A stretch of DNA of 64,000 bases from Sideroxydans sp. (GTDB taxonomy: Bacteria > Pseudomonadota > Gammaproteobacteria > Burkholderiales > Gallionellaceae): positions 1-64,000 of the forward strand of contig JARCRQ010000030.1 of NCBI GenBank assembly GCA_029850585.1, given 5' to 3'. Positions 1 to 64,000 of the stretch are shown piece after piece. The notes under the pieces are model-generated. The model saw only the letters and a list, made by a program, of their open reading frames with translations, was not told the DNA's origin and did not search any database. The stretch's first letter is position 1. Every line of letters starts with the position of its first letter. The position numbers and the translations under genes were made by a program.

Positions 1-254
1 GCCAGTTGTTTGCGTGTCGTTCGCTTGGTTGAAGTAAGTTGCTTCGTTTCTTGGGCAAAAGCCAGCATGGTTGCCAACGCTTTATTTACCGCTTCAGAGG
101 TCGGAAATGCCTTCTGAATTTCGGGTTGCAAAACCACGACATTACTACCTTGGCTAACGTGCTTGAGATACTTACCACGCACTCCCGCACCGAGCTGTTC
201 GCGTTTTAGTTCGGGGATGTCTTGCTCAGATTTCGTTGTAGATATTTTTTTCAT
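1..254 (-). CDS. Putative antitoxin partner of the BrnT-like toxin (3'-truncated by window edge)
   Basis: Open minus-strand frame from ATG at 254 (MKKISTTKSEQDIPELKREQLGAGVRGKYLKHVSQGSNVVVLQPEIQKAFPTSEAVNKALATML...), overlapping the BrnT-like gene by 29 nt. Confidence 0.55.
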   Translation of the reverse strand, partial: MKKISTTKSEQDIPELKREQLGAGVRGKYLKHVSQGSNVVVLQPEIQKAFPTSEAVNKALATMLAFAQETKQLTSTKRTTRKQL

Positions 255-501
255 ATCGTGTCGCCTTTCGTGCGCTGATGATGCGGACATTATTACGACG
301 TTCGGTGTGAACCACAACCAGCAGTCGCGCTTTATTTGAAATGCCATAAGTACGGCTACGCTCTTCAGTTTCAAAATGATCAGTGTCGGCAAACGTCAAA
401 GCCATTTCATCCGCAAACACCGTAACCGCTTCATCAAATGAAACGCCGTGCTTCTGAATGTTACTCGTAGCCTTTTGCTCATCCCACTCGAATTTGAACA
501 T
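226..501 (-). CDS. brnT: BrnT family type II toxin
   Basis: 91 aa; FEWDEQKATSNIQKHGVSFDEAVTVF...RIISARKATRYEKNIYN is the BrnT signature layout. Confidence 0.85.
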   Translation of the reverse strand: MFKFEWDEQKATSNIQKHGVSFDEAVTVFADEMALTFADTDHFETEERSRTYGISNKARLLVVVHTERRNNVRIISARKATRYEKNIYNEI

Positions 502-536
502 GAGGTTTGCCTTAAATACTTAAATTAGAACCAATC

Positions 537-586
537 GAAACTGAGCCTATTGATTGGAAACTGACCCTATTGATTGCTATTGATTG
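537..586. repeat. Tandem direct repeat GAAACTGA(G/C)CCTATTGATTG x2 plus a half unit; possible IS terminal remnant
   Basis: 20-bp unit at 537-556 and 557-576 with one mismatch, then CTATTGATTG at 577-586. Confidence 0.75.
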
Positions 587-593
587 GGTGATT

Positions 594-1001
594 TTACGAA
601 GGGCGGTCTATATTGCCTTGGATTGCCTGTGAACGAATACGAGCACCGACGGTAGCCTCGATAACTTTTTCACGGAGAGTTTCGACTTTATCTTGCTTTG
701 ATATTGCTATGTCGAGCTTCCTCGCAATTTGATCAACTGACTTTCGTGTAGGGAAATTTGCATTCAAAAATTGCAATGCTTCATTTCGGCTAGAAAAATC
801 AGCAAGTGTTTTTATAATTCCACCCAATTCTGGTTGTTCAATTGGTAATAAATTCTCTACTTTATTTTTCTTTCGGATGAGGCGAATTTCAATACTAAAA
901 GATTCGTCGCTGAGTTTTGAAATGTCGTCCTCGCTTAACTTCTCAATTGCATTAGCAATATTTCGAAAGGCATCGGCAAATTTTTGTTTTTGTTGATTCA
1001 T
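594..1001 (-). CDS. Hypothetical protein, probable partner of the downstream-encoded ParA
   Basis: 135 aa; adjacent and co-oriented with the ParA-like gene. Confidence 0.5.
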   Translation of the reverse strand: MNQQKQKFADAFRNIANAIEKLSEDDISKLSDESFSIEIRLIRKKNKVENLLPIEQPELGGIIKTLADFSSRNEALQFLNANFPTRKSVDQIARKLDIAISKQDKVETLREKVIEATVGARIRSQAIQGNIDRPS

Positions 1002-1011
1002 TTTTTATTTC

Positions 1012-1938
1012 CTACAGCAAAGATTCGAATTCATCTACGAAGCTTTCAATTTCATTTACGACTTCTGAGTGTGTACTATTTGAATAATGATTCAGAACCA
1101 CTGGCATCAAATTTTGCGGAGCATCTGCAAAAATGGTTTTATTTTCACGAAAGTTGGTTGTGAATGTAGCAACTCCAAGACGCTTTGTTTGAGCGATGAA
1201 TTGCCGTTGTGCGGAAATTGGTTGTCCGCTCGTAATTTGAATCATTGTGAAAATTACGCCAAGTATTTTTGGCGAAATATTTTTTGTCTCACCATCTAAC
1301 TCTGCATACTCGTTAAATTCTTTAACGAGTTCGTTAACGCTGCGGTGCAGGTAGTCAATTCCTAGTGTCGAAAGAAAATCAGGTTTTGCGGGAATAAGAA
1401 TTTTCTCGCTTGCGACGATTGCATTTTTGGTCACGATGTTAAAGTTTGGTGGGCAGTCCATCAACACTATGTCGTAGTCGGTGCTATTAGCAAGTGATGC
1501 AATAGCTTCTCTGAGTTTGCCATGTACCTTGATGTAATTTCGTTTTGCTTGTTGCAGATTAACGCCGCCAAGAAGAGTAGCTAATTCTAAATCTACGTTG
1601 ATTAGTCCGAGGTGTGAGCAAATAAGATCAATTCGCCCTCCACGTTTTTGTGAGGTCAAAAAATTATTAACGTTTGTTGGGGTAATAACGAAATCGGTGA
1701 GTGGAGGAGATTCCTTTCCTTCGCCAATTGCATCGAACCAAGATTTAATGGTTAGTGATGTTTTGTAATCGGTATCCCATTTATCAGGGGTAACAAACGA
1801 AAAAGTCAGACTTGCTTGGGCATCAGTGTCAATCAACAACACTTTCTTTCCTCTGTAAGCTAATTCAGCCGCAAGGTTCGCAGTAACCGTGGTTTTACCA
1901 ACTCCACCCTTGTAGTTTATAACAGCGATTATTTCCAT
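1012..1938 (-). CDS. ParA/Soj family ATPase (AAA-like)
   Basis: Deviant Walker A KGGVGKTT at N-terminus, LLIDTDAQASLT, VLMDCPPN. Confidence 0.9.
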   Translation of the reverse strand: MEIIAVINYKGGVGKTTVTANLAAELAYRGKKVLLIDTDAQASLTFSFVTPDKWDTDYKTSLTIKSWFDAIGEGKESPPLTDFVITPTNVNNFLTSQKRGGRIDLICSHLGLINVDLELATLLGGVNLQQAKRNYIKVHGKLREAIASLANSTDYDIVLMDCPPNFNIVTKNAIVASEKILIPAKPDFLSTLGIDYLHRSVNELVKEFNEYAELDGETKNISPKILGVIFTMIQITSGQPISAQRQFIAQTKRLGVATFTTNFRENKTIFADAPQNLMPVVLNHYSNSTHSEVVNEIESFVDEFESLL

Positions 1939-2058
1939 AAATACTCCTTAAAAATTACATAAATTTCGGGATGAGGAGCAGTTTTTGCTTTGTGCCGCTG
2001 TCTCGTCTTGAGAAAAAATTAGGAAGTTCAGCTATGTAGCACTACCCGTTAAAAGAGT

Positions 2059-2268
2059 TTATGCCGCAATCACATCTGGCATGTGATGCAGCACCATCAG
2101 GCTGTTTTCCGGTATTGCACATATAGCGTAGGGATTGCCATCCAAGTCGGAAAACTCAACTTCCACCCCATCGGTTGCGAGCATTTCCACTACCGTTCCA
2201 ACTTGTCCACGGCGCAGATGTTTTTCGGGAATGTCTTTGGTTAAGGCAACGACTTCTAATGTTTTCAT
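2059..2268 (-). CDS. DUF4926-like small protein
   Basis: 69 aa; VVALTKDIPEKHLRRGQVGTVVEML...VEFSDLDG. Confidence 0.6.
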   Translation of the reverse strand: MKTLEVVALTKDIPEKHLRRGQVGTVVEMLATDGVEVEFSDLDGNPYAICAIPENSLMVLHHMPDVIAA

Positions 2269-2278
2269 GCGACACCTC

Positions 2279-2683
2279 TTATTCGATTTCCCAATCTTCC
2301 AGCTTCAAACCCGCGATGCGTGAAAATTCACCCGTGTTATGGGTCACTAATACGCAATCGTTAGCAAGTGCGATGGCGGCGATTTGTAAATCATAGGGGC
2401 CGATGGGTGTGCCTTTTCGCGCTAAGTCGGCGCGGATGTCGCCGAAAATTCGTGCGGCATCCCCATCAAAAGCAAAGCTGTTCAGTTCTGAAAAAAGTGT
2501 TTCTAGCACGGCCAGATTTTCGTTACGCCTCGCGCTTTTGAACGCGCCATAATACAGCTCGGCTTTCACAACATCACACAATGCAATTTGTGAGGGCGCG
2601 CACGCTGACAATTTTGCTTTAACAGCGGAACTGGCTGGGTTGAAGTGACGAATCCAGACGTTGGTATCTGGTAAGTACAGCAT
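2279..2683 (-). CDS. vapC: PIN-domain VapC-type toxin
   Basis: 134 aa; N-terminal LPDTNVWI, internal acidic residues, C-terminal VTHNTGEFSRI. Confidence 0.85.
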   Translation of the reverse strand: MLYLPDTNVWIRHFNPASSAVKAKLSACAPSQIALCDVVKAELYYGAFKSARRNENLAVLETLFSELNSFAFDGDAARIFGDIRADLARKGTPIGPYDLQIAAIALANDCVLVTHNTGEFSRIAGLKLEDWEIE

Positions 2684-2913
2684 TACTTCAATTCCAATCG
2701 TGATTCATATTCGCCTTGCGGTTCGCGCACTAAAAGTTCGCCTTGCCATGCGCCTGATGTTTGCCCCCATAAGTTAGTTTGTGGCCGCCTTACCGTTGTT
2801 TTTTCATCTAGCAAAATTAGCACGCGGAGTGCTTGACCTTCATGCAAATGAAAGGCTTTCGGCACAGCGATTTGCCCGTGTTCAAGTTGCGAGTTAAATT
2901 CGATAGCTTGCAT
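2683..2913 (-). CDS. Antitoxin of the VapC-like toxin
   Basis: 76 aa directly upstream of and overlapping vapC. Confidence 0.6.
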   Translation of the reverse strand: MQAIEFNSQLEHGQIAVPKAFHLHEGQALRVLILLDEKTTVRRPQTNLWGQTSGAWQGELLVREPQGEYESRLELK

Positions 2914-2995
2914 GACGCACTCCTTCCTTGCGATATAACCTCGTTTTTAATTTGCGCAATCTTACAGCAAAGGCAGTTATTTCCTATCGTGATGA

Positions 2996-3030
2996 ACTAA
3001 AAAAAGGCAACCAGTTGGTTGCCTTTTTTC
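2996..3030. terminator. Rho-independent terminator (bidirectional-looking)
   Basis: AAAAAAGGCAACCAGTTGGTTGCCTTTTTT. Confidence 0.8.
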
Positions 3031-3035
3031 GTTTG

Positions 3036-3064
3036 TTACCCTTCGACAAGCTCAGGGCGAACGG
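3036..3064. repeat. Dispersed repeat of the CCTTCGACAAGCTCAGGGCGAACGG type
   Basis: Intergenic; matches a short intergenic repeat common in many bacterial genomes. Confidence 0.6.
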
Positions 3065-3075
3065 TTAGGAAATGT

Positions 3076-3759
3076 TTAGTCTTTTTCGCCGCTAAAAGCC
3101 ATCAGCAGGTTCAACAAATTAACGAAGATGTTGTAGATGTCTAGGTACAAAGTCACGGTTGCCATTAGGTAATTTGTTTCGCCGCCGTGGATGATTTGGC
3201 TGATGTCGAACAGGATGTATGCCGAGAAAATTAGAATCGCAATTGCGGAAATCGCTAATGACAACACGGGTACTTGGAAGAACAGATTTGCTAGTGAGGC
3301 AATCAGCAACATGATGACGCCGATGAACAAAAACTTGCCCATAAAGCTGAAATCTTTTTTGCTCACCGTCGCGTAAGTTGCCAAGCTAAAGAAAATTAAA
3401 CCTGTACCGCCCGCTGCCATGCCGACTAATTGCGCGCCGTTACTGAAATGCAAAGCGTGTTGCAAAATTGGTCCTAAAAACACACCTGCCACGAAGGTGA
3501 AGCCGAACATGGCGGCGATGCCCCATACGCTGTTGCGCAAGCTGCTCACGGCGAACAGCAAGCCCATCATTACCGCGAACATCACCAGCGAGCCGATGAT
3601 GGGGTGCTGCGCCAAAATCGCTAGATTAAGCGACATGCCGATAAATGCGCCGATGACGGTCGGAATCATGGTCAAGCCCAGCATCAGGTAGGTGTTGCGC
3701 AACACTTGATTTTGTTCAGCGGCGAGCGTGCCGATAGTGGTGGGGTTTTGGTATTGCAT
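3076..3759 (-). CDS. Bax inhibitor-1/YccA family membrane protein
   Basis: Multi-TM; likely start at 3759 (MQYQNPTTIGTLAAEQNQVLRNTYLMLGLTMIPTVIGA); DISQIIHGGETNYLMATVTLYLDIYNIFVNLL. Confidence 0.88.
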   Translation of the reverse strand: MQYQNPTTIGTLAAEQNQVLRNTYLMLGLTMIPTVIGAFIGMSLNLAILAQHPIIGSLVMFAVMMGLLFAVSSLRNSVWGIAAMFGFTFVAGVFLGPILQHALHFSNGAQLVGMAAGGTGLIFFSLATYATVSKKDFSFMGKFLFIGVIMLLIASLANLFFQVPVLSLAISAIAILIFSAYILFDISQIIHGGETNYLMATVTLYLDIYNIFVNLLNLLMAFSGEKD

Positions 3760-3854
3760 AGAGTGCCTCCGAAGATAAAATTTATTCAGGATGTTGCTTT
3801 TGTAGCGGGCGTGAGAGTAGCGATAAGACTTAAAAGTTGCAATCGACTTGCAAT

Positions 3855-3894
3855 AAAAAAGGGACACAACGATTAAGTTGTATCCCTTTTTTTT
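3855..3894 (-). terminator. Rho-independent terminator downstream of the tRNA pair
   Basis: AAAAAAGGGACACAACGATTAAGTTGTATCCCTTTTTTTT. Confidence 0.75.
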
Positions 3895-3956
3895 ATCACC
3901 CCATTTCTCGTATAAACACTCATAAAGTATTTATCGTCAAAATGTTGCGATGGTGT

Positions 3957-4033
3957 TGGCGGAGTGGACGGGATTCGAACCCGCGACCCCCGGCGTGACA
4001 GGCCGGTATTCTAACCAACTGAACTACCACTCC
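3957..4033 (-). tRNA. tRNA-Asp (GTC)
   Basis: GGAGTGGTAGTTCAGTTGGTTAGAATACCGGCCTGTCACGCCGGGGGTCGCGGGTTCGAATCCCGTCCACTCCGCCA. Confidence 0.95.
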
Positions 4034-4051
4034 AGTTTGATATTTGCGACT

Positions 4052-4139
4052 TGGCGGAAGCTGTGAGATTCGAACTCACGGACGATTTCTCGTCGGCAGT
4101 TTTCAAGACTGCTGGTTTAAACCACTCACCCAAACTTCC
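4052..4139 (-). tRNA. tRNA-Ser (TGA)
   Basis: GGAAGTTTGGGTGAGTGGTTTAAACCAGCAGTCTTGAAAACTGC...long variable arm...GCTTCCGCCA. Confidence 0.93.
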
Positions 4140-4220
4140 CATTTCGCTTTCCAAAATTTGTTGCCTCGTTTTGGAAGGCGCGCATTATGCATGGAACTGC
4201 GCTTGCTGTCTAGAAAAAAT

Positions 4221-4664
4221 CTATCTTTTTATACAATCTGCCCAATTATTCGGTGTCTCATAGAGACGCACACGTTCTAAACGCAACTGATTGCCATAAG
4301 TATCTTGATAGGCGGGGTTGAGAATATCGAAGGCGATTTTGGCGAGATTTTCGGCGGTAGGGACGACGGGCAAGGTGACAGTCTTGTGGTCGGGCAGAGT
4401 GGCGAGAAAGTCACGCACGGTTTTATCGTTGCGATACACCAAAAAAGCGTGATCCCATTTATCGACTAACTCGGTTTTCGCGATGCGTTTTACATCGGAA
4501 AAATCCATCACCATGCCTTGCGCAGATTCGCCTTCGGTGTCGATAACGTCACCCGACAAAGTAATTTCAATGGCGTAACGATGACCGTGTAAATGCTTGC
4601 ATTGACTGGTGTGATTGGGGATGCGGTGACCTGCATCAAATTCTAGGCGGCGGGTAATTTGCAT
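4221..4664 (-). CDS. queD: 6-carboxy-5,6,7,8-tetrahydropterin synthase
   Basis: FDAGHRIPNHTSQCKHLHGHRYAIEI; PTAENLAKIAFDIL. Confidence 0.93.
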   Translation of the reverse strand: MQITRRLEFDAGHRIPNHTSQCKHLHGHRYAIEITLSGDVIDTEGESAQGMVMDFSDVKRIAKTELVDKWDHAFLVYRNDKTVRDFLATLPDHKTVTLPVVPTAENLAKIAFDILNPAYQDTYGNQLRLERVRLYETPNNWADCIKR

Positions 4665-4694
4665 GGTGGGAGCGGGTAAAAAATTCGGCGCGGA

Positions 4695-6623
4695 TTATAG
4701 CTTGAACGTACGCACGGCATGTTGGAAAGCGCGCAGTTCGGCGTGCTCTTCGCCATAGCGCAACGCGTTATATTGCTCGGCGATGGCGAAGAGTTGGGCG
4801 CGCTGGTGCGGATAGTGGGAGCTAATACGGCTGACGTAATCCAAGGCAGTTTCATGTGTGGCGCGTGGCACGCCAGCACGCGCCATGCGTTTACAAAACT
4901 TCAGCCACGCGGCTTGTACGGGGTCGCGCTCACGCACCCATAAATGCCGCATCAACCACAGCGCAAGTGCTGCGATGACGATGCTCAAGCCCAGCATTAA
5001 CTGGCGCGCCATACTTTCCCAACTCACCTCGGTCATGCCTAAGCGCGTCAATAAAGCATATTGCTTTTCGCTGTTGTAGCCGATCAGCCATTGATTCCAT
5101 TGGTTGGAGACAGCATCTAAATTCATGCGCAAATTGAGCAGCCATTGCGGCGGATTACGCGCCATAAAAGCCAGTGCGGAGTTGTCGAGCAAAGCGGCGG
5201 ATAAATTCTTTTGCACGCGTTCGGGAGCAATCGCAGCGGTGGGGTCAACGCGCACCCAGCCGCTGCCCGCCAGCCACACTTCTGCCCAGGCATGGGCATC
5301 AGATTGACGCACGATGTAGTAGTTGCCGATGGTGTTGTATTCGCCGCCTTGGTAGCCCGTCACTACGCGCGCGGGGATGTTGGCGGCGCGCATTAAATAG
5401 ACGAAGGCGGCGGCGTAGTGTTCGCAGAATCCTTGCCGCGTGCTGAATAAAAATTCATCTATGCCATCGCGCCCTAATAGCGGTGGCTCTAGCGTGTAGG
5501 AAAATTTTTCTTGGTTGAAATAACGCAAGGCGGTGGTGACGATTGCTGCGTCATCGGTGTTGCGTGTGCGCCATGTTGCGGCGAGTTGGCGCGCGCGCGG
5601 ATTGAGTTGCGCGGGCAGCTGCAAGCCCCGCTGGCGTTGCGATTGCAGCTCATCGAGATTGGCGTGATAGCTTAAATTTGAGCGTATGGTGTAGCGCGTG
5701 CGCGCGACGATGCTGTCTTTGCTGAATACTTGAAAATCATCATTCATCAGCGCGTTGGGCGGCAACAGGCTGGGCATATCTAAAGCGTATAGCCACTTTT
5801 TATTGTGCGGCTCTAGCGTCACGCTGTATTCGACAGGCTGCGCGGCATCGCTAAATTGCGCGGGCGAATTAAAGCCACTCGCGCCCGTCGTCCACACCCT
5901 GCCATCAAAATTCCACAACACGGGTCCGCGCCAATACATCTGCTCGCGACGCGGCACGACGCTGGCATAAGTGACGCGAAACGCCACCGCTTCGGACAAG
6001 GTGAGTTTGCTCAAACTGCCTGGCTCCATGCGCTCGGACAAGCCGCTGCTGCTGTACGCGTCTTGCGGCATTCCCCATAGCGGGCCTTGGATGCGCGGGA
6101 ATAACACGAAGGCAATCAGCATTAAGGGCGCGGCTTGCAACAGCATCACACTGGCTAAACGCAGTTGCGGTTGGAAGGCGATTGGCGGAGCTTGAATGCG
6201 CAACCAAGTTGCGACGATGACCAGCAGCGTGCCGCACATCAACGCGGCGGTGGGGATGCTTTGCGAGTAGAAAAAATTAGTGATGATAAGAAAGCACGCC
6301 AGATAAATCACCGCCATCGCGTCGCGCGCACTGCGTACTTCGAGCAGCTTGAGTGCGGCTAATAACACTAACAAAGTCACCCCGACTTCGCGTCCGAACA
6401 GACTATGAAAGTTAATGCCGATAGCGGCGACGCAAGCAATGGTGAGGGGCATCAACAGCCAGCGTGACGGCAGTGGTGCGGCGCGATATGCCAAGTAGCC
6501 GCGCCACAGCAGCAAGGTCGCAGCGAGTGCCGACACCCACAAGGGCAGATGCTCGGCGTGCGGTGCGGAGACTAAAAATAGCGTGAGAATTAAGCTGTAA
6601 ATAGTTGGACGAGTGAGGGTCAT
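4695..6623 (-). CDS. TgpA-like transglutaminase (DUF3488 plus transglutaminase core)
   Basis: N-terminal TM segments; TRQGFCEHYAAAFVYLMRAANIPARVVTGYQGGEYN...DAHAWAEVWL; likely start MTLTRP at 6623. Confidence 0.9.
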   Translation of the reverse strand: MTLTRPTIYSLILTLFLVSAPHAEHLPLWVSALAATLLLWRGYLAYRAAPLPSRWLLMPLTIACVAAIGINFHSLFGREVGVTLLVLLAALKLLEVRSARDAMAVIYLACFLIITNFFYSQSIPTAALMCGTLLVIVATWLRIQAPPIAFQPQLRLASVMLLQAAPLMLIAFVLFPRIQGPLWGMPQDAYSSSGLSERMEPGSLSKLTLSEAVAFRVTYASVVPRREQMYWRGPVLWNFDGRVWTTGASGFNSPAQFSDAAQPVEYSVTLEPHNKKWLYALDMPSLLPPNALMNDDFQVFSKDSIVARTRYTIRSNLSYHANLDELQSQRQRGLQLPAQLNPRARQLAATWRTRNTDDAAIVTTALRYFNQEKFSYTLEPPLLGRDGIDEFLFSTRQGFCEHYAAAFVYLMRAANIPARVVTGYQGGEYNTIGNYYIVRQSDAHAWAEVWLAGSGWVRVDPTAAIAPERVQKNLSAALLDNSALAFMARNPPQWLLNLRMNLDAVSNQWNQWLIGYNSEKQYALLTRLGMTEVSWESMARQLMLGLSIVIAALALWLMRHLWVRERDPVQAAWLKFCKRMARAGVPRATHETALDYVSRISSHYPHQRAQLFAIAEQYNALRYGEEHAELRAFQHAVRTFKL

Positions 6624-7567
6624 GTCAGTCCAAACAAGGCTAGTTGGCGTAAGCATTCAGCTTGATGGGCGGGCGAATTTTGTGGGGCAATTTCAGCATC
6701 GGGTAAGCGCAAGCCGTAGCGTAAATTTTGTGTGTTGGCATCTAGCACCCAGCGTGTTAGCAGCGACAGTTTTTGCTCGACGGACAGGGCGGGCAGTTGC
6801 GCAAAATCTAGCCACAAGTCTGTGCCGACAGGTGAGGCAAATTGTTTGACCTGCAAGCCTTGTTCGCGCGCCAGTGATTTCCATGCGATACGCGGTAACG
6901 GGTCGCCTGCCACATAGCGGCGCAAGCCCGCAAAGTCTTCATCGCCCGCCGCCATGATTTTGCCTACGCCCTGCTGCGCGGCTTGCGCTGGCAGGGCTTG
7001 CGCGCTGGCGGGTGCGGGATAAATCAGTGCGCGCACCTCAAAATGTAAATACGTCCAAGCGTGAAATAGACCAAGTGGGAATTCGCTGTACAACGTCAAG
7101 CGTTGGCTGTCCATCCATCCGCGTTGCTTAGCAGGAATCGCCAGCGAGATGGCTTGCGAAGTGTGTGCGGCGAGATCAAACACGCTGCGGTGGAACGCAT
7201 CATCTTGCAGAATAATTTGATAGCGCGCGATGCGGCTAGGGTTGTCAAAATGAAACACAAACTGCGCGTCGCTGCCGACAAAAACAGGGCTGATTTGCCC
7301 CGCACGAATTTTTAATTGCGCCAGATTGCGGAAGGTGTAGAGCATCGACAGCAGCCCTAGCATCGCCAGCAAAAAGGTCAGCACATAGCCTAGGCTCAAG
7401 TTGTAATTGATACAGCCTAACAGCATAAGAGCCAGCACCACCAAGAAGCCCAAGCCTTGCCTTGAAGGCAAAATATAAATGCGCCGTTGGGTGAGTTCGA
7501 CCGTGCCTGTTTCGACCGTGCGCCGCATCGCCCAGTTACGAAACAGTTGTTTAGCGCGGCTCAGCAT
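6620..7567 (-). CDS. DUF58-family protein
   Basis: Two N-terminal TM segments, RRYVAGDPLPRIAWKSLAR motif; sits between MoxR and the transglutaminase. Confidence 0.85.
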   Translation of the reverse strand: MLSRAKQLFRNWAMRRTVETGTVELTQRRIYILPSRQGLGFLVVLALMLLGCINYNLSLGYVLTFLLAMLGLLSMLYTFRNLAQLKIRAGQISPVFVGSDAQFVFHFDNPSRIARYQIILQDDAFHRSVFDLAAHTSQAISLAIPAKQRGWMDSQRLTLYSEFPLGLFHAWTYLHFEVRALIYPAPASAQALPAQAAQQGVGKIMAAGDEDFAGLRRYVAGDPLPRIAWKSLAREQGLQVKQFASPVGTDLWLDFAQLPALSVEQKLSLLTRWVLDANTQNLRYGLRLPDAEIAPQNSPAHQAECLRQLALFGLT

Positions 7568-7582
7568 GGGCTGTCGCAGGCG

Positions 7583-8494
7583 TTAAGGAATCGCGACCGC
7601 AGCGAGCAGTTGCGCGCCGACATTCGGTGTCTCACCGCGAACTTGGGTGCTTTGTAAACGATGATTGGCGACGCTGCCCAACACCGCTTGCACGTCTTCG
7701 GGTAGTACGGATTTTCGACCATCGAGCAACGCCCAAGCACGCGCGGCGGCAAGCAGAGCGAGTCCGGCGCGCGGTGATAAACCATGCACATAGCTGGCAG
7801 ATTCTCTGGTGTGTTTGAGGATGGCTTGCACATAATCGAGCAGGGCGGGCGCGACAAAAATTTTCGCAACTTGCTGTTGCAAAGAAAATAACTCTGCAGT
7901 GTCTAGTTGTGGCGTGAGATTTTTGACCAGCTCGCGGCGGTCTATGCCCGCCAATAAGCCGCGCTCCGCAACTGCGTCGGGATAGCCCAATTCGATGCGC
8001 ATTAAAAAACGGTCGAGTTGCGATTCGGGCAAAGGGTATGTGCCGATTTGATGTGCGGGATTTTGCGTGGCGATGACAAAAAATGGCATAGGCAAGGCGC
8101 GCGTCACGCCTTCGATGGTGACTTGTTGTTCTTCCATCGCTTCGAGCAACGCGCTTTGCGCCTTGGGCGTGGCGCGGTTTACTTCGTCCGCCAAAATCAT
8201 TTGCGCGAATATCGGCCCTGCATGAAATTTGAAATCCGCCGTGTCGCGCTGATACACCGACACGCCCAAAATATCGGCGGGCAATAAATCGCTGGTGAAC
8301 TGGATGCGCTGAAATTGCAAGCCCAGCGTTTTCGCTAAAACATGCGCCAAGGTGGTCTTGCCCACCCCAGGTAAATCTTCAATCAGCAAATGCCCGCGCG
8401 CCAGTAAACACGCCAGCGCGAGCCTTATCTGCAAAGGTTTGCCCACGATGATTTGCTCGGTTTGGGCGATGACGTTTTTTAGAGAGTGGGTCAT
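7583..8494 (-). CDS. MoxR family AAA ATPase
   Basis: LLIEDLPGVGKTTLAHVLA; FHAGPIFAQMILADEVNRATPKAQSALLEAMEE. Confidence 0.95.
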   Translation of the reverse strand: MTHSLKNVIAQTEQIIVGKPLQIRLALACLLARGHLLIEDLPGVGKTTLAHVLAKTLGLQFQRIQFTSDLLPADILGVSVYQRDTADFKFHAGPIFAQMILADEVNRATPKAQSALLEAMEEQQVTIEGVTRALPMPFFVIATQNPAHQIGTYPLPESQLDRFLMRIELGYPDAVAERGLLAGIDRRELVKNLTPQLDTAELFSLQQQVAKIFVAPALLDYVQAILKHTRESASYVHGLSPRAGLALLAAARAWALLDGRKSVLPEDVQAVLGSVANHRLQSTQVRGETPNVGAQLLAAVAIP

Positions 8495-8507
8495 GGGTTT
8501 TTTATGT

Positions 8508-8600
8508 GTGAAACGTGAAATGGGAAAAGTGAAACGTAAATTCAGTGCAGTGACATTTCACCTTTCACTTAAGCCGCAAGGCGGCGCATCACCTTTCACG
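8508..8600. repeat. Heptameric GTGAAAC-type repeat with inverted right half
   Basis: GTGAAAC|GTGAAAT|GGGAAAA|GTGAAAC|GTAAATT at 8508-8542, inverted ATTTCAC|CTTTCAC at 8555-8568, CTTTCAC near 8593. Confidence 0.7.
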
Positions 8601-8605
8601 GCTAC

Positions 8606-8974
8606 TTAAAGCATAATCGCCGCAACCACCTTGCGATCTTCGGCGACCAAAATGTTGTAGGTGCGGCATGCGGCGGGGGTGTCCATAAACTCTACGCCTA
8701 TGCCTAGGTCGGTCAGCGCGCGATACAGCTTGGGATGAGCAAAGCGTTGTTGCGCGCCTGTGCCGATAATCACAATCTCAGGCTTAAAGGTTAAAAAATA
8801 CTTGAAATGAGTTTCGTCTAATGCGTCGAAATTGGCGACTTGCCAGTCTTCACGCACCTCGGCAGCGTTCACCACGATGGTGTGGTCGAACTGGACGCGA
8901 TTGACGAACACGCTCGTCGCATCGTGCGCGGTGAACATTTTGGTATCGCCTAAATTGGCTAAATGTAATTTCAT
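8606..8974 (-). CDS. Mth938-like (DUF498) domain protein
   Basis: EIVIIGTGAQQRFAHPKLYRALTDLGIGVEFMDTPAACRTYNILVAEDRKVVAAIML; RBS-supported start at 8974. Confidence 0.85.
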   Translation of the reverse strand: MKLHLANLGDTKMFTAHDATSVFVNRVQFDHTIVVNAAEVREDWQVANFDALDETHFKYFLTFKPEIVIIGTGAQQRFAHPKLYRALTDLGIGVEFMDTPAACRTYNILVAEDRKVVAAIML

Positions 8975-9050
8975 TGCAACTCCTATTTGCTGTGCCGTGG
9001 TTGCGCAGGTAAAATCCGCGCCTTTCAAAAAGCTCAATTTCGTCGTAATC

Positions 9051-9120
9051 CGTTGTTGCTCACAAAAAATTCCTCCTTACATAGTTATCTATGCGTCGTC
9101 GTAATTTTTTGTTCGCGCCT
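9051..9120 (-). repeat. ~70-nt structured dispersed repeat, copy 1
   Basis: Reverse complement aligns with 47124-47194: AGGCGCGAACAAAAAATTACGACGACGCATA...TATG..AGGAG.AATTTTTTG.GAGCAACAACG. Confidence 0.8.
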
Positions 9121-9230
9121 AGGTTTACTTAGAACTTGAACTTTTTTATGTTCTGCAAAAGGCGCGGATTCTATCATCGGGGAAGTGCCTTGCTGATTAC
9201 CTTGTCGCCAAAAAAATTGAGTGAGCCATC

Positions 9231-10460
9231 GTGAAACCCATACTGAAATCGACCAAACTTTCCAACGTCTGTTATGACATACGCGGCCCCGTGATGGAGC
9301 GCGCCAAACAGATGGAAGAAGAAGGTCAGCGCATCATCAAGCTGAACATCGGCAACTTAGCACCGTTTGGCTTTGAAGCTCCTGAAGAAATTCAGCAGGA
9401 CGTGATTTTGAATATGCCCAACGCGGCGGGTTATTCTGATTCCAAAGGGATGTTTGCGCCGCGCAAGGCCATCATGCACTACTGCCAATCGAAAAAAATT
9501 ATGGGCGTGGGCTTGGATGATATTTACATCGGTAACGGCGCGTCCGAGCTGATTGTGATGGCGATGCAAGGCTTGTTGAACAACGGCGACGAGGTGTTAG
9601 TGCCAGCACCTGACTATCCGCTGTGGACGGCGGCGGTGACTTTGGCGGGCGGCACGCCACGCCATTATGTGTGCGATGAAGCGAATGAGTGGAATCCGAA
9701 TTTGGCGGATATGAAAGCCAAAATTACCGCCAACACGCGGGCGATTGTGGTGATCAATCCAAACAACCCAACGGGTGCGATTTATTCCAACGAAATTTTG
9801 TTGGAAATTATTCAGCTGGCGCGTGAACATAATCTGATTATTTTTGCCGATGAGATTTACGACAAAATGTTGTACGACGGCGCGACGCATACTGCGATGG
9901 CATCGCTGGCTGACGACGTATTTTTTGTCACTATGAATGGCTTGTCGAAAAATTATCGCGCCTGTGGTTATCGTGTCGGCTGGATGGTGTTGTCAGGGCA
10001 GAAAAAACACGCGCAGGATTACATCAACGGACTGACCATTTTGGCTTCGATGCGCTTGTGTTCCAATGTGCCGGGACAGTTCGCCATACAGACCGCGCTA
10101 GGCGGCCATCAAAGCATTAACGAGTTGGTCGCGCCCGGCGGACGCTTGTGCAAGCAGCGCGACCTCGCCTACAACTTACTCACCGCGATTCCCGGTGTGA
10201 CTTGCGTAAAACCCAAGGCGACGTTGTATTTATTTCCGCGCCTAGACCCGAAAATTTATCCGATAGCGAACGATCAGCAATTCATTTTGGAATTGCTAGA
10301 AGCGGAAAAAGTTTTAGTGGTGCAAGGCACAGGCTTCAATTGGAAAACGCCCGACCATTTCCGCGTGGTGTTTTTGCCTAACGCCGATGATTTGATTGAT
10401 GCCATCGGGCGCATTGCGCGCTTCTTGGAAAGTTATCGCAAGAAGAGCGGCACTAATTAA
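9231..10460 (+). CDS. alaA: PLP-dependent aminotransferase, AlaA-like
   Basis: MKPILKSTKLSNVCYDIRGPVMERAKQMEEEGQRIIKLNIGNLAPFGF; NNPTGAIYS; GLSKNYRACGYRVGW. Confidence 0.93.
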   Translation: MKPILKSTKLSNVCYDIRGPVMERAKQMEEEGQRIIKLNIGNLAPFGFEAPEEIQQDVILNMPNAAGYSDSKGMFAPRKAIMHYCQSKKIMGVGLDDIYIGNGASELIVMAMQGLLNNGDEVLVPAPDYPLWTAAVTLAGGTPRHYVCDEANEWNPNLADMKAKITANTRAIVVINPNNPTGAIYSNEILLEIIQLAREHNLIIFADEIYDKMLYDGATHTAMASLADDVFFVTMNGLSKNYRACGYRVGWMVLSGQKKHAQDYINGLTILASMRLCSNVPGQFAIQTALGGHQSINELVAPGGRLCKQRDLAYNLLTAIPGVTCVKPKATLYLFPRLDPKIYPIANDQQFILELLEAEKVLVVQGTGFNWKTPDHFRVVFLPNADDLIDAIGRIARFLESYRKKSGTN

Positions 10461-10464
10461 CAGA

Positions 10465-10549
10465 GGGAAACGTGAAAGGGGAAATGTGAAACGTAACAAC
10501 GTAACCACATCGCGCCGCCACGTTTCACTTTTCACATTTAACTTTAGAA
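10465..10549. repeat. Heptameric GTGAAAC-type repeat, second copy
   Basis: GGGAAAC|GTGAAAG|GGGAAAT|GTGAAAC|GTAACAA|CGTAACC then GTTTCAC|TTTTCAC|ATTTAAC. Confidence 0.7.
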
Positions 10550-10557
10550 CAGACAAA

Positions 10558-11883
10558 ATGACTATGAACATCAAACCCATCAACGTAGGACTCCTCGGTA
10601 TCGGCACAGTCGGTGGCGGCACATTTACCGTGTTGCAGCGCAACGCCGAAGAGATTGCGCGCCGTGCGGGTCGCCCGATACGCATCACTGTCGTTGCAGA
10701 TAAAAACATCGCATTAGCGAAGCAGATTACGGGCGGCGCATGTCGCGTCACCGACGATGCGTTCTCGGTGGTGAACGATCCAGAAGTGGACATCGTTATC
10801 GAGTTAATCGGCGGTTACGGTGTGGCGAAAGAGCTGGTGTTGAAAGCGATTGCGAATGGCAAACACATGGTCACTGCCAACAAAGCACTGCTCGCGACAC
10901 ACGGTAACGAGATATTCAAGGCTGCGCAGGATAAGGGCGTGATGGTCGCGTTTGAAGCGGCGGTGGCGGGCGGTATTCCTATCATCAAAGCACTGCGCGA
11001 AGGTCTGACTGCGAACCGCATCGAATGGATCGCGGGCATCATCAACGGCACGACCAATTTTATTTTGAGCGAGATGCGCGACAAAGGTTTGAGTTTCGAC
11101 ACTGTTCTGAAAGAGGCGCAGCGTCTGGGTTATGCCGAAGCCGATCCGACTTTCGACATCGAGGGCGTGGATGCCGCGCACAAAATTACGCTGCTGGCAT
11201 CGCTCGCGTTTGGCATTCCGATTCAGTTCGACAAGGCTTATATCGAAGGCATTTCTAAGCTCGATGCGATTGATATTAAATACGCCGAACAACTCGGCTA
11301 TCGCATCAAACTGTTGGGCATCACCAAGCGCACCGACGACGGTGTCGAGCTGCGCGTGCATCCGACTTTGATTCCCACTAAACGCCTCATCGCCAATGTG
11401 GAAGGCGCGATGAACGCGGTCGTGGTGCAAGGCGATGCCGTTGGTGCGACGCTGTATTACGGTAAGGGCGCGGGTGCTGAACCCACTGCCAGCGCGGTGA
11501 TTGCTGACCTCGTGGACGTGACCCGTATGCACACCGCCGACCCGCTGAATCGCGTGCCGCATCTGGCGTTCCAGCCGAACGCAATGGCGGATTTGAAGAT
11601 ACTGCCGATGAGTGAGGTGCAAACCAGCTACTACCTGCGCCTGCGTGTGCAAGACAAACCCGGCGTGCTCGCCGACATAACGCGCATCCTAGCCGACGAA
11701 CAAATCTCGATTGATGCCGTGATCCAAAAAGAACCCGGCGAAGGCGAAGACCAGACAGACCTCATCATGCTCACGCATCTGACCCGCGAGAAACGTATCA
11801 ACGCCGCGATTGCGAAAATAGAAGCATTGGGCGTGGTGGCAGGGAAAGTGACGAAGTTGAGGTTGGAAGAGTTGGGGAAATAA
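10558..11883 (+). CDS. hom: Homoserine dehydrogenase
   Basis: MTMNIKPINVGLLGIGTVGGGTFTVL; GIINGTTNFILSEM; GYAEADPTFDIEGVDAAHK; C-terminal ACT domain. Confidence 0.96.
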   Translation: MTMNIKPINVGLLGIGTVGGGTFTVLQRNAEEIARRAGRPIRITVVADKNIALAKQITGGACRVTDDAFSVVNDPEVDIVIELIGGYGVAKELVLKAIANGKHMVTANKALLATHGNEIFKAAQDKGVMVAFEAAVAGGIPIIKALREGLTANRIEWIAGIINGTTNFILSEMRDKGLSFDTVLKEAQRLGYAEADPTFDIEGVDAAHKITLLASLAFGIPIQFDKAYIEGISKLDAIDIKYAEQLGYRIKLLGITKRTDDGVELRVHPTLIPTKRLIANVEGAMNAVVVQGDAVGATLYYGKGAGAEPTASAVIADLVDVTRMHTADPLNRVPHLAFQPNAMADLKILPMSEVQTSYYLRLRVQDKPGVLADITRILADEQISIDAVIQKEPGEGEDQTDLIMLTHLTREKRINAAIAKIEALGVVAGKVTKLRLEELGK

Positions 11884-11905
11884 GCGAAAAAATTAAAGGA
11901 ACGAT

Positions 11906-12319
11906 ATGCAATTTGAAGAACAAATCGTAATCGCAGCAAGCACTGAAACCATATTTGCTTTGTACGTCGATGTAAAGAATTGGTCTGTGTGGGATCCAGA
12001 TGTCAAATCATCGTCCATCGAAGGTTCATTTATTTCAGGGGCGATTGGTTTGCTTCAGCCTTCAAGTGGACCAAGAGCAAAAATTGTTTTCACAGAGGTT
12101 GTGTCAAATTGTTCATTCACTGTTGAAAGTAAATTGCCTTTGTGTGTGATGCGTTTTGAACATGAGCTATCAAGTATTAGTGAAGGAACGAAAGTAGTGC
12201 ATCGAGTGGTTTTCGAGGGGTTTCTTTCACCACTGTTTGGTCGACTGATTGGGTCGCAAATAAAGAAAGGTTTGCCGCACACTCTTCAAGGTTTGAAGCA
12301 TTCCGCCGAGAAAAATTAA
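11906..12319 (+). CDS. SRPBCC/polyketide cyclase family protein
   Basis: MQFEEQIVIAASTETIFALYVDVKNWSVWDPDVKSS. Confidence 0.75.
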   Translation: MQFEEQIVIAASTETIFALYVDVKNWSVWDPDVKSSSIEGSFISGAIGLLQPSSGPRAKIVFTEVVSNCSFTVESKLPLCVMRFEHELSSISEGTKVVHRVVFEGFLSPLFGRLIGSQIKKGLPHTLQGLKHSAEKN

Positions 12320-12321
12320 AT

Positions 12322-12353
12322 ACCGTCATTCCCGCTTTCGCGGGAATGACGGT
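12322..12353. repeat. Palindromic dispersed repeat ACCGTCATTCCCGC-TTTC-GCGGGAATGACGGT
   Basis: Perfect 14-bp arms, 4-nt loop; familiar intergenic repeat type in proteobacteria. Confidence 0.85.
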
Positions 12354-12367
12354 CCTGAAGGAAAGTT

Positions 12368-13801
12368 ATGAAATACATCTCCACACGCGGCAATGCGCCG
12401 GCCAAGACATTTACCGAAATCCTGTTGGGCGGTCTCGCGCCCGATGGTGGCTTATATCTGCCTGAGACCTATCCGCAGGTGACTCGCGCCGAGTTGGATG
12501 CGTGGCGCAATCTGTCGTATGCCGACCTCGCGTTTGCGGTGTTGTCGAAATTTGCCACCGATATTCCGGCGGCGGATTTACGCGCCATCATCAGTAAAAC
12601 TTACACCGCCGAGGTATACAACAAAGGGCGCGCGGATTCGGATTTTGAACAAATTACGCCGCTGCGCACGTTGGAAAAAGGTGTGCATATTTTGGAACTT
12701 TCCAACGGTCCGACGCTGGCGTTCAAAGACATGGCGATGCAGTTGCTGGGCAACTTGTTTGAGTACGCACTGGCGAAGCAACATGATGAATTGAACATCC
12801 TCGGTGCAACTTCGGGCGACACGGGTTCAGCGGCGGAATATGCGATGCGCGGTAAGCGTGGCATACGCGTGTTCATGCTCTCACCCAACGGCAAGATGTC
12901 GGCTTTTCAGCGCGCGCAAATGTATTCTCTGCAAGATGAAAACATTTTTAATATCGCCATCAACGGCATGTTTGATGACGCGCAAGACATGGTAAAAGCG
13001 GTGTCTAACGACCACGCTTACAAAGCCGCGCACAAAATCGGCACGGTCAATTCCATCAACTGGGGGCGCGTGTCGGCGCAGATTGTTTATTACTTCAAAG
13101 GTTATTTTGCGGCGACCCAATCCAACGACGAGCAAGTCGCGTTTTCTGTGCCGTCGGGCAACTTCGGCAACATCTGCGCGGGTCATATCGCGCGCATGAT
13201 GGGCTTGCCGATCGGGCAGTTAATTTTGGCAACCAATGAGAACGATGTGCTGGATGAGTTTTTCAGCACGGGCTTATATAAGCCACGCGCCACTGACCAC
13301 ACTTATCAAACCAGTAGCCCGTCTATGGACATTTCCAAAGCGAGCAATTTCGAGCGTTTTGTGTTTGATTTGGTGGGACGCGATGGTGCGAAAGTGCGTG
13401 AATTTTGGAGCAAAGTGGATGCGGGTGGTTCGTTTGACATCAAAGGTTCTGATTACTGGCACGCGCTGCAAAAGTTTCATTTTTCATCGGGCAAAAGTTC
13501 GCATTTTGACCGCCTGAAAACCATACGCGGCGTGTTTGAAGAATACGGTGTGATGGTCGATCCGCACACAGCCGACGGCATCAAAGTCGGCATGGAACAA
13601 CGCCGCCCGAACTTGCCGCTGATTTGTTTAGAAACCGCGCTGCCCGCGAAATTTGAAGAGACCATGATCGAAGCACTGAGTCGCAAACCCGAACGTCCTG
13701 CTGCGCTGGAAGGCATCGAAGCTCTGCCGCAAAAATGCGTGGTAATGGATGCGGATGTGGTCAAATTAAAAACCTATCTGACCAGCCATTTACCTAGATA
13801 A
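12368..13801 (+). CDS. thrC: Threonine synthase
   Basis: MKYISTRGNAPAKTFTEILLGGLAPDGGLYLPE; NGPTLAFKDMAMQLLG; GATSGDTGSAAEYAM. Confidence 0.97.
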   Translation: MKYISTRGNAPAKTFTEILLGGLAPDGGLYLPETYPQVTRAELDAWRNLSYADLAFAVLSKFATDIPAADLRAIISKTYTAEVYNKGRADSDFEQITPLRTLEKGVHILELSNGPTLAFKDMAMQLLGNLFEYALAKQHDELNILGATSGDTGSAAEYAMRGKRGIRVFMLSPNGKMSAFQRAQMYSLQDENIFNIAINGMFDDAQDMVKAVSNDHAYKAAHKIGTVNSINWGRVSAQIVYYFKGYFAATQSNDEQVAFSVPSGNFGNICAGHIARMMGLPIGQLILATNENDVLDEFFSTGLYKPRATDHTYQTSSPSMDISKASNFERFVFDLVGRDGAKVREFWSKVDAGGSFDIKGSDYWHALQKFHFSSGKSSHFDRLKTIRGVFEEYGVMVDPHTADGIKVGMEQRRPNLPLICLETALPAKFEETMIEALSRKPERPAALEGIEALPQKCVVMDADVVKLKTYLTSHLPR

Positions 13802-13822
13802 GTATTATTGACGCACGAATGA

Positions 13823-13854
13823 AAACAGCCCGACTTAGTCGGGCTGTTTTTTTT
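13823..13854 (+). terminator. Rho-independent terminator
   Basis: AAACAGCCCGACTTAGTCGGGCTGTTTTTTTT. Confidence 0.9.
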
Positions 13855-13865
13855 GTGCTGTGCGC

Positions 13866-16529
13866 TTAGCGTTGCGGACGGACTTGTATCCATTGGTTGC
13901 CGCCAGGCGTGATGCCGCCCCCAGCCGCTGTGCCTCCCGCGCCCCCTACAATCGTACCGAACCCAGCACCTGTCGCCGCAGGAGGGGGGGCGCCACCCGT
14001 GCTGCCATTGTTGAGTTTTCCGGCACCACTACTGCTAGGTGTCGTGGCATAAAAACTGTTTAGCGTGGAAGCGTTGGCCAGTACCCGTATATTGGAAAAA
14101 CTATTGGGGTCGCTGCTAAACAGGGTGATGGTGCCTGATCCTGTAATGCCAAGTGCACCTGACGCAAGCGCACCTGTAGGCACGCCATTGGGTGAAGACT
14201 CGATGTAGAAGCCATCGCGCATAATCACTGCTCCCATCACGTATTGTCGCCCCATCACGCATAACTCTCCGCTACCCGTGGCGTAACCCGTGGTGGTTTT
14301 TCCCCAATACTGCGCCGAGTTCCAGCCTGCGCCTGGCGTGGGTGAAACGTAGTTGCAGTTTTCGTTGCGCGCTTCGAGTTCCAGAGATTGGGGTACATAA
14401 ACTAGGCCAGAGACGTTGACGTGATAGTGCATATCTACCAAACCACCTGAATACAGATAGACCGGGATGTCCTCGAAACCGTTACCGCGTATGTCGTCTA
14501 TGCTCAATGGGCTATTGGGGGTAGGGGTCATGGGAACGCCGAAAGGAGGACGGGCTTGATTGGTCACCGGGTCTGTTCCCAACGGCATTCCTCCCCACTT
14601 GCTGGCGCTGATGTTGAGCTCTTGAAATGCCTTGGCCCATCCGCCCGGATAGCCTGAAGGCATCAGCGTATGGTATTGATTGGCCAGATTGAGTTTGGCG
14701 AATTCGATGTTATCCAAGGTTTTGCCGGAGTGGAATAAATATGCATCTTTGGCTTCTTGCGGCACTTGGGCGTAGTCAATCGGCGCGATGAAACTGTATG
14801 TGCCATTGGCGTTGCCAGTTTGTGTGGTGAGCGAATCAATGTATTCCAGATTGTCCATTGCGCCGTCACCGCTGACTTGCCCTGCGGCATTGAGTGCAAG
14901 ATCGCAAGTTGCATAGTTGGTCATCACCGCGCCATTGTTGACGCAGCGATCATTAGCTGGATTGACGATGATGGGCACTTGTACCTTGATGTAGGTCCAA
15001 GCTTTCGCATCGAAATGCAGATTGTCCAAATCGATAGCCTCGCCCATACGGTAGGCAGTACGCTTGTTGGGTGAACCTGCCAATGGCGTAACCAAATAAT
15101 TATTGTCACTCACATAATCAAATAACAGTGAGCCATACACACGCAGTGAGGCATCTCCCGGGAAGGTCACGCCACTCATCATTGATCCAGCACCGATGTT
15201 GGTGCCGCCAATACCTGGCCCGCCAGTATTGGCTGATCCGCCGGTTGTGCCACACATGCCCGTAGCGGTTTGGCAAAAGCCAAATACCTGATTCGCTGCT
15301 GCGCAGGACGTGTAGGTAATCGTTGCTCCGGTAGCGTCTTTGAATACGGTGTTATACATCGCATTTTTAATCCCGCCGCCCGCAGGGCAAGGGTCGCCCG
15401 CTGCGGTGCCCATTTGTAAGGGAATCAATACCCGCACGATGCCATACATGGGTTGCGAATTTTTGATATTGGTCAGGAATTGTCGCCAGCTGATGGTGCC
15501 ATACGTCCCTTCTGGATGGCTGGCGGTCGGGGTGATACCCATGCGGCTCAAGCCACCGCTGGTCAGCAGCGTGGTGGCATTCAAGATGCCGGTACGGTAG
15601 TCGTACAGGTAATCGGCAGCGGCGCGCAAACGATCCAAATCGAACAGATGTTGACCATTGGCAAAATAGGTCGTGCGTCGCGTCGTATTGCTAAAATTTC
15701 CCGCACTTACCGAGGTACATGCGCCCGATGCTGGTACGGCTGTGCCTGTGGCAGGGTCGATAACAGCCTTGCCAGTTAAGGGGTCGAGCGCATTGCCAGT
15801 ACACATGTTGTTGGTGTCACACATCCCTGTGCAGGTGTTTTGGGTGAGCCCCACTTCATCTATCAGCGTGGGACTAAATGCCACCCGTTGCATAATTTGA
15901 ATCGCCCCCTGACTGAAGCTGTTGCACACGCCATACAGTTGCGTGCCCGTGCAGGAAGTTGAACCTAAAAATCCCGCACCATTGAAGATGCTCATGTTGG
16001 CACTAATCCCTGCTGTGCCAGGATTGGGGGTGTTGTCCACGATGATAGAGCCGTTGCCAGAAACGCTGCCCGCATTGCCGTTAACGCCTGCCACGGTAGG
16101 CGGGAGGGTCGTCACGGGCAACGCCCCAGGTAGGCCAGGGATGCTGGGCGTTGCAGTGGGTGATGGAGTCGTGATGGGAAAATTAACCGTGACCGTTTGG
16201 GTGAGACGAATGCCATCTGGACAGGTTACGCCCAGTACAAAGGTGAGCGAGGGTACAGCGGGTGCTAGCGGTGCGGCGTAGTTGTATTGCGTCTTGCTCA
16301 GTATTGTCACCGTGCCGCTACTGGGCGGTGTAATCACTGTAGCGAACAAGGCTTTGGGGCGCGCAGGGATGCGAATATCGACCGCGGCGTACAAGCTGGT
16401 GACGGTGGTACCAGCGGTCGCTTGTATGGGTGATGCGGCTGTCAGGGTGCAATTGGCGGCATGCGCCAGCTGAATCGTACCTAAGCTGCACAGCAGCATG
16501 AGCCCATAAATAGTGTTGCGTTTAAGCAT
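13866..16529 (-). CDS. Large secreted Gly/Ser/Thr-rich protein at the end of the minor-pilin operon; candidate pilus-associated factor
   Basis: 887 aa with signal peptide (LMLLCSLGTIQLAHA); co-oriented directly after the PilX-like gene; no PilY1 beta-propeller signature recognised. Confidence 0.6.
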   Translation of the reverse strand: MLKRNTIYGLMLLCSLGTIQLAHAANCTLTAASPIQATAGTTVTSLYAAVDIRIPARPKALFATVITPPSSGTVTILSKTQYNYAAPLAPAVPSLTFVLGVTCPDGIRLTQTVTVNFPITTPSPTATPSIPGLPGALPVTTLPPTVAGVNGNAGSVSGNGSIIVDNTPNPGTAGISANMSIFNGAGFLGSTSCTGTQLYGVCNSFSQGAIQIMQRVAFSPTLIDEVGLTQNTCTGMCDTNNMCTGNALDPLTGKAVIDPATGTAVPASGACTSVSAGNFSNTTRRTTYFANGQHLFDLDRLRAAADYLYDYRTGILNATTLLTSGGLSRMGITPTASHPEGTYGTISWRQFLTNIKNSQPMYGIVRVLIPLQMGTAAGDPCPAGGGIKNAMYNTVFKDATGATITYTSCAAANQVFGFCQTATGMCGTTGGSANTGGPGIGGTNIGAGSMMSGVTFPGDASLRVYGSLLFDYVSDNNYLVTPLAGSPNKRTAYRMGEAIDLDNLHFDAKAWTYIKVQVPIIVNPANDRCVNNGAVMTNYATCDLALNAAGQVSGDGAMDNLEYIDSLTTQTGNANGTYSFIAPIDYAQVPQEAKDAYLFHSGKTLDNIEFAKLNLANQYHTLMPSGYPGGWAKAFQELNISASKWGGMPLGTDPVTNQARPPFGVPMTPTPNSPLSIDDIRGNGFEDIPVYLYSGGLVDMHYHVNVSGLVYVPQSLELEARNENCNYVSPTPGAGWNSAQYWGKTTTGYATGSGELCVMGRQYVMGAVIMRDGFYIESSPNGVPTGALASGALGITGSGTITLFSSDPNSFSNIRVLANASTLNSFYATTPSSSGAGKLNNGSTGGAPPPAATGAGFGTIVGGAGGTAAGGGITPGGNQWIQVRPQR

Positions 16530-16583
16530 GATGTACTCCTTAGCGGAACGATGAAATCAATAAAACGATGAGATAAATAATGG

Positions 16584-17402
16584 TTAGAAGCGATTGCCCG
16601 ATTCGCTTAAAGGCGCGACCAAGCCACCCAAGGTTTGGTTGTAATCGTGGCTGCCGATGCGGCGTTGCAGGTAGGCGCGCGATTCGCCCGATAGCGCGGC
16701 GGCTTCGGCATACATGTCGAGCCGCTGAGTGGTGGGATTAGCGACTAGCTCTAGCCAAACTGCGACTTTGCGTGTGGCAGGTTCGCTGTTCCAGTCTGGT
16801 GACGTGCTTAATTGAAAGCCCGTTTGTCCAGCGGGAAAGACCAACAGTAGCGGGCGGTTTGTGGCACTGGCAAAGAGCGTGTTGATGCGCAAATAGCGCG
16901 GTGCGGCAGCATTGGCAACGCTGTTGCCCAACATTGCCAGATTGTTTTGCGCGCGCGCCTCACCGTCTGCCACAGCTTGCAACAGGCTGCTGGTGGTGCC
17001 GCTGGCGACTGGCGCACTCGCCGCCAGTGGCATGTTTGCCGCGACATAAAACACATAATTGGGCAGTGCACCCGTAGGTCCCGCTGTGAGGCTAGGGATG
17101 ACATCGCGTATCTGTTGCCTGTCGATGCGACCATCCGCATTGAGGTCGTTGATAGGCGTTACCAGTACGTTGTCGGGTATGCCAGAAATGAAACGTCCAG
17201 TCACGCGGTTGATGGCGGCTTCGGCCAGTTGTTGCGCTTCGCCGGTGTCGCGTAGATAACCGGACAAGCGCGCACTATCAATAGCGCGATTAAAGAAGTT
17301 TGCTGCCGCCAGCAGCAGCACCAGTACCAGCACCAGTACCATAGGCAAGATGTAACCTTGGTTGGTGTGAGGGCGCGAAGAGCAGTTAAGTGAGGGGGAC
17401 AA
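16584..17402 (-). CDS. pilX: PilX-like minor pilin/assembly protein
   Basis: GYILPMVLVLVLVLLLAAANFFNRAIDSARLSGYLRDTGEAQQLAEAAINR. Confidence 0.75.
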   Translation of the reverse strand: MSPSLNCSSRPHTNQGYILPMVLVLVLVLLLAAANFFNRAIDSARLSGYLRDTGEAQQLAEAAINRVTGRFISGIPDNVLVTPINDLNADGRIDRQQIRDVIPSLTAGPTGALPNYVFYVAANMPLAASAPVASGTTSSLLQAVADGEARAQNNLAMLGNSVANAAAPRYLRINTLFASATNRPLLLVFPAGQTGFQLSTSPDWNSEPATRKVAVWLELVANPTTQRLDMYAEAAALSGESRAYLQRRIGSHDYNQTLGGLVAPLSESGNRF

Positions 17403-17416
17403 AGGGACTCCTGCGT

Positions 17417-18139
17417 TCAGTTTCTAGGGAACACGCGCGTGGTGTAAGTCGCCGTGCGATAGTTTTGCAATCCCTGTGCATTGGTGGGATCCAAAGGATT
17501 GGTGTAGGCAGGATCGAGGTTGCCGATACGCGTGGTCAAGCTCAGCTCATAGCCGCCATAAGGGCAGCCCGTGTTCGTGACTGCATCGCATATCGTGTTC
17601 AGGGCAGGAGTGATGCCATCCGCTTGGATGGGCCATAAATCCAGATTGATTAAGCGGAAGTTGGTATTGCCCGCAATCACGACCGGCACGGCAATCGGCA
17701 AGCTGGCCAGATTGGCGGCACTACTCACTTGTATTTTGCCGCTCGCGACACTCCAGGCAATGCGGATGGCGTTGTTACTGTAGGGAGCAACATCGTTGGG
17801 CCAAATTGGATAAGCCGCAGGCACGACCAAGTCGATCTCCACACTCTTGCCTATGGTGCGCAAGATGTTGCCGTTACGCGCACCGCTAAAGTAGCTAACC
17901 GAAAGTGGCGTGACAGGGGTGCATTGTGGGCTGGTGCAAATGACCGCTTGGCGCAACAAGCTGGCAAGTTGATTGACGGTATTGCGTGTTTCTTGCTCAC
18001 TATTTTCGCGTTTTTCGCTGACACTGAAGTTGCGCATCTGCGAGACATATAACGACAGTGCCGCTAGCGACAAAATCATCGACACGGTAATTGATATCAT
18101 CAATTCGACCAGCGACAAGCCTGTTTGAGTGATTCTCAC
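17417..18139 (-). CDS. pilW: PilW-like minor pilin
   Basis: GLSLVELMISITVSMILSLAALSLYV prepilin N-terminus. Confidence 0.82.
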   Translation of the reverse strand: MRITQTGLSLVELMISITVSMILSLAALSLYVSQMRNFSVSEKRENSEQETRNTVNQLASLLRQAVICTSPQCTPVTPLSVSYFSGARNGNILRTIGKSVEIDLVVPAAYPIWPNDVAPYSNNAIRIAWSVASGKIQVSSAANLASLPIAVPVVIAGNTNFRLINLDLWPIQADGITPALNTICDAVTNTGCPYGGYELSLTTRIGNLDPAYTNPLDPTNAQGLQNYRTATYTTRVFPRN

Positions 18140-18147
18140 GTGAGCCC

Positions 18148-18582
18148 CTAGAAGTAAAAAGTGTAGATGGGATTGAGCGTCACTACCTGACCATTCGCAC
18201 CGTTGTAGCTGACGTTGAGTACCGCCGTGACAGGGGATATAGGCGTGGCAGGAATCGCGATAGTGCTTGCACCATCACCATTGATGACATTGACTAGCCG
18301 TACCAAGTAACTGTCTTTGCCGTTGTCGTTGCTGATGGTCAAGCCCGCGAGCAGCGGTGTCAGATTCGTGGTCAGACTGGCAGCATTACTGGTGGGATAA
18401 ATCATCGGCTCTATGGTTTGTGCCACGGCTTGCATGATGGTGCCACGCGCATGATTGTTGGCCGTGGCGCGCATTGCATTGGCGGTGTACAGCGCAATCC
18501 CCAACATGCCGAAACCGAATACAAAAATTGCGATGAGTACCTCAATCAGACTGAAACCTTGTTGTTGGTATGTGCGCATCAT
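18148..18582 (-). CDS. pilV: PilV-like minor pilin
   Basis: QGFSLIEVLIAIFVFGFGMLGIALY prepilin N-terminus. Confidence 0.85.
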   Translation of the reverse strand: MMRTYQQQGFSLIEVLIAIFVFGFGMLGIALYTANAMRATANNHARGTIMQAVAQTIEPMIYPTSNAASLTTNLTPLLAGLTISNDNGKDSYLVRLVNVINGDGASTIAIPATPISPVTAVLNVSYNGANGQVVTLNPIYTFYF

Positions 18583-18595
18583 TCACTATCCTTGT

Positions 18596-19090
18596 TTAAC
18601 GACTTTCGATTGCGCCCAACGGCGAGATATTGATCGTCCGCGCCGCGAGGGTGTATTGGGTGGCCGTGATGGCGAGGTTAACCGCGCCTGCGGGCTGGCT
18701 AATCAGCGTGCCAGCTGAGTCGAACATGACTACGGCGTTGCCCGTGCTAATTTGGATGCCCGTGGGTATCGCGAGCGTGCTGGTTGCGGGCGTGCCGCTC
18801 ACACCCGTGATGGTGCTGCCATCACTCAATGTCAGCGTGACAGTGGCAGGTGTGATGGTTACGGTGGAAATGAGACCGCGTGCCACCGCCAAACCCTTGG
18901 CGTTGCGCAGCAGTTGCGCCAGATTGCGCTGCGCATCATTCAAATCACTGGTGGCTCTAATCATGCCCATGCCAGGAATGGCAATACTGGCGAGTATCGC
19001 CAAGATGGCTAATACCACTAGCAACTCAATCAAGGTCACCCCGATTGAGTTGCCTCTGGCTTGACGCGCGGGATATTTTTGCGACCTCAT
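18596..19090 (-). CDS. fimT: FimT/GspH-like minor pilin
   Basis: GVTLIELLVVLAILAILASIAIPGMG. Confidence 0.83.
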   Translation of the reverse strand: MRSQKYPARQARGNSIGVTLIELLVVLAILAILASIAIPGMGMIRATSDLNDAQRNLAQLLRNAKGLAVARGLISTVTITPATVTLTLSDGSTITGVSGTPATSTLAIPTGIQISTGNAVVMFDSAGTLISQPAGAVNLAITATQYTLAARTINISPLGAIESR

Positions 19091-19533
19091 TATTTGGTTT
19101 GCCAGCTGGTCGCCGCGCCTGCCGCCCCTGCAAATTTTGGTGTGCTTTGCAGCCCCGCTTGATCAACGGTGTATTCGTAATTGCCCAATATGCCCAGTCC
19201 TACCCCCGCCATACTGCTGGCGCGCAAAACATATGTCTGGCTGGTGGCTCCTACTACGCAACTCAGGGTGAAATACGCTGTGTTGGTGGGGGCGACGGCG
19301 CAAGGTTGATTGCTTACCCCGTAATTGCGATTGTCAACAAAGTATGACTCCACCTGTAAGCGCGCGGCACTTAATGCGCCCGTCGCAGCACTTAATTTAC
19401 TGCGTACGACATATTGCTGATAAGAAGGGATGGCAACGGCTGCGAGAATCGCGATGATTGCGACGGTGATTAGCAGCTCAATCAGGGTGAACCCAGAAGA
19501 TAAGATGTGCGTGGGTGCGAGCTGCTTTTTCAT
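19090..19533 (-). CDS. pilE: PilE-like type IV pilin
   Basis: SGFTLIELLITVAIIAILAAVAIPSYQQYVVRSKLS. Confidence 0.88.
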   Translation of the reverse strand: MKKQLAPTHILSSGFTLIELLITVAIIAILAAVAIPSYQQYVVRSKLSAATGALSAARLQVESYFVDNRNYGVSNQPCAVAPTNTAYFTLSCVVGATSQTYVLRASSMAGVGLGILGNYEYTVDQAGLQSTPKFAGAAGAATSWQTK

Positions 19534-19620
19534 AGTGTGCGCTAGGATAATGAGATGGCAGCATCATAGGGATGTGTGCGCTATCAATCTGTCAGGGGAT
19601 ATTAGAAAAGTCGCTGCGCC

Positions 19621-19646
19621 ATTCCCCTATTTTGAGATAAGGGAAT
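19621..19646. promoter_or_regulatory. Inverted repeat in the divergent pilE-operon/LuxR regulator intergenic region
   Basis: ATTCCCCTAT-TTTGAG-ATAAGGGAAT, 9 of 10 pairs. Confidence 0.5.
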
Positions 19647-19775
19647 CCCTTAGTGCGAGATTGCGCCTTGTGCAGTCATCGTTCAGAATGCGCGCCCTGC
19701 GATGGTCAGGACGAGCCAGCGTGGCGGCATCGAAGTGGTCGTGAGCCTGTTAGCTGAATAGAAAGGAAGCGCGGA

Positions 19776-20444
19776 TTGAGATACCCATATAGTGCGGACA
19801 ACCCAGCCAAGATACTGCTGCTCGATGATCATGCCATCGTCAGGCAGGGGCTGTTGATGTTGATTAATTGCCAGTCCGAGCTGCGGGTTACCAATGAGGC
19901 GGAGGACCTAGAGCAAGCGCTAGAGACTTGCCGCAAGCACGAACATGATCTAGCGATTGTGGACATGTCGCTGGCGGGGGCATCGGGACTGGAGGTCGTG
20001 AAGCAGTTTAAGCTGCTGTTTCCACAGATGCCTATCTTGATACTTTCTATGCACGATGAGATGGTTTACGCGGAATCGGCCTTGAAGTTGGGAGCGGCTG
20101 GCTATCTGATGAAGAACATGGCATCTAATGTGTTATTGAGCGCGATACGCAAGGTGTTGAGCGGCGAACATTATTTGAGTGAGCGTATGCATGCGCGCAT
20201 GTTGAATAAAATGTTGGGTAATGCCCAGCTGAATTCCCCTGTCGATACGCTATCTCCTGCTGAACTAGAGGTGTTGCATATGATAGGCATAGGCTTGGGT
20301 ACCAGTGAGATTGCAGAGCAGCTGGCACGTAGCGTCAAGACCATAGAATCACACAAGGCCAACATCAAAAAGAAACTCAAATTGGAAAGCGGTAACCAGC
20401 TGGTGATGTTTGCTATTAACATGCACGCCTCGCGTGCTATCTAG
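19776..20444 (+). CDS. NarL/FixJ (LuxR-type) response regulator
   Basis: Receiver domain KILLLDDHAIVRQG...LAIVDMSLAGASG plus HTH LSPAELEVLHMIGIGLGTSEIAEQLARSVKTIESHKANIKKKL. Confidence 0.93.
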   Translation: MRYPYSADNPAKILLLDDHAIVRQGLLMLINCQSELRVTNEAEDLEQALETCRKHEHDLAIVDMSLAGASGLEVVKQFKLLFPQMPILILSMHDEMVYAESALKLGAAGYLMKNMASNVLLSAIRKVLSGEHYLSERMHARMLNKMLGNAQLNSPVDTLSPAELEVLHMIGIGLGTSEIAEQLARSVKTIESHKANIKKKLKLESGNQLVMFAINMHASRAI

Positions 20445-20465
20445 CCTTTTCTACTTGCTTGAACC

Positions 20466-21371
20466 ATGAACAATCTGCTGCTACTGGCCCTCTGTTTTAT
20501 CGTTGGCATGGTGTTGCATCGCTTTAAGCGTATGCCAGACAACGCCCCAGTGACCTTGAACAGCTTCATCATTCACGTCTCCTTGCCCGCGCTGACCTTG
20601 CTGTATATCCACGGCGTGCAATTTTCTAGCACGGTGTTTTTGACGGCGTTGATGGCGTGGTTGGTGTTCGGTTTTTCAGTATTATTTTTTTACTATGTAG
20701 GACGCTGCTTGGCGTTGCCGCGCGCCACCGTTGGCACGCTGATGTTACTGGGCGGCTTAGGTAACACTTCGTTTTTTGGCTTGCCGATGGTCGAGGCGTT
20801 TTATGGACAAACGGGGATTACCACTGCCATCGTCGCCGACTTGCTCGGCTCATTTTTTGTCTTGTCGATTTTGGGCATCAGTGTCGCGGGCTGGTATTCG
20901 CACACGCCGCCAACCGCCTTGCAATTGCTTAAACGCATCGCGGTTTTCCCACCATTTTTAGCCTTGTTAATCGCGCTGATTTTGTTGCCCGTGGACTACG
21001 CCGATTGGTTTAGCCAATTGCTCAAACGCTTAGGCGATACGCTCGCGCCGTTGGCGTTGTTGTCGGTGGGGTTGCAGTTGCGACTGGGCGATTTCGCCAG
21101 CGTTAAACGCAATGTTTTATTAGGCTTGAGTTTCAAATTATTGTTAGCACCTTTAGCGATTTATTTGCTCTATGTGCAACTGTTAGGCGCGCGTGGGCAA
21201 GCGATGCAGATAACCATTTTTGAAGCGGCGATGCCGCCCATGATTACCGCTGCAATTATTGCCGCTGAGCATCATCTTGATGCCAAGCTGGCCAATTTAA
21301 TGGTGGCAATTGGCTTGCTCATTTCATTTGTCTCCTTAACCGTTTGGTACTGGCTGCTGCACTCGGTTTAA
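20466..21371 (+). CDS. AEC (auxin efflux carrier) family transporter
   Basis: ~10 TM segments; FVGLGNTSFFGLP-type motif (GGLGNTSFFGLPMVEAFYG). Confidence 0.85.
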   Translation: MNNLLLLALCFIVGMVLHRFKRMPDNAPVTLNSFIIHVSLPALTLLYIHGVQFSSTVFLTALMAWLVFGFSVLFFYYVGRCLALPRATVGTLMLLGGLGNTSFFGLPMVEAFYGQTGITTAIVADLLGSFFVLSILGISVAGWYSHTPPTALQLLKRIAVFPPFLALLIALILLPVDYADWFSQLLKRLGDTLAPLALLSVGLQLRLGDFASVKRNVLLGLSFKLLLAPLAIYLLYVQLLGARGQAMQITIFEAAMPPMITAAIIAAEHHLDAKLANLMVAIGLLISFVSLTVWYWLLHSV

Positions 21372-21412
21372 GTGAACAAAATTCCCCGTGGAAAAATTTT
21401 TAATAAAGGATC

Positions 21413-22309
21413 TTGGTAATGTGTAATAACAACTTTTCGCTGTTGCTGCTGGCATTGGGCACACTGATTTCTGCGCCATCAGCAATTGCTACCGAGACAG
21501 CCACGGGAGCGGTGTCGCGTCCCGCTTTGACGGTGCGCACCACCACTTTGCGCGAAGAAAAATGGGCGCGTCAGCTCACCGCCAACGGCAGCATTACGCC
21601 TTGGCAAGAAGCGATTATTAGCGCGCAGGTAGTGGGTTTACGCATTGCCGAAGTCAAAGTGAGCGTGGGCGATTTTGTGCAGGCGGGGCAGGTGTTGGTG
21701 ACGCTGGATAATTTTGTGCAAGGCACGACGGACGCGGTGCAAGCGCGCGTGATTGCGCCTGATTCTGGCGTGATTTCCTCGGCAACCGCCAACGTCGGTT
21801 CGCTCTCGCAGCCAGGGGCGGAGCTGTTTCGTTTAATCCGTAAAGCGCGGCTGGAATGGCGCGCTGATTTGACCGCCGAAGAATTGATGCTGCTGAAAAA
21901 AGGTATGACGGCGCAAATTACGCTAGGCGAAGGGCGCGTAATTCGCGGCACGGTGCGTGCGATTTCTCCATCGGTGAATGCGCAAACACGTTACGGCTAC
22001 GCGCTGGTGAGCTTGCCCAATAGTGCGGGGATTGTCGCGGGGGCGTATGCGCGCGGCACGTTTGATGTGAGTGGCGGCAGCAAAAAATTGCAGTCCTTGC
22101 CGCAATCGGCAGTGATGCAGCGCGGCAGCAAAAGTTATGTGCTGACCATCGCGGCGAACAATCGCGTGCATGAGCAAGCCGTGCAAATCGGTCAGCGCGT
22201 CGCTGATCGCATCGAGATTAAACAAGGCTTGAAAGCCGATGAAGCGGTCATAGAAAGTGGTGGCGCGTTCTTAACCGAAGGCGACACTGTGTTAATGGTT
22301 AAAGGTTAA
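21413..22309 (+). CDS. RND efflux periplasmic adaptor subunit
   Basis: Lipoyl/barrel-sandwich motifs GLRIAEVKVSVGDFVQAGQVLVTLDN; upstream of the RND pump. Confidence 0.9.
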   Translation: MVMCNNNFSLLLLALGTLISAPSAIATETATGAVSRPALTVRTTTLREEKWARQLTANGSITPWQEAIISAQVVGLRIAEVKVSVGDFVQAGQVLVTLDNFVQGTTDAVQARVIAPDSGVISSATANVGSLSQPGAELFRLIRKARLEWRADLTAEELMLLKKGMTAQITLGEGRVIRGTVRAISPSVNAQTRYGYALVSLPNSAGIVAGAYARGTFDVSGGSKKLQSLPQSAVMQRGSKSYVLTIAANNRVHEQAVQIGQRVADRIEIKQGLKADEAVIESGGAFLTEGDTVLMVKG

Positions 22310-22311
22310 AC

Positions 22312-25300
22312 ATGAACGTCTCCGCTTGGTCGATCCGTAATCCTATCCCCGCCATTTTAGGTTTCGCGCTGCTCAGCTTTGTCGGCTTGATGGCGTTCAA
22401 AGCCATGAAGGTGCAGCTTTTCCCTGACATTGATTTACCGATGGTGACCATCGCGGCGAGCATTCCGGGTGCATCGCCTGACCAAATGGAAACCGAAGTC
22501 GCGCGCAAAATCGAAAATTCTTTAGCGAGTTTGCAAGGCTTAAAACACATTTACACGCAGGTCAAAGATGGCTCGGCGATTATCTCGGCGGAGTTTCGTT
22601 TGGAGCGCGATTCACGCGCGGCGTTAGAAGATGTGCGCGGTGCGGTGTCGCGCATACGCGGTGAATTGCCGCGCGAAATGCTCGACCCTGTGGTGAATAA
22701 AGTTGAGCTGAGCGGCAAGCCGATTTTGACTTACACGGTCGCCTCAAGCGCGATGTCGGAAGAGGAGTTGTCTTGGTTTGTCGATAACAACATCGCGAAA
22801 TTATTGTTGGGCGTAAAAGGCGTGGGCGCGGTCAGTCGCGTCGGCGGCGTGACGCGGCAAGTGCGCGTTGAACTCGATCCAATTAAATTGCTGGCACTGA
22901 ATTTAAGTGCCGCAGAAATCTCCACACAACTGCGTCAAATTCAACAAGAAGCACCGGGCGGACGTACCGATTTAGGCGGCGCGGAACAAAGCGTGCGCAC
23001 CATCGCGACAGTGAAATCGGCAGACGAGCTAGCCATGCTCGACATTGGTTTACGCGATGGTCGCACGGTGCGGCTAAGCCAAGTTGCCAGCGTCTCCGAC
23101 ACCATAGGAGAGCGACGCGCGGCGGCGTTGTTGAACGGCGCGCCCGTGGTCGGTTTTGAAATTACCCGCTCACTCGGCGCGAGTGAAGTCGATGTCGGTA
23201 ATGGCGTAACAGCGGCGTTAGAAAAGCTCAAAATTGACCATCCCGAAATCACTACCGCACGCGTGTTCAACACCGTCGATAACGTCTATGAAACCTTCAA
23301 AGGTTCGATGGAAATGATTTTTGAAGGCTCGCTGTTAGCGGTAATTGTGGTGATATTTTTCTTGCGCAATGCGCGCGCCACGATTGTTGCCGCCACCGCT
23401 TTGCCGCTCGCCGTGATTCCCACTTTTGCGCTGATGTATTTATTTGGCTTCACCCTGAATGTGGTGACGCTGTTAGCGTTGAGCTTGGTGGTTGGGGTGT
23501 TGGTGGATGACGCGATTGTCGAAGTCGAAAATATCATGCGTCATTTGGAGATGGGCAAAACACCGTATCAAGCGGCGATGGAGGCAGCTGACGAAATCGG
23601 CATGGCGGTGATTGCCACCACCTTTACTTTGGTCGCGGTGTTTTTGCCGACTGCATTTATGAGCGGCATACCGGGCAAATTTTTTGTCCATTTTGGTTGG
23701 ACGGCGGCCGTCGCGGTGCTGTTCTCCTTGGTGGTGGCGCGCTTGCTCACGCCGATGATGTCGGCGTATTTATTGCGTCCGCGCGCGCCGCATAAAACGC
23801 CGCGTTGGTTGGATATTTATGCGTCTTGGGCGGCTTGGTGTTTGGCGCATCGCAAGACTACTTTGTTGGGCGCAGCGATATTTTTCTTTGGCTCATTTGG
23901 CTTGGCGGGGCAGTTGGCGACGGCGTTTCAGCCCACCGATGATTTGTCGCAAACGCTCGTCACCATTACCTTGCCACCAGGTAGCAAGTTTGAGCAGACC
24001 TATGCCTTGGCTGAACAAGCACGCGCCATCGTGATTAAAAATCCTAACGTTGTGCTGGTCTATACCGCGATTGGCGGTGGTTCGACTGGCGGCAATCCGT
24101 TTGAACCAGCGGGCGCGGTGGAGTCGCGCAAAGCCACGCTGTCAGTGGAGCTCAAGCCACGTCATCAACGTCCACGCAAAGAAATTATCGAGAACGAATT
24201 ACGCGAACAACTCACCGCCTTGGCGGGTGTGCGCGTCAAAGTGGGCCTGGAGACAGGGGGCGGAAAATATCAGTTGGTGTTGACCAGTGAAAACAGCCAG
24301 TTGTTAGCGGACACCGCGCTGCAAGTGGGGCAAGAGTTGCGCACCATTCCTAACATCGGCAACGTAGTGTCCAACTCCAGCATCTTGCGCAGCGAAATTG
24401 TAGTGCGTCCTGATTTTGCCAAAGCCGCGCAAATGGGCGTGACTTCCAGCGCGATTGCCGAGACTTTGCGCGTCGCTACCAATGGTGATTTCGACCAGTC
24501 TTTAGCCAAGTTAAATTTGCCCGATAGACAGTTGCCCATCGTGGTGAAATTGCGCGATGACGCACGTCAAGATTTGCAATTATTGGCGCGCTTGGTGGTG
24601 CCTGGCACGCATGGACCCGTGATGTTGGGCAACGTGGCAACCTTGAGTTTTGAGAGTGGTCCAGCACAAATTGATCGCTACGACAGACAGCGCAACATCA
24701 CTTTCGCCATTGAGTTAGCGGGCGAGCCGCTGGGCAAAGTACAAGCCGCAGCATTAGCTTTACCTGCGATTAAAAACATGAATGCGGGCGTGCAAATCGC
24801 ACCAATCGGCGATGCCGAAGCGATGAAAGAATTGTTCGCCAGCTTTGGTTTGGCGATGCTCACTGGGGTGCTGTGTATCTACATTGTGTTGGTGCTGCTG
24901 TTCAAAGATTTTATGCAGCCCGCCACCATTTTGATGGCTTTGGTGTTGTCGATTCCAGGCGCGTTTTTGGCCTTGTATTTAACTCGCACCGCCATCTCCA
25001 TGCCCGCCATGATTGGTATCGTGATGCTGATGGGCATCGCCACCAAGAACTCGATTCTATTGGTCGAATACGCCATCGTGTCGCGCCGTGAGCGCGGCAT
25101 GAATCGCTACGACGCGCTGCTTGATGCCTGTCAAAAACGCGCGCGTCCGATTGTGATGACCACGCTGGCAATGGGCGCAGGCATGTTGCCCGTGGCGATG
25201 GATTTAGGCATGGGCGACGGCAGCTTCCGTTCACCGATGGCGATTGTCGTCATCGGCGGACTCATCACCTCAACCTTCTTGAGCTTGCTGGTCATCCCCG

Positions 25301-25371
25301 TGGTGTTCACCTATGTCGATGATTTAATCGTGTGGGCGACTAAACAAATGGGCAGATTCAAACACGTGTAA
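22312..25371 (+). CDS. RND efflux inner-membrane transporter (AcrB/HAE1 family)
   Basis: 1019 aa; FPDIDLPMVTIAASIPGASPDQMETEV; GVLVDDAIVEVENI; GIATKNSILLVEYA. Confidence 0.95.
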   Translation: MNVSAWSIRNPIPAILGFALLSFVGLMAFKAMKVQLFPDIDLPMVTIAASIPGASPDQMETEVARKIENSLASLQGLKHIYTQVKDGSAIISAEFRLERDSRAALEDVRGAVSRIRGELPREMLDPVVNKVELSGKPILTYTVASSAMSEEELSWFVDNNIAKLLLGVKGVGAVSRVGGVTRQVRVELDPIKLLALNLSAAEISTQLRQIQQEAPGGRTDLGGAEQSVRTIATVKSADELAMLDIGLRDGRTVRLSQVASVSDTIGERRAAALLNGAPVVGFEITRSLGASEVDVGNGVTAALEKLKIDHPEITTARVFNTVDNVYETFKGSMEMIFEGSLLAVIVVIFFLRNARATIVAATALPLAVIPTFALMYLFGFTLNVVTLLALSLVVGVLVDDAIVEVENIMRHLEMGKTPYQAAMEAADEIGMAVIATTFTLVAVFLPTAFMSGIPGKFFVHFGWTAAVAVLFSLVVARLLTPMMSAYLLRPRAPHKTPRWLDIYASWAAWCLAHRKTTLLGAAIFFFGSFGLAGQLATAFQPTDDLSQTLVTITLPPGSKFEQTYALAEQARAIVIKNPNVVLVYTAIGGGSTGGNPFEPAGAVESRKATLSVELKPRHQRPRKEIIENELREQLTALAGVRVKVGLETGGGKYQLVLTSENSQLLADTALQVGQELRTIPNIGNVVSNSSILRSEIVVRPDFAKAAQMGVTSSAIAETLRVATNGDFDQSLAKLNLPDRQLPIVVKLRDDARQDLQLLARLVVPGTHGPVMLGNVATLSFESGPAQIDRYDRQRNITFAIELAGEPLGKVQAAALALPAIKNMNAGVQIAPIGDAEAMKELFASFGLAMLTGVLCIYIVLVLLFKDFMQPATILMALVLSIPGAFLALYLTRTAISMPAMIGIVMLMGIATKNSILLVEYAIVSRRERGMNRYDALLDACQKRARPIVMTTLAMGAGMLPVAMDLGMGDGSFRSPMAIVVIGGLITSTFLSLLVIPVVFTYVDDLIVWATKQMGRFKHV

Positions 25372-25391
25372 TCACGTCTTGTAAATGGCAT

Positions 25392-25430
25392 AAAAAATCC
25401 CCGCTTGCTTAACGCACCGGGGATTTTTTA
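25392..25430. terminator. Bidirectional rho-independent terminator
   Basis: AAAAAATCCCCGCTTGCTTAACGCACCGGGGATTTTTTA. Confidence 0.8.
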
Positions 25431-25445
25431 CGCTGGAATGGCTGA

Positions 25446-26273
25446 TTAAATAATCCGCAGCGACAAGTCCAAAGCGTGGACATCTTTAGTCAGCGCGCCG
25501 ATGGAAATTCTATCTACGCCTGTTAAGGCAACCTCGCGCAAGGTCGCTGTCGTGATGCCACCTGAGGCTTCGAGTTGCGCACGTTGTGCGTTGAGTGCTA
25601 CCGCCGCGACGAGCGTTTCGAGGTCGAAGTTGTCTAGCAAAATCAGCTTCGCGCCCGCCGCCAATGCCTCTTCTAGTTGCTCTAAATTTTCCACTTCGAT
25701 TTGCACCGACACCCCCGCAGGGGCGAGTTGAAAGGCTTGTGCTAATACGGCGGTGATGCCGCCCGCTGCCGCGATATGATTTTCTTTAATCAAAATTCCG
25801 TCGAATAATCCCACGCGCTGGTTGTGTCCGCCGCCGATGGTCACGGCATATTTTTGTGCCGCGCGCATTCCTGGCAACGTCTTGCGCGTGTCCATGATTT
25901 GGACTTGGATATCCGCCACGAGATTGACGTAGTCGCGCGTCTTAGTCGCTGTACCCGACAGCGTTTGCAGCCAGTTCAACGCGCTGCGTTCGGCGGTCAA
26001 TAGGCTGCGCGCCGCGCCACTAATTTCACATAAAGTTTGTCCCGGTTTAATCGCATCGCCGTCTTGCGCTAACCAGTTCACTACGCAATTTTTATCGACT
26101 TGCGCAAAGCATTCATCGAACCACGCTGTGCCGCATAACACGCCAGCATCACGCGTAATCACGCGCGCCGTAGCGAGGCGATTTTCAGCCAATAATTGCA
26201 CGGTTAAATCGCCACTGCCTAGGTCTTCCGCTAGCGAATTTTTGACCTCAAATGTGATGTGCGCTTTTGACAT
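25446..26273 (-). CDS. nadC: Nicotinate-nucleotide diphosphorylase (carboxylating)
   Basis: EDLGSGDLTVQLL; MDTRKTLPGMRAAQKYAVTIGGGHNQRVGLFDGILIKENHI. Confidence 0.96.
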   Translation of the reverse strand: MSKAHITFEVKNSLAEDLGSGDLTVQLLAENRLATARVITRDAGVLCGTAWFDECFAQVDKNCVVNWLAQDGDAIKPGQTLCEISGAARSLLTAERSALNWLQTLSGTATKTRDYVNLVADIQVQIMDTRKTLPGMRAAQKYAVTIGGGHNQRVGLFDGILIKENHIAAAGGITAVLAQAFQLAPAGVSVQIEVENLEQLEEALAAGAKLILLDNFDLETLVAAVALNAQRAQLEASGGITTATLREVALTGVDRISIGALTKDVHALDLSLRII

Positions 26274-26328
26274 AGCTCAACTCCAAAAAAATAAGCGCGG
26301 AGTATAAATGACGCAGGCGGCGCGTCAG

Positions 26329-26356
26329 CTTGAAATTGGCGATTGATGCCCCATTT
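26329..26356 (+). promoter_or_regulatory. Sigma-32 heat-shock promoter of clpB
   Basis: CTTGAAA-N13-CCCCATTT upstream of clpB. Confidence 0.85.
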
Positions 26357-26388
26357 ACTCAGCAGTTAAATTCTTGAAGGAGGTCGCC

Positions 26389-28971
26389 ATGCGTTTCGAT
26401 AAATTCACCACCCAGTTGCAACAAGCCTTGACTGATGCGCAGAGCCTCGCGGTGGGCGCGGACAATCAATTTATTGAGCCGCAGCATTTACTGTTGGCTT
26501 TGCTGAACGATGCGAATAGCGGCGCAAATTCTTTATTGGCGCGCGCTGGCGGCAATGCCAACGCGCTGAAAACCGCGTTGATAGATGCCGTGTCGCGCTT
26601 GCCTAAAGTTGAAGGACACGACGGCGAAGTGCAGGTTGGACGTGACTTGTCGAACTTGTTCAATATCACCGACAAAGACGCGCAAAAACGCGGCGACCAA
26701 TTTATTGCCAGCGAATTATTTTTGCTGGCATTGACCAGCGATAAAGGCGAGTGCGGTCGTTTGTTAAAACAACATGGCGTGGCGCGTGCGCCACTGGAAG
26801 CGGCGATTAACGCGGTGCGCGGCGGCGCGTCGGTAGGCTCATCGGATGCCGAAGGGCAGCGCGAATCGCTGAAAAAATACACGGTGGACTTAACCGAACG
26901 TGCGCGCATGGGCAAGCTCGATCCGGTCATCGGTCGCGATGACGAAATTCGCCGCGCCATACAGGTGTTGCAACGCCGCACCAAAAATAATCCGGTGTTA
27001 ATCGGCGAACCGGGTGTGGGTAAAACTGCCATCGTCGAAGGCTTGGCGCAGCGCATCGTAGAAGGCGAAGTGCCGGAATCGCTCAAGGGTAAAAAAGTCC
27101 TGAGCTTGGATATGGCAGCGTTGTTGGCGGGCGCAAAATATCGTGGCGATTTTGAAGAGCGGCTGAAAAATGTGCTCAAAGAATTGGCGATGGATGAAGG
27201 TCAAAGCATTGTGTTTATCGACGAGTTGCACACCATGGTCGGCGCGGGCAAAGCCGAGGGCGCGATGGACGCGGGCAATATGTTGAAGCCCGCGCTGGCG
27301 CGTGGTGAATTGCATTGCATAGGCGCGACCACGCTGGATGAATATCGTCGTTATGTAGAGAAAGATGCCGCCTTGGAACGCCGTTTCCAAAAGGTGTTGG
27401 TGGATGAACCTTCGGTGGAATCGACCATCGCGATTTTGCGCGGACTGAAAGATAAATACGAAGCGCATCACACGGGTGTGACCATCACCGACCCCGCGAT
27501 TATTGCGGCGGCGGAGCTTTCCCATCGTTATATCAGCGACCGTTTTTTGCCCGATAAAGCGATTGATTTAATCGACGAAGCGGCGGCGCGCATGAAGATG
27601 GAAAATGAATCCACGCCTGAAGTCATCGACAAGCTCGACCGTCGCATTATTCAGCTCAAAATTGAGCGCGAGGCGATGAAAAAAGAGAAAGACGAAGCCT
27701 CGAAAAAACGCATCCAGCTTATTGAAGATGAGCTGCTGAAACTGCAACGCGAAGCCAACGATTTGAAAGAAATCCTCAAGGCGGAAAAGAGCGTGGCACA
27801 AGGCGCGGCGGATGTGAAAAAAGAAATTGAAGCGGTTAAAAACGACATCGCCAAATTGCAACGCGAAGGCAAGTTGGAACAAGTCGCCGAATTGCAATAC
27901 AGCAAGTTGCCGCAACTCGAAGCGAAATTAAAAGAGGCGGCGCAAGCCGAAGAACAAAGCGATAAATCGCAACATCGCTTGCTGCGCACTCATGTGGGTG
28001 CGGAAGAAATCGCCGAAGTGGTGAGCCGCGCGACGGGCATACCGGTGGCGAAAATGCTGACGGGTGAGCGCGACAAATTGCTCAAGATGGAAGATAAATT
28101 GCATGAGCGCGTGGTGGGTCAAGATGAAGCGGTGCGCTTGGTCTCTGACGCGATACGTCGCTCGCGTTCGGGGCTTTCTGACCCGAATAAACCGTATGGT
28201 TCGTTCTTGTTTTTGGGTCCGACTGGCGTGGGCAAGACCGAGTTGTGTAAAGCCTTGGCGGGCTTTATGTTCGACTCGGAAGATCATCTCATCCGCATCG
28301 ACATGAGCGAGTACATGGAGAAACATTCGGTGGCGCGTTTAATCGGCGCGCCACCTGGTTATGTTGGCTATGAGGAAGGCGGCGGCTTGACTGAAGCGGT
28401 GCGGCGCAAACCGTACTCCGTCATCTTGTTGGACGAGGTTGAGAAAGCTCATCCAGACGTGTTTAACGTGCTGTTACAGGCGTTGGACGATGGGCGTATG
28501 ACCGATGGTCAAGGACGCACCGTGGACTTCAAAAACACCGTGATTGTGATGACCTCGAATCTCGGTTCGCAAATGATTCAGCAGATGCAGGGTGACGATT
28601 ATCAAGTCATCAAACTGGCGGTGATGGGCGAAGTCAAAACCTATTTCCGTCCTGAATTTATCAACCGCATCGACGAAGTAGTGGTGTTCCATGCGCTGGA
28701 CGAAAAGAACATTAAGTCCATCGCGCGCATCCAGTTGCAATACTTGGAAAAACGCCTCGCCGCGATGGAGATGAATTTGACTATCAGCGATGCCGCATTG
28801 GCAGAAATTGCCACGGCAGGATTCGACCCCGTGTATGGCGCAAGACCGTTAAAACGTGCCATCCAAGCGCAGTTGGAAAACCCGCTGGCGAAATTGATAT
28901 TGGAAGGTCGCTATGCCGCGAAAGACACCATCAATGTGGATTGCAAAGGCGGCGTAATGAAGTTCGCGTGA
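26389..28971 (+). CDS. clpB: ClpB disaggregase
   Basis: [39 protein letters not shown]; two Walker A boxes GEPGVGKT and GPTGVGKTE. Confidence 0.98.
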
Positions 28972-28987
28972 GTTGATTTCAGGTGAA

Positions 28988-29020
28988 TAAAAAAATCCCC
29001 GTTTTGAGCGGGGATTTTTT
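28988..29020. terminator. Rho-independent terminator
   Basis: AAAAAAATCCCCGTTTTGAGCGGGGATTTTTT. Confidence 0.85.
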
Positions 29021-29035
29021 ATGGCAGCTAAACCG

Positions 29036-29173
29036 CTAATGAGTCGTAACGGGGGGGATTAGCGGCTGAACATCGTGGCTATGTTTTTTGATGCTCTTCG
29101 CCAGCTTCTTTTCCTTTGGTGTCATCAAAGGTTTCTTTTTCGTGTCGCGACTTGAATGTTGTGACTTAGACAT
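29036..29173 (-). CDS. Small basic protein (45 aa), not in the supplied ORF track
   Basis: MSKSQHSSRDTKKKPLMTPKEKKLAKSIKKHSHDVQPLIPPVTTH*; AAGGAGTT upstream of ATG. Confidence 0.5.
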   Translation of the reverse strand: MSKSQHSSRDTKKKPLMTPKEKKLAKSIKKHSHDVQPLIPPVTTH

Positions 29174-29262
29174 AATCGAACTCCTTAAAGGGTTAAGAAA
29201 TGTTGCGATTTGATGCTACGCCACTCGCCCGATTTTGTCTGGTGATTGTTTTGCGCGCCCGA

Positions 29263-30102
29263 CTAACTCCCCATCGCCTCGCCCATGCGGATAGCTTGCG
29301 TGGGTTGCCAGGCGGGATTGAAGCTCAGGGTGTTTTTTGGGAACAGCATCACCACCGTAGAACCTAACAAAAAGCGTCCCATTTCTTCGCCTTGTTGCAA
29401 GGTAATTTGCTGGTCGTCATAACGCCATTCGCGCACGCTGCCAGAACGCGGCGGGTTGACCATGCCGTGCCACACCGTTGCCATGCTGCCGACGATGGTC
29501 GCGCCCACTAGCGTCAAAACGAACTGACCAAACTCGCTATCGAACACGCACACCACGCGTTCGTTGCGCGCGAACAAGCCCGGCACGCCGCGTGCGGTGG
29601 TGGGGTTCACCGAAAATAAATCGCCCGGCACATAAATCATGCGGCGCAAGCGTCCCGCGCAAGGCATATGAATGCGGTGGTAATCCTTGGGGCTGAGGTA
29701 CAGCGTGGCAAAGCTGCCGTCATTAAATTGCGCGGCGAGTTCGGCATCACCGCCGACCAGTGCCGTCGTAGTGTAACTGTGTCCCTTGGCTTGAAAAATA
29801 CTGTCGCGCTCAATGTTACCGAATTGGCTAATCGCGCCATCGACTGGGCAAATAAATTTTGCATTAGTGAGAGGGCGCGCACCCTCGCGCAACGGGCGCG
29901 TAAAGAACTCGTTGAAGCTCGCATAACTGGCGATGTCAGGGTTTGCCGCTTCCTGCATATTGACTTGGTAGCGTGCCACAAAACGGCGTATCACTGAGGT
30001 GGTCAGACTCCCCAAGCGCGCACTGGCGAACTTGCCCGCCAGTATCGTGAGTAATTGTTTGGGCATCAGGTATTGCGGCAACACAGCTAAAAAATCAGAC
30101 AC
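29263..30102 (-). CDS. psd: Phosphatidylserine decarboxylase proenzyme
   Basis: FNEFFTRPLREGARP; YHRIHMPCAGRL; LGST self-cleavage motif (GRFLLGSTVVMLFPK). Confidence 0.96.
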   Translation of the reverse strand: MSDFLAVLPQYLMPKQLLTILAGKFASARLGSLTTSVIRRFVARYQVNMQEAANPDIASYASFNEFFTRPLREGARPLTNAKFICPVDGAISQFGNIERDSIFQAKGHSYTTTALVGGDAELAAQFNDGSFATLYLSPKDYHRIHMPCAGRLRRMIYVPGDLFSVNPTTARGVPGLFARNERVVCVFDSEFGQFVLTLVGATIVGSMATVWHGMVNPPRSGSVREWRYDDQQITLQQGEEMGRFLLGSTVVMLFPKNTLSFNPAWQPTQAIRMGEAMGS

Positions 30103-30172
30103 GATAAATTCCTCGTTAGAAAAGGGCGCGGATTATAACGGCGTGGGGGAAAGTCATCGCGCTGATGTGCGC

Positions 30173-31330
30173 TTATTCCATGCTGTTTGCAGCAGGAATA
30201 GCAACTTTTACGCTACTAGTGAACCCCACTTTTTGACTGCGATTTTGTTTTTCTGCACGGGCGCGTAACTGCCCACACGCGCCTTCGATTTCTTGTCCCG
30301 CCGAGTCGCGGATGCGCGCCAAAATGCCGTGTTGCTTGAGCATCTGCACCATCGCCTCGGTGCGCTCAATAGAGGGACGTTGAAAGTTGAGCCCATCCAC
30401 CGCATTGAACGGAATGAAATTCATCATCGCGTGTTTATCTTTTAGTAGCCGCGCAATGCCCGCCAGTTCAGCATCGCTGTCGTTCACGCCCGCGATTAAC
30501 GTCCATTGATATTGCACGGGATAGCCCGTCGCGCGCGCATAGGCTTCGCCGTGTTCCACCAGTTTTTCTATCGGCATGGGCGGCGCATTCGGCAACAACT
30601 GCGCGCGTAGTGTTGCATCGGTGCTGTGCAACGAAATCGCCAATGCGGGTTTCACCAGATGCTGCGCGAGTCGTGCAAAAACACGCTCATCGCCTACTGT
30701 AGAAAGCACTAAATTTTTATGTCCGATGTTGCCTTGCGTGCCAAGCAGCGCAATGGCTTCTAGCACATTGTCGAGATTATGCGCAGGCTCGCCCATACCC
30801 ATAAAAACCACCTTGCTCACAGCACGCTGGCGACGTGCCAACACCACTTGCGCGACGATTTCTAAGCTATCTAATTGTCGTATCAGTCCCGCGCGTCCGC
30901 TCATACAAAACACACAACCGATCGCGCAACCGACTTGTGTCGAAATGCACAAGCCGCCGCGTGGCAGCAACACACTTTCTGCCATCTGTCCGTCATGCAA
31001 TTCCACCAATAAACGCGCCACATTATTGGCTGATGCGCGTAGCGCGGCGTTGGCCCCCTCTACCGCTTTGCGGGGGAGGGTTAGGGTGGGGGATTGGTCA
31101 TGAATTTTATGACCATCCGCCAAATGCGTACTCGCCAAGCGCGCCAAGCCATTTAGCTCGTATTCAAGCGCGGGTAATTCATTGCGTAATGCCAGTGGAA
31201 AAAAGTTTTCCGCTGGGCTGTGTACTCTGTCGTAAGAGGCGATTTGCAGCCAGCCGCGCAGCAGTCGATCGGCGTGGCAAGGTTTGCAGCCTAAGGCTTG
31301 TAAGCGTTGCTGGAGTTGGGCTATGCGCAT
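30173..31330 (-). CDS. RlmN/Cfr-family radical SAM RNA methyltransferase-like protein
   Basis: LCISTQVGCAIGCVFCMSG (CxxxCxxC), VVFMGMGEPAHNLDNV, ISLHSTDATLR. Confidence 0.88.
   Translation of the reverse strand: MRIAQLQQRLQALGCKPCHADRLLRGWLQIASYDRVHSPAENFFPLALRNELPALEYELNGLARLASTHLADGHKIHDQSPTLTLPRKAVEGANAALRASANNVARLLVELHDGQMAESVLLPRGGLCISTQVGCAIGCVFCMSGRAGLIRQLDSLEIVAQVVLARRQRAVSKVVFMGMGEPAHNLDNVLEAIALLGTQGNIGHKNLVLSTVGDERVFARLAQHLVKPALAISLHSTDATLRAQLLPNAPPMPIEKLVEHGEAYARATGYPVQYQWTLIAGVNDSDAELAGIARLLKDKHAMMNFIPFNAVDGLNFQRPSIERTEAMVQMLKQHGILARIRDSAGQEIEGACGQLRARAEKQNRSQKVGFTSSVKVAIPAANSME
31054..31092. repeat. Palindromic GC-rich repeat read in frame inside the RlmN-like CDS
   Basis: CCCCCTCTACCGCTTTGCGGGGGAGGGTTAGGGTGGGGG, hairpin arms CCCTCTACCGC/GCGGGGGAGGG. 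Confidence 0.7.
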
Positions 31331-31364
31331 CAGCGAGGGTGATAATTTTTAGGGCGGCGTGATT

Positions 31365-31392
31365 AAAAAAGCCCCGCTATGTTAGTGGGGCT
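31365..31392 (-). terminator. Rho-independent terminator after the 23-aa ORF
   Basis: AAAAAAGCCCCGCTATGTTAGTGGGGCT. Confidence 0.75.
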
Positions 31393-31415
31393 AGTCTGTC
31401 TTTATGGGCTAAAAA

Positions 31416-31487
31416 TTAAACCGCAGGTGGCGGCGTTTTCTTGGGTTTTTTCACTTCTTTGTTTTTGCGTTGTTGACCTTTTGCCAT
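31416..31487 (-). CDS. Very small basic Lys/Pro-rich protein (23 aa), not in the supplied ORF track
   Basis: MAKGQQRKNKEVKKPKKTPPPAV*; AAGGAG upstream; own -10-like motif and terminator. Confidence 0.6.
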   Translation of the reverse strand: MAKGQQRKNKEVKKPKKTPPPAV

Positions 31488-31557
31488 GATGCTTCTCCTT
31501 GTGTTTGGGTGCGCGCATCTTAATACGCGCGAAATTTTTTTGCTAAATTTTTGCTAA

Positions 31558-31746
31558 TTATTTTTGTGCGTCTATGGCTTGTTGTTGTGCCGCATTTTGT
31601 TGTTGCAGTAGCCCTTCCACCGCTTTGGCTTTATCTAACGCGTCGCGCGATTCGCTGAATAATTTTGGCGTAGGCGCGGGGCTGTCGTTAGGGCTGCACG
31701 CGCTTAAACAGACTAAGCAAAAAGTAATGAGAATCGAGTAGTTCAT
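31558..31746 (-). CDS. Small lipoprotein
   Basis: LITFCLVCLSAC lipobox; 62 aa. Confidence 0.6.
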   Translation of the reverse strand: MNYSILITFCLVCLSACSPNDSPAPTPKLFSESRDALDKAKAVEGLLQQQNAAQQQAIDAQK

Positions 31747-31776
31747 GGCTGCTCCTTAAAATTTTAGGTTGATTCA

Positions 31777-32815
31777 TTAGCGGCGGATTAAATGTTGTGC
31801 TGCACGGCTTAATGCGGTGGGGGAAATGTCGTTGATGGCAAGGGTTTCGGCTTGATTTAACTGTGGGTAATGCAAACCTTGCGAGCGTGCGTAACCTGGG
31901 TCGTAATGGAGTGCTAATAACTCAGCGACGAGGCTGTGAAAATCTTTAGCGAGAATGAGTGCTTGCCAATGTTCGATGCGTTTTTTGCCATGAAAACTAT
32001 GCAGAACTTGCAGCAGCGCGATGAGTTTTTGTGGGGCGGCGATGAGGTGTTGATAGTCGGCTAACAGCAGCGCGAGACGCGCCTCCATGCTGGTGGCGAG
32101 CAACACGCAAGGCGCGCTGTGCATGGCTTTGTAGAGGCTAGTCGGTAGCGCGAGCTTGCCGATTTTTTTGCTTTCTGCTTCGACATAAATAGGACGAGCG
32201 ACATCAAATTTTTGCAGTGCGAGTAGCAGCTGTGAGTCGAAATTTTTTTGTGCGGGCTGGGCTTGATTCGGTAAGCCACCTAGCACTGAACCGCGATGCT
32301 GCGCCAAGGATTCGAGGTCTAACACTTGCGCGCCATTAGTTGCCAATGCGTCCAATAAACGGCTCTTGCCTGAGCCTGTTGCGCCGCATACCACGCGATA
32401 ATTAAACTGCGCAGGCAAGTTGTCGAGTTGGCTTAACACCTCGCGGCGATAGGCTTTGTAGCCCCCTTCTAATTTATGCGCCGACCAGCCTACCTGCGCC
32501 AAAATGATGCTCATCGCGCCGCTGCCCGCCGCGCCAGCAATAAATTAACGGCTTCAAGTTTTTTTCATAGTCGCAAAAGCGTGTTTCTAAATGATGCGCG
32601 ATATTTTTTGCCACCAGTGCCGCGCCGACTTTGCGCGCTTCAAACGGTGAGACTTGCTTGTATAAAGTGCCGACGACAATGCGTTCCTCGTTGGAAAAAA
32701 CCGGACAGTTAATCGCGCCGGGAATGTGATCTTCGGCGAATTCCGCAGGCGTGCGCACGTCGATGATTGCATCGAAATCGTCTAGCTGTGATAAGTTCGC
32801 GGTTCTGAATAACAT
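31777..32815 (-). pseudogene. selU: tRNA 2-selenouridine synthase, frame-disrupted
   Basis: Rhodanese half ([40 protein letters not shown]...LIYCWRGGQR) and P-loop half (MSIILAQVGWSAHKLEGGYKAYRREVL...GATGSGKSRLLDAL) lie in different frames. Confidence 0.85.
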
Positions 32816-32826
32816 ACGCAGTGGAA

Positions 32827-33845
32827 ATGAAAATGGACGAAGTGAAGTTAACCCGATTGTCGCACGGTGGCGGATGCGGCTGCAAAATCTCTCCAGCTTT
32901 GCTGCAAGAAATTTTGGGCGAGGCGCAAAAGAAATTACCCTTCCCAAATTTATTAGTTGGCACAGAAAGCGCGGATGACGCGGCGGTGTATCGCTTAAAC
33001 GACGAGCAAGCCATCATCGCCACCACCGACTTTTTTATGCCGATAGTCGATGACGCTTTTGACTTCGGACGCATCGCCGCGACCAATGCCATCTCCGATA
33101 TTTACGCGATGGGCGGCACACCCATCATGGCACTCGCCATCGTCGGGATGCCTATCAACAAAATGTCAGTCGAAACGATCCGCGCGATTTTGCAAGGCGG
33201 CGAAGCAGTGTGCTGCGACGCGGGCATTCTCATCGCGGGCGGACATTCCATAGATGCGCCCGAACCCATCTACGGCTTGGTGGCATTGGGCATCGTCCAT
33301 CCCGATCAGGTGAAAAAAATAGCGCGGCACGCGCGGGTGACGTGCTGATTTTGGGCAAAGGATTAGGCGTGGGCATCCTTGCCGCCGCGCTGAAAAAAGA
33401 ATTATTAAGCGATGTGGGTTACGCGCAACTCATCAATACCACCACGCAACTCAACAAAGTCGGCAGTGAGCTAGCCGTGATGCCAACGGTGCACGCGCTC
33501 ACCGACGTGACGGGCTTCGGACTGCTAGGACACTTGCTAGAAATGTGCCGAGGCGCAGGTCTGACAGCGGAAGTCGAGTTCGCCAAAGTACCTGTTTTGT
33601 CCGAGGCTTTGCCGTTGGCACAACAAGGTATAGGTCCAGGCGCAATCGAGCGAAATATGGCGAGCTACGGACACGAGGTGGACTTTGCGGCGGGTGTGGA
33701 AACGTGGCAACAACGCGTGTTAGCCGACGCACAAACCAGTGGCGGCTTGCTGGTGTCAGTCGCACCCGAAGCGGTGGAAGATGTGCTGAAAAAATTTGCT
33801 GATGCTGGGTTTGTAAATGCGGTGGTGATAGGGGCGATGCGGTAG
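32827..33845 (+). pseudogene. selD: Selenide, water dikinase, frame-disrupted
   Basis: [30 protein letters not shown]...HPDQVKK | [27 protein letters not shown] split across two frames at about 33311-33320. Confidence 0.88.
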
Positions 33846-33868
33846 GGTGAAGCGCGGGTAGCGGTGCG

Positions 33869-34624
33869 CTAACTACAGCGTGCTCGTAAAAATGAAGTTA
33901 TAAGCGAGGGGTGTCCAACTTCTTTAACTTGACTCTGTGCGCGGTATTTCCAGTTTGATTTCGAAAGTGCGTCGTAGTATTCGCTATCTGGAATTGAATT
34001 GCCGTCTACAAACTCTTTGTCGATTAAAAGCCCTTCAGCTGTGAAACGCTGTATTGATGGTCGTAAAGCAATCCTTAATCCACCGTCCGCTAGCTTAGTT
34101 TTAATTTGACCTGCGCATTCAGGGTGCTGCCAATGTTGCCCATTGTCTTTTTGTTTTAATTTCGACTCGCCAGCATGTTGGTTGGACGCATTAAAGATGC
34201 AAGGTGAGTCTGGTGCTTCATCATCTAATTGGGGATCGTTTAGCTCATGCACTTGCTTACTTAAACACAGTAAACAATGTGGTGGATTTTTCCTGGCCAT
34301 AAGCATTTCCAGTGCGTCAATTGCATTGTTACTATCGTCTTCGAGCCTTCCCATCATAGATTTATGGTGTTTAGAAACCCCAAACATACTGCGAGAAAAC
34401 TTACTTAATTCCCGTTGTGCAGCTCGGTAATCTTGCATACGAATTTTCATAGATAAATTTTCGACAGCAACAATGCCGTTGCATGAGGCACACCAGCCAA
34501 TATGCCAGTGCACAGGTATGCGCACGCCACTGTTCAAGACATACTCACGCGTTCCCCAAGTTACCCAATCGCCTTGCTCAAAATCGCAGGCAGTGCAGTA
34601 ATACATCGTTACAGGCCAAGACAT
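33869..34624 (-). CDS. Hypothetical protein with paired Cys motifs (possible zinc binding)
   Basis: 251 aa; YYCTACDF...WCASCNG...CLLCLS. Confidence 0.55.
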   Translation of the reverse strand: MSWPVTMYYCTACDFEQGDWVTWGTREYVLNSGVRIPVHWHIGWCASCNGIVAVENLSMKIRMQDYRAAQRELSKFSRSMFGVSKHHKSMMGRLEDDSNNAIDALEMLMARKNPPHCLLCLSKQVHELNDPQLDDEAPDSPCIFNASNQHAGESKLKQKDNGQHWQHPECAGQIKTKLADGGLRIALRPSIQRFTAEGLLIDKEFVDGNSIPDSEYYDALSKSNWKYRAQSQVKEVGHPSLITSFLRARCS

Positions 34625-34670
34625 TTAAGCTCCTTTTTATGACGCTAATCATGATGAAATCAATTAAATG

Positions 34671-34943
34671 CTACCAACTTCCCCGTTTGGATTCTGGCTT
34701 GCTGTCGTAGGGGTTATAAACGCCGTCTCGGTCATTGTCGCGCGCACCATAACTGCCATTGCTCTTATTGGTTGCACCAGTTCCAGAGCTGTATTCGTCG
34801 CGCTGGTGACCGCCATTAGTTTGCGAATTATAGTTATTGCTGCGTTGCGCATCAGGGCTGCTGCGCGTGTGTCCGCTGACATGGGTGTCAGCAAATGCTG
34901 TGGTGTTGGTGAGGATTGCTGCGAGTATGACTAGGCGTTTCAT
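34671..34943 (-). CDS. Small secreted protein with a DxDxDG-type C-terminal motif
   Basis: Signal peptide MKRLVILAAILTNTTAFA; ARDNDRDGVYNPYDSKP. Confidence 0.55.
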   Translation of the reverse strand: MKRLVILAAILTNTTAFADTHVSGHTRSSPDAQRSNNYNSQTNGGHQRDEYSSGTGATNKSNGSYGARDNDRDGVYNPYDSKPESKRGSW

Positions 34944-34962
34944 GGTGCTTCTCCTTGTTTGG

Positions 34963-35478
34963 TTAGAATGCTTTTTTTGTTACACTGCAAATTCCTTGTT
35001 CGCTTGTATCAACGAATCCCCCAAAAAATATACCGTTTTTCTCTATCATTTTTTGCTCCCATTCTAATTTTTCTTTTTCGCTTAATTTAAGCCCAGAACT
35101 GGCATATTTATAGCGTGTGAATATCTGTATATCACCAGAGTATCTGCTGATAGAGAATACCTCCTCCCTCGAAACCTCCAACGGCGCATTTTGTTCGGAA
35201 TCTGTATTGCTGCTATGCGTGAATCGTATTGATTCACTGCTCCATAATTCTATTGGGCAGGTAATTTTTGAGTTATTACCTCCCCCGCTATCAAAAACTT
35301 TTTTTGATTTCTCATTGATGAGAAAGAATCTTTCTGTAATGCAATGATTTAATGGGCAGAGTCCATCGTTTCGTTGCATCTTGCATTGCAAAATAACATC
35401 CTCTGTTCCCCAACTGTTGGGGATGTAAGCGGTAATAACCAATGCTAATAAGCCAATTTTTGGATAGCTAATGTTCAT
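34963..35478 (-). CDS. Hypothetical secreted protein
   Basis: 171 aa with N-terminal hydrophobic segment. Confidence 0.5.
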   Translation of the reverse strand: MNISYPKIGLLALVITAYIPNSWGTEDVILQCKMQRNDGLCPLNHCITERFFLINEKSKKVFDSGGGNNSKITCPIELWSSESIRFTHSSNTDSEQNAPLEVSREEVFSISRYSGDIQIFTRYKYASSGLKLSEKEKLEWEQKMIEKNGIFFGGFVDTSEQGICSVTKKAF

Positions 35479-35583
35479 CTAAATTTCCTTACTGCCTCAC
35501 GCACCACGCCGATTACTCGTGACTCGTCCAGCGATTTTGTTGATTGCTGCGGGTTAGTCGGTATCAAGACCAAGCAATGATTT

Positions 35584-36186
35584 TTACTTGCTAATAAGTT
35601 CGTGGATTTTATTTCTGACCGCTTGCAGCTCTTTGTTTAACGCTGCTGTGGGGGCAACACTACGTTGAGTAAAAATCTCGCATAGTGTTTGGTAGTACCA
35701 AATTACATCATCACGCTTTGCACTAAAACGCTCAAATACCGACAAACCTGTTTCAACTAAATCTAAATGAATGGCTTGCAGGTTGTTTAACTTATCGCAG
35801 GCAGATACCAGCAACACATCGCTCGACGCATCGACAAGATGCTTCAAATAGCTTTCTTTGCGTTCACGCCATGGGGCTTTTTCTCCCGTTGTGGGATCGG
35901 GTGTGCCGTCAGTGCAGCCTTGTACTATATGCAACACATGCTCACCAAATACAGCGATGCGGCTCGTCCAGTCGATTGCTTTGTCACCATCTTCCAACAC
36001 GTCATGTAGCAACGCGGCAATCGCTTGATCTTCATTGCCGCCGTATCGCACCACCAGTGCTGAAACAGCCACGGGATGGGTGATATATGGGACTGCCATG
36101 CCTGTAGAGTTTTCGGTGCTTTTACGGATTTGCCCTGTATGCGCATCAATTGCCAAGGCTAATGCGAGATTGAACTTAGAAGTCAT
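35584..36186 (-). CDS. HD-domain phosphohydrolase (SpoT/MESH1-like fold)
   Basis: ALAIDAHTGQIRK...PYITHPVAVSALV...QAIAALLHDVLEDGDK. Confidence 0.8.
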   Translation of the reverse strand: MTSKFNLALALAIDAHTGQIRKSTENSTGMAVPYITHPVAVSALVVRYGGNEDQAIAALLHDVLEDGDKAIDWTSRIAVFGEHVLHIVQGCTDGTPDPTTGEKAPWRERKESYLKHLVDASSDVLLVSACDKLNNLQAIHLDLVETGLSVFERFSAKRDDVIWYYQTLCEIFTQRSVAPTAALNKELQAVRNKIHELISK

Positions 36187-36206
36187 TTTAATTCCTTTTT
36201 GGTTGT

Positions 36207-36257
36207 TAGTTGCATCACACCACTAACTATAGTACAGTTAGTGGTGTGATGCAACTA
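36207..36257. promoter_or_regulatory. Long perfect inverted repeat in the divergent HD hydrolase/NrtR-like intergenic region
   Basis: TAGTTGCATCACACCACTAACT-atagtac-AGTTAGTGGTGTGATGCAACTA, 22-bp perfect arms. Confidence 0.9.
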
Positions 36258-36955
36258 TGATTAACGTGATGAAAAAAATTACTCAAAATTCCGATGCAAA
36301 AATATACCCGATGCCTTTCACGCGAATTGAGCTGGTTGTGATGTCAGTGGTCAATGATTGTTTGTCGGTGTTACTTGGTAAGCGCGAACAAGCTCCATAC
36401 GCAGGGCTATGGGCTTTGCCGGGCGGTGTCGTGCGGATTGATTTAGATGCCAATCTGGAAGCGTCGGCGCAGCGTGTGGCACAAGAACGGCTCGCCATTC
36501 AAATGCCTTACTTGCGCCAACAGTGCGCGGTAGGCGGTGTAAGCCGTGACCCTCGTGCGCCATGGGCGGTTAGCATTGTTTATCGTGCATTAAGCCGCGC
36601 TGAAGAATTTAATCCCACTGCAGGCAAGCGGCTAGATGCGCTGCGCTGGTGTCCCGTTGATGAGGCAATGGCAGATAATTATTTAGCCTTTGACCACCAG
36701 CAACTTATTGCACAAGCGGTTGCTGCAACCCGTAGTGAAATTGACCGCCTTGAGTTGCCTTTCGGTTTCTTGCCAGAGCAATTTACACTGGGCGAACTTC
36801 AAACCGCTTGCGAAATTATGCTCGGTCGTCGCTTGGATAAATCCAGCTTTCGGCGGCGCATCGACGAACGAGCATTGATTGAGCCTATTGAAGGCGAAAT
36901 GCGCATTGGCTCTTTTCGACCCGCACAACTTTTTTGTCAAAAAGCGCAAACATAA
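36257..36955 (+). CDS. NrtR-like regulator (degenerate NUDIX domain plus winged-helix C-terminus)
   Basis: VLLGKREQAPYAGLWALPGGVVRIDLDANLEASAQRVAQERL; C-terminal FTLGELQTACEIMLGRRLDKSSFRRRI. Confidence 0.82.
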   Translation: MINVMKKITQNSDAKIYPMPFTRIELVVMSVVNDCLSVLLGKREQAPYAGLWALPGGVVRIDLDANLEASAQRVAQERLAIQMPYLRQQCAVGGVSRDPRAPWAVSIVYRALSRAEEFNPTAGKRLDALRWCPVDEAMADNYLAFDHQQLIAQAVAATRSEIDRLELPFGFLPEQFTLGELQTACEIMLGRRLDKSSFRRRIDERALIEPIEGEMRIGSFRPAQLFCQKAQT

Positions 36956-37009
36956 ATTACGTTCAATAAATAATTTTTTTGAATTGGACTATCTAGCCGT
37001 GAAGTTCAG

Positions 37010-37270
37010 CTAAACATAATTACATAAACGAGGGTTACTAGAATGAATAGCAAGCAAAGCACTACTGAGCTTATCACCGAAGAATCCAGCAAGCCCAAAA
37101 TGTCCCATCAACTCGTGAGCAACAACCTCGCGCACCCGCTCACGGCTAGCGATATTTTCCGCTACGAGGAAGATGTGTTTTTTGAACATCACCCCCGCTG
37201 CATCTTTAGGGGCAGCAAACGGGAGGTCATCGACGAATTCAACAGTGATGATTTCAGGGACACGCGCCAA
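37010..37270 (-). pseudogene. Fragment of a large zincin-like/mobile-element polyvalent protein
   Basis: VREVVAHELMGHFGLAGFFGDKL; only a non-ATG start (TTG) and an open frame extending upstream without a clear start. Confidence 0.5.
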
Positions 37271-37333
37271 ACCTTCGGTCAGCGTGTGCGCATAGCGATT
37301 GATAGATTCTTTACGCGCCGTAGATAACCGATA

Positions 37334-37355
37334 TATCGCTGATATATCAGCGATA
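37334..37355. promoter_or_regulatory. Perfect 22-bp palindrome
   Basis: TATCGCTGATATATCAGCGATA. Confidence 0.75.
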
Positions 37356-37381
37356 GTCGTGCATTTAGCAAGGGAGCTAGT

Positions 37382-37858
37382 TTGAATAACCGCACTGAAC
37401 CAGATTTACTTTATATCGTCGTCTCGAAGCTGGACATTCTGTCTGGCAATATCCAACCCACAATTGATGCCCTTAATTCGCTGACTTCATCACCTGCAAA
37501 TGCCTTGCGCTGGCATGAGCGTGTTGCAGTTGTTTTTGATGGTTATAACGATACGCAGTGGGAGATTTTTGAAATTGCAGAAGCGCGGGATTTTGTCTTT
37601 CAACTTGACGAGCGTTTTCCATTTTGGCTTTATTTTTTATCGAAAGCTCGTTTTGAGCTTCAGTCCATCATGTTGTGTTTTTTGCCGCCGTTTTTGACAC
37701 GAGAAGCAAAGGCTAGAATTTTTCCAGAGAAACTTAAAACGTTAATGGAGGAGCGATGGCTACCCGCGATGACTTTTATGGCTGAGTTTTCGGGTCTGAC
37801 GGAAGCGGAATTTGAGAAAATGACTGAGAGTGTTTTTGAGTATATCGAGATGGAATAA
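37382..37858 (+). CDS. Hypothetical protein (158 aa)
   Basis: VAVVFDGYNDTQWEIFEIAEARDFVFQLDERFPFWLYFLSK; weak resemblance to chlororespiratory-reduction-6-like proteins. Confidence 0.5.
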   Translation: MNNRTEPDLLYIVVSKLDILSGNIQPTIDALNSLTSSPANALRWHERVAVVFDGYNDTQWEIFEIAEARDFVFQLDERFPFWLYFLSKARFELQSIMLCFLPPFLTREAKARIFPEKLKTLMEERWLPAMTFMAEFSGLTEAEFEKMTESVFEYIEME

Positions 37859-38112
37859 TACTGTTTGCCAAAATCCAATTTTTACGTATCACCAGTAAGG
37901 TAGTTTGTCAGAGCGGAAAGTTTCGCAAGCGGGGTGGTGATTGAGGGCTGCTTTTGAGAAACTTGGTGGGTGTTTTCGGTACGAGGACAGACACTACCGA
38001 ATTTTAAGCAAGGATGACACAGCTCGCCTTGCTAACACCCGATACGGAACTTACCTAAATAATATTTTGAAAGCAAGTTTAGATTTGTATATGAATGATT
38101 TTCGTTTGCCAA

Positions 38113-38406
38113 TCACGCCGCCAATCTCAACTCGACCTTTTTTCCCGCCCGCGTTGCCAAAGTAATCAGCATATCCAAGCTGAATTTATCCCACTTGCCG
38201 CGTATCAAATCTGAGACGCGCGATTGAGAAATTCCTAGCACGGCGGCTGCATCTATTTGCGTCCATGCTTCATCGCGGATTTTGATGCGCAGTTCGCCCA
38301 TCAACTGTGAGCGCATCGCAAGGATAGTGGCTTCTTCGGGCGAGAATCCCAAGTCGATAAATACGTTGCCGCACGACTTGGTTATTTTGAGTTTTTCAGT
38401 TTTCAT
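38113..38406 (-). CDS. XRE-family HigA-like antitoxin
   Basis: MKTEKLKITKSCGNVFIDLGFSPEEATILAMRSQLMGELRIKI...TQIDAAAVLGISQSRVSDLIRGKWDKFSLDMLITLATRAG. Confidence 0.88.
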   Translation of the reverse strand: MKTEKLKITKSCGNVFIDLGFSPEEATILAMRSQLMGELRIKIRDEAWTQIDAAAVLGISQSRVSDLIRGKWDKFSLDMLITLATRAGKKVELRLAA

Positions 38407-38726
38407 TTCGCACTCTCCTTGAGTCGCTTGTAACGAGATGCCGCTAGGTCGATGTCTTCTTTGCGCGTTTGCTGGGTTTTCTTTTGAAAAGCGTGTAGCA
38501 CATAAATCGCATCGGCAAATTTTGCGACGTAAAGAATTCGCCATTCGCCCAACACATGAACACGGATTTCGTATGCGCCTGCGCCGACATTGAGCATCGG
38601 CTTCCAATCGGATGGCATCAAGCCTAGCTGAACTTGCCATAGTTCATGCCCTGCTGCTCCTTTTGCTTCTTTGGGAAATTCGGCTAGGTCGTCTTCGCTG
38701 GTGCCTGTGAATATGAGTGGCTTCAT
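38403..38726 (-). CDS. RelE/HigB-like (phage Gp49-like) toxin
   Basis: DDLAEFPKEAKGAAGHELWQVQLGLMPSDWKPMLNVGAGAYEIRVHVLGEWRILYVAKF. Confidence 0.88.
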   Translation of the reverse strand: MKPLIFTGTSEDDLAEFPKEAKGAAGHELWQVQLGLMPSDWKPMLNVGAGAYEIRVHVLGEWRILYVAKFADAIYVLHAFQKKTQQTRKEDIDLAASRYKRLKESAK

Positions 38727-38768
38727 GGCATTAATATATAAGTATTTAGATATTTCTGCAAGGGCTTG

Positions 38769-40556
38769 TTAGTACCCCAACATCCGCGCACCCTGATAAA
38801 AAACAAAGCTCACCAGCCATGCCAGCCCCAGCGACCAGAGGATAGAAAATAGCGTGAAGCCCATGTCTTTGGCTTCGCTTTTTAGCGTGGCGATGGTGGA
38901 TAAACACGGGGTGTAAATCAGCGTGAATAACATGAAGCTGTAGGCTTGCACCCAGTCGAGTTGCTGGGCTAATGCGCCGCCTAGAGCATCGCCTGAAAGT
39001 CCGTAAATCACCGCCAGCGAGCCGATAACAATCTCTTTGGCGACGAAGCCGAAGATGAGGGCGATGGTGAGTTCGGGGGTGATGCCTAGCGACGCGAATA
39101 AAGGGTGTAGCCAGTTTCCTATCATGCCGGAAAGCGTATCCGCGCTGGCGGGAACGGCGGTGAAGGGAATGTGCGTGAGCAGCCAAACCAGCACCACGCC
39201 GGCGATGATAAATTGCGTGGCGCGGCGTAAAAAATGCGTGACTTCATGCCAGCCGCGCAACAGCATTTGCCGCGCGGTGGGGAAGCGGTAAGGCGGTAGT
39301 TCTAATACGAACGGTTCTGAATTTTTGAATTTATTTTTGAATAACAGCGCGGTCACAATCGCGGCGGCGAAGCTGAATAAATATAGGCTGAACAGCACCA
39401 GCGGCGCGGCTTTTGGCGAAAATAAAGCGGCAGTAATAAACACAAAAACTTGCAAGCGCGCCGAGCATAGCGAGAACGGAATGACCAGCATGGTCAGCAA
39501 ACGCATGGAGCGCGAGCGCATCACCCGTGTGCCCATCAGTGCGGGGACATTGCAGCCAAAACCCATCAGCAACATCACGAAGCCGCGCCCGTCTAATCCC
39601 AATCTTGCCATTAGCGCGTCCATCAAAAATGCGGCGCGCGATAGATAGCCGCTGTCTTCGATAATTGCCATAAACAAAAAGAACAATACGATGATGGGTA
39701 CGAAGGCGGCGACGGTTGCTACGCCGTTGTAAATGCCGTCTAGTAGCAAGCCTTGCAGGGCGTGCGGCAGCGCGCTTAACGCGGGAGCGAGTGCGGCTTC
39801 GCGCAACCAAGTGAAGCCGATGGCGATGCCACTTTGTAGTGGTTGTCCAAACAGGAAGATGCCTTGGAATAGCAGATACATGATGGCGAAAAATATCGGC
39901 AATCCTGCCCACGGATGCAGCATCACGCGGTCGAGTTTTTCGGTGAGATTTTCTGGTAAGCGTGCGGGGATTTGCACCGCGTGTTGCATCACGCGCGCCA
40001 TCTCGGTGGCGATATGTTCGTCTTGCTCCAACTGGCTGCGTAGCTGTTCCGCCATGCCAGGCGTTGGATAGCGCAGGGCGCGGGTGATGGCTTGCAGAGC
40101 TTCGTGATAACCGTTGCCATATTTTCCGCTGAGTAAAAATATCGGCATTTCTAACAAGTCGGACATTTTTTTGCTGTCGATGGTGATGCCGAATTTCTTG
40201 GCTTCGTCCGCCATATTGAGCAGTACCACGATGTTCATATTGAGCTGCTTGAGTTGCAGCAACAAACTCATCTGGCGTTCGATTTGCGTGGCGTTGAGGA
40301 TGATTAAAGCGAGATCGGGTACGTTGTCGTGCAAGAAATGTCGCACCACTTGTTCATCGTCGGAATAGCCGTGTAAATCATAGATGCCGGGCAGGTCGAT
40401 AATCTCCACCATATCGCTGCCCAGCAAAATTTTTCCACTCAGCAATTCCACCGTGATACCCGGCCAATTGCCCACCCGTGCCGAGCCGCCCGTCATGCGA
40501 TTAAATAACGTGGATTTGCCCGTGTTGGGCATCCCTAACAGTGCGATACGCTTCAT
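38769..40556 (-). CDS. feoB: Ferrous iron transport protein B
   Basis: IALLGMPNTGKSTLFNRMTGGSARVGNWPGITVE; FGCNVPALMGTRVM. Confidence 0.97.
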   Translation of the reverse strand: MKRIALLGMPNTGKSTLFNRMTGGSARVGNWPGITVELLSGKILLGSDMVEIIDLPGIYDLHGYSDDEQVVRHFLHDNVPDLALIILNATQIERQMSLLLQLKQLNMNIVVLLNMADEAKKFGITIDSKKMSDLLEMPIFLLSGKYGNGYHEALQAITRALRYPTPGMAEQLRSQLEQDEHIATEMARVMQHAVQIPARLPENLTEKLDRVMLHPWAGLPIFFAIMYLLFQGIFLFGQPLQSGIAIGFTWLREAALAPALSALPHALQGLLLDGIYNGVATVAAFVPIIVLFFLFMAIIEDSGYLSRAAFLMDALMARLGLDGRGFVMLLMGFGCNVPALMGTRVMRSRSMRLLTMLVIPFSLCSARLQVFVFITAALFSPKAAPLVLFSLYLFSFAAAIVTALLFKNKFKNSEPFVLELPPYRFPTARQMLLRGWHEVTHFLRRATQFIIAGVVLVWLLTHIPFTAVPASADTLSGMIGNWLHPLFASLGITPELTIALIFGFVAKEIVIGSLAVIYGLSGDALGGALAQQLDWVQAYSFMLFTLIYTPCLSTIATLKSEAKDMGFTLFSILWSLGLAWLVSFVFYQGARMLGY

Positions 40557-40783
40557 GTTTTTTGCACCTTAATTTTTGCTGCTTCGCTGCGGCGTAACAC
40601 GATGTCGGTGGTGCCGATGCGCACTTGTAGTGGGCCTGAAAAACTGGCTTTGCGTATCATTTCGATTGGTTTACCAACGCGAAAACCTAATGCCATCAGG
40701 CGTTGATGCAGGGCTTCTTCGGCGTGTATTGCCGTGATAGTGGCAATGTCGCCAGGCTGCAAAGTATTGAGGGAGTTGGACAT
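40553..40783 (-). CDS. feoA: Ferrous iron transport protein A
   Basis: LNTLQPGDIATITAIHAEEALHQRLMALGFRVGKPIEMIRKASFSGPLQVRIG. Confidence 0.95.
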   Translation of the reverse strand: MSNSLNTLQPGDIATITAIHAEEALHQRLMALGFRVGKPIEMIRKASFSGPLQVRIGTTDIVLRRSEAAKIKVQKT

Positions 40784-40884
40784 ACGCAGCGGACGAATTC
40801 AGTGAGGCAGCATTATTCCACAGCAGCGCGGCTTTTGGCGTGCCTTGAGGTAGAATGCGCGCTTTGATTTTTGGCGAGTACGAG

Positions 40885-41763
40885 ATGATTAAGGGCAGTA
40901 TTGTTGCGATTGTGACCCCGATGTTGGCAGATGGCAGTTTGGATTTGCCTAGCTTCTGCGCGTTGATAGATTTCCATATCGAGCAAGGCACGGATGCGAT
41001 TGTGGTGGTTGGTACGACAGGTGAATCCCCGACAGTGGATTTGGCTGAACACGAGTTGCTGATTGCCACCGCCGTGCAGCACGCGGCGAAGCGTATTCCC
41101 ATCATCGCGGGTACGGGAGCGAACTCCACTAAAGAAGCGATTGAGCTGGCAACCTTTGCCAAAAAAGCGGGTGCGGATGCTTCGCTGACAGTGGTTCCTT
41201 ACTACAACAAACCGACGCAAGAAGGTCTGTATCAACATTTCAAAGCCATCGCCGCAGCGGTCGATATGCCGCACATTTTGTATAACGTGCCGGGGCGTAC
41301 TGTGGCGGATATGCACAATGACACGGTGCTGCGCCTAGCGCAGATTCCCAATATCGTCGGTATCAAGGACGCGACGGGCAACATCGAACGCGGCAGTGAC
41401 TTGCTGGCGCGCGCACCGAAAGATTTTGCCATCTATAGCGGCGACGATGCCAGTACGCTGGCGTTGATGTTGCTCGGTGCGCACGGCACGATTTCGGTAA
41501 CCGCGAATGTCGCGCCAAAATTGATGCACGAGATGTGCGCCGCAGCGTTGGCGAATGATGTGCTGATAGCGCGCGCGATTAACTTCAAGTTGCTTGCCTT
41601 GCATCGCCATTTGTTCGTCGAAGCCAATCCGATTCCGGTGAAGTGGGCGGTGGCACGCATGGGAATGATGCAAAACACCTTGCGTTTGCCGCTTACGCCG
41701 TTGTCGAATGCCGCGCACGCGCAAGTCGAACAAGCCATGCGATTAGCTGGCGTGATTGCTTAG
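40885..41763 (+). CDS. dapA: 4-hydroxy-tetrahydrodipicolinate synthase
   Basis: [54 protein letters not shown]. Confidence 0.97.
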
Positions 41764-41773
41764 GAATAACCGT

Positions 41774-41977
41774 ATGAACATTTTGCAAAACGTAGTGCGA
41801 TTCGCGGCTGTATTGGCATTGGCTGGCTGTACTGAATTAAAACCTTTCGATGGACACGCTGCGGCTAGTGCCGTTCCTGCTCTCTTGACCCCCGCTGATT
41901 TAAGCCCCCTCAAAACTTTGGATACCTACCAAGTTCCTGCTGCGGCGAGTGCCGTTGCCCCTGCGCTTGTTCGATAA
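41774..41977 (+). CDS. 67-aa lipoprotein in the bamC position; BamC lasso-like remnant or minimal form
   Basis: VVRFAAVLALAGC lipobox, then ALLTPADLSPLKTLDTYQVP; located between dapA and the MBL-fold gene. Confidence 0.55.
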   Translation: MNILQNVVRFAAVLALAGCTELKPFDGHAAASAVPALLTPADLSPLKTLDTYQVPAAASAVAPALVR

Positions 41978-42006
41978 CTTAGCGCGTATCGGCGTGGCTC
42001 GCTGAA

Positions 42007-42774
42007 ATGCGTTTTGCCTCACTCGGCAGCGGCAGCGAAGGCAACGCGCTGTTGATAGAAGTTCAGCAAACACGCGTGTTGTTGGACTGTGGTTTTGGTT
42101 TGCAAGACAGCATCGCGCGGCTCGCCAAATTAGGTATCTCTCCTGAGCAACTCACGGGCATCGTGGTCACGCATGAACATGGCGACCATATTTCGGGTGT
42201 GGCAAAACTCGCGCGCAAATTTAATCTAAATGTTTGGCTGACGCATGGCACGTTGCGCGCATGTCCGAAGGCGTTTGCGCATGTCGCGCAGTTGCATGAA
42301 ATTGACGCGCACCGCGTATTCGCAATTAACGATATGCAAATCCAGCCTTATCCCGTGCCACACGATGCCGCCGAACCTGTGCAATATGTATTGGGGGACG
42401 GCGCGCGCCGCTTAGGCGTGTTGACCGATGTGGGTTGCAGTACGCCGCATATCGAAGCGATGTTGAGTGGCTGCGACGCGCTGGTGTTGGAGTGCAATCA
42501 CGATAGCGATTTGCTTGCTCATGGTGATTATCCTTATAGCTTGAAACAGCGCGTGAGCGGGCGGTTTGGACATTTGAATAATCAACAAGCCGCCGCAATT
42601 TTGGCAAAGTTAGACAATAGCCGCTTGCAACATTTAGTTGCCGCGCATTTGAGCCATAAAAATAATAGTTCCGAATTAGCCGTGGCGGCATTGAGTAGCG
42701 TGTTGAATTGCGCAAGTGACTGGATAGGCGTAGCAACGCAAGCAGATGGATTTGGCTGGCGAGAAATAGTTTAG
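42007..42774 (+). CDS. MBL-fold metallo-hydrolase (YycJ/WalJ-like)
   Basis: MRFASLGSGSEGNALLIEVQQTRVLLDCGFG; VVTHEHGDHISGV. Confidence 0.92.
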   Translation: MRFASLGSGSEGNALLIEVQQTRVLLDCGFGLQDSIARLAKLGISPEQLTGIVVTHEHGDHISGVAKLARKFNLNVWLTHGTLRACPKAFAHVAQLHEIDAHRVFAINDMQIQPYPVPHDAAEPVQYVLGDGARRLGVLTDVGCSTPHIEAMLSGCDALVLECNHDSDLLAHGDYPYSLKQRVSGRFGHLNNQQAAAILAKLDNSRLQHLVAAHLSHKNNSSELAVAALSSVLNCASDWIGVATQADGFGWREIV

Positions 42775-42911
42775 GGGCAGCGAGGAGCGATGCCGCAAGG
42801 GTATTCTCACGAAACAACGGGGCTAAAGCACCTGTTTCTGAGTGAAGGATTGAGGGTTGGAAAAACCAATTCACTGCATTTAACGCAATCCCCAATCCTG
42901 TTCTTAGGACG

Positions 42912-42939
42912 AAAAAAAACCGACTTGCGTCGGTTTTTT
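42912..42939. terminator. Rho-independent terminator
   Basis: AAAAAAAACCGACTTGCGTCGGTTTTTT. Confidence 0.85.
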
Positions 42940-42963
42940 GTGCAACGAATAAGTTGTTAAGAC

Positions 42964-43212
42964 TTATTTCTTCATTGCGTCAGCAGCAGTTGCAGCAGCG
43001 CCAGCAACAGTAGATGCAGTAGCAGCAACTTCTGAAACAGCAGCAACAGCAGATGCGCCAGCAACAGCAGATGCAGCATCAACTACAGCAGGAGCGGCAG
43101 CAGCAACAGCAGAAGCTGCGTTTGATGCAGCGGCAGCAGTTTCAGCAGCTTTTTCGCCACAAGCAGTCAAAGCCAAAGCCAACAAAGCAACAACCAGAGC
43201 AGAACGTTTCAT
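42964..43212 (-). CDS. Low-complexity Ala/Val/Ser-rich lipoprotein
   Basis: MKRSALVVALLALALTACGEKAAETAAAASNAASAV... lipobox LTAC. Confidence 0.7.
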   Translation of the reverse strand: MKRSALVVALLALALTACGEKAAETAAAASNAASAVAAAAPAVVDAASAVAGASAVAAVSEVAATASTVAGAAATAADAMKK

Positions 43213-43375
43213 TATGTATTTCCTTAAAGTTAAGTTATTAAAATCAATCTATATTTTGAAACGGCATCGCAGCAAAACCGACTCAGCCAAAATCAAAGTG
43301 GCGGCATTCTACCAGCGAATTTTAGAAAATCTAGGCTTATCGCAACAAAATTTAGCTAGCCATACGACTCTTGGC

Positions 43376-43864
43376 TTACAAGCCTAATTTAGTTGCGCTA
43401 GGGGCGGCGGTAGAGCTTGCCCACATCTCTAAAAAACGTCCTTGGTAAGCGCGCGCTTGACTGGCTTGATGCAATTCAAAAATGCCTTCGGGTGCATCGA
43501 AATGAAAACGACGTAAGCAATGATCGGTATCTGCCACGGCAAATGCCTCGCTCAAGTGTTGCAGACTTTTAGGTAGTTGATGGATGGCAATGGCTGCGCC
43601 AAATTGCTTGACGAGGATTTCGATGCGTGCGCATTGGGTCGTTAAGTAACGGGTCTCGTGGGCGAGAAAATAAACGCGGTGCGTGGGGCTGGCGAGTAAA
43701 AATTTATGCAAAATTTCAAAACGCGTCACACTGTTAAAGCCTTGCTGCGCGAAATCTTTATCGAATAAATATAAGTTTTGTTGCGCCATGCCGCACAGCG
43801 TATCTAAGGCGGTGACGAACTCCTGATTGCCGTGTAATGCTTGGCTAGTTGGCGGGCTTACCAT
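43376..43864 (-). CDS. Hypothetical protein (DUF7931-like)
   Basis: 162 aa; LYLFDKDFAQQGFNSVTRFEILHKFLLASPTHRVYFLAHETRYLTTQCAR; follows the RoxA-like gene. Confidence 0.55.
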   Translation of the reverse strand: MVSPPTSQALHGNQEFVTALDTLCGMAQQNLYLFDKDFAQQGFNSVTRFEILHKFLLASPTHRVYFLAHETRYLTTQCARIEILVKQFGAAIAIHQLPKSLQHLSEAFAVADTDHCLRRFHFDAPEGIFELHQASQARAYQGRFLEMWASSTAAPSATKLGL

Positions 43865-45002
43865 GATTTTTCTCCTTCACATTGAGCTGTAAAAATCCGT
43901 TTGAATACCACTCAAAAATTAAATCCAGCAGCGTCGCCGAGTAATTATCTTTCGCGCCCAGTTGGCGATGGTCGGCTAATTCGCGCAGGATTTTATAATC
44001 ACTCGCTTCACACGGTATCGCTTCACCATTGATAAAAATGCTGCCAGCGTGACACAGCATTTGTGTTTTGAGATTAAGCGTGATGCCTTGCGTGGCTAAG
44101 GCTTGCGTGAATTTATCTCGCTTTATCGCACGCGTGGGCGCATCAAAAAAGATATGCGCTTTGGGCTCGCTTAAATAGCAGCCCAAAAATTGCGCCACAT
44201 CGTCTTCGTCCCAACGAATTTCATTTAATTTTTGCGTGACTTTCGCCAGCATCTGCGCACCAATTTCGGCTGGATGTTTTTGCACGGTTAATTCGGGGTC
44301 GGCATACATGCCGTCGGCGCACACGGTATCTTGCAAATAGACTAAAAATTGCTCAGCTAATTCTTGATACGCGGGAGTGCGAAAGCCAATGGAATAGGTC
44401 ATGCAATCATCTTCGGCGATGCCGTTGTGCGCGTAGTGCGGGGGCAGATAAAGCATGTCGCCAGGGGCTAACAGCCATTCTTGCTCCACTTTGAAGTCAC
44501 TCAAAATACGCAGCGGCGCACCTTCAATTAGGGTGCGGTCGGCTTGTGCTGAAATCTGCCAGCGACGATGCCCCACGCCTTGCAGTAAAAACACATCATA
44601 AGAATCAAAGTGCGGTCCCACCCCGCCGCCTTTGGGTGCAAAACTGACCATCAAATCGTCTAAGCGCGCGTGCGGAATAAAATTAAATTGCTTGAGCAAT
44701 TCGGCTCCGCTGGCTAAATGATGATTCAGCCCTTGTACTAAAACTGTCCATTTAGATTTCTCTAAATGCTCAAAATCTTCAGCGAAGAAAGGTGCGTTTT
44801 GCAAGCTAAAACGATTGCGCTGTTGCTTGATAAGGCGAGCTTGTGCATCGTCCTCGCAGGCGAGGTTAATGAGTTCATCGCGGCTTAATAAGCCGTTAAA
44901 GTTAGGGATGGCTTGACGAATTAACAGCGGCTTTTTTTGCCAGTAATCGCCTAAAAATTGTTCGGCAGTCAGACCGCCTAAGAGGGTGGTGAGATTTTTC
45001 AT
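43845..45002 (-). CDS. roxA: JmjC-type ribosomal oxygenase (RoxA/YcfD-like)
   Basis: LGGLTAEQFLGDYWQKKPLLIRQAIPNF; GVGPHFDSYDVFLLQGVGHRRWQI; LYLPPHYAHNGIAEDDCMTYSIGFR. Confidence 0.92.
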   Translation of the reverse strand: MKNLTTLLGGLTAEQFLGDYWQKKPLLIRQAIPNFNGLLSRDELINLACEDDAQARLIKQQRNRFSLQNAPFFAEDFEHLEKSKWTVLVQGLNHHLASGAELLKQFNFIPHARLDDLMVSFAPKGGGVGPHFDSYDVFLLQGVGHRRWQISAQADRTLIEGAPLRILSDFKVEQEWLLAPGDMLYLPPHYAHNGIAEDDCMTYSIGFRTPAYQELAEQFLVYLQDTVCADGMYADPELTVQKHPAEIGAQMLAKVTQKLNEIRWDEDDVAQFLGCYLSEPKAHIFFDAPTRAIKRDKFTQALATQGITLNLKTQMLCHAGSIFINGEAIPCEASDYKILRELADHRQLGAKDNYSATLLDLIFEWYSNGFLQLNVKEKNHGKPAN

Positions 45003-45098
45003 GGCGCGAATTATAGCCGTGCCCTTGTCTGCTGAATGGACTGAAATTGGGGATTTTCATTTTTACGTTTACAATGCGCGCCCTTTAAGGAGACCGCC

Positions 45099-45575
45099 AT
45101 GCACCCCCAGCCATTAAACGTAGCAGCGGAAGCCCCGCATTTTGAATTGCCCGATGCGGATATGCAGACGTTTTCTTTGACGGCGCAGCATGGCAAGAAC
45201 GTGGTGCTGTATTTTTACCCACGCGATGACACGCCAGGTTGCACGCTGGAGGCCAATGAATTTACCGATTTGATTGATGATTTTGGCAATCTAGATACGG
45301 TGGTGGTGGGAATCAGCCGCGACGACTGTTTAAGTCACGCGAGCTTTCGCGATAAGTACGGCTTGGCAGTGCAGTTGTTGTCCGACCCCGATGCGCGAGT
45401 ATGTAAAAAATATGCAGTGATGTATGAGAAAGAAACCGAAAGCGGTAAAAAATTATCCATTAAACGTTCGACGTTTGTGATTGATAAAGTAGGTAAGTTG
45501 CAGCATGTCATGTACGGCGTAACCGCTCAGGGACATGCGCAAGCAGTATTAAATTTAATTAAGGAAATGAAATGA
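45099..45575 (+). CDS. bcp: Bcp/PrxQ-type thiol peroxidase
   Basis: VVLYFYPRDDTPGCTLEANEF. Confidence 0.94.
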   Translation: MHPQPLNVAAEAPHFELPDADMQTFSLTAQHGKNVVLYFYPRDDTPGCTLEANEFTDLIDDFGNLDTVVVGISRDDCLSHASFRDKYGLAVQLLSDPDARVCKKYAVMYEKETESGKKLSIKRSTFVIDKVGKLQHVMYGVTAQGHAQAVLNLIKEMK

Positions 45576-46057
45576 AAATTAGTAAAGATAGCGTGGTCTC
45601 GTTGACCTACCAATTAACCGATTCAGCAGGCGAAGTACACGAAAAAGTGGGCGAGCCAATTAGCTATTTGCACGGTGGTTACGATGGTATTTTTCCTTTG
45701 GTGGAAGAGGCTTTGCATGGTAAAGCGATTGGCGATAAAGTCAGCGTGACTTTGCAACCTGATGATGCGTTCGGTGAATACGAACACGAAATGGTTGAAG
45801 TCGAAGCGCGTAGCTCGTTCCCTAAAGATGTTGCCATCGGTATGCAGTTTGAAGGCGCGCCTGAAGAATCAGACGAAGAAGATTTTATTTTGTACACTGT
45901 GATTGAAGTGAACGATGACGAAGTGACCGTCGATGGGAACCATCCTTTAGCGGGTAAAACTTTGACCTTCGCTTGTACGGTTACAGGCATTCGTGCTGCG
46001 ACAGCCGAAGAATTACAGCACGGTCATGTGCATGAAGAAGGCAGTCATTTGCACTAA
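45572..46057 (+). CDS. slyD: FKBP-type peptidyl-prolyl isomerase, SlyD-like
   Basis: VVSLTYQLTDSAGEVHEKVGEPISYLHGGYDGIFPLVEEALHGKAIGD; His-rich tail. Confidence 0.94.
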   Translation: MKISKDSVVSLTYQLTDSAGEVHEKVGEPISYLHGGYDGIFPLVEEALHGKAIGDKVSVTLQPDDAFGEYEHEMVEVEARSSFPKDVAIGMQFEGAPEESDEEDFILYTVIEVNDDEVTVDGNHPLAGKTLTFACTVTGIRAATAEELQHGHVHEEGSHLH

Positions 46058-46081
46058 GCTGCGCTGAATTTTTTAGCGAAT

Positions 46082-46114
46082 AAAAACTCGAAACTTTACG
46101 GTTTCGAGTTTTTT
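46082..46114 (+). terminator. Rho-independent terminator
   Basis: AAAAACTCGAAACTTTACGGTTTCGAGTTTTTT. Confidence 0.85.
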
Positions 46115-46132
46115 AATTTTTAAGAGGCTGAT

Positions 46133-46966
46133 ATGAAAATCATTCATAGCGTTATTGAATTGCGCGAATTTTTAGCTAGGCAAGCGCGTATTACGTTTGT
46201 GCCGACCATGGGCAATTTGCATCAAGGACACTTAGCTTTAATGCGCCAAGCAAGGCAGCACGGGGCTTGCGTGGTGGCGAGTGTGTTTGTTAATCCGTTG
46301 CAATTTGGCCCCAATGAAGATTTTGAGCGTTATCCGCGCACTTTGCAGGCTGATTGTGAGTTGATGCAAGGCTTGGTGGATGTGGTGTTTGCGCCTAGCG
46401 TGAGCGAGATGTACCCGCTGCCACAAAGTGTGTTTATCGAGCCGCCAGCGATTGCCAATGAGTTATGTGGTGCTGCGCGTCCTGGACATTTTCGTGGCAT
46501 GGCAACGGTGGTGTTGAAGTTGTTGAATATCGTGCAGCCACACGTCGCGTTGTTTGGCAAAAAAGATTATCAGCAGCTGCATATTATTCGCCAGATGGTG
46601 GCGCAATTAAATTTAGCTGTGCAAATTGTCGGTGGCGAAACGGTGCGCGCGGCGGATGGTTTAGCGTTGAGTTCGCGCAATCAATATCTGGATGAAGTAC
46701 AACGCCGCATCGCACCACAGTTGCGCCAGGTTTTATTGAACTTGCGCGACGATTTGTTGCAAGGCGAACAAAACTTTTCACAACTCAGCGCGCACGCCAT
46801 CCAGCAATTAAGTGCGCAAGGTTGGCAGGTCGAGTATGTGTCGCTGCGTAAACAAGCTGATTTGAGTGTGATGAATGCCCTGGTTAATGATGGCGTAATC
46901 GTGGCAGCGGCAAAATTAGGCAGCACGCGGCTATTGGATAACATTGAAGTTTGTCAGGTGCAGTAA
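46133..46966 (+). CDS. panC: Pantothenate synthetase
   Basis: FVPTMGNLHQGHLALMRQAR; VASVFVNPLQFGPNEDFERYPRT; LFGKKDYQQL. Confidence 0.97.
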   Translation: MKIIHSVIELREFLARQARITFVPTMGNLHQGHLALMRQARQHGACVVASVFVNPLQFGPNEDFERYPRTLQADCELMQGLVDVVFAPSVSEMYPLPQSVFIEPPAIANELCGAARPGHFRGMATVVLKLLNIVQPHVALFGKKDYQQLHIIRQMVAQLNLAVQIVGGETVRAADGLALSSRNQYLDEVQRRIAPQLRQVLLNLRDDLLQGEQNFSQLSAHAIQQLSAQGWQVEYVSLRKQADLSVMNALVNDGVIVAAAKLGSTRLLDNIEVCQVQ

Positions 46967-47123
46967 TTACGCTAGGTGTCTCGAAAGATTCAAATATCTA
47001 CCCGCTAAGGGCATCACCACCAAGCTACGCAGCTAAAGCTGCAAGATTGGTGCGAAAAGCGAAGCTAGCCCGCAAGGGGTTTCCCCATGAAACATAGTCG
47101 CATTCGCTCCTGGTTTCATGTGA

Positions 47124-47194
47124 AGGCGCGAACAAAAAATTACGACGACGCATATGGTTGATATGTTAGGAGTAATTTTTTGAGAGCAACAACG
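47124..47194 (+). repeat. ~70-nt structured dispersed repeat, copy 2
   Basis: CAAAAAATTAC...GTAATTTTTTG outer stem and CATAT/ATATG inner stem; aligns with 9051-9120 reverse complement. Confidence 0.8.
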
Positions 47195-47262
47195 CATCGC
47201 GATGAGATTTGGATTTTTCGAGATGCCCTATATAATCCGCGCCCGTTTGAATTGGAGGTTGT

Positions 47263-47643
47263 ATGCAAAGAATCATGTTGAATGCGAAATTGCACCGCGT
47301 GCATGTGACTCACTCCGAGCTGCATTACGAAGGTTCGTGCGCGATAGACGATGATTTGCTGGATGCCGCTGACATATTGGAATATCAAAAAATTGATATT
47401 TATAACGTGACTAACGGCGAGCGATTTTCGACTTACGCGATACGCGCGCAACGCGGCTCAGGTTTGATTTCTGTGAATGGCGCGGCGGCGCATAAGGCGA
47501 ATCCGGGCGACATTTTGATTATTGCCAGCTATGTGATGTTGGATGAAAAAGAGTTGACGGACTTCCATCCTAAGTTGGTCTATGTGGATGAGCGCAATCG
47601 AATTGTCGCGCAGCGCGGCGCGATTCCTGTGCAAGTTGAATAA
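47263..47643 (+). CDS. panD: Aspartate 1-decarboxylase
   Basis: [38 protein letters not shown] (GS cleavage site). Confidence 0.97.
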
Positions 47644-47729
47644 TAGTATTACTAAATTTTAGAGAGATTCATTGACCAAGGTGTGCTTCGCGGGTAGGAT
47701 TGCGCGCTTTGGTAAATGGCGGATTGGTT

Positions 47730-48488
47730 ATGACGACACGGCGCAAACTCGTAGTTGGGAATTGGAAAATGTTTGGCCGTTTGGCGCGCAACGAAACCCT
47801 GTTAACAGGCGTATTGGCGGGCGTAAAAAGTTTGACTGCTGCGGATTACGCAGTGTGCGTGCCTTACCCATACTTGGCGCAAGCGCAAGCGATGTTGCAA
47901 GGATCAAATATCGCTTGGGGTGCGCAAAATCTTAGTCCCAATGAAGAAGGTGCGTTTACGGGTGCGGTGGCACCCGGTATGTTGGTCGATTTTGCCTGCC
48001 GCTACGTCATCATTGGGCATTCGGAACGTCGTGGTTTGTTCCATGAAAGCAATGAGATTGCAGCGGCAAAATTTGCAGCGGCGCAAGCAGCGGGTTTAAC
48101 GCCAATTTTTTGCGTAGGTGAAACGCTGGCAGAGCGCGAATCAGGTGTGATGGAGCAGGTGATTGCGACTCAGCTGGATGCGATTTTGGTGCGCTTTGGT
48201 GTGGCGGCTTTGCTTAAATCCGTGATTGCTTATGAGCCTGTTTGGGCGATTGGTACAGGCAAGACGGCTTCGCCTGAGCAAGCGCAAGCGGTGCACGCCT
48301 TTATACGTCAGCGTGTCGCGGCGCATGATGCGGCGGTGGCGGTAAAATTATGTATTTTGTACGGCGGCAGCGTAAAGGCTGGCAATGCGGCAGAGTTGTT
48401 TGCGTGTGCTGACATTGATGGTGGTTTGATTGGTGGTGCCTCTTTGGTGGTGGAAGATTTTGTGGCGATTTGTCGCGCTGCGCAGTAG
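47730..48488 (+). CDS. tpiA: Triosephosphate isomerase
   Basis: [46 protein letters not shown]. Confidence 0.97.
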
Positions 48489-48510
48489 TGATTAATAGTT
48501 GAGGTGAAAT

Positions 48511-48834
48511 GTGGAAACATTGGTTTGGGTGGTGCATGTGATTACCGCGATAGTGTTAATCGGCTTGGTGTTAGTTCAGCATGGTAAAGGTGCTGACATG
48601 GGCGCGGCGTTCGGTACGGGGTCGGCGGGTGGTTTGTTTGGGTCTAGCGGCTCGGCTAATTTTTTGAGTCGTAGCACGGCGATTGCCGCTGGGGTGTTTT
48701 TTGTCACTAGTTTGTCGCTGACCTATCTGTATTCGCATACCGCGAGTCAGCAAGGTGTGATGGAAAAGCTCGCTGCGCCAGTGGTGCAGGCTGCACCTGT
48801 TGATGCCTCAAAATCAGCAGCGATTCCTAAGTAA
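48511..48834 (+). CDS. secG: Preprotein translocase subunit SecG
   Basis: VIVLIGLVLVQHGKGADMGAAFGTGSAGGLFGSSGSANFLSRSTAI. Confidence 0.95.
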   Translation: METLVWVVHVITAIVLIGLVLVQHGKGADMGAAFGTGSAGGLFGSSGSANFLSRSTAIAAGVFFVTSLSLTYLYSHTASQQGVMEKLAAPVVQAAPVDASKSAAIPK

Positions 48835-48926
48835 GAAAAGCAGGGTTTTGGATTAGAGATTTAGTTAAATGCGATGCTGAGGTTTTTATTCTGTATCGGC
48901 TATCTCGAATCTTTGTAGTTGTTTTT

Positions 48927-49013
<87 letters not shown>

Positions 49014-49094
49014 AATTTATAAGCTGATGCGTATTACGCACAGTAATTTTAAGGCTAGCTCTATCTACGGAGTTAGCGCAGAGGAGGAAGCTCA

Positions 49095-49451
49095 ATGTTG
49101 GAAAACTATTTTCCGGTGCTGTTGTTTATCTGCGTCGGTTTGGCTGTCGGTGTCGTGCCTGTTATTTTGGGCAAGCTAGTCGCGCCTAATCGTCCTGATA
49201 GTAAAAAGCTCTCTCCTTACGAGTGTGGCTTTGAAGCCTTTGAAGATGCGCGGATGAAGTTCGACGTGCGTTATTATTTGGTCGCCATCCTGTTTATTCT
49301 GTTTGATCTCGAAATTGCATTCTTATTTCCTTGGGCGATTGTGCTCAAGGAAATTGGCATGTTCGGCTTTATTTCCATGATGATATTTTTGGCGATTTTG
49401 GTCGTCGGTTTTATCTACGAGTGGATGAAAGGGGCATTGGAATGGGAATAG
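49095..49451 (+). CDS. nuoA: NADH-quinone oxidoreductase subunit A
   Basis: Complex I subunit A motifs; first gene of the operon. Confidence 0.96.
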
Positions 49452-49918
49452 AAGGCATCTTGGAAAAAGGCGTAGTCACAACTACGCTGGACACCATTAT
49501 CAATTACACCCGCACGGGTTCTCTGTGGCCGATGACGTTTGGTTTGGCGTGTTGCGCGGTGGAGATGATGCAAGCGGGTGCGTCGCGCTACGACTTGGAT
49601 CGTTTTGGTGTGGTGTTTCGTCCTAGTCCACGTCAGTCTGATGTGATGATTGTGGCGGGCACGCTGTGTAACAAAATGGCTCCCGCGCTGCGCAAGGTTT
49701 ACGACCAGATGGCTGAGCCGCGTTGGGTTATCTCGATGGGGTCGTGTGCGAATGGTGGCGGTTACTACCACTATTCCTACTCGGTGGTGCGCGGTTGCGA
49801 TCGCATCGTCCCCGTCGATATTTATGTGCCAGGTTGTCCTCCTACGGCTGAAGCCTTGCTGTACGGCATTATTCAGTTGCAAAACAAAATCAAACGTACC
49901 AATACCATTGCGCGATAG
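49442..49918 (+). CDS. nuoB: NADH-quinone oxidoreductase subunit B
   Basis: [57 protein letters not shown] at 49442. Confidence 0.98.
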
Positions 49919-49925
49919 GGTCAAT

Positions 49926-50552
49926 ATGAGTGCTGATTTGTGTGATATGCATGACAAAAAGTTGTTTGCGCTGCAAGAAAATCTAGCCAGTCATTTTGCT
50001 GGTCAAATTGTGAGTTCCACGATTGAGTTGTGTGAGCTGACCTTGGTGGTACGTGCGGCGGATTTGCTGCAAGTTTTTACCCAATTACGTGACACGGCAG
50101 GTTTTTGTTTCGAGCAAATGATGGATTTGTGCGGCATGGACTATTTAGATTATGGCGATGGCGCATGGACAGGCAAACGCTTTGCGGTTGTATATCACTT
50201 GATGTCGGTGTCGCTCAATCAGCGTCTGCGCGTACGCGTTTTTGCCGAAGAAGATGCATTCCCTGTGTTGCCCTCGTTGACTAATGTGTGGTCATGCGCA
50301 AATTGGTTTGAGCGCGAAGCCTTTGACTTGTACGGCATCGTGTTTACAGGTCACCCAGACTTGCGTCGCTTGCTAACCGACTATGGTTTTGTCGGCAATC
50401 CCTTCCGTAAAGATTTCCCTTTATCAGGTCATGTCGAAATGAAATACGACCCCTCACAACAGCGTGTGGTCTATCAACCTGTGTCGATAGAAGCGCGTGA
50501 AGTCACCCCGCGCATCGTGCGTGATGAGCTGTACGGCTCGGTTCGAGGATAA
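49926..50552 (+). CDS. nuoC: NADH-quinone oxidoreductase subunit C
   Basis: [53 protein letters not shown] at 49926. Confidence 0.97.
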
Positions 50553-50556
50553 CAAC

Positions 50557-50676
50557 ATGGCTGAGATTAAGAATTACACAATGAATTTTAGTTACGGCGT
50601 AACGCTGGCTGCGCAAGCATTAGCCTGCACTGAAATTAATTGTGAACGCGCGTTGCAAATCGTCGGAGGTATCTAA
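50557..50676 (+). other. 39-codon micro-ORF duplicating the NuoD N-terminus
   Basis: [11 protein letters not shown] + [28 protein letters not shown]; first 33 nt identical to the nuoD start at 50681. Confidence 0.85.
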
Positions 50677-50680
50677 CGCT

Positions 50681-51934
50681 ATGGCTGAGATTAAGAATTA
50701 CACAATGAATTTTGGCCCTCAGCACCCTGCCGCGCACGGCGTGCTGCGCTTGGTGTTGGAGTTGGATGGTGAGGTGATTGAACGCGCCGATCCGCACATT
50801 GGTTTGCTGCACCGCGCGACTGAAAAACTCGCTGAACACAAAACTTTTTTGCAGTCTGTGCCCTACATGGATCGCCTCGACTATGTGTCGATGATGTCTA
50901 ACGAACACGCGTATGTAATGGCGATTGAAAAGCTGGCGGGCATTGATGTGCCCTTGCGTGCGCAATACATCCGCGTGATGTTCGATGAAATTACCCGCGT
51001 GCTGAATCACTTGCTGTGGTTGGGCGCGCACGGTTTGGACATCGGCGCGATGACCATGTTTTTGTATTGCTTCCGCGAACGCGAAGATTTGATGGACGTG
51101 TATGAAGCAGCTTCGGGTGCGCGTTTGCACGCGGCTTATTATCGTCCGGGTGGTGTGTATCGCGACTTGCCTGATCGTATGCCGCAATACCAAGCCTCGA
51201 AAATTCACAACGCCGCAGCCGTGGCGAAGATGAATGAAAATCGTCAAGGTTCAGTGTTGGATTTCATCGGCGATTTCGCCAAGCGTTTTCCTAAGTGCAT
51301 CGACGAATACGAAACGCTGCTGACCGACAACCGTATCTGGAAACAGCGCACCGTGGGTATTGGTGTGGTCACCCCAGAACGCGCACTGGCATTGGGTTTT
51401 TCAGGGCCGATGTTGCGTGGTTCAGGTATCGAGTGGGATTTGCGCAAGAAGCAGCCTTACGAAGTGTATGACCGTTTGGATTTCGATATTCCCGTCGGTA
51501 AAACAGGTGACTCTTACGACCGTTATTTAGTGCGCGTCGAAGAAATGAGGCAAAGCAATCGCATCATCGAGCAATGCGTGACTTGGCTGAAAGCTAATCC
51601 GGGTCCGGTGATTACCGCTAACCATAAATTCTCTCCGCCGAATCGTGTGGCGATGAAAGAGAACATGGAAGAGCTGATTCACCATTTCAAATTATTTACC
51701 GAAGGGATGCATGTTCCAGCAGGTGAGGCGTATGCCGCTGTGGAACATCCTAAAGGTGAGTTTGGTATTTACTTGGTTTCAGACGGCGCGAACAAGCCGT
51801 ATCGCATGAAAATCCGCGCACCGGGTTTTGCTCACTTAGCCGCTTTGGATGAAATGGCGCGCGGTCACATGATCGCCGACGTAGTCACCATTATCGGTAC
51901 TCAAGACATCGTTTTCGGAGAGATAGACCGCTAA
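50681..51934 (+). CDS. nuoD: NADH-quinone oxidoreductase subunit D
   Basis: [50 protein letters not shown]. Confidence 0.98.
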
Positions 51935-52410
51935 TGTTATCCGCATCCATACAAGACTTAATCAACCGCGAGTTGATTAAATATCCCGCCGACCAAAAGC
52001 AATCCGCCGTGATGGCCGCCTTGCGTTTTGTGCAAGATGAAAAAGGTTGGATTTCTAACGATGACATGACCGATGTTGCCGCCTTTTTAGGCATGGCGCA
52101 CATGGCGGTGTATGAAGTCGCGACCTTCTATCACATGTACAACTTAAAGCCTATGGGTAAGCACACTTTGACGGTGTGCACCAATCTGTCTTGCACCTTG
52201 TGCGGCGCGTTGGACACGGTGAAATACATCGAAAGCAAGCTGGGTATTGGCATTGGCGAAGTGACTGCTGATGGCAAATTTGGCTTGCGCGAAGGTGAGT
52301 GTATGGGCGCATGTATCGAAGCACCCTTGCTCACGGTGAGCAACAAAAAATTATGCGGTCGTATGACTGAACAAAAAATTGATGCACTGTTGGCGGAGCT
52401 AGGCAAATGA
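51934..52410 (+). CDS. nuoE: NADH-quinone oxidoreductase subunit E
   Basis: [11 protein letters not shown]...[16 protein letters not shown]. Confidence 0.97.
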
Positions 52411-53675
52411 CGCGCGGACCAGTTACTCAAACCACCATGGATTTTGACGAGCCGTGGACACTCGCCAATTATCTAAAAGTCGGCGGCTACAGCGCGCTGC
52501 GCAAAATTCTCACCGAGAAAATTTCCCCTGAAACCATCATCTCTGAAGTGAAAACTTCCGCTCTGCGCGGACGTGGTGGTGCGGGTTTCCCAACAGGCTT
52601 GAAGTGGAGCTTTATGCCACGCGGTTTTGCCGGCGATAAATACATCGTGTGCAATTCAGACGAAGGCGAGCCTGGTACTTGCAAAGACTGGGACATCATG
52701 CGTTACAACCCGCATGTGCTTATCGAAGGTATGGCGATTGCCGCTTATACGATGGGTGTCAAGGTTGGCTACAACTATGTGCATGGCGAAATTTTTGAAG
52801 CCTATGAGCGCATGGAAGCAGCAGGCGAAGAAGCGCGCGCGGCGGGTTTTATGGGCAAAGACATCATGGGTATGGGCTTTGATTTCGAGCTGCATAACCA
52901 CTTAGGTTACGGCGCGTACATCTGCGGTGAAGAAACCGCTTTGCTCGAATCTATCGAAGGCAAAAAAGGTCAGCCGCGCTTTAAGCCGCCGTTCCCTGCC
53001 AGCTTCGGTTTGTACGGCAAACCCACCACGATTAACAACACCGAAACCTTCGCCAGCATTCCCTACATCATCAATCACGGTGGTCAGGCGTTCTTGGAAA
53101 TCGGCAAGCCTAACAATGGCGGCACGAAACTATTTTCCGTGTCAGGTCATGTCAATAATCCAGGCAATTTTGAAGTGCCTATGGGTACGCCGTTTGCCAA
53201 GCTGCTAGAAATGGCGGGCGGGGTACGTCATGGTCATAAGCTCAAAGCGGTGATTCCTGGCGGCTCGTCTATGCCAGTTTTGACGGGCGCGACCATGATG
53301 GATTTGACCATGGATTACGACTCGATACAGAAGGCGGGTTCGGGCTTGGGCAGCGGTGCGGTGATCATCATGGATGAGACTACTTGCATGGTGCGCGCAC
53401 TGGAACGCTTGTCGTATTTCTACTACGAAGAGTCGTGCGGACAATGCACGCCGTGTCGCGAAGGTACGGGCTGGTTATATCGCATCGTGCATCGCATCGA
53501 ACACGGTCAAGGCAAACCAGAAGACTTAGATTTGTTGCTCAGCATCGGCGAAAACATCGCGGGTCGTACCATTTGCGCACTCGGCGAAGCAGCCGTTTGG
53601 CCAGTGCAAGGGATGTTGAAAAACTTCCGTGACGAATTTGAATATCACATCGAACACAAGCGTTGCTTGGTGTAA
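52407..53675 (+). CDS. nuoF: NADH-quinone oxidoreductase subunit F
   Basis: [44 protein letters not shown]. Confidence 0.98.
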
Positions 53676-53692
53676 TCGACGGGCGAACTGAC

Positions 53693-56038
53693 ATGATAAA
53701 ACTCGAAATTGACGGCAAAGTAATTGAGACCGCAAAAGGCTCGATGGTGATACAGGCGGCGCAAGCGGCAGGTATTTACATCCCGCATTTTTGCTATCAC
53801 AAAAAATTATCCATCGCGGCAAATTGCCGTATGTGCTTGGTCGAAGTAGAAAAAGCCCCTAAGCCTTTGCCTGCTTGTGCTACGCCCGCTGCGGAAGGGA
53901 TGAAAGTTCATACCCATTCCGAAATGGCGGTTAAAGCGCAAAAAGGCGTGATGGAATTTTTGCTGATTAACCATCCGCTCGATTGCCCGATTTGCGATCA
54001 AGGTGGCGAATGTCAGTTGCAAGATTTGGCAGTCGGTTATGGCGGCGGCGAATCGCGCTACCAAGAAGGCAAGCGCGTGGTCGAACATAAGTCGATTGGC
54101 GAATTGGTTTCGACCGAAGAAATGTCGCGCTGTATTCATTGCACCCGCTGCGTGCGCTTCGGTCAAGAAATCGCAGGCGTGATGGAGCTGGGTATGGCGT
54201 TCCGTGGCGAGAATGCTGAAATTATGAGCTTCGTCAATAGCACCGTGGATTCAGAGCTATCGGGCAATATGATTGATTTGTGTCCCGTCGGTGCATTGAC
54301 TAGCAAGCCATTCCGCTACACCGCGCGTTCATGGGAATTGTCGCGTCGTAAGTCGGTCAGCCCGCATGATGGCTTAGGTTCTAACCTCGCACTGCACACC
54401 AAAGACAACAAAGTCGCGCGCGTCGTTCCGATTGAAAACGAAGCCCTGAACGAATGTTGGTTGTCAGACAAAGATCGCTTCAGTTACGAAGGCTTGAATG
54501 CACCTGAGCGTTTGACTAAACCGATGCTCAAGCAAGACGGCAAATGGATAGAAGTCGAATGGCAAGCTGCGTTGGAATATGTCGCGAATGGCTTGCGTCA
54601 AATTGCCACGTCAGCGGGTGCGCAACACATCGCCGCATTGGCAACCCCACACAGCACTTTAGAAGAGCTCGCGCTGTTGCAAAAATTGCTGCGCGGCATC
54701 GGTAGCGACAACGTCGATTTCCGTTTGCGTCAGTCTGATTTCAGTGCCGATGGACATCGTGCGGGCGTGCCGAATTTAGGCATGGCGATTGATGATTTGA
54801 ATACCCGCGATCGTTTCTTAGTGGTTGGGAGTTTCTTGCGCAAAGACCATCCGCTGTTGGCGCAACGCATCCGCATGGCAGTCAAAGCGGGCGCGCAAGC
54901 TAACGTCATTCATGCGGCAAAAGATGACTTGCTGATGCCGATTGCTAATCAAATTATCGCTGCGCCTAGCGACATGCTGAACGAATTAGCGCAAGTATTG
55001 AAAGCCTTGGCAGCGATTAAAAACGTGGCGTTGAGTGCCGATGCGCAAGCGGCTGTGGCGCATGTTGCAGTGAGTGCGGCGGCGCAAGCCATCGCGCAAA
55101 GTTTAAGTAGCGGTGAGCGCGTGGCGGTGTTGTTGGGCAACTTCGCTCAGCAACATCCACAAGCCACGCAGCTGGCTTTAATCGCGCAACAAATTGCCAC
55201 GCTGAGCAACGCCAGTTTTGGTTATTTGGGCGAAGCGGCAAACAGCGTGGGCGGCTATGTTGCCAACGCTGTACCAAGTGCGGCTGGCATGAACGCCGCG
55301 CAAATGTTGGCACAACCACGCAAAGCATATCTGCTGTTAAACGTCGAAGCCGAATTGGATATGCACGATAGCCAGCAAGCGATTGCGGCGATGCAGTCTG
55401 CTGATATGGTAGTGGCGATGAGTGCTTATAAACACCATGCCAGCAGCTATGCCGACGTGATGTTGCCGATTGCACCGTTCACAGAAACGTCCGGCACGTT
55501 TATCAATACGGCTGGTTTGGCGCAAAGTTTTAAGGGCGCGGTGAAGCCTTTAGGTGACGCGCGTCCGGCTTGGAAAGTGTTGCGCGTGTTGGGTAATTTG
55601 CTCGATGTGGCAGGCTTTGATTACGACAGTTCGGAAGCGGTGCGCGATGAAGTGTTGGCGACTTACAACATGGCAAGTTTGAACAACGGCATGACGGGCG
55701 TTGCGCTGCAAGCGGCTAATGCTGCAAAAAATAATGGCGTGCAACGCGTCAGTCATGTGCCGATTTACAGCAGCGATGCGCTAGTACGACGTGCTGCGTC
55801 TTTGCAAAAAACCAATGATGCGGCAACGCCAGTGGTGCTGATGCACAGCAGCGAATTAGCTAAGTTAGGCGTGCTGGCAGGGCATCGCGTGAAAGTCACG
55901 CAAGGCACAGGCAGTGTGACTTTGCAGATTGCTAGCGACGATGCGCAGCCGCTCAATACCGCGCGGGTCGCCGCAGGTCATGCCGCCACAGCGGCACTGG
56001 GTGCGATGTTTGGAACACTTACCGTGGAGCGTGCATGA
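53693..56038 (+). CDS. nuoG: NADH-quinone oxidoreductase subunit G
   Basis: [53 protein letters not shown]. Confidence 0.98.
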
Positions 56039-57138
56039 TGATGGATTACATCAATCAATTAGGCGGTAACTTTTTTGGCTCGTATTGGGCTCCGATTTGG
56101 CTGACCACTTGGACGCTGCTCAAAATCGTTTTAATCGTTGCTCCCTTGATGGGCGCGGTGGCGTATTTGACTTTGGCAGAACGTAAAGTCATCGGCTGGA
56201 TGCAAATTCGTATTGGTCCGAATCGCGTCGGTTATTTTGGTTTGCTGCAACCGTTAGCGGACGGGATTAAATTATTGATGAAAGAAATTATCGTCCCGAC
56301 GGGCTCGAATAAATTTTTGTTTATCTTGGCGCCCATCATGGCGTTGATGCCCGCCTTAGCGGCGTGGGCAGTGATTCCGTTTAACGCAGAAATGATGTTG
56401 TCGAATGCCAATGCGGGGCTGTTGTACATTTTGGCGATGACCTCGCTAGGCGTGTACGGCGTGATTATTGCGGGCTGGGCATCCAATTCTAAGTACGCAT
56501 TTTTGGGCGCGTTGCGTTCAGCGGCGCAGATTGTTTCCTACGAAATTGCCATGGGCTTCGCGCTGGTGTGTGTGTTGATGGCGGCGCAGAGCTTGAACTT
56601 GGGCGACATTGTGCGCGGTCAGCAAGTACATGCCGCGATGACTGATTCTGGTTCTATAGCGCATGGTTGGTATTGGCTTGTGTCTGTGTTTCCTTTCTTG
56701 AACTGGTACATTATTCCGCTGTTCCCCATGTTTATGGTGTATCTGATTTCGGGCGTAGCAGAAGCCAACCGCGCACCGTTCGACGTGGCCGAAGGCGAGT
56801 CCGAAATCGTGGCAGGTTTCCATGTGGAATACTCAGGCATGACCTTCGCGCTGTTCTTCTTGGCGGAATACGCCAACATGATTTTGATTGCCTTCTTGAC
56901 CTCGATTATGTTTATGGGCGGCTGGTTATCACCGTTGCCATTCTTGCCTGACAGTGTGGTGTGGCTGTTGGCAAAAGTCTCCTTTGTGTTGTTCTTGTTT
57001 TTGTGGTTTCGCGCGACCTTCCCGCGTTACCGTTATGACCAATTGATGCGCTTGGGTTGGAAAGTATTTATCCCGCTGGCAATTGTTTGGGTCGTAGTAG
57101 TTGGCGCGTGGATGCAAACCTCGTTGTGGGTTTGGTAA
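56035..57138 (+). CDS. nuoH: NADH-quinone oxidoreductase subunit H
   Basis: [60 protein letters not shown]. Confidence 0.98.
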
Positions 57139-57147
57139 ACGGCGGAG

Positions 57148-57642
57148 ATGACCATGGAAAAAATTAAGTATTACTTTAAGACCTTTTTGCTGTTTGAGTT
57201 GCTCAAGGGTATGGCGTTGACGGGACGTTATATGTTTGCGCGCAAAATCACCGTGCAATTCCCGGAAGAAAAGACCCCGCAAAGCGCGCGTTTTCGTGGC
57301 TTGCACGCACAACGTCGTTATGCCAATGGCGAAGAGCGTTGCATCGGTTGCAAATTATGCGAAGCGGTGTGTCCTGCGTTGGCAATCAAAATCGAAGTCG
57401 CCGAACGTGCCGACGGTACACGTCGCACTACGCAATACGATATTGATTTGACCAAGTGTATTTTCTGCGGCTTTTGCGAAGAATCTTGCCCAGTCGATGC
57501 GATTGTAGAAACGCGTATTTTTGAATATCACGGCGAGAAAAAAGGCGATTTGTATTACACCAAACCGATGCTGTTAGCCATCGGCGATAAATACGAAGCG
57601 CAGATTGCCAAAGATCGCGCCGAAGACGCGCAGTACCGATAG
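57148..57642 (+). CDS. nuoI: NADH-quinone oxidoreductase subunit I
   Basis: Two 4Fe-4S motifs [12 protein letters not shown] and [12 protein letters not shown]. Confidence 0.98.
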
Positions 57643-57694
57643 GGGTAAGTGGGGCGGCACTTGCGTGCCTGAGTGGAAAACACACCGCGCTCCG

Positions 57695-57736
57695 ACTGAC
57701 CACTAACGACTGACCAGATTCACCACCTCCCAGTTT
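57695..57736. repeat. 7-nt-period intergenic repeat (nuoI/nuoJ spacer)
   Basis: ACTGACC|ACTAACG|ACTGACC|AGATTCA|CCACCTC|CCAGTTT. Confidence 0.6.
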
Positions 57737-57750
57737 CTAAAGGAAGCCAG

Positions 57751-58359
57751 ATGAACTTTACCGATATTGTTTTTTATGTGTTTGCCGCCATCACGGTGTT
57801 TGCCGCGATGGGCGTGATTACCGCGCGTAATCCTGTTAACGCAGCCTTGTTTTTGGTGCTGGCATTTTGTAGCGCGTCAGGCATTTGGATGCTGCTCGAA
57901 GCGGAGTTTTTATCCATCGTGTTGGTGCTGGTGTATGTCGGTGCGGTGATGGTGTTGTTCTTGTTTGTGGTGATGATGCTGGACATCAATTTAGTGCGTC
58001 TGCGTGAAGGTTTCTGGCGTTGGTTTCCGTTCGGCGCAGGCTTGGCGGGGCTGATGGTATTCGAGATGATTTATGTGTTGGGCGCGCGCCAAACTCAGGC
58101 GACTGCCAACGCGGTAGTGCATCCCGCTAACTACAGCAATACCAAAGAATTAGGTCGTTTGATTTACACCGATTATGTCTATCCTTTCGAGCTGGCAGCG
58201 GTGTTGCTGTTGGTGGCGATGGTGGCGGCGATTGCGTTAACACTGCGTCGTCGTGTCGGGGTGAAGACGCAAGATGTATCGACACAAGTGCAAGTTCAAG
58301 CCGCCGATCGCGTGCGCATCGTCAAAGACATGCGCGACGGACACACCAATACCAAATAA
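57751..58359 (+). CDS. nuoJ: NADH-quinone oxidoreductase subunit J
   Basis: [55 protein letters not shown]. Confidence 0.97.
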
Positions 58360-58393
58360 GCCTCGCGCAAAATTCTTTAGGGAGAGAGTACTC

Positions 58394-58699
58394 ATGTTGA
58401 CGCTGTCACATTATTTAGTTCTGAGCGCGGTGTTGTTTGCCATTAGCGTGGTCGGGATTTTCTTGAATCGTAAAAATGTCATCGTGTTATTGATGTCGAT
58501 CGAGCTGATGTTGCTCGCAGTGAATACCAACTTTGTGGCGTTCTCACATTATTTGAACGACACGGCAGGGCAAGTTTTCGTGTTTTTTATTCTCACCGTT
58601 GCCGCCGCTGAAGCCGCAATCGGCTTGGCAATTCTGGTGGTGTTGTTCCGTAATTTACGCACTATTAACGTCGATGATCTCGGCAGCTTGAGAGGTTAA
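58394..58699 (+). CDS. nuoK: NADH-quinone oxidoreductase subunit K
   Basis: [54 protein letters not shown] at 58394. Confidence 0.97.
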
Positions 58700-58701
58700 A
58701 G

Positions 58702-60780
58702 ATGGATACGCAAACATTGCAAACACTGTATTTAATCGTGCCTGGCGCGCCGTTGTTGGGTGCAATTTTGGCGGGCTTGTTCGGTAAGTTTTTAGGTCGT
58801 ACTTGGACACATCGCATCACCGTTGCCATGGTTGGTGTGTCGCTATTTGCGGCAATACAAATTTTCCGCAGCGTGCTCGAAGGACATGTGTTTGATGGCG
58901 CGGTTTACACTTGGTTGACTTCGGGCGGCACCTCGTTTCATGTTGGTTTCTTAATCGACCGCTTAACTGCCACGATGATGCTGGTGGTCACTTCCGTGTC
59001 GCTGATGGTGCATATTTACACCATCGGTTACATGAAAGACGACGCGGGTTATCAGCGTTTCTTTAGCTATATTTCGCTGTTCACGTTCTCGATGTTGATG
59101 CTGGTGATGGCGAACAACTTCATGCAGTTATTCTTCGGCTGGGAAGCGGTCGGGCTGGTGTCGTATTTGCTGATTGGTTTTTGGTTTAACCGTCCTACTG
59201 CGATTTACGCCAACTTAAAAGCCTTCTTAGTCAATCGCGTCGGCGACTTTGGTTTCATCCTCGGTATCGCGCTGGTGTTGATGGTGTTTGGTTCGCTGAA
59301 CTACGCCGATGTGTTCGCTAAAGTGGCGGAACACGCTAACGATGTCGCGCCGATTGCGGGTATGCAGGTCAATTTGCTGACCGCGATTTGTATTCTGTTA
59401 TTCATCGGCGCGATGGGTAAATCCGCGCAGTTTCCGCTGCATGTATGGTTGCCTGATTCGATGGAAGGTCCAACGCCTATTTCAGCTTTGATTCACGCTG
59501 CGACCATGGTAACGGCGGGTATCTTCATGGTGACGCGCATGTCGCCGATGTTTGAATTGTCGGACACCGCATTGTCTTTCGTGATGATAATCGGGGCGAT
59601 TACCGCACTGTTTATGGGCTTCTTAGGCATTATCCAAAACGATATTAAACGTGTGATTGCCTATTCAACTTTGTCGCAACTGGGCTATATGACGGTAGCA
59701 CTAGGCGCGTCGGCATACCCGATTGCTATCTTCCATTTGATGACGCACGCTTTCTTCAAAGCCTTGCTGTTCTTGGGCGCAGGTAGTGTGATTATGGGGA
59801 TGCACCACGATCAAGACATCCGCAATATGGGTGGCTTGCGCAAGTACATGAAAATCACTTGGATTACGTCCTTGATTGGTTCGCTGGCGTTAATTGGTAC
59901 ACCGTTTTTCTCAGGTTTTTATTCCAAAGACAGCATTATCGAAGCGGTCGAAATGTCGCACACGACCGGGCATACCTTTGCTTATATCGCGGTGCTGGCA
60001 GGTGTGTTTGTCACCGCGTTTTATTCATTCCGTATGTACTTTTTGGTATTCCACGGCGAAGAGCGTTTTGGCAAAGCGGCAGCGCATGATGCCAGCCCTG
60101 CAAAAGCTCATGCAACGCACGATGACCAGCATACAGCGGCACATCATGGCGACCATGACGATGAAGAAGTTTCACACGACCATCATCACGGTTTAAGTGT
60201 GGGCGAGAAGCCGCATGAATCACCTTGGGTGGTGACCTTGCCCTTGGTGTTGTTGGCTATACCGTCGGCTTTGATTGGTTACTTTGCGATAGAGCCGATG
60301 TTGTTCGGTGACTTCTTCAAAGAGGCAATTTACATCGGGCAAAACCATCATGTCATGCACGAAATGGAAGAAGAATTTCACGGCGCATTTGCCATGACTT
60401 TACATGCTTTAACCAGTGTGCCGTTGTGGTTGGCAGCGGCGGGCGTATTCAGCTCGTGGTTCTTCTACATGAAGCGTCCTGATATTCCTGCGGCAATCCA
60501 AAAACGCTTGCAATGGATTTACACCGTGCTGGACAACAAGTATTACTTCGATCGTTTTAACGATTGGTTCTTTGCGGGTGGCGCGCGTGGGGCAAGTAGT
60601 TTCTTGGGCAAATTTGGCGACAAAATTTTGATTGATGGCGTGTTGGTGAATGGCTCGGCAAACTTGGTGGGCAAAATTTCCAGCGTGGTACGTCGCTTCC
60701 AATCGGGCTACATATATCACTACGCGTTCACCATGATTACCGGCGTGTTCATCTTATTGACTATCCGTGAATGGTTTTAA
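58702..60780 (+). CDS. nuoL: NADH-quinone oxidoreductase subunit L (His-rich insertion)
   Basis: GWEAVGLVSYLLIGFWF; LPDSMEGPTPISALIHAATMVTAGIFM; insertion THDDQHTAAHHGDHDDEEVSHDHHHG. Confidence 0.98.
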   Translation: MDTQTLQTLYLIVPGAPLLGAILAGLFGKFLGRTWTHRITVAMVGVSLFAAIQIFRSVLEGHVFDGAVYTWLTSGGTSFHVGFLIDRLTATMMLVVTSVSLMVHIYTIGYMKDDAGYQRFFSYISLFTFSMLMLVMANNFMQLFFGWEAVGLVSYLLIGFWFNRPTAIYANLKAFLVNRVGDFGFILGIALVLMVFGSLNYADVFAKVAEHANDVAPIAGMQVNLLTAICILLFIGAMGKSAQFPLHVWLPDSMEGPTPISALIHAATMVTAGIFMVTRMSPMFELSDTALSFVMIIGAITALFMGFLGIIQNDIKRVIAYSTLSQLGYMTVALGASAYPIAIFHLMTHAFFKALLFLGAGSVIMGMHHDQDIRNMGGLRKYMKITWITSLIGSLALIGTPFFSGFYSKDSIIEAVEMSHTTGHTFAYIAVLAGVFVTAFYSFRMYFLVFHGEERFGKAAAHDASPAKAHATHDDQHTAAHHGDHDDEEVSHDHHHGLSVGEKPHESPWVVTLPLVLLAIPSALIGYFAIEPMLFGDFFKEAIYIGQNHHVMHEMEEEFHGAFAMTLHALTSVPLWLAAAGVFSSWFFYMKRPDIPAAIQKRLQWIYTVLDNKYYFDRFNDWFFAGGARGASSFLGKFGDKILIDGVLVNGSANLVGKISSVVRRFQSGYIYHYAFTMITGVFILLTIREWF

Positions 60781-60855
60781 TTAGCTGGATTGGCAAGTAG
60801 TGAAAGGGGCGTGGCGCAGTGGGTTTCCACTCACCAATTAGGCACACAGTGCCGT

Positions 60856-60883
60856 CCCACTCACCACTCATCACTCATAAAGT
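60856..60883. repeat. 7-nt-period intergenic repeat (nuoL/nuoM spacer)
   Basis: CCCACTC|ACCACTC|ATCACTC|ATAAAGT. Confidence 0.6.
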
Positions 60884-60898
60884 AAAAGGAATAACAGC

Positions 60899-62389
60899 AT
60901 GATTTTTGGACTACCCGTAATTAGTGTCGCAATCTGGTTGCCGATTATTTTCGGCGTGCTGGTATTGGCGACAGGCGATGATAAAAATGCGCCGCTGGCG
61001 CGCAACTTGGCTTTGCTCGGTTCTATCTTGGGCTTCTTAGTCACGCTGCCGCTTTATTCAGGCTTCAACATCACCACCAGCGCGATGCAATTTGAAGAGC
61101 TGCACAACTGGATCCCGTTGTTTAGCATTCACTATCACTTAGGTGTAGATGGCATTTCCATGCTGTTTATTTTGCTCAACAGTTTGTTCACGCCCTTGGT
61201 GGTGTTGGCAGGTTGGAAAGTCATCGACAAACGCGTGGCGCAATACATGGCGGCGTTCTTGATTATGTCGGGCATTGTGAATGGCGTATTCGCGGCACTC
61301 GATGCGATTTTGTTCTATGTGTTTTGGGAAGCGATGCTGATTCCGATGTTCATTATCATCGGCGTGTGGGGCGGGCCCAATCGCATTTACGCGACCATGA
61401 AATTCTTCCTCTATACCTTGTTGGGTTCATTGCTGATGTTGGTGGCGTTGCTGTATTTGTATCGTCAAACGGGCGGCAGTTTTGAGATTTTAGATTTCCA
61501 TCACGTTGGCTTGACCATGACCGCGCAGATTTTAATTTTCATCGCCTTTTTCTTCGCCTTCGCGGTGAAAGTGCCGATGTTCCCTGTGCACACTTGGTTG
61601 CCCGATGCCCACGTTGAAGCTCCCACGGGCGGCTCGGTGGTGTTGGCGGCGATTATGTTGAAAGTAGGCGCGTATGGTTTCTTGCGCTTCTCGATGCCGA
61701 TTACCCCCGATGCTAGCCACAAGTTGGCGGGCGTGATGATTGCGCTGTCACTGATTGCGATTGTCTATATCGGCTTGGTGGCGTTAAAACAATCCGACAT
61801 GAAAAAACTGGTGGCGTATTCCTCGATTTCGCACATGGGCTTTGTCACGCTGGGCTTCTTTATTTTTAACGCCTACGGCATGGAAGGCGCGTTGATGCAG
61901 ATGATTTCACACGGCTTCGTGGCAGGCGCATTGTTCTTGTGTATCGGCGTGTTATACGACCGCGTGCATTCGCGTGAAATCAGTGCTTATGGCGGCGTGG
62001 CAAACAAAATGCCGGTGTTCGCCGCGTTCTTTATGTTGTTCGCCATGGCGAATAGTGGGCTACCCGGCACCAGTGCTTTCGTTGGTGAATTCATGGTCAT
62101 CATGGGCGCGATTAAAGTGAATTTCTGGTACGCCTTTGCGGCGGCTTCAACGCTGATTTTTGGCGCGGCTTATACCTTGTGGATGTACAAGCGCGTGATT
62201 TTTGGTGCGGTGGCAAACCACCATGTTGCCGAGCTTTCCGACATCAATCTGCGCGAAAAAATCATCTTCACGCTGCTGGCAATTTTTGTGTTGGGCATGG
62301 GTATTTACCCTTTGCCGTTTAGCGAAATTTTGCATGTGTCGGTAAATGATTTGCTCGAACACGTCGCGCATTCCAAGCTAATTTATTAA
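60899..62389 (+). CDS. nuoM: NADH-quinone oxidoreductase subunit M
   Basis: FYVFWEAMLIPMFIIIGVWGG; HTWLPDAHVEAPTGGSVVLAAIMLKVGAYGFLRF. Confidence 0.98.
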   Translation: MIFGLPVISVAIWLPIIFGVLVLATGDDKNAPLARNLALLGSILGFLVTLPLYSGFNITTSAMQFEELHNWIPLFSIHYHLGVDGISMLFILLNSLFTPLVVLAGWKVIDKRVAQYMAAFLIMSGIVNGVFAALDAILFYVFWEAMLIPMFIIIGVWGGPNRIYATMKFFLYTLLGSLLMLVALLYLYRQTGGSFEILDFHHVGLTMTAQILIFIAFFFAFAVKVPMFPVHTWLPDAHVEAPTGGSVVLAAIMLKVGAYGFLRFSMPITPDASHKLAGVMIALSLIAIVYIGLVALKQSDMKKLVAYSSISHMGFVTLGFFIFNAYGMEGALMQMISHGFVAGALFLCIGVLYDRVHSREISAYGGVANKMPVFAAFFMLFAMANSGLPGTSAFVGEFMVIMGAIKVNFWYAFAAASTLIFGAAYTLWMYKRVIFGAVANHHVAELSDINLREKIIFTLLAIFVLGMGIYPLPFSEILHVSVNDLLEHVAHSKLIY

Positions 62390-62425
62390 AAAAGTCGTGA
62401 GCGGTGATTGCCTGCCAACACCATT

Positions 62426-62453
62426 GATGACTAACGATTGACCACTTACGCGT
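62426..62453. repeat. 7-nt-period intergenic repeat (nuoM/nuoN spacer)
   Basis: GATGACT|AACGATT|GACCACT|TACGCGT. Confidence 0.5.
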
Positions 62454-62467
62454 TTCTAGAGGTGTAT

Positions 62468-63919
62468 ATGAATTTGATGGCGAACCTAATGCCTGTTGCC
62501 GCAGAAATTTTTCTGTTGTGCATGGTGTGTACGATTTTAATCGTGGACTTATTGCTCACCCAACACGGTAAATTTTGGACCTATTTACTGGTGCAAATCA
62601 CCTTGCTCGGTTGCGCGGCAATTACGGTTTATACGCACGTCGATGGCGTGGTGTATGCCTTTAACAAAATGTATGTGGACGACTTAATGTCCGACGTACT
62701 CAAGCTGATGAGCTATTTGGGCGTGGCGATGATGCTGGTGTATTCACGCCAATACTTGTTGGTACGCGGCTTGTTTACGGGCGAATTCATGGTGCTGGCG
62801 TTGTTCGCTTTGCTCGGCATGAACGTGATGATTTCGGCAAATCATTTCCTGACCTTGTATCTGGGTTTGGAGCTGTTGTCGTTGAGCTTGTACGCGATGG
62901 TGGCGTTGCAACGTGATTCCGCGACGGCGACTGAAGCCGCGATGAAATACTTTGTGTTGGGCGCATTGGCTTCAGGCTTGTTGCTGTACGGCATGTCGAT
63001 GTTGTACGGCGCAACGGGTACGCTCGAACTCGGCGCAATTAAAGATGCGATTACGCATGGTGTGACCAACAAAGCCTTACTCACCTTCGGTTTGGTGTTC
63101 ATTGTGTCAGGCTTGTCGTTTAAGCTCGGTGTCGTGCCGTTCCATATGTGGGTGCCAGACGTGTATCACGGCGCGCCCACTGCGATGACCATGTTCATCG
63201 GCTCTGTGCCTAAATTAGCTGCCTTCGCTTTTGTCGCGCGCATCTTGGTGGAAGGCTTGCAACCCTTGGTGCATGACTGGGCGAGTATGTTGATGATTTT
63301 GGCGATTGCGTCGATGGCGTTGGGTAATTTATCCGCGATTGCGCAGACCAATATGAAGCGCATGTTTGCCTATTCGACCATCACTCATATGGGCTTTTTG
63401 CTGCTCGGTTTTATCAGCGGCGGAGTAGAGGGTTACGGTGCTTCAATGTTCTACGCGGTCACTTATGTACTGATGTCCTTGGGCGGTTTTGGCATGATTA
63501 TGTTGTTGTCGCGCGCAGGGTTTGAGGCAGATAACTTAAGCGACTTTAAGGGCTTGAATCAACGTAGTCCGTGGCTCGCCTTTATGATGATGTTGCTGAT
63601 GTTTTCGATGGCAGGTGTGCCGCCTACGGTAGGCTTTTATGCCAAGTTGTCAGTGCTCAATGCTGTGGTGGTAGCGGGCTACACATGGCTGGCGGTGGTG
63701 GCGGTATTGCTGTCACTCATCGGCGCGTTCTACTACTTGCGTATCGTCAAATTGATGTATTTCGATGCGCCCGAAAGCCACGAAAAAATTCATCTCTCAC
63801 CCGATAGCGCGGTGTTGATTAGCTTTAATGGCTTAGGCGTGTTGGCATTAGGCATGATGCCGGGCATGTTGATGGCGATTTGTGCGGCAGCGGTGCAATA
63901 CTCTTTGCTGTTGCGCTAA
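62468..63919 (+). CDS. nuoN: NADH-quinone oxidoreductase subunit N
   Basis: [67 protein letters not shown]. Confidence 0.98.
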
Positions 63920-63933
63920 TACACCACAAGACT

Positions 63934-64000
63934 ATGTCTGCGGATAATTTGAAGTTGAGTGTTCAGCCTTACCAATTATTGAAAAATCTGCAAATGCAAA
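63934..64000 (+). CDS. Unidentified ORF truncated by the window end
   Basis: MSADNLKLSVQPYQLLKNLQMQ... open to window end. Confidence 0.4.
   Translation, partial: MSADNLKLSVQPYQLLKNLQMQ

Follow-up and report, generated by a model that had tools for sequence, protein, structure and literature searches.

The locus examined here raises the question of what a long perfect palindrome does between a regulator gene and a divergent hydrolase gene. The window is a 64-kb stretch of DNA from a genome assembly of 1.97 Mb (101 contigs, 96% complete), and the palindrome, TAGTTGCATCACACCACTAACT-atagtac-AGTTAGTGGTGTGATGCAACTA, is located at positions 36207-36257, with no strand assigned. Its 22-bp arms are perfect and flank a 7-bp loop, exactly as an earlier, sequence-only reading had described. 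It is the longest perfect short-loop inverted repeat of the window, the runner-up having arms of 14 bp, and a search of the genome for the arm with up to 3 mismatches returned a sole extra match, with 3 mismatches, on another contig. The 3' edge of the palindrome, its last base, is the A of the first ATG of the regulator ORF (36257), again in agreement with that reading. The further statement that the palindrome fills the gap between the genes is slightly too strong: the starts of the two ORFs are 70 bp apart, of which it takes up 51, and 20 bp remain before the start of the HD gene (36186). A search between the two genes gave no match to a consensus sigma-70 promoter.

The regulator gene (36257-36955, plus strand) encodes a 232-residue protein of the NrtR family. 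We took ATG 36257 as its start, with ATG 36269 as a possible alternative. The protein combines a NUDIX domain (residues 31-152; 36347-36712, plus strand; PF00293, E 1e-9) with an NrtR winged-helix DNA-binding domain (residues 168-226; 36758-36934, plus strand; PF21906, E 3e-17). Its best solved relatives are SoNrtR from Shewanella oneidensis (3gz5, E 1e-32), matched over almost the full length, and BtAraR (5bs6, E 6e-23). RVAQER stands where an intact Nudix box would have REUXEE, so that E77 is the sole acid of the motif left, and such an impaired motif is a feature of the family: SoNrtR has RKLAEK where the regulator has RVAQER. Both the NrtR-like identity and the degenerate box, which had been proposed from the sequence, are thus upheld. 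In its two domains, its degenerate Nudix box and its autoregulatory position, the protein resembles SoNrtR and MsNrtR of Mycobacterium smegmatis. It scores 162 bits against NF050029, the equivalog model for the ADPR-responsive NtrR group, whose cut-off is 400. Because this score is far under the cut-off, we do not claim orthology to that group, and the ligand may differ from ADP-ribose.

Close relatives of the regulator are concentrated within its order, where at least five other genomes encode proteins of 59-64% identity and the next matches fall to about 43%. The relative at locus L016, from the genome collection, is 60% identical, and at least four more in the family of genome G420 are 52-62% identical. 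In a maximum-likelihood tree of 57 rows, the window's protein and ten others form one clade with support of 100/100, and a four-member group from G420's family is its sister with support of 99/96. Beyond the order, 369 genomes of the class gave one 38%-identical protein at E <= 1e-50, and no relative was found on viral contigs. All counts of conservation across genomes given here are lower bounds.

Comparison with these relatives indicates what the palindrome consists of. It is made up of an imperfect 21-bp NrtR box and an inverted copy of that box, each a predicted docking site. Box 1 (TTAGTTGCATCACACCACTAA, 36206-36226, plus strand) and box 2 (TTAGTGGTGTGATGCAACTAT, 36238-36258, plus strand), the latter overlapping the regulator's first ATG, are separated by an 11-bp spacer (CTATAGTACAG, 36227-36237, no strand assigned). 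A symmetrised motif made from the relatives' loci alone and scanned over the window ranked box 1 first (24.1 bits) and box 2 second (21.6 bits), the third match scoring 14.9. In 50 simulated 64-kb sequences the mean maximum was 12.8 bits, and the top value of 19.2 was reached once. Box 1 differs from TTAGTTGCNNNNNGCAACTAA by 2 mismatches, and the pattern across the clade is roughly TTMGTTGC-N5-GCAACKAA. Two copies of the 21-bp box lie 5' of the regulator at seven other loci (L016, G169, G259, G393, G566, G554 and G563), there between the regulator and a metallophosphoesterase gene, one of the two copies in G566 being poor; G420 has a single perfect box, TTAGTTGCGTAATGCAACTAA. A predicted cognate palindromic box upstream of the regulator's own gene is therefore present in the window as two copies and conserved in the clade, as is characteristic of NrtR regulators. 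The box belongs to the same size class as the palindromic box of MsNrtR, GTTTTCGA-N7-TCGAAAAC, which spans 23 bp (PMC6800001), and more typical NrtR-type loci, from the same order and from Rhizobium, have TTAGT...ACTAA boxes. The arrangement of the copies differs from that of the typical loci. Box centres are 32 bp apart in the window, in L016 and in G566, 36 bp apart in four clade loci and 43 bp apart in G563, whereas the five more typical NrtR-type loci that we measured have a spacing of 22 bp.

In the window, box 2 is the inverse of box 1 at 20 of 21 positions, and each box is in itself imperfectly palindromic, so that together they give a single long perfect palindrome; one arm may perhaps have been copied from the other. 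The sequence-only reading had proposed an NrtR operator with the core CTAACT-N7-AGTTAG. The NrtR type stands, and the register does not: this core is composed of the inner half-sites of two different boxes, the right one of box 1 and the left one of box 2. We rejected a single operator of this form, as each outer arm is retained in relatives as a box of its own. Perfect 22-bp arms could also form a strong hairpin, and the palindrome might then work as an RNA hairpin, an attenuator or a cruciform and not as protein sites. We regard this as very improbable. The box copies of relatives are complementary at only 9-16 of 21 positions, against 20 of 21 in the window, so a long hairpin is not the conserved feature; box spacing in relatives ranges over 31-43 bp, and a terminator-like site was not found.

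The gene on the other side of the boxes (35584-36186, minus strand), divergent from the regulator, encodes a 200-residue HD protein of the small alarmone hydrolase (SAH) type with an HD_4 domain (PF13328). Its best solved relative is PDB 7qoe (E 2e-33), with 7qoc also matched (E 1.5e-19) and other RelA/SpoT-type hydrolases ranking after 7qoe, and the prediction of a SpoT/MESH1-like partner held. The protein keeps the HD, ED and D...N motifs, and so has the stand-alone HD_4 domain with intact metal and catalytic residues that marks the orphan SAHs and MESH1 (XccSAH, 7qoe, 7qoc). The window's protein differs from XccSAH in being paired with an NrtR-type regulator; the portions of PMC9765508 drawn on here report no linked transcription regulator for XccSAH. 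The predicted target also sets the locus apart from the NrtR family, whose members control NAD-metabolism genes: as had been claimed, the divergent gene is an HD hydrolase and not a NAD-biosynthesis gene. We considered a NAD-biosynthesis regulon and rejected it, the window's nadC having no box among the top 15 motif matches. A genome-wide regulon was likewise set aside, since the box pattern at 3 mismatches gave 13 sites versus 8 for a reversed-pattern control; we claim no further target.

The sequence-only reading had made conservation of the pair elsewhere its own check. The exact divergent NrtR/HD pair occurs in no other genome searched: it is absent around the HD homologues of 399 genomes of the order and in the plasmid HD neighbourhoods that we read, and among clade loci only the window has the HD gene in the divergent slot. 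At least seven clade loci have in its place a calcineurin-like phosphoesterase gene (PF00149), whose nearest NCBIfam models are the phosphatase part of bacterial Pnkp, PrpE and ApaH; elsewhere in the window's genome, the phosphoesterase has just a weak 45-residue match, on contig C93. HD proteins do recur at clade loci in other arrangements. In G420 a different HD_4 protein is encoded 3' of the regulator gene, on the strand of that gene; G259 encodes a third HD protein, whose start overlaps the phosphoesterase stop and whose score of 26.5 bits is just under the HD_4 cut-off of 27.2. A frame in G169 and G393 begins like the G259 HD protein and then departs, and is perhaps an HD remnant.

These observations bear on whether the HD gene lies there by chance, the boxes then serving the autoregulation of the regulator alone. 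The single occurrence of the divergent pair would fit such a reading, as would the setting of the order's other HD homologues, which do not lie beside an NrtR regulator: the closest found, in G238 (64% identity), has a WYL-domain regulator as its divergent neighbour, and two others are near a SIR2 gene (one confirmed with Pfam). The mosaic look of the surrounding block (33.9-38.7 kb), with a G+C content of 0.45 versus 0.53 and 0.51, points the same way. Against it, the HD start lies just 20 bp from box 1, and no HD gene was found within about 1.5 kb of the other NrtR loci examined. The window's genome, G420 and G259 each encode two HD_4 proteins of RelA/SpoT length and one small one, and that small protein is in each case at the regulator locus, in three different arrangements. 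With 2000-4000 genes per genome, this threefold coincidence is unlikely to be due to chance, a judgement that applies to related clade members in a sample that was not pre-registered. We consider a chance neighbour improbable.

The preferred reading is that an NrtR-family repressor acts on the two boxes, responds to a NAD-derived ligand and controls both itself and the SAH-type HD gene; we assign it a probability of roughly 0.7. Family membership, paired boxes, clade conservation and a recurrent HD or calcineurin-like partner are read from sequence comparison; repression, ligand and substrate are inferred. Dimers of the regulator would bind the two 21-bp boxes between the genes, box 1 lying 20 bp from the HD start and box 2 over the regulator's own first ATG, and would thereby shut off both divergent genes. 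A NAD-derived nucleotide, with ADP-ribose as the first candidate, would enter the Nudix-like pocket and release the regulator, as in NrtR. MsNrtR is a repressor released by ADP-ribose (PMC6800001), and SoNrtR is likewise so described in PMC4666351; one NrtR protein responds to NAD. The HD enzyme, once freed from repression, may strip phosphate or pyrophosphate from NADP(H), ADP-ribose phosphate, or (p)ppGpp/(p)ppApp. Alarmone and NADP(H) roles are both conceivable because the orphan SAH XccSAH hydrolyses (pp)pGpp, pppApp and NADPH (PMC9765508). Counting against the preferred reading are the single sighting of the divergent pair, the missing sigma-70 consensus promoter between the genes, the NF050029 score far under the cut-off, and the lack in the genome of an ADP-ribosylglycohydrolase (ARG) gene to supply free ADP-ribose.

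The ligand could instead be an alarmone. The same repressor and boxes would then serve a regulator that senses (p)ppGpp, pppApp or a relative, and the HD protein would be an ordinary SAH that lowers it. The ranking of an SAH as the HD protein's best solved relative, ahead of RelA/SpoT-type hydrolases, is in keeping with this, as are the efficiency of XccSAH, about 1000-fold greater on alarmones than on NADPH (PMC9765508), and the three different alarmone-type HD proteins across clade loci. Within the clade, nevertheless, the partner met most often is an ApaH/PrpE-like phosphoesterase, which is no alarmone enzyme, and studied NrtR regulators sense ADP-ribose or NAD and AraR sugars (PMC6800001; PMC4666351). 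Alarmone sensing therefore seems rather unlikely to us. A further reading can be put forward only tentatively: an NrtR-type nucleotide sensor might directly control an alarmone/NADPH hydrolase, and the two genes would then form a feedback unit through which (p)ppGpp or NADP(H) levels follow the NAD/ADP-ribose state of the cell, with no need of ADP-ribosylation machinery. If true, a single small locus would tie sensing of NAD-derived nucleotides to the removal of alarmones or NADPH, and would bridge two stress circuits that are mostly studied separately.

The composition of the locus has a precedent in prediction. Section 3.8 of PMC9503650 predicts ARG-centred systems against ADP-ribosylation, in which Nudix-HTH or WYL negative regulators alternate, with coupled phosphatases, among them calcineurin-like and alarmone-type HD proteins, and with TY-Chap chaperones. 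The window's Nudix-HTH regulator and alarmone-type HD phosphatase correspond to the regulator and coupled phosphatase of these systems, and G238 has the WYL counterpart with an HD protein. In the sister clade, the G598 locus has a phosphoesterase and an ARG, and the G257 locus has TY-Chap3 and a PTP-type phosphatase. Unlike in the ARG-centred systems, neither a chaperone nor a PTP-type phosphatase was noted next to the window's pair, and the core ARG gene (PF03747) has no match in the window's genome (96% complete) or in nine other clade genomes searched, several of them incomplete and that of L016 left out. With parts in common and ARG absent, the pair is a variant of a predicted system, and the suggestion that it might be undescribed went too far. 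We regard the locus as a pared-down relative of the ARG-centred ADP-ribose systems, in which the regulator and phosphatase persist without ARG. With such a pair, two proteins and a single short DNA probe would be enough to address the ligand directly.

Several other loci were noted during these searches. In Vibrio casei plasmid 1 (L119, 1098-4868), a ring nuclease annotated as Csm6, an ADP-ribosylglycohydrolase and a clade-type metallophosphoesterase form an apparent operon. In Marinobacter nauticus pMAQU02 (L116, 1795-4427), a clade-type metallophosphoesterase has a WYL-domain regulator two genes away. Double-HD proteins with a SIR2 gene downstream are encoded at L129 (genome G433, 566-5321) and L127 (G185), and a PTP-type phosphatase lies upstream of the one in G433.

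The surroundings of the pair in the window were also read. The block at 33869-38726 contains small, mainly unknown genes, has a G+C content of 0.45 compared with 0.53 and 0.51 in its flanks, and may be an acquired island. Within it, the product of 37382-37858 (plus strand) weakly matches the model for the CRR6 NdhI maturation factor (NF038024, E 2e-4, 21 versus 125 bits), and 38116-38726 (minus strand) encodes a HigBA-type toxin-antitoxin pair consisting of a Gp49-like protein (PF05973) and its HTH_37 partner. Next to the block, selD (32821-33845, plus strand) and the adjoining tRNA 2-selenouridine synthase gene mnmH (31777-32947, minus strand) are each split into two overlapping frames, which suggests a frameshift, or an assembly error, in both genes of this one pathway.
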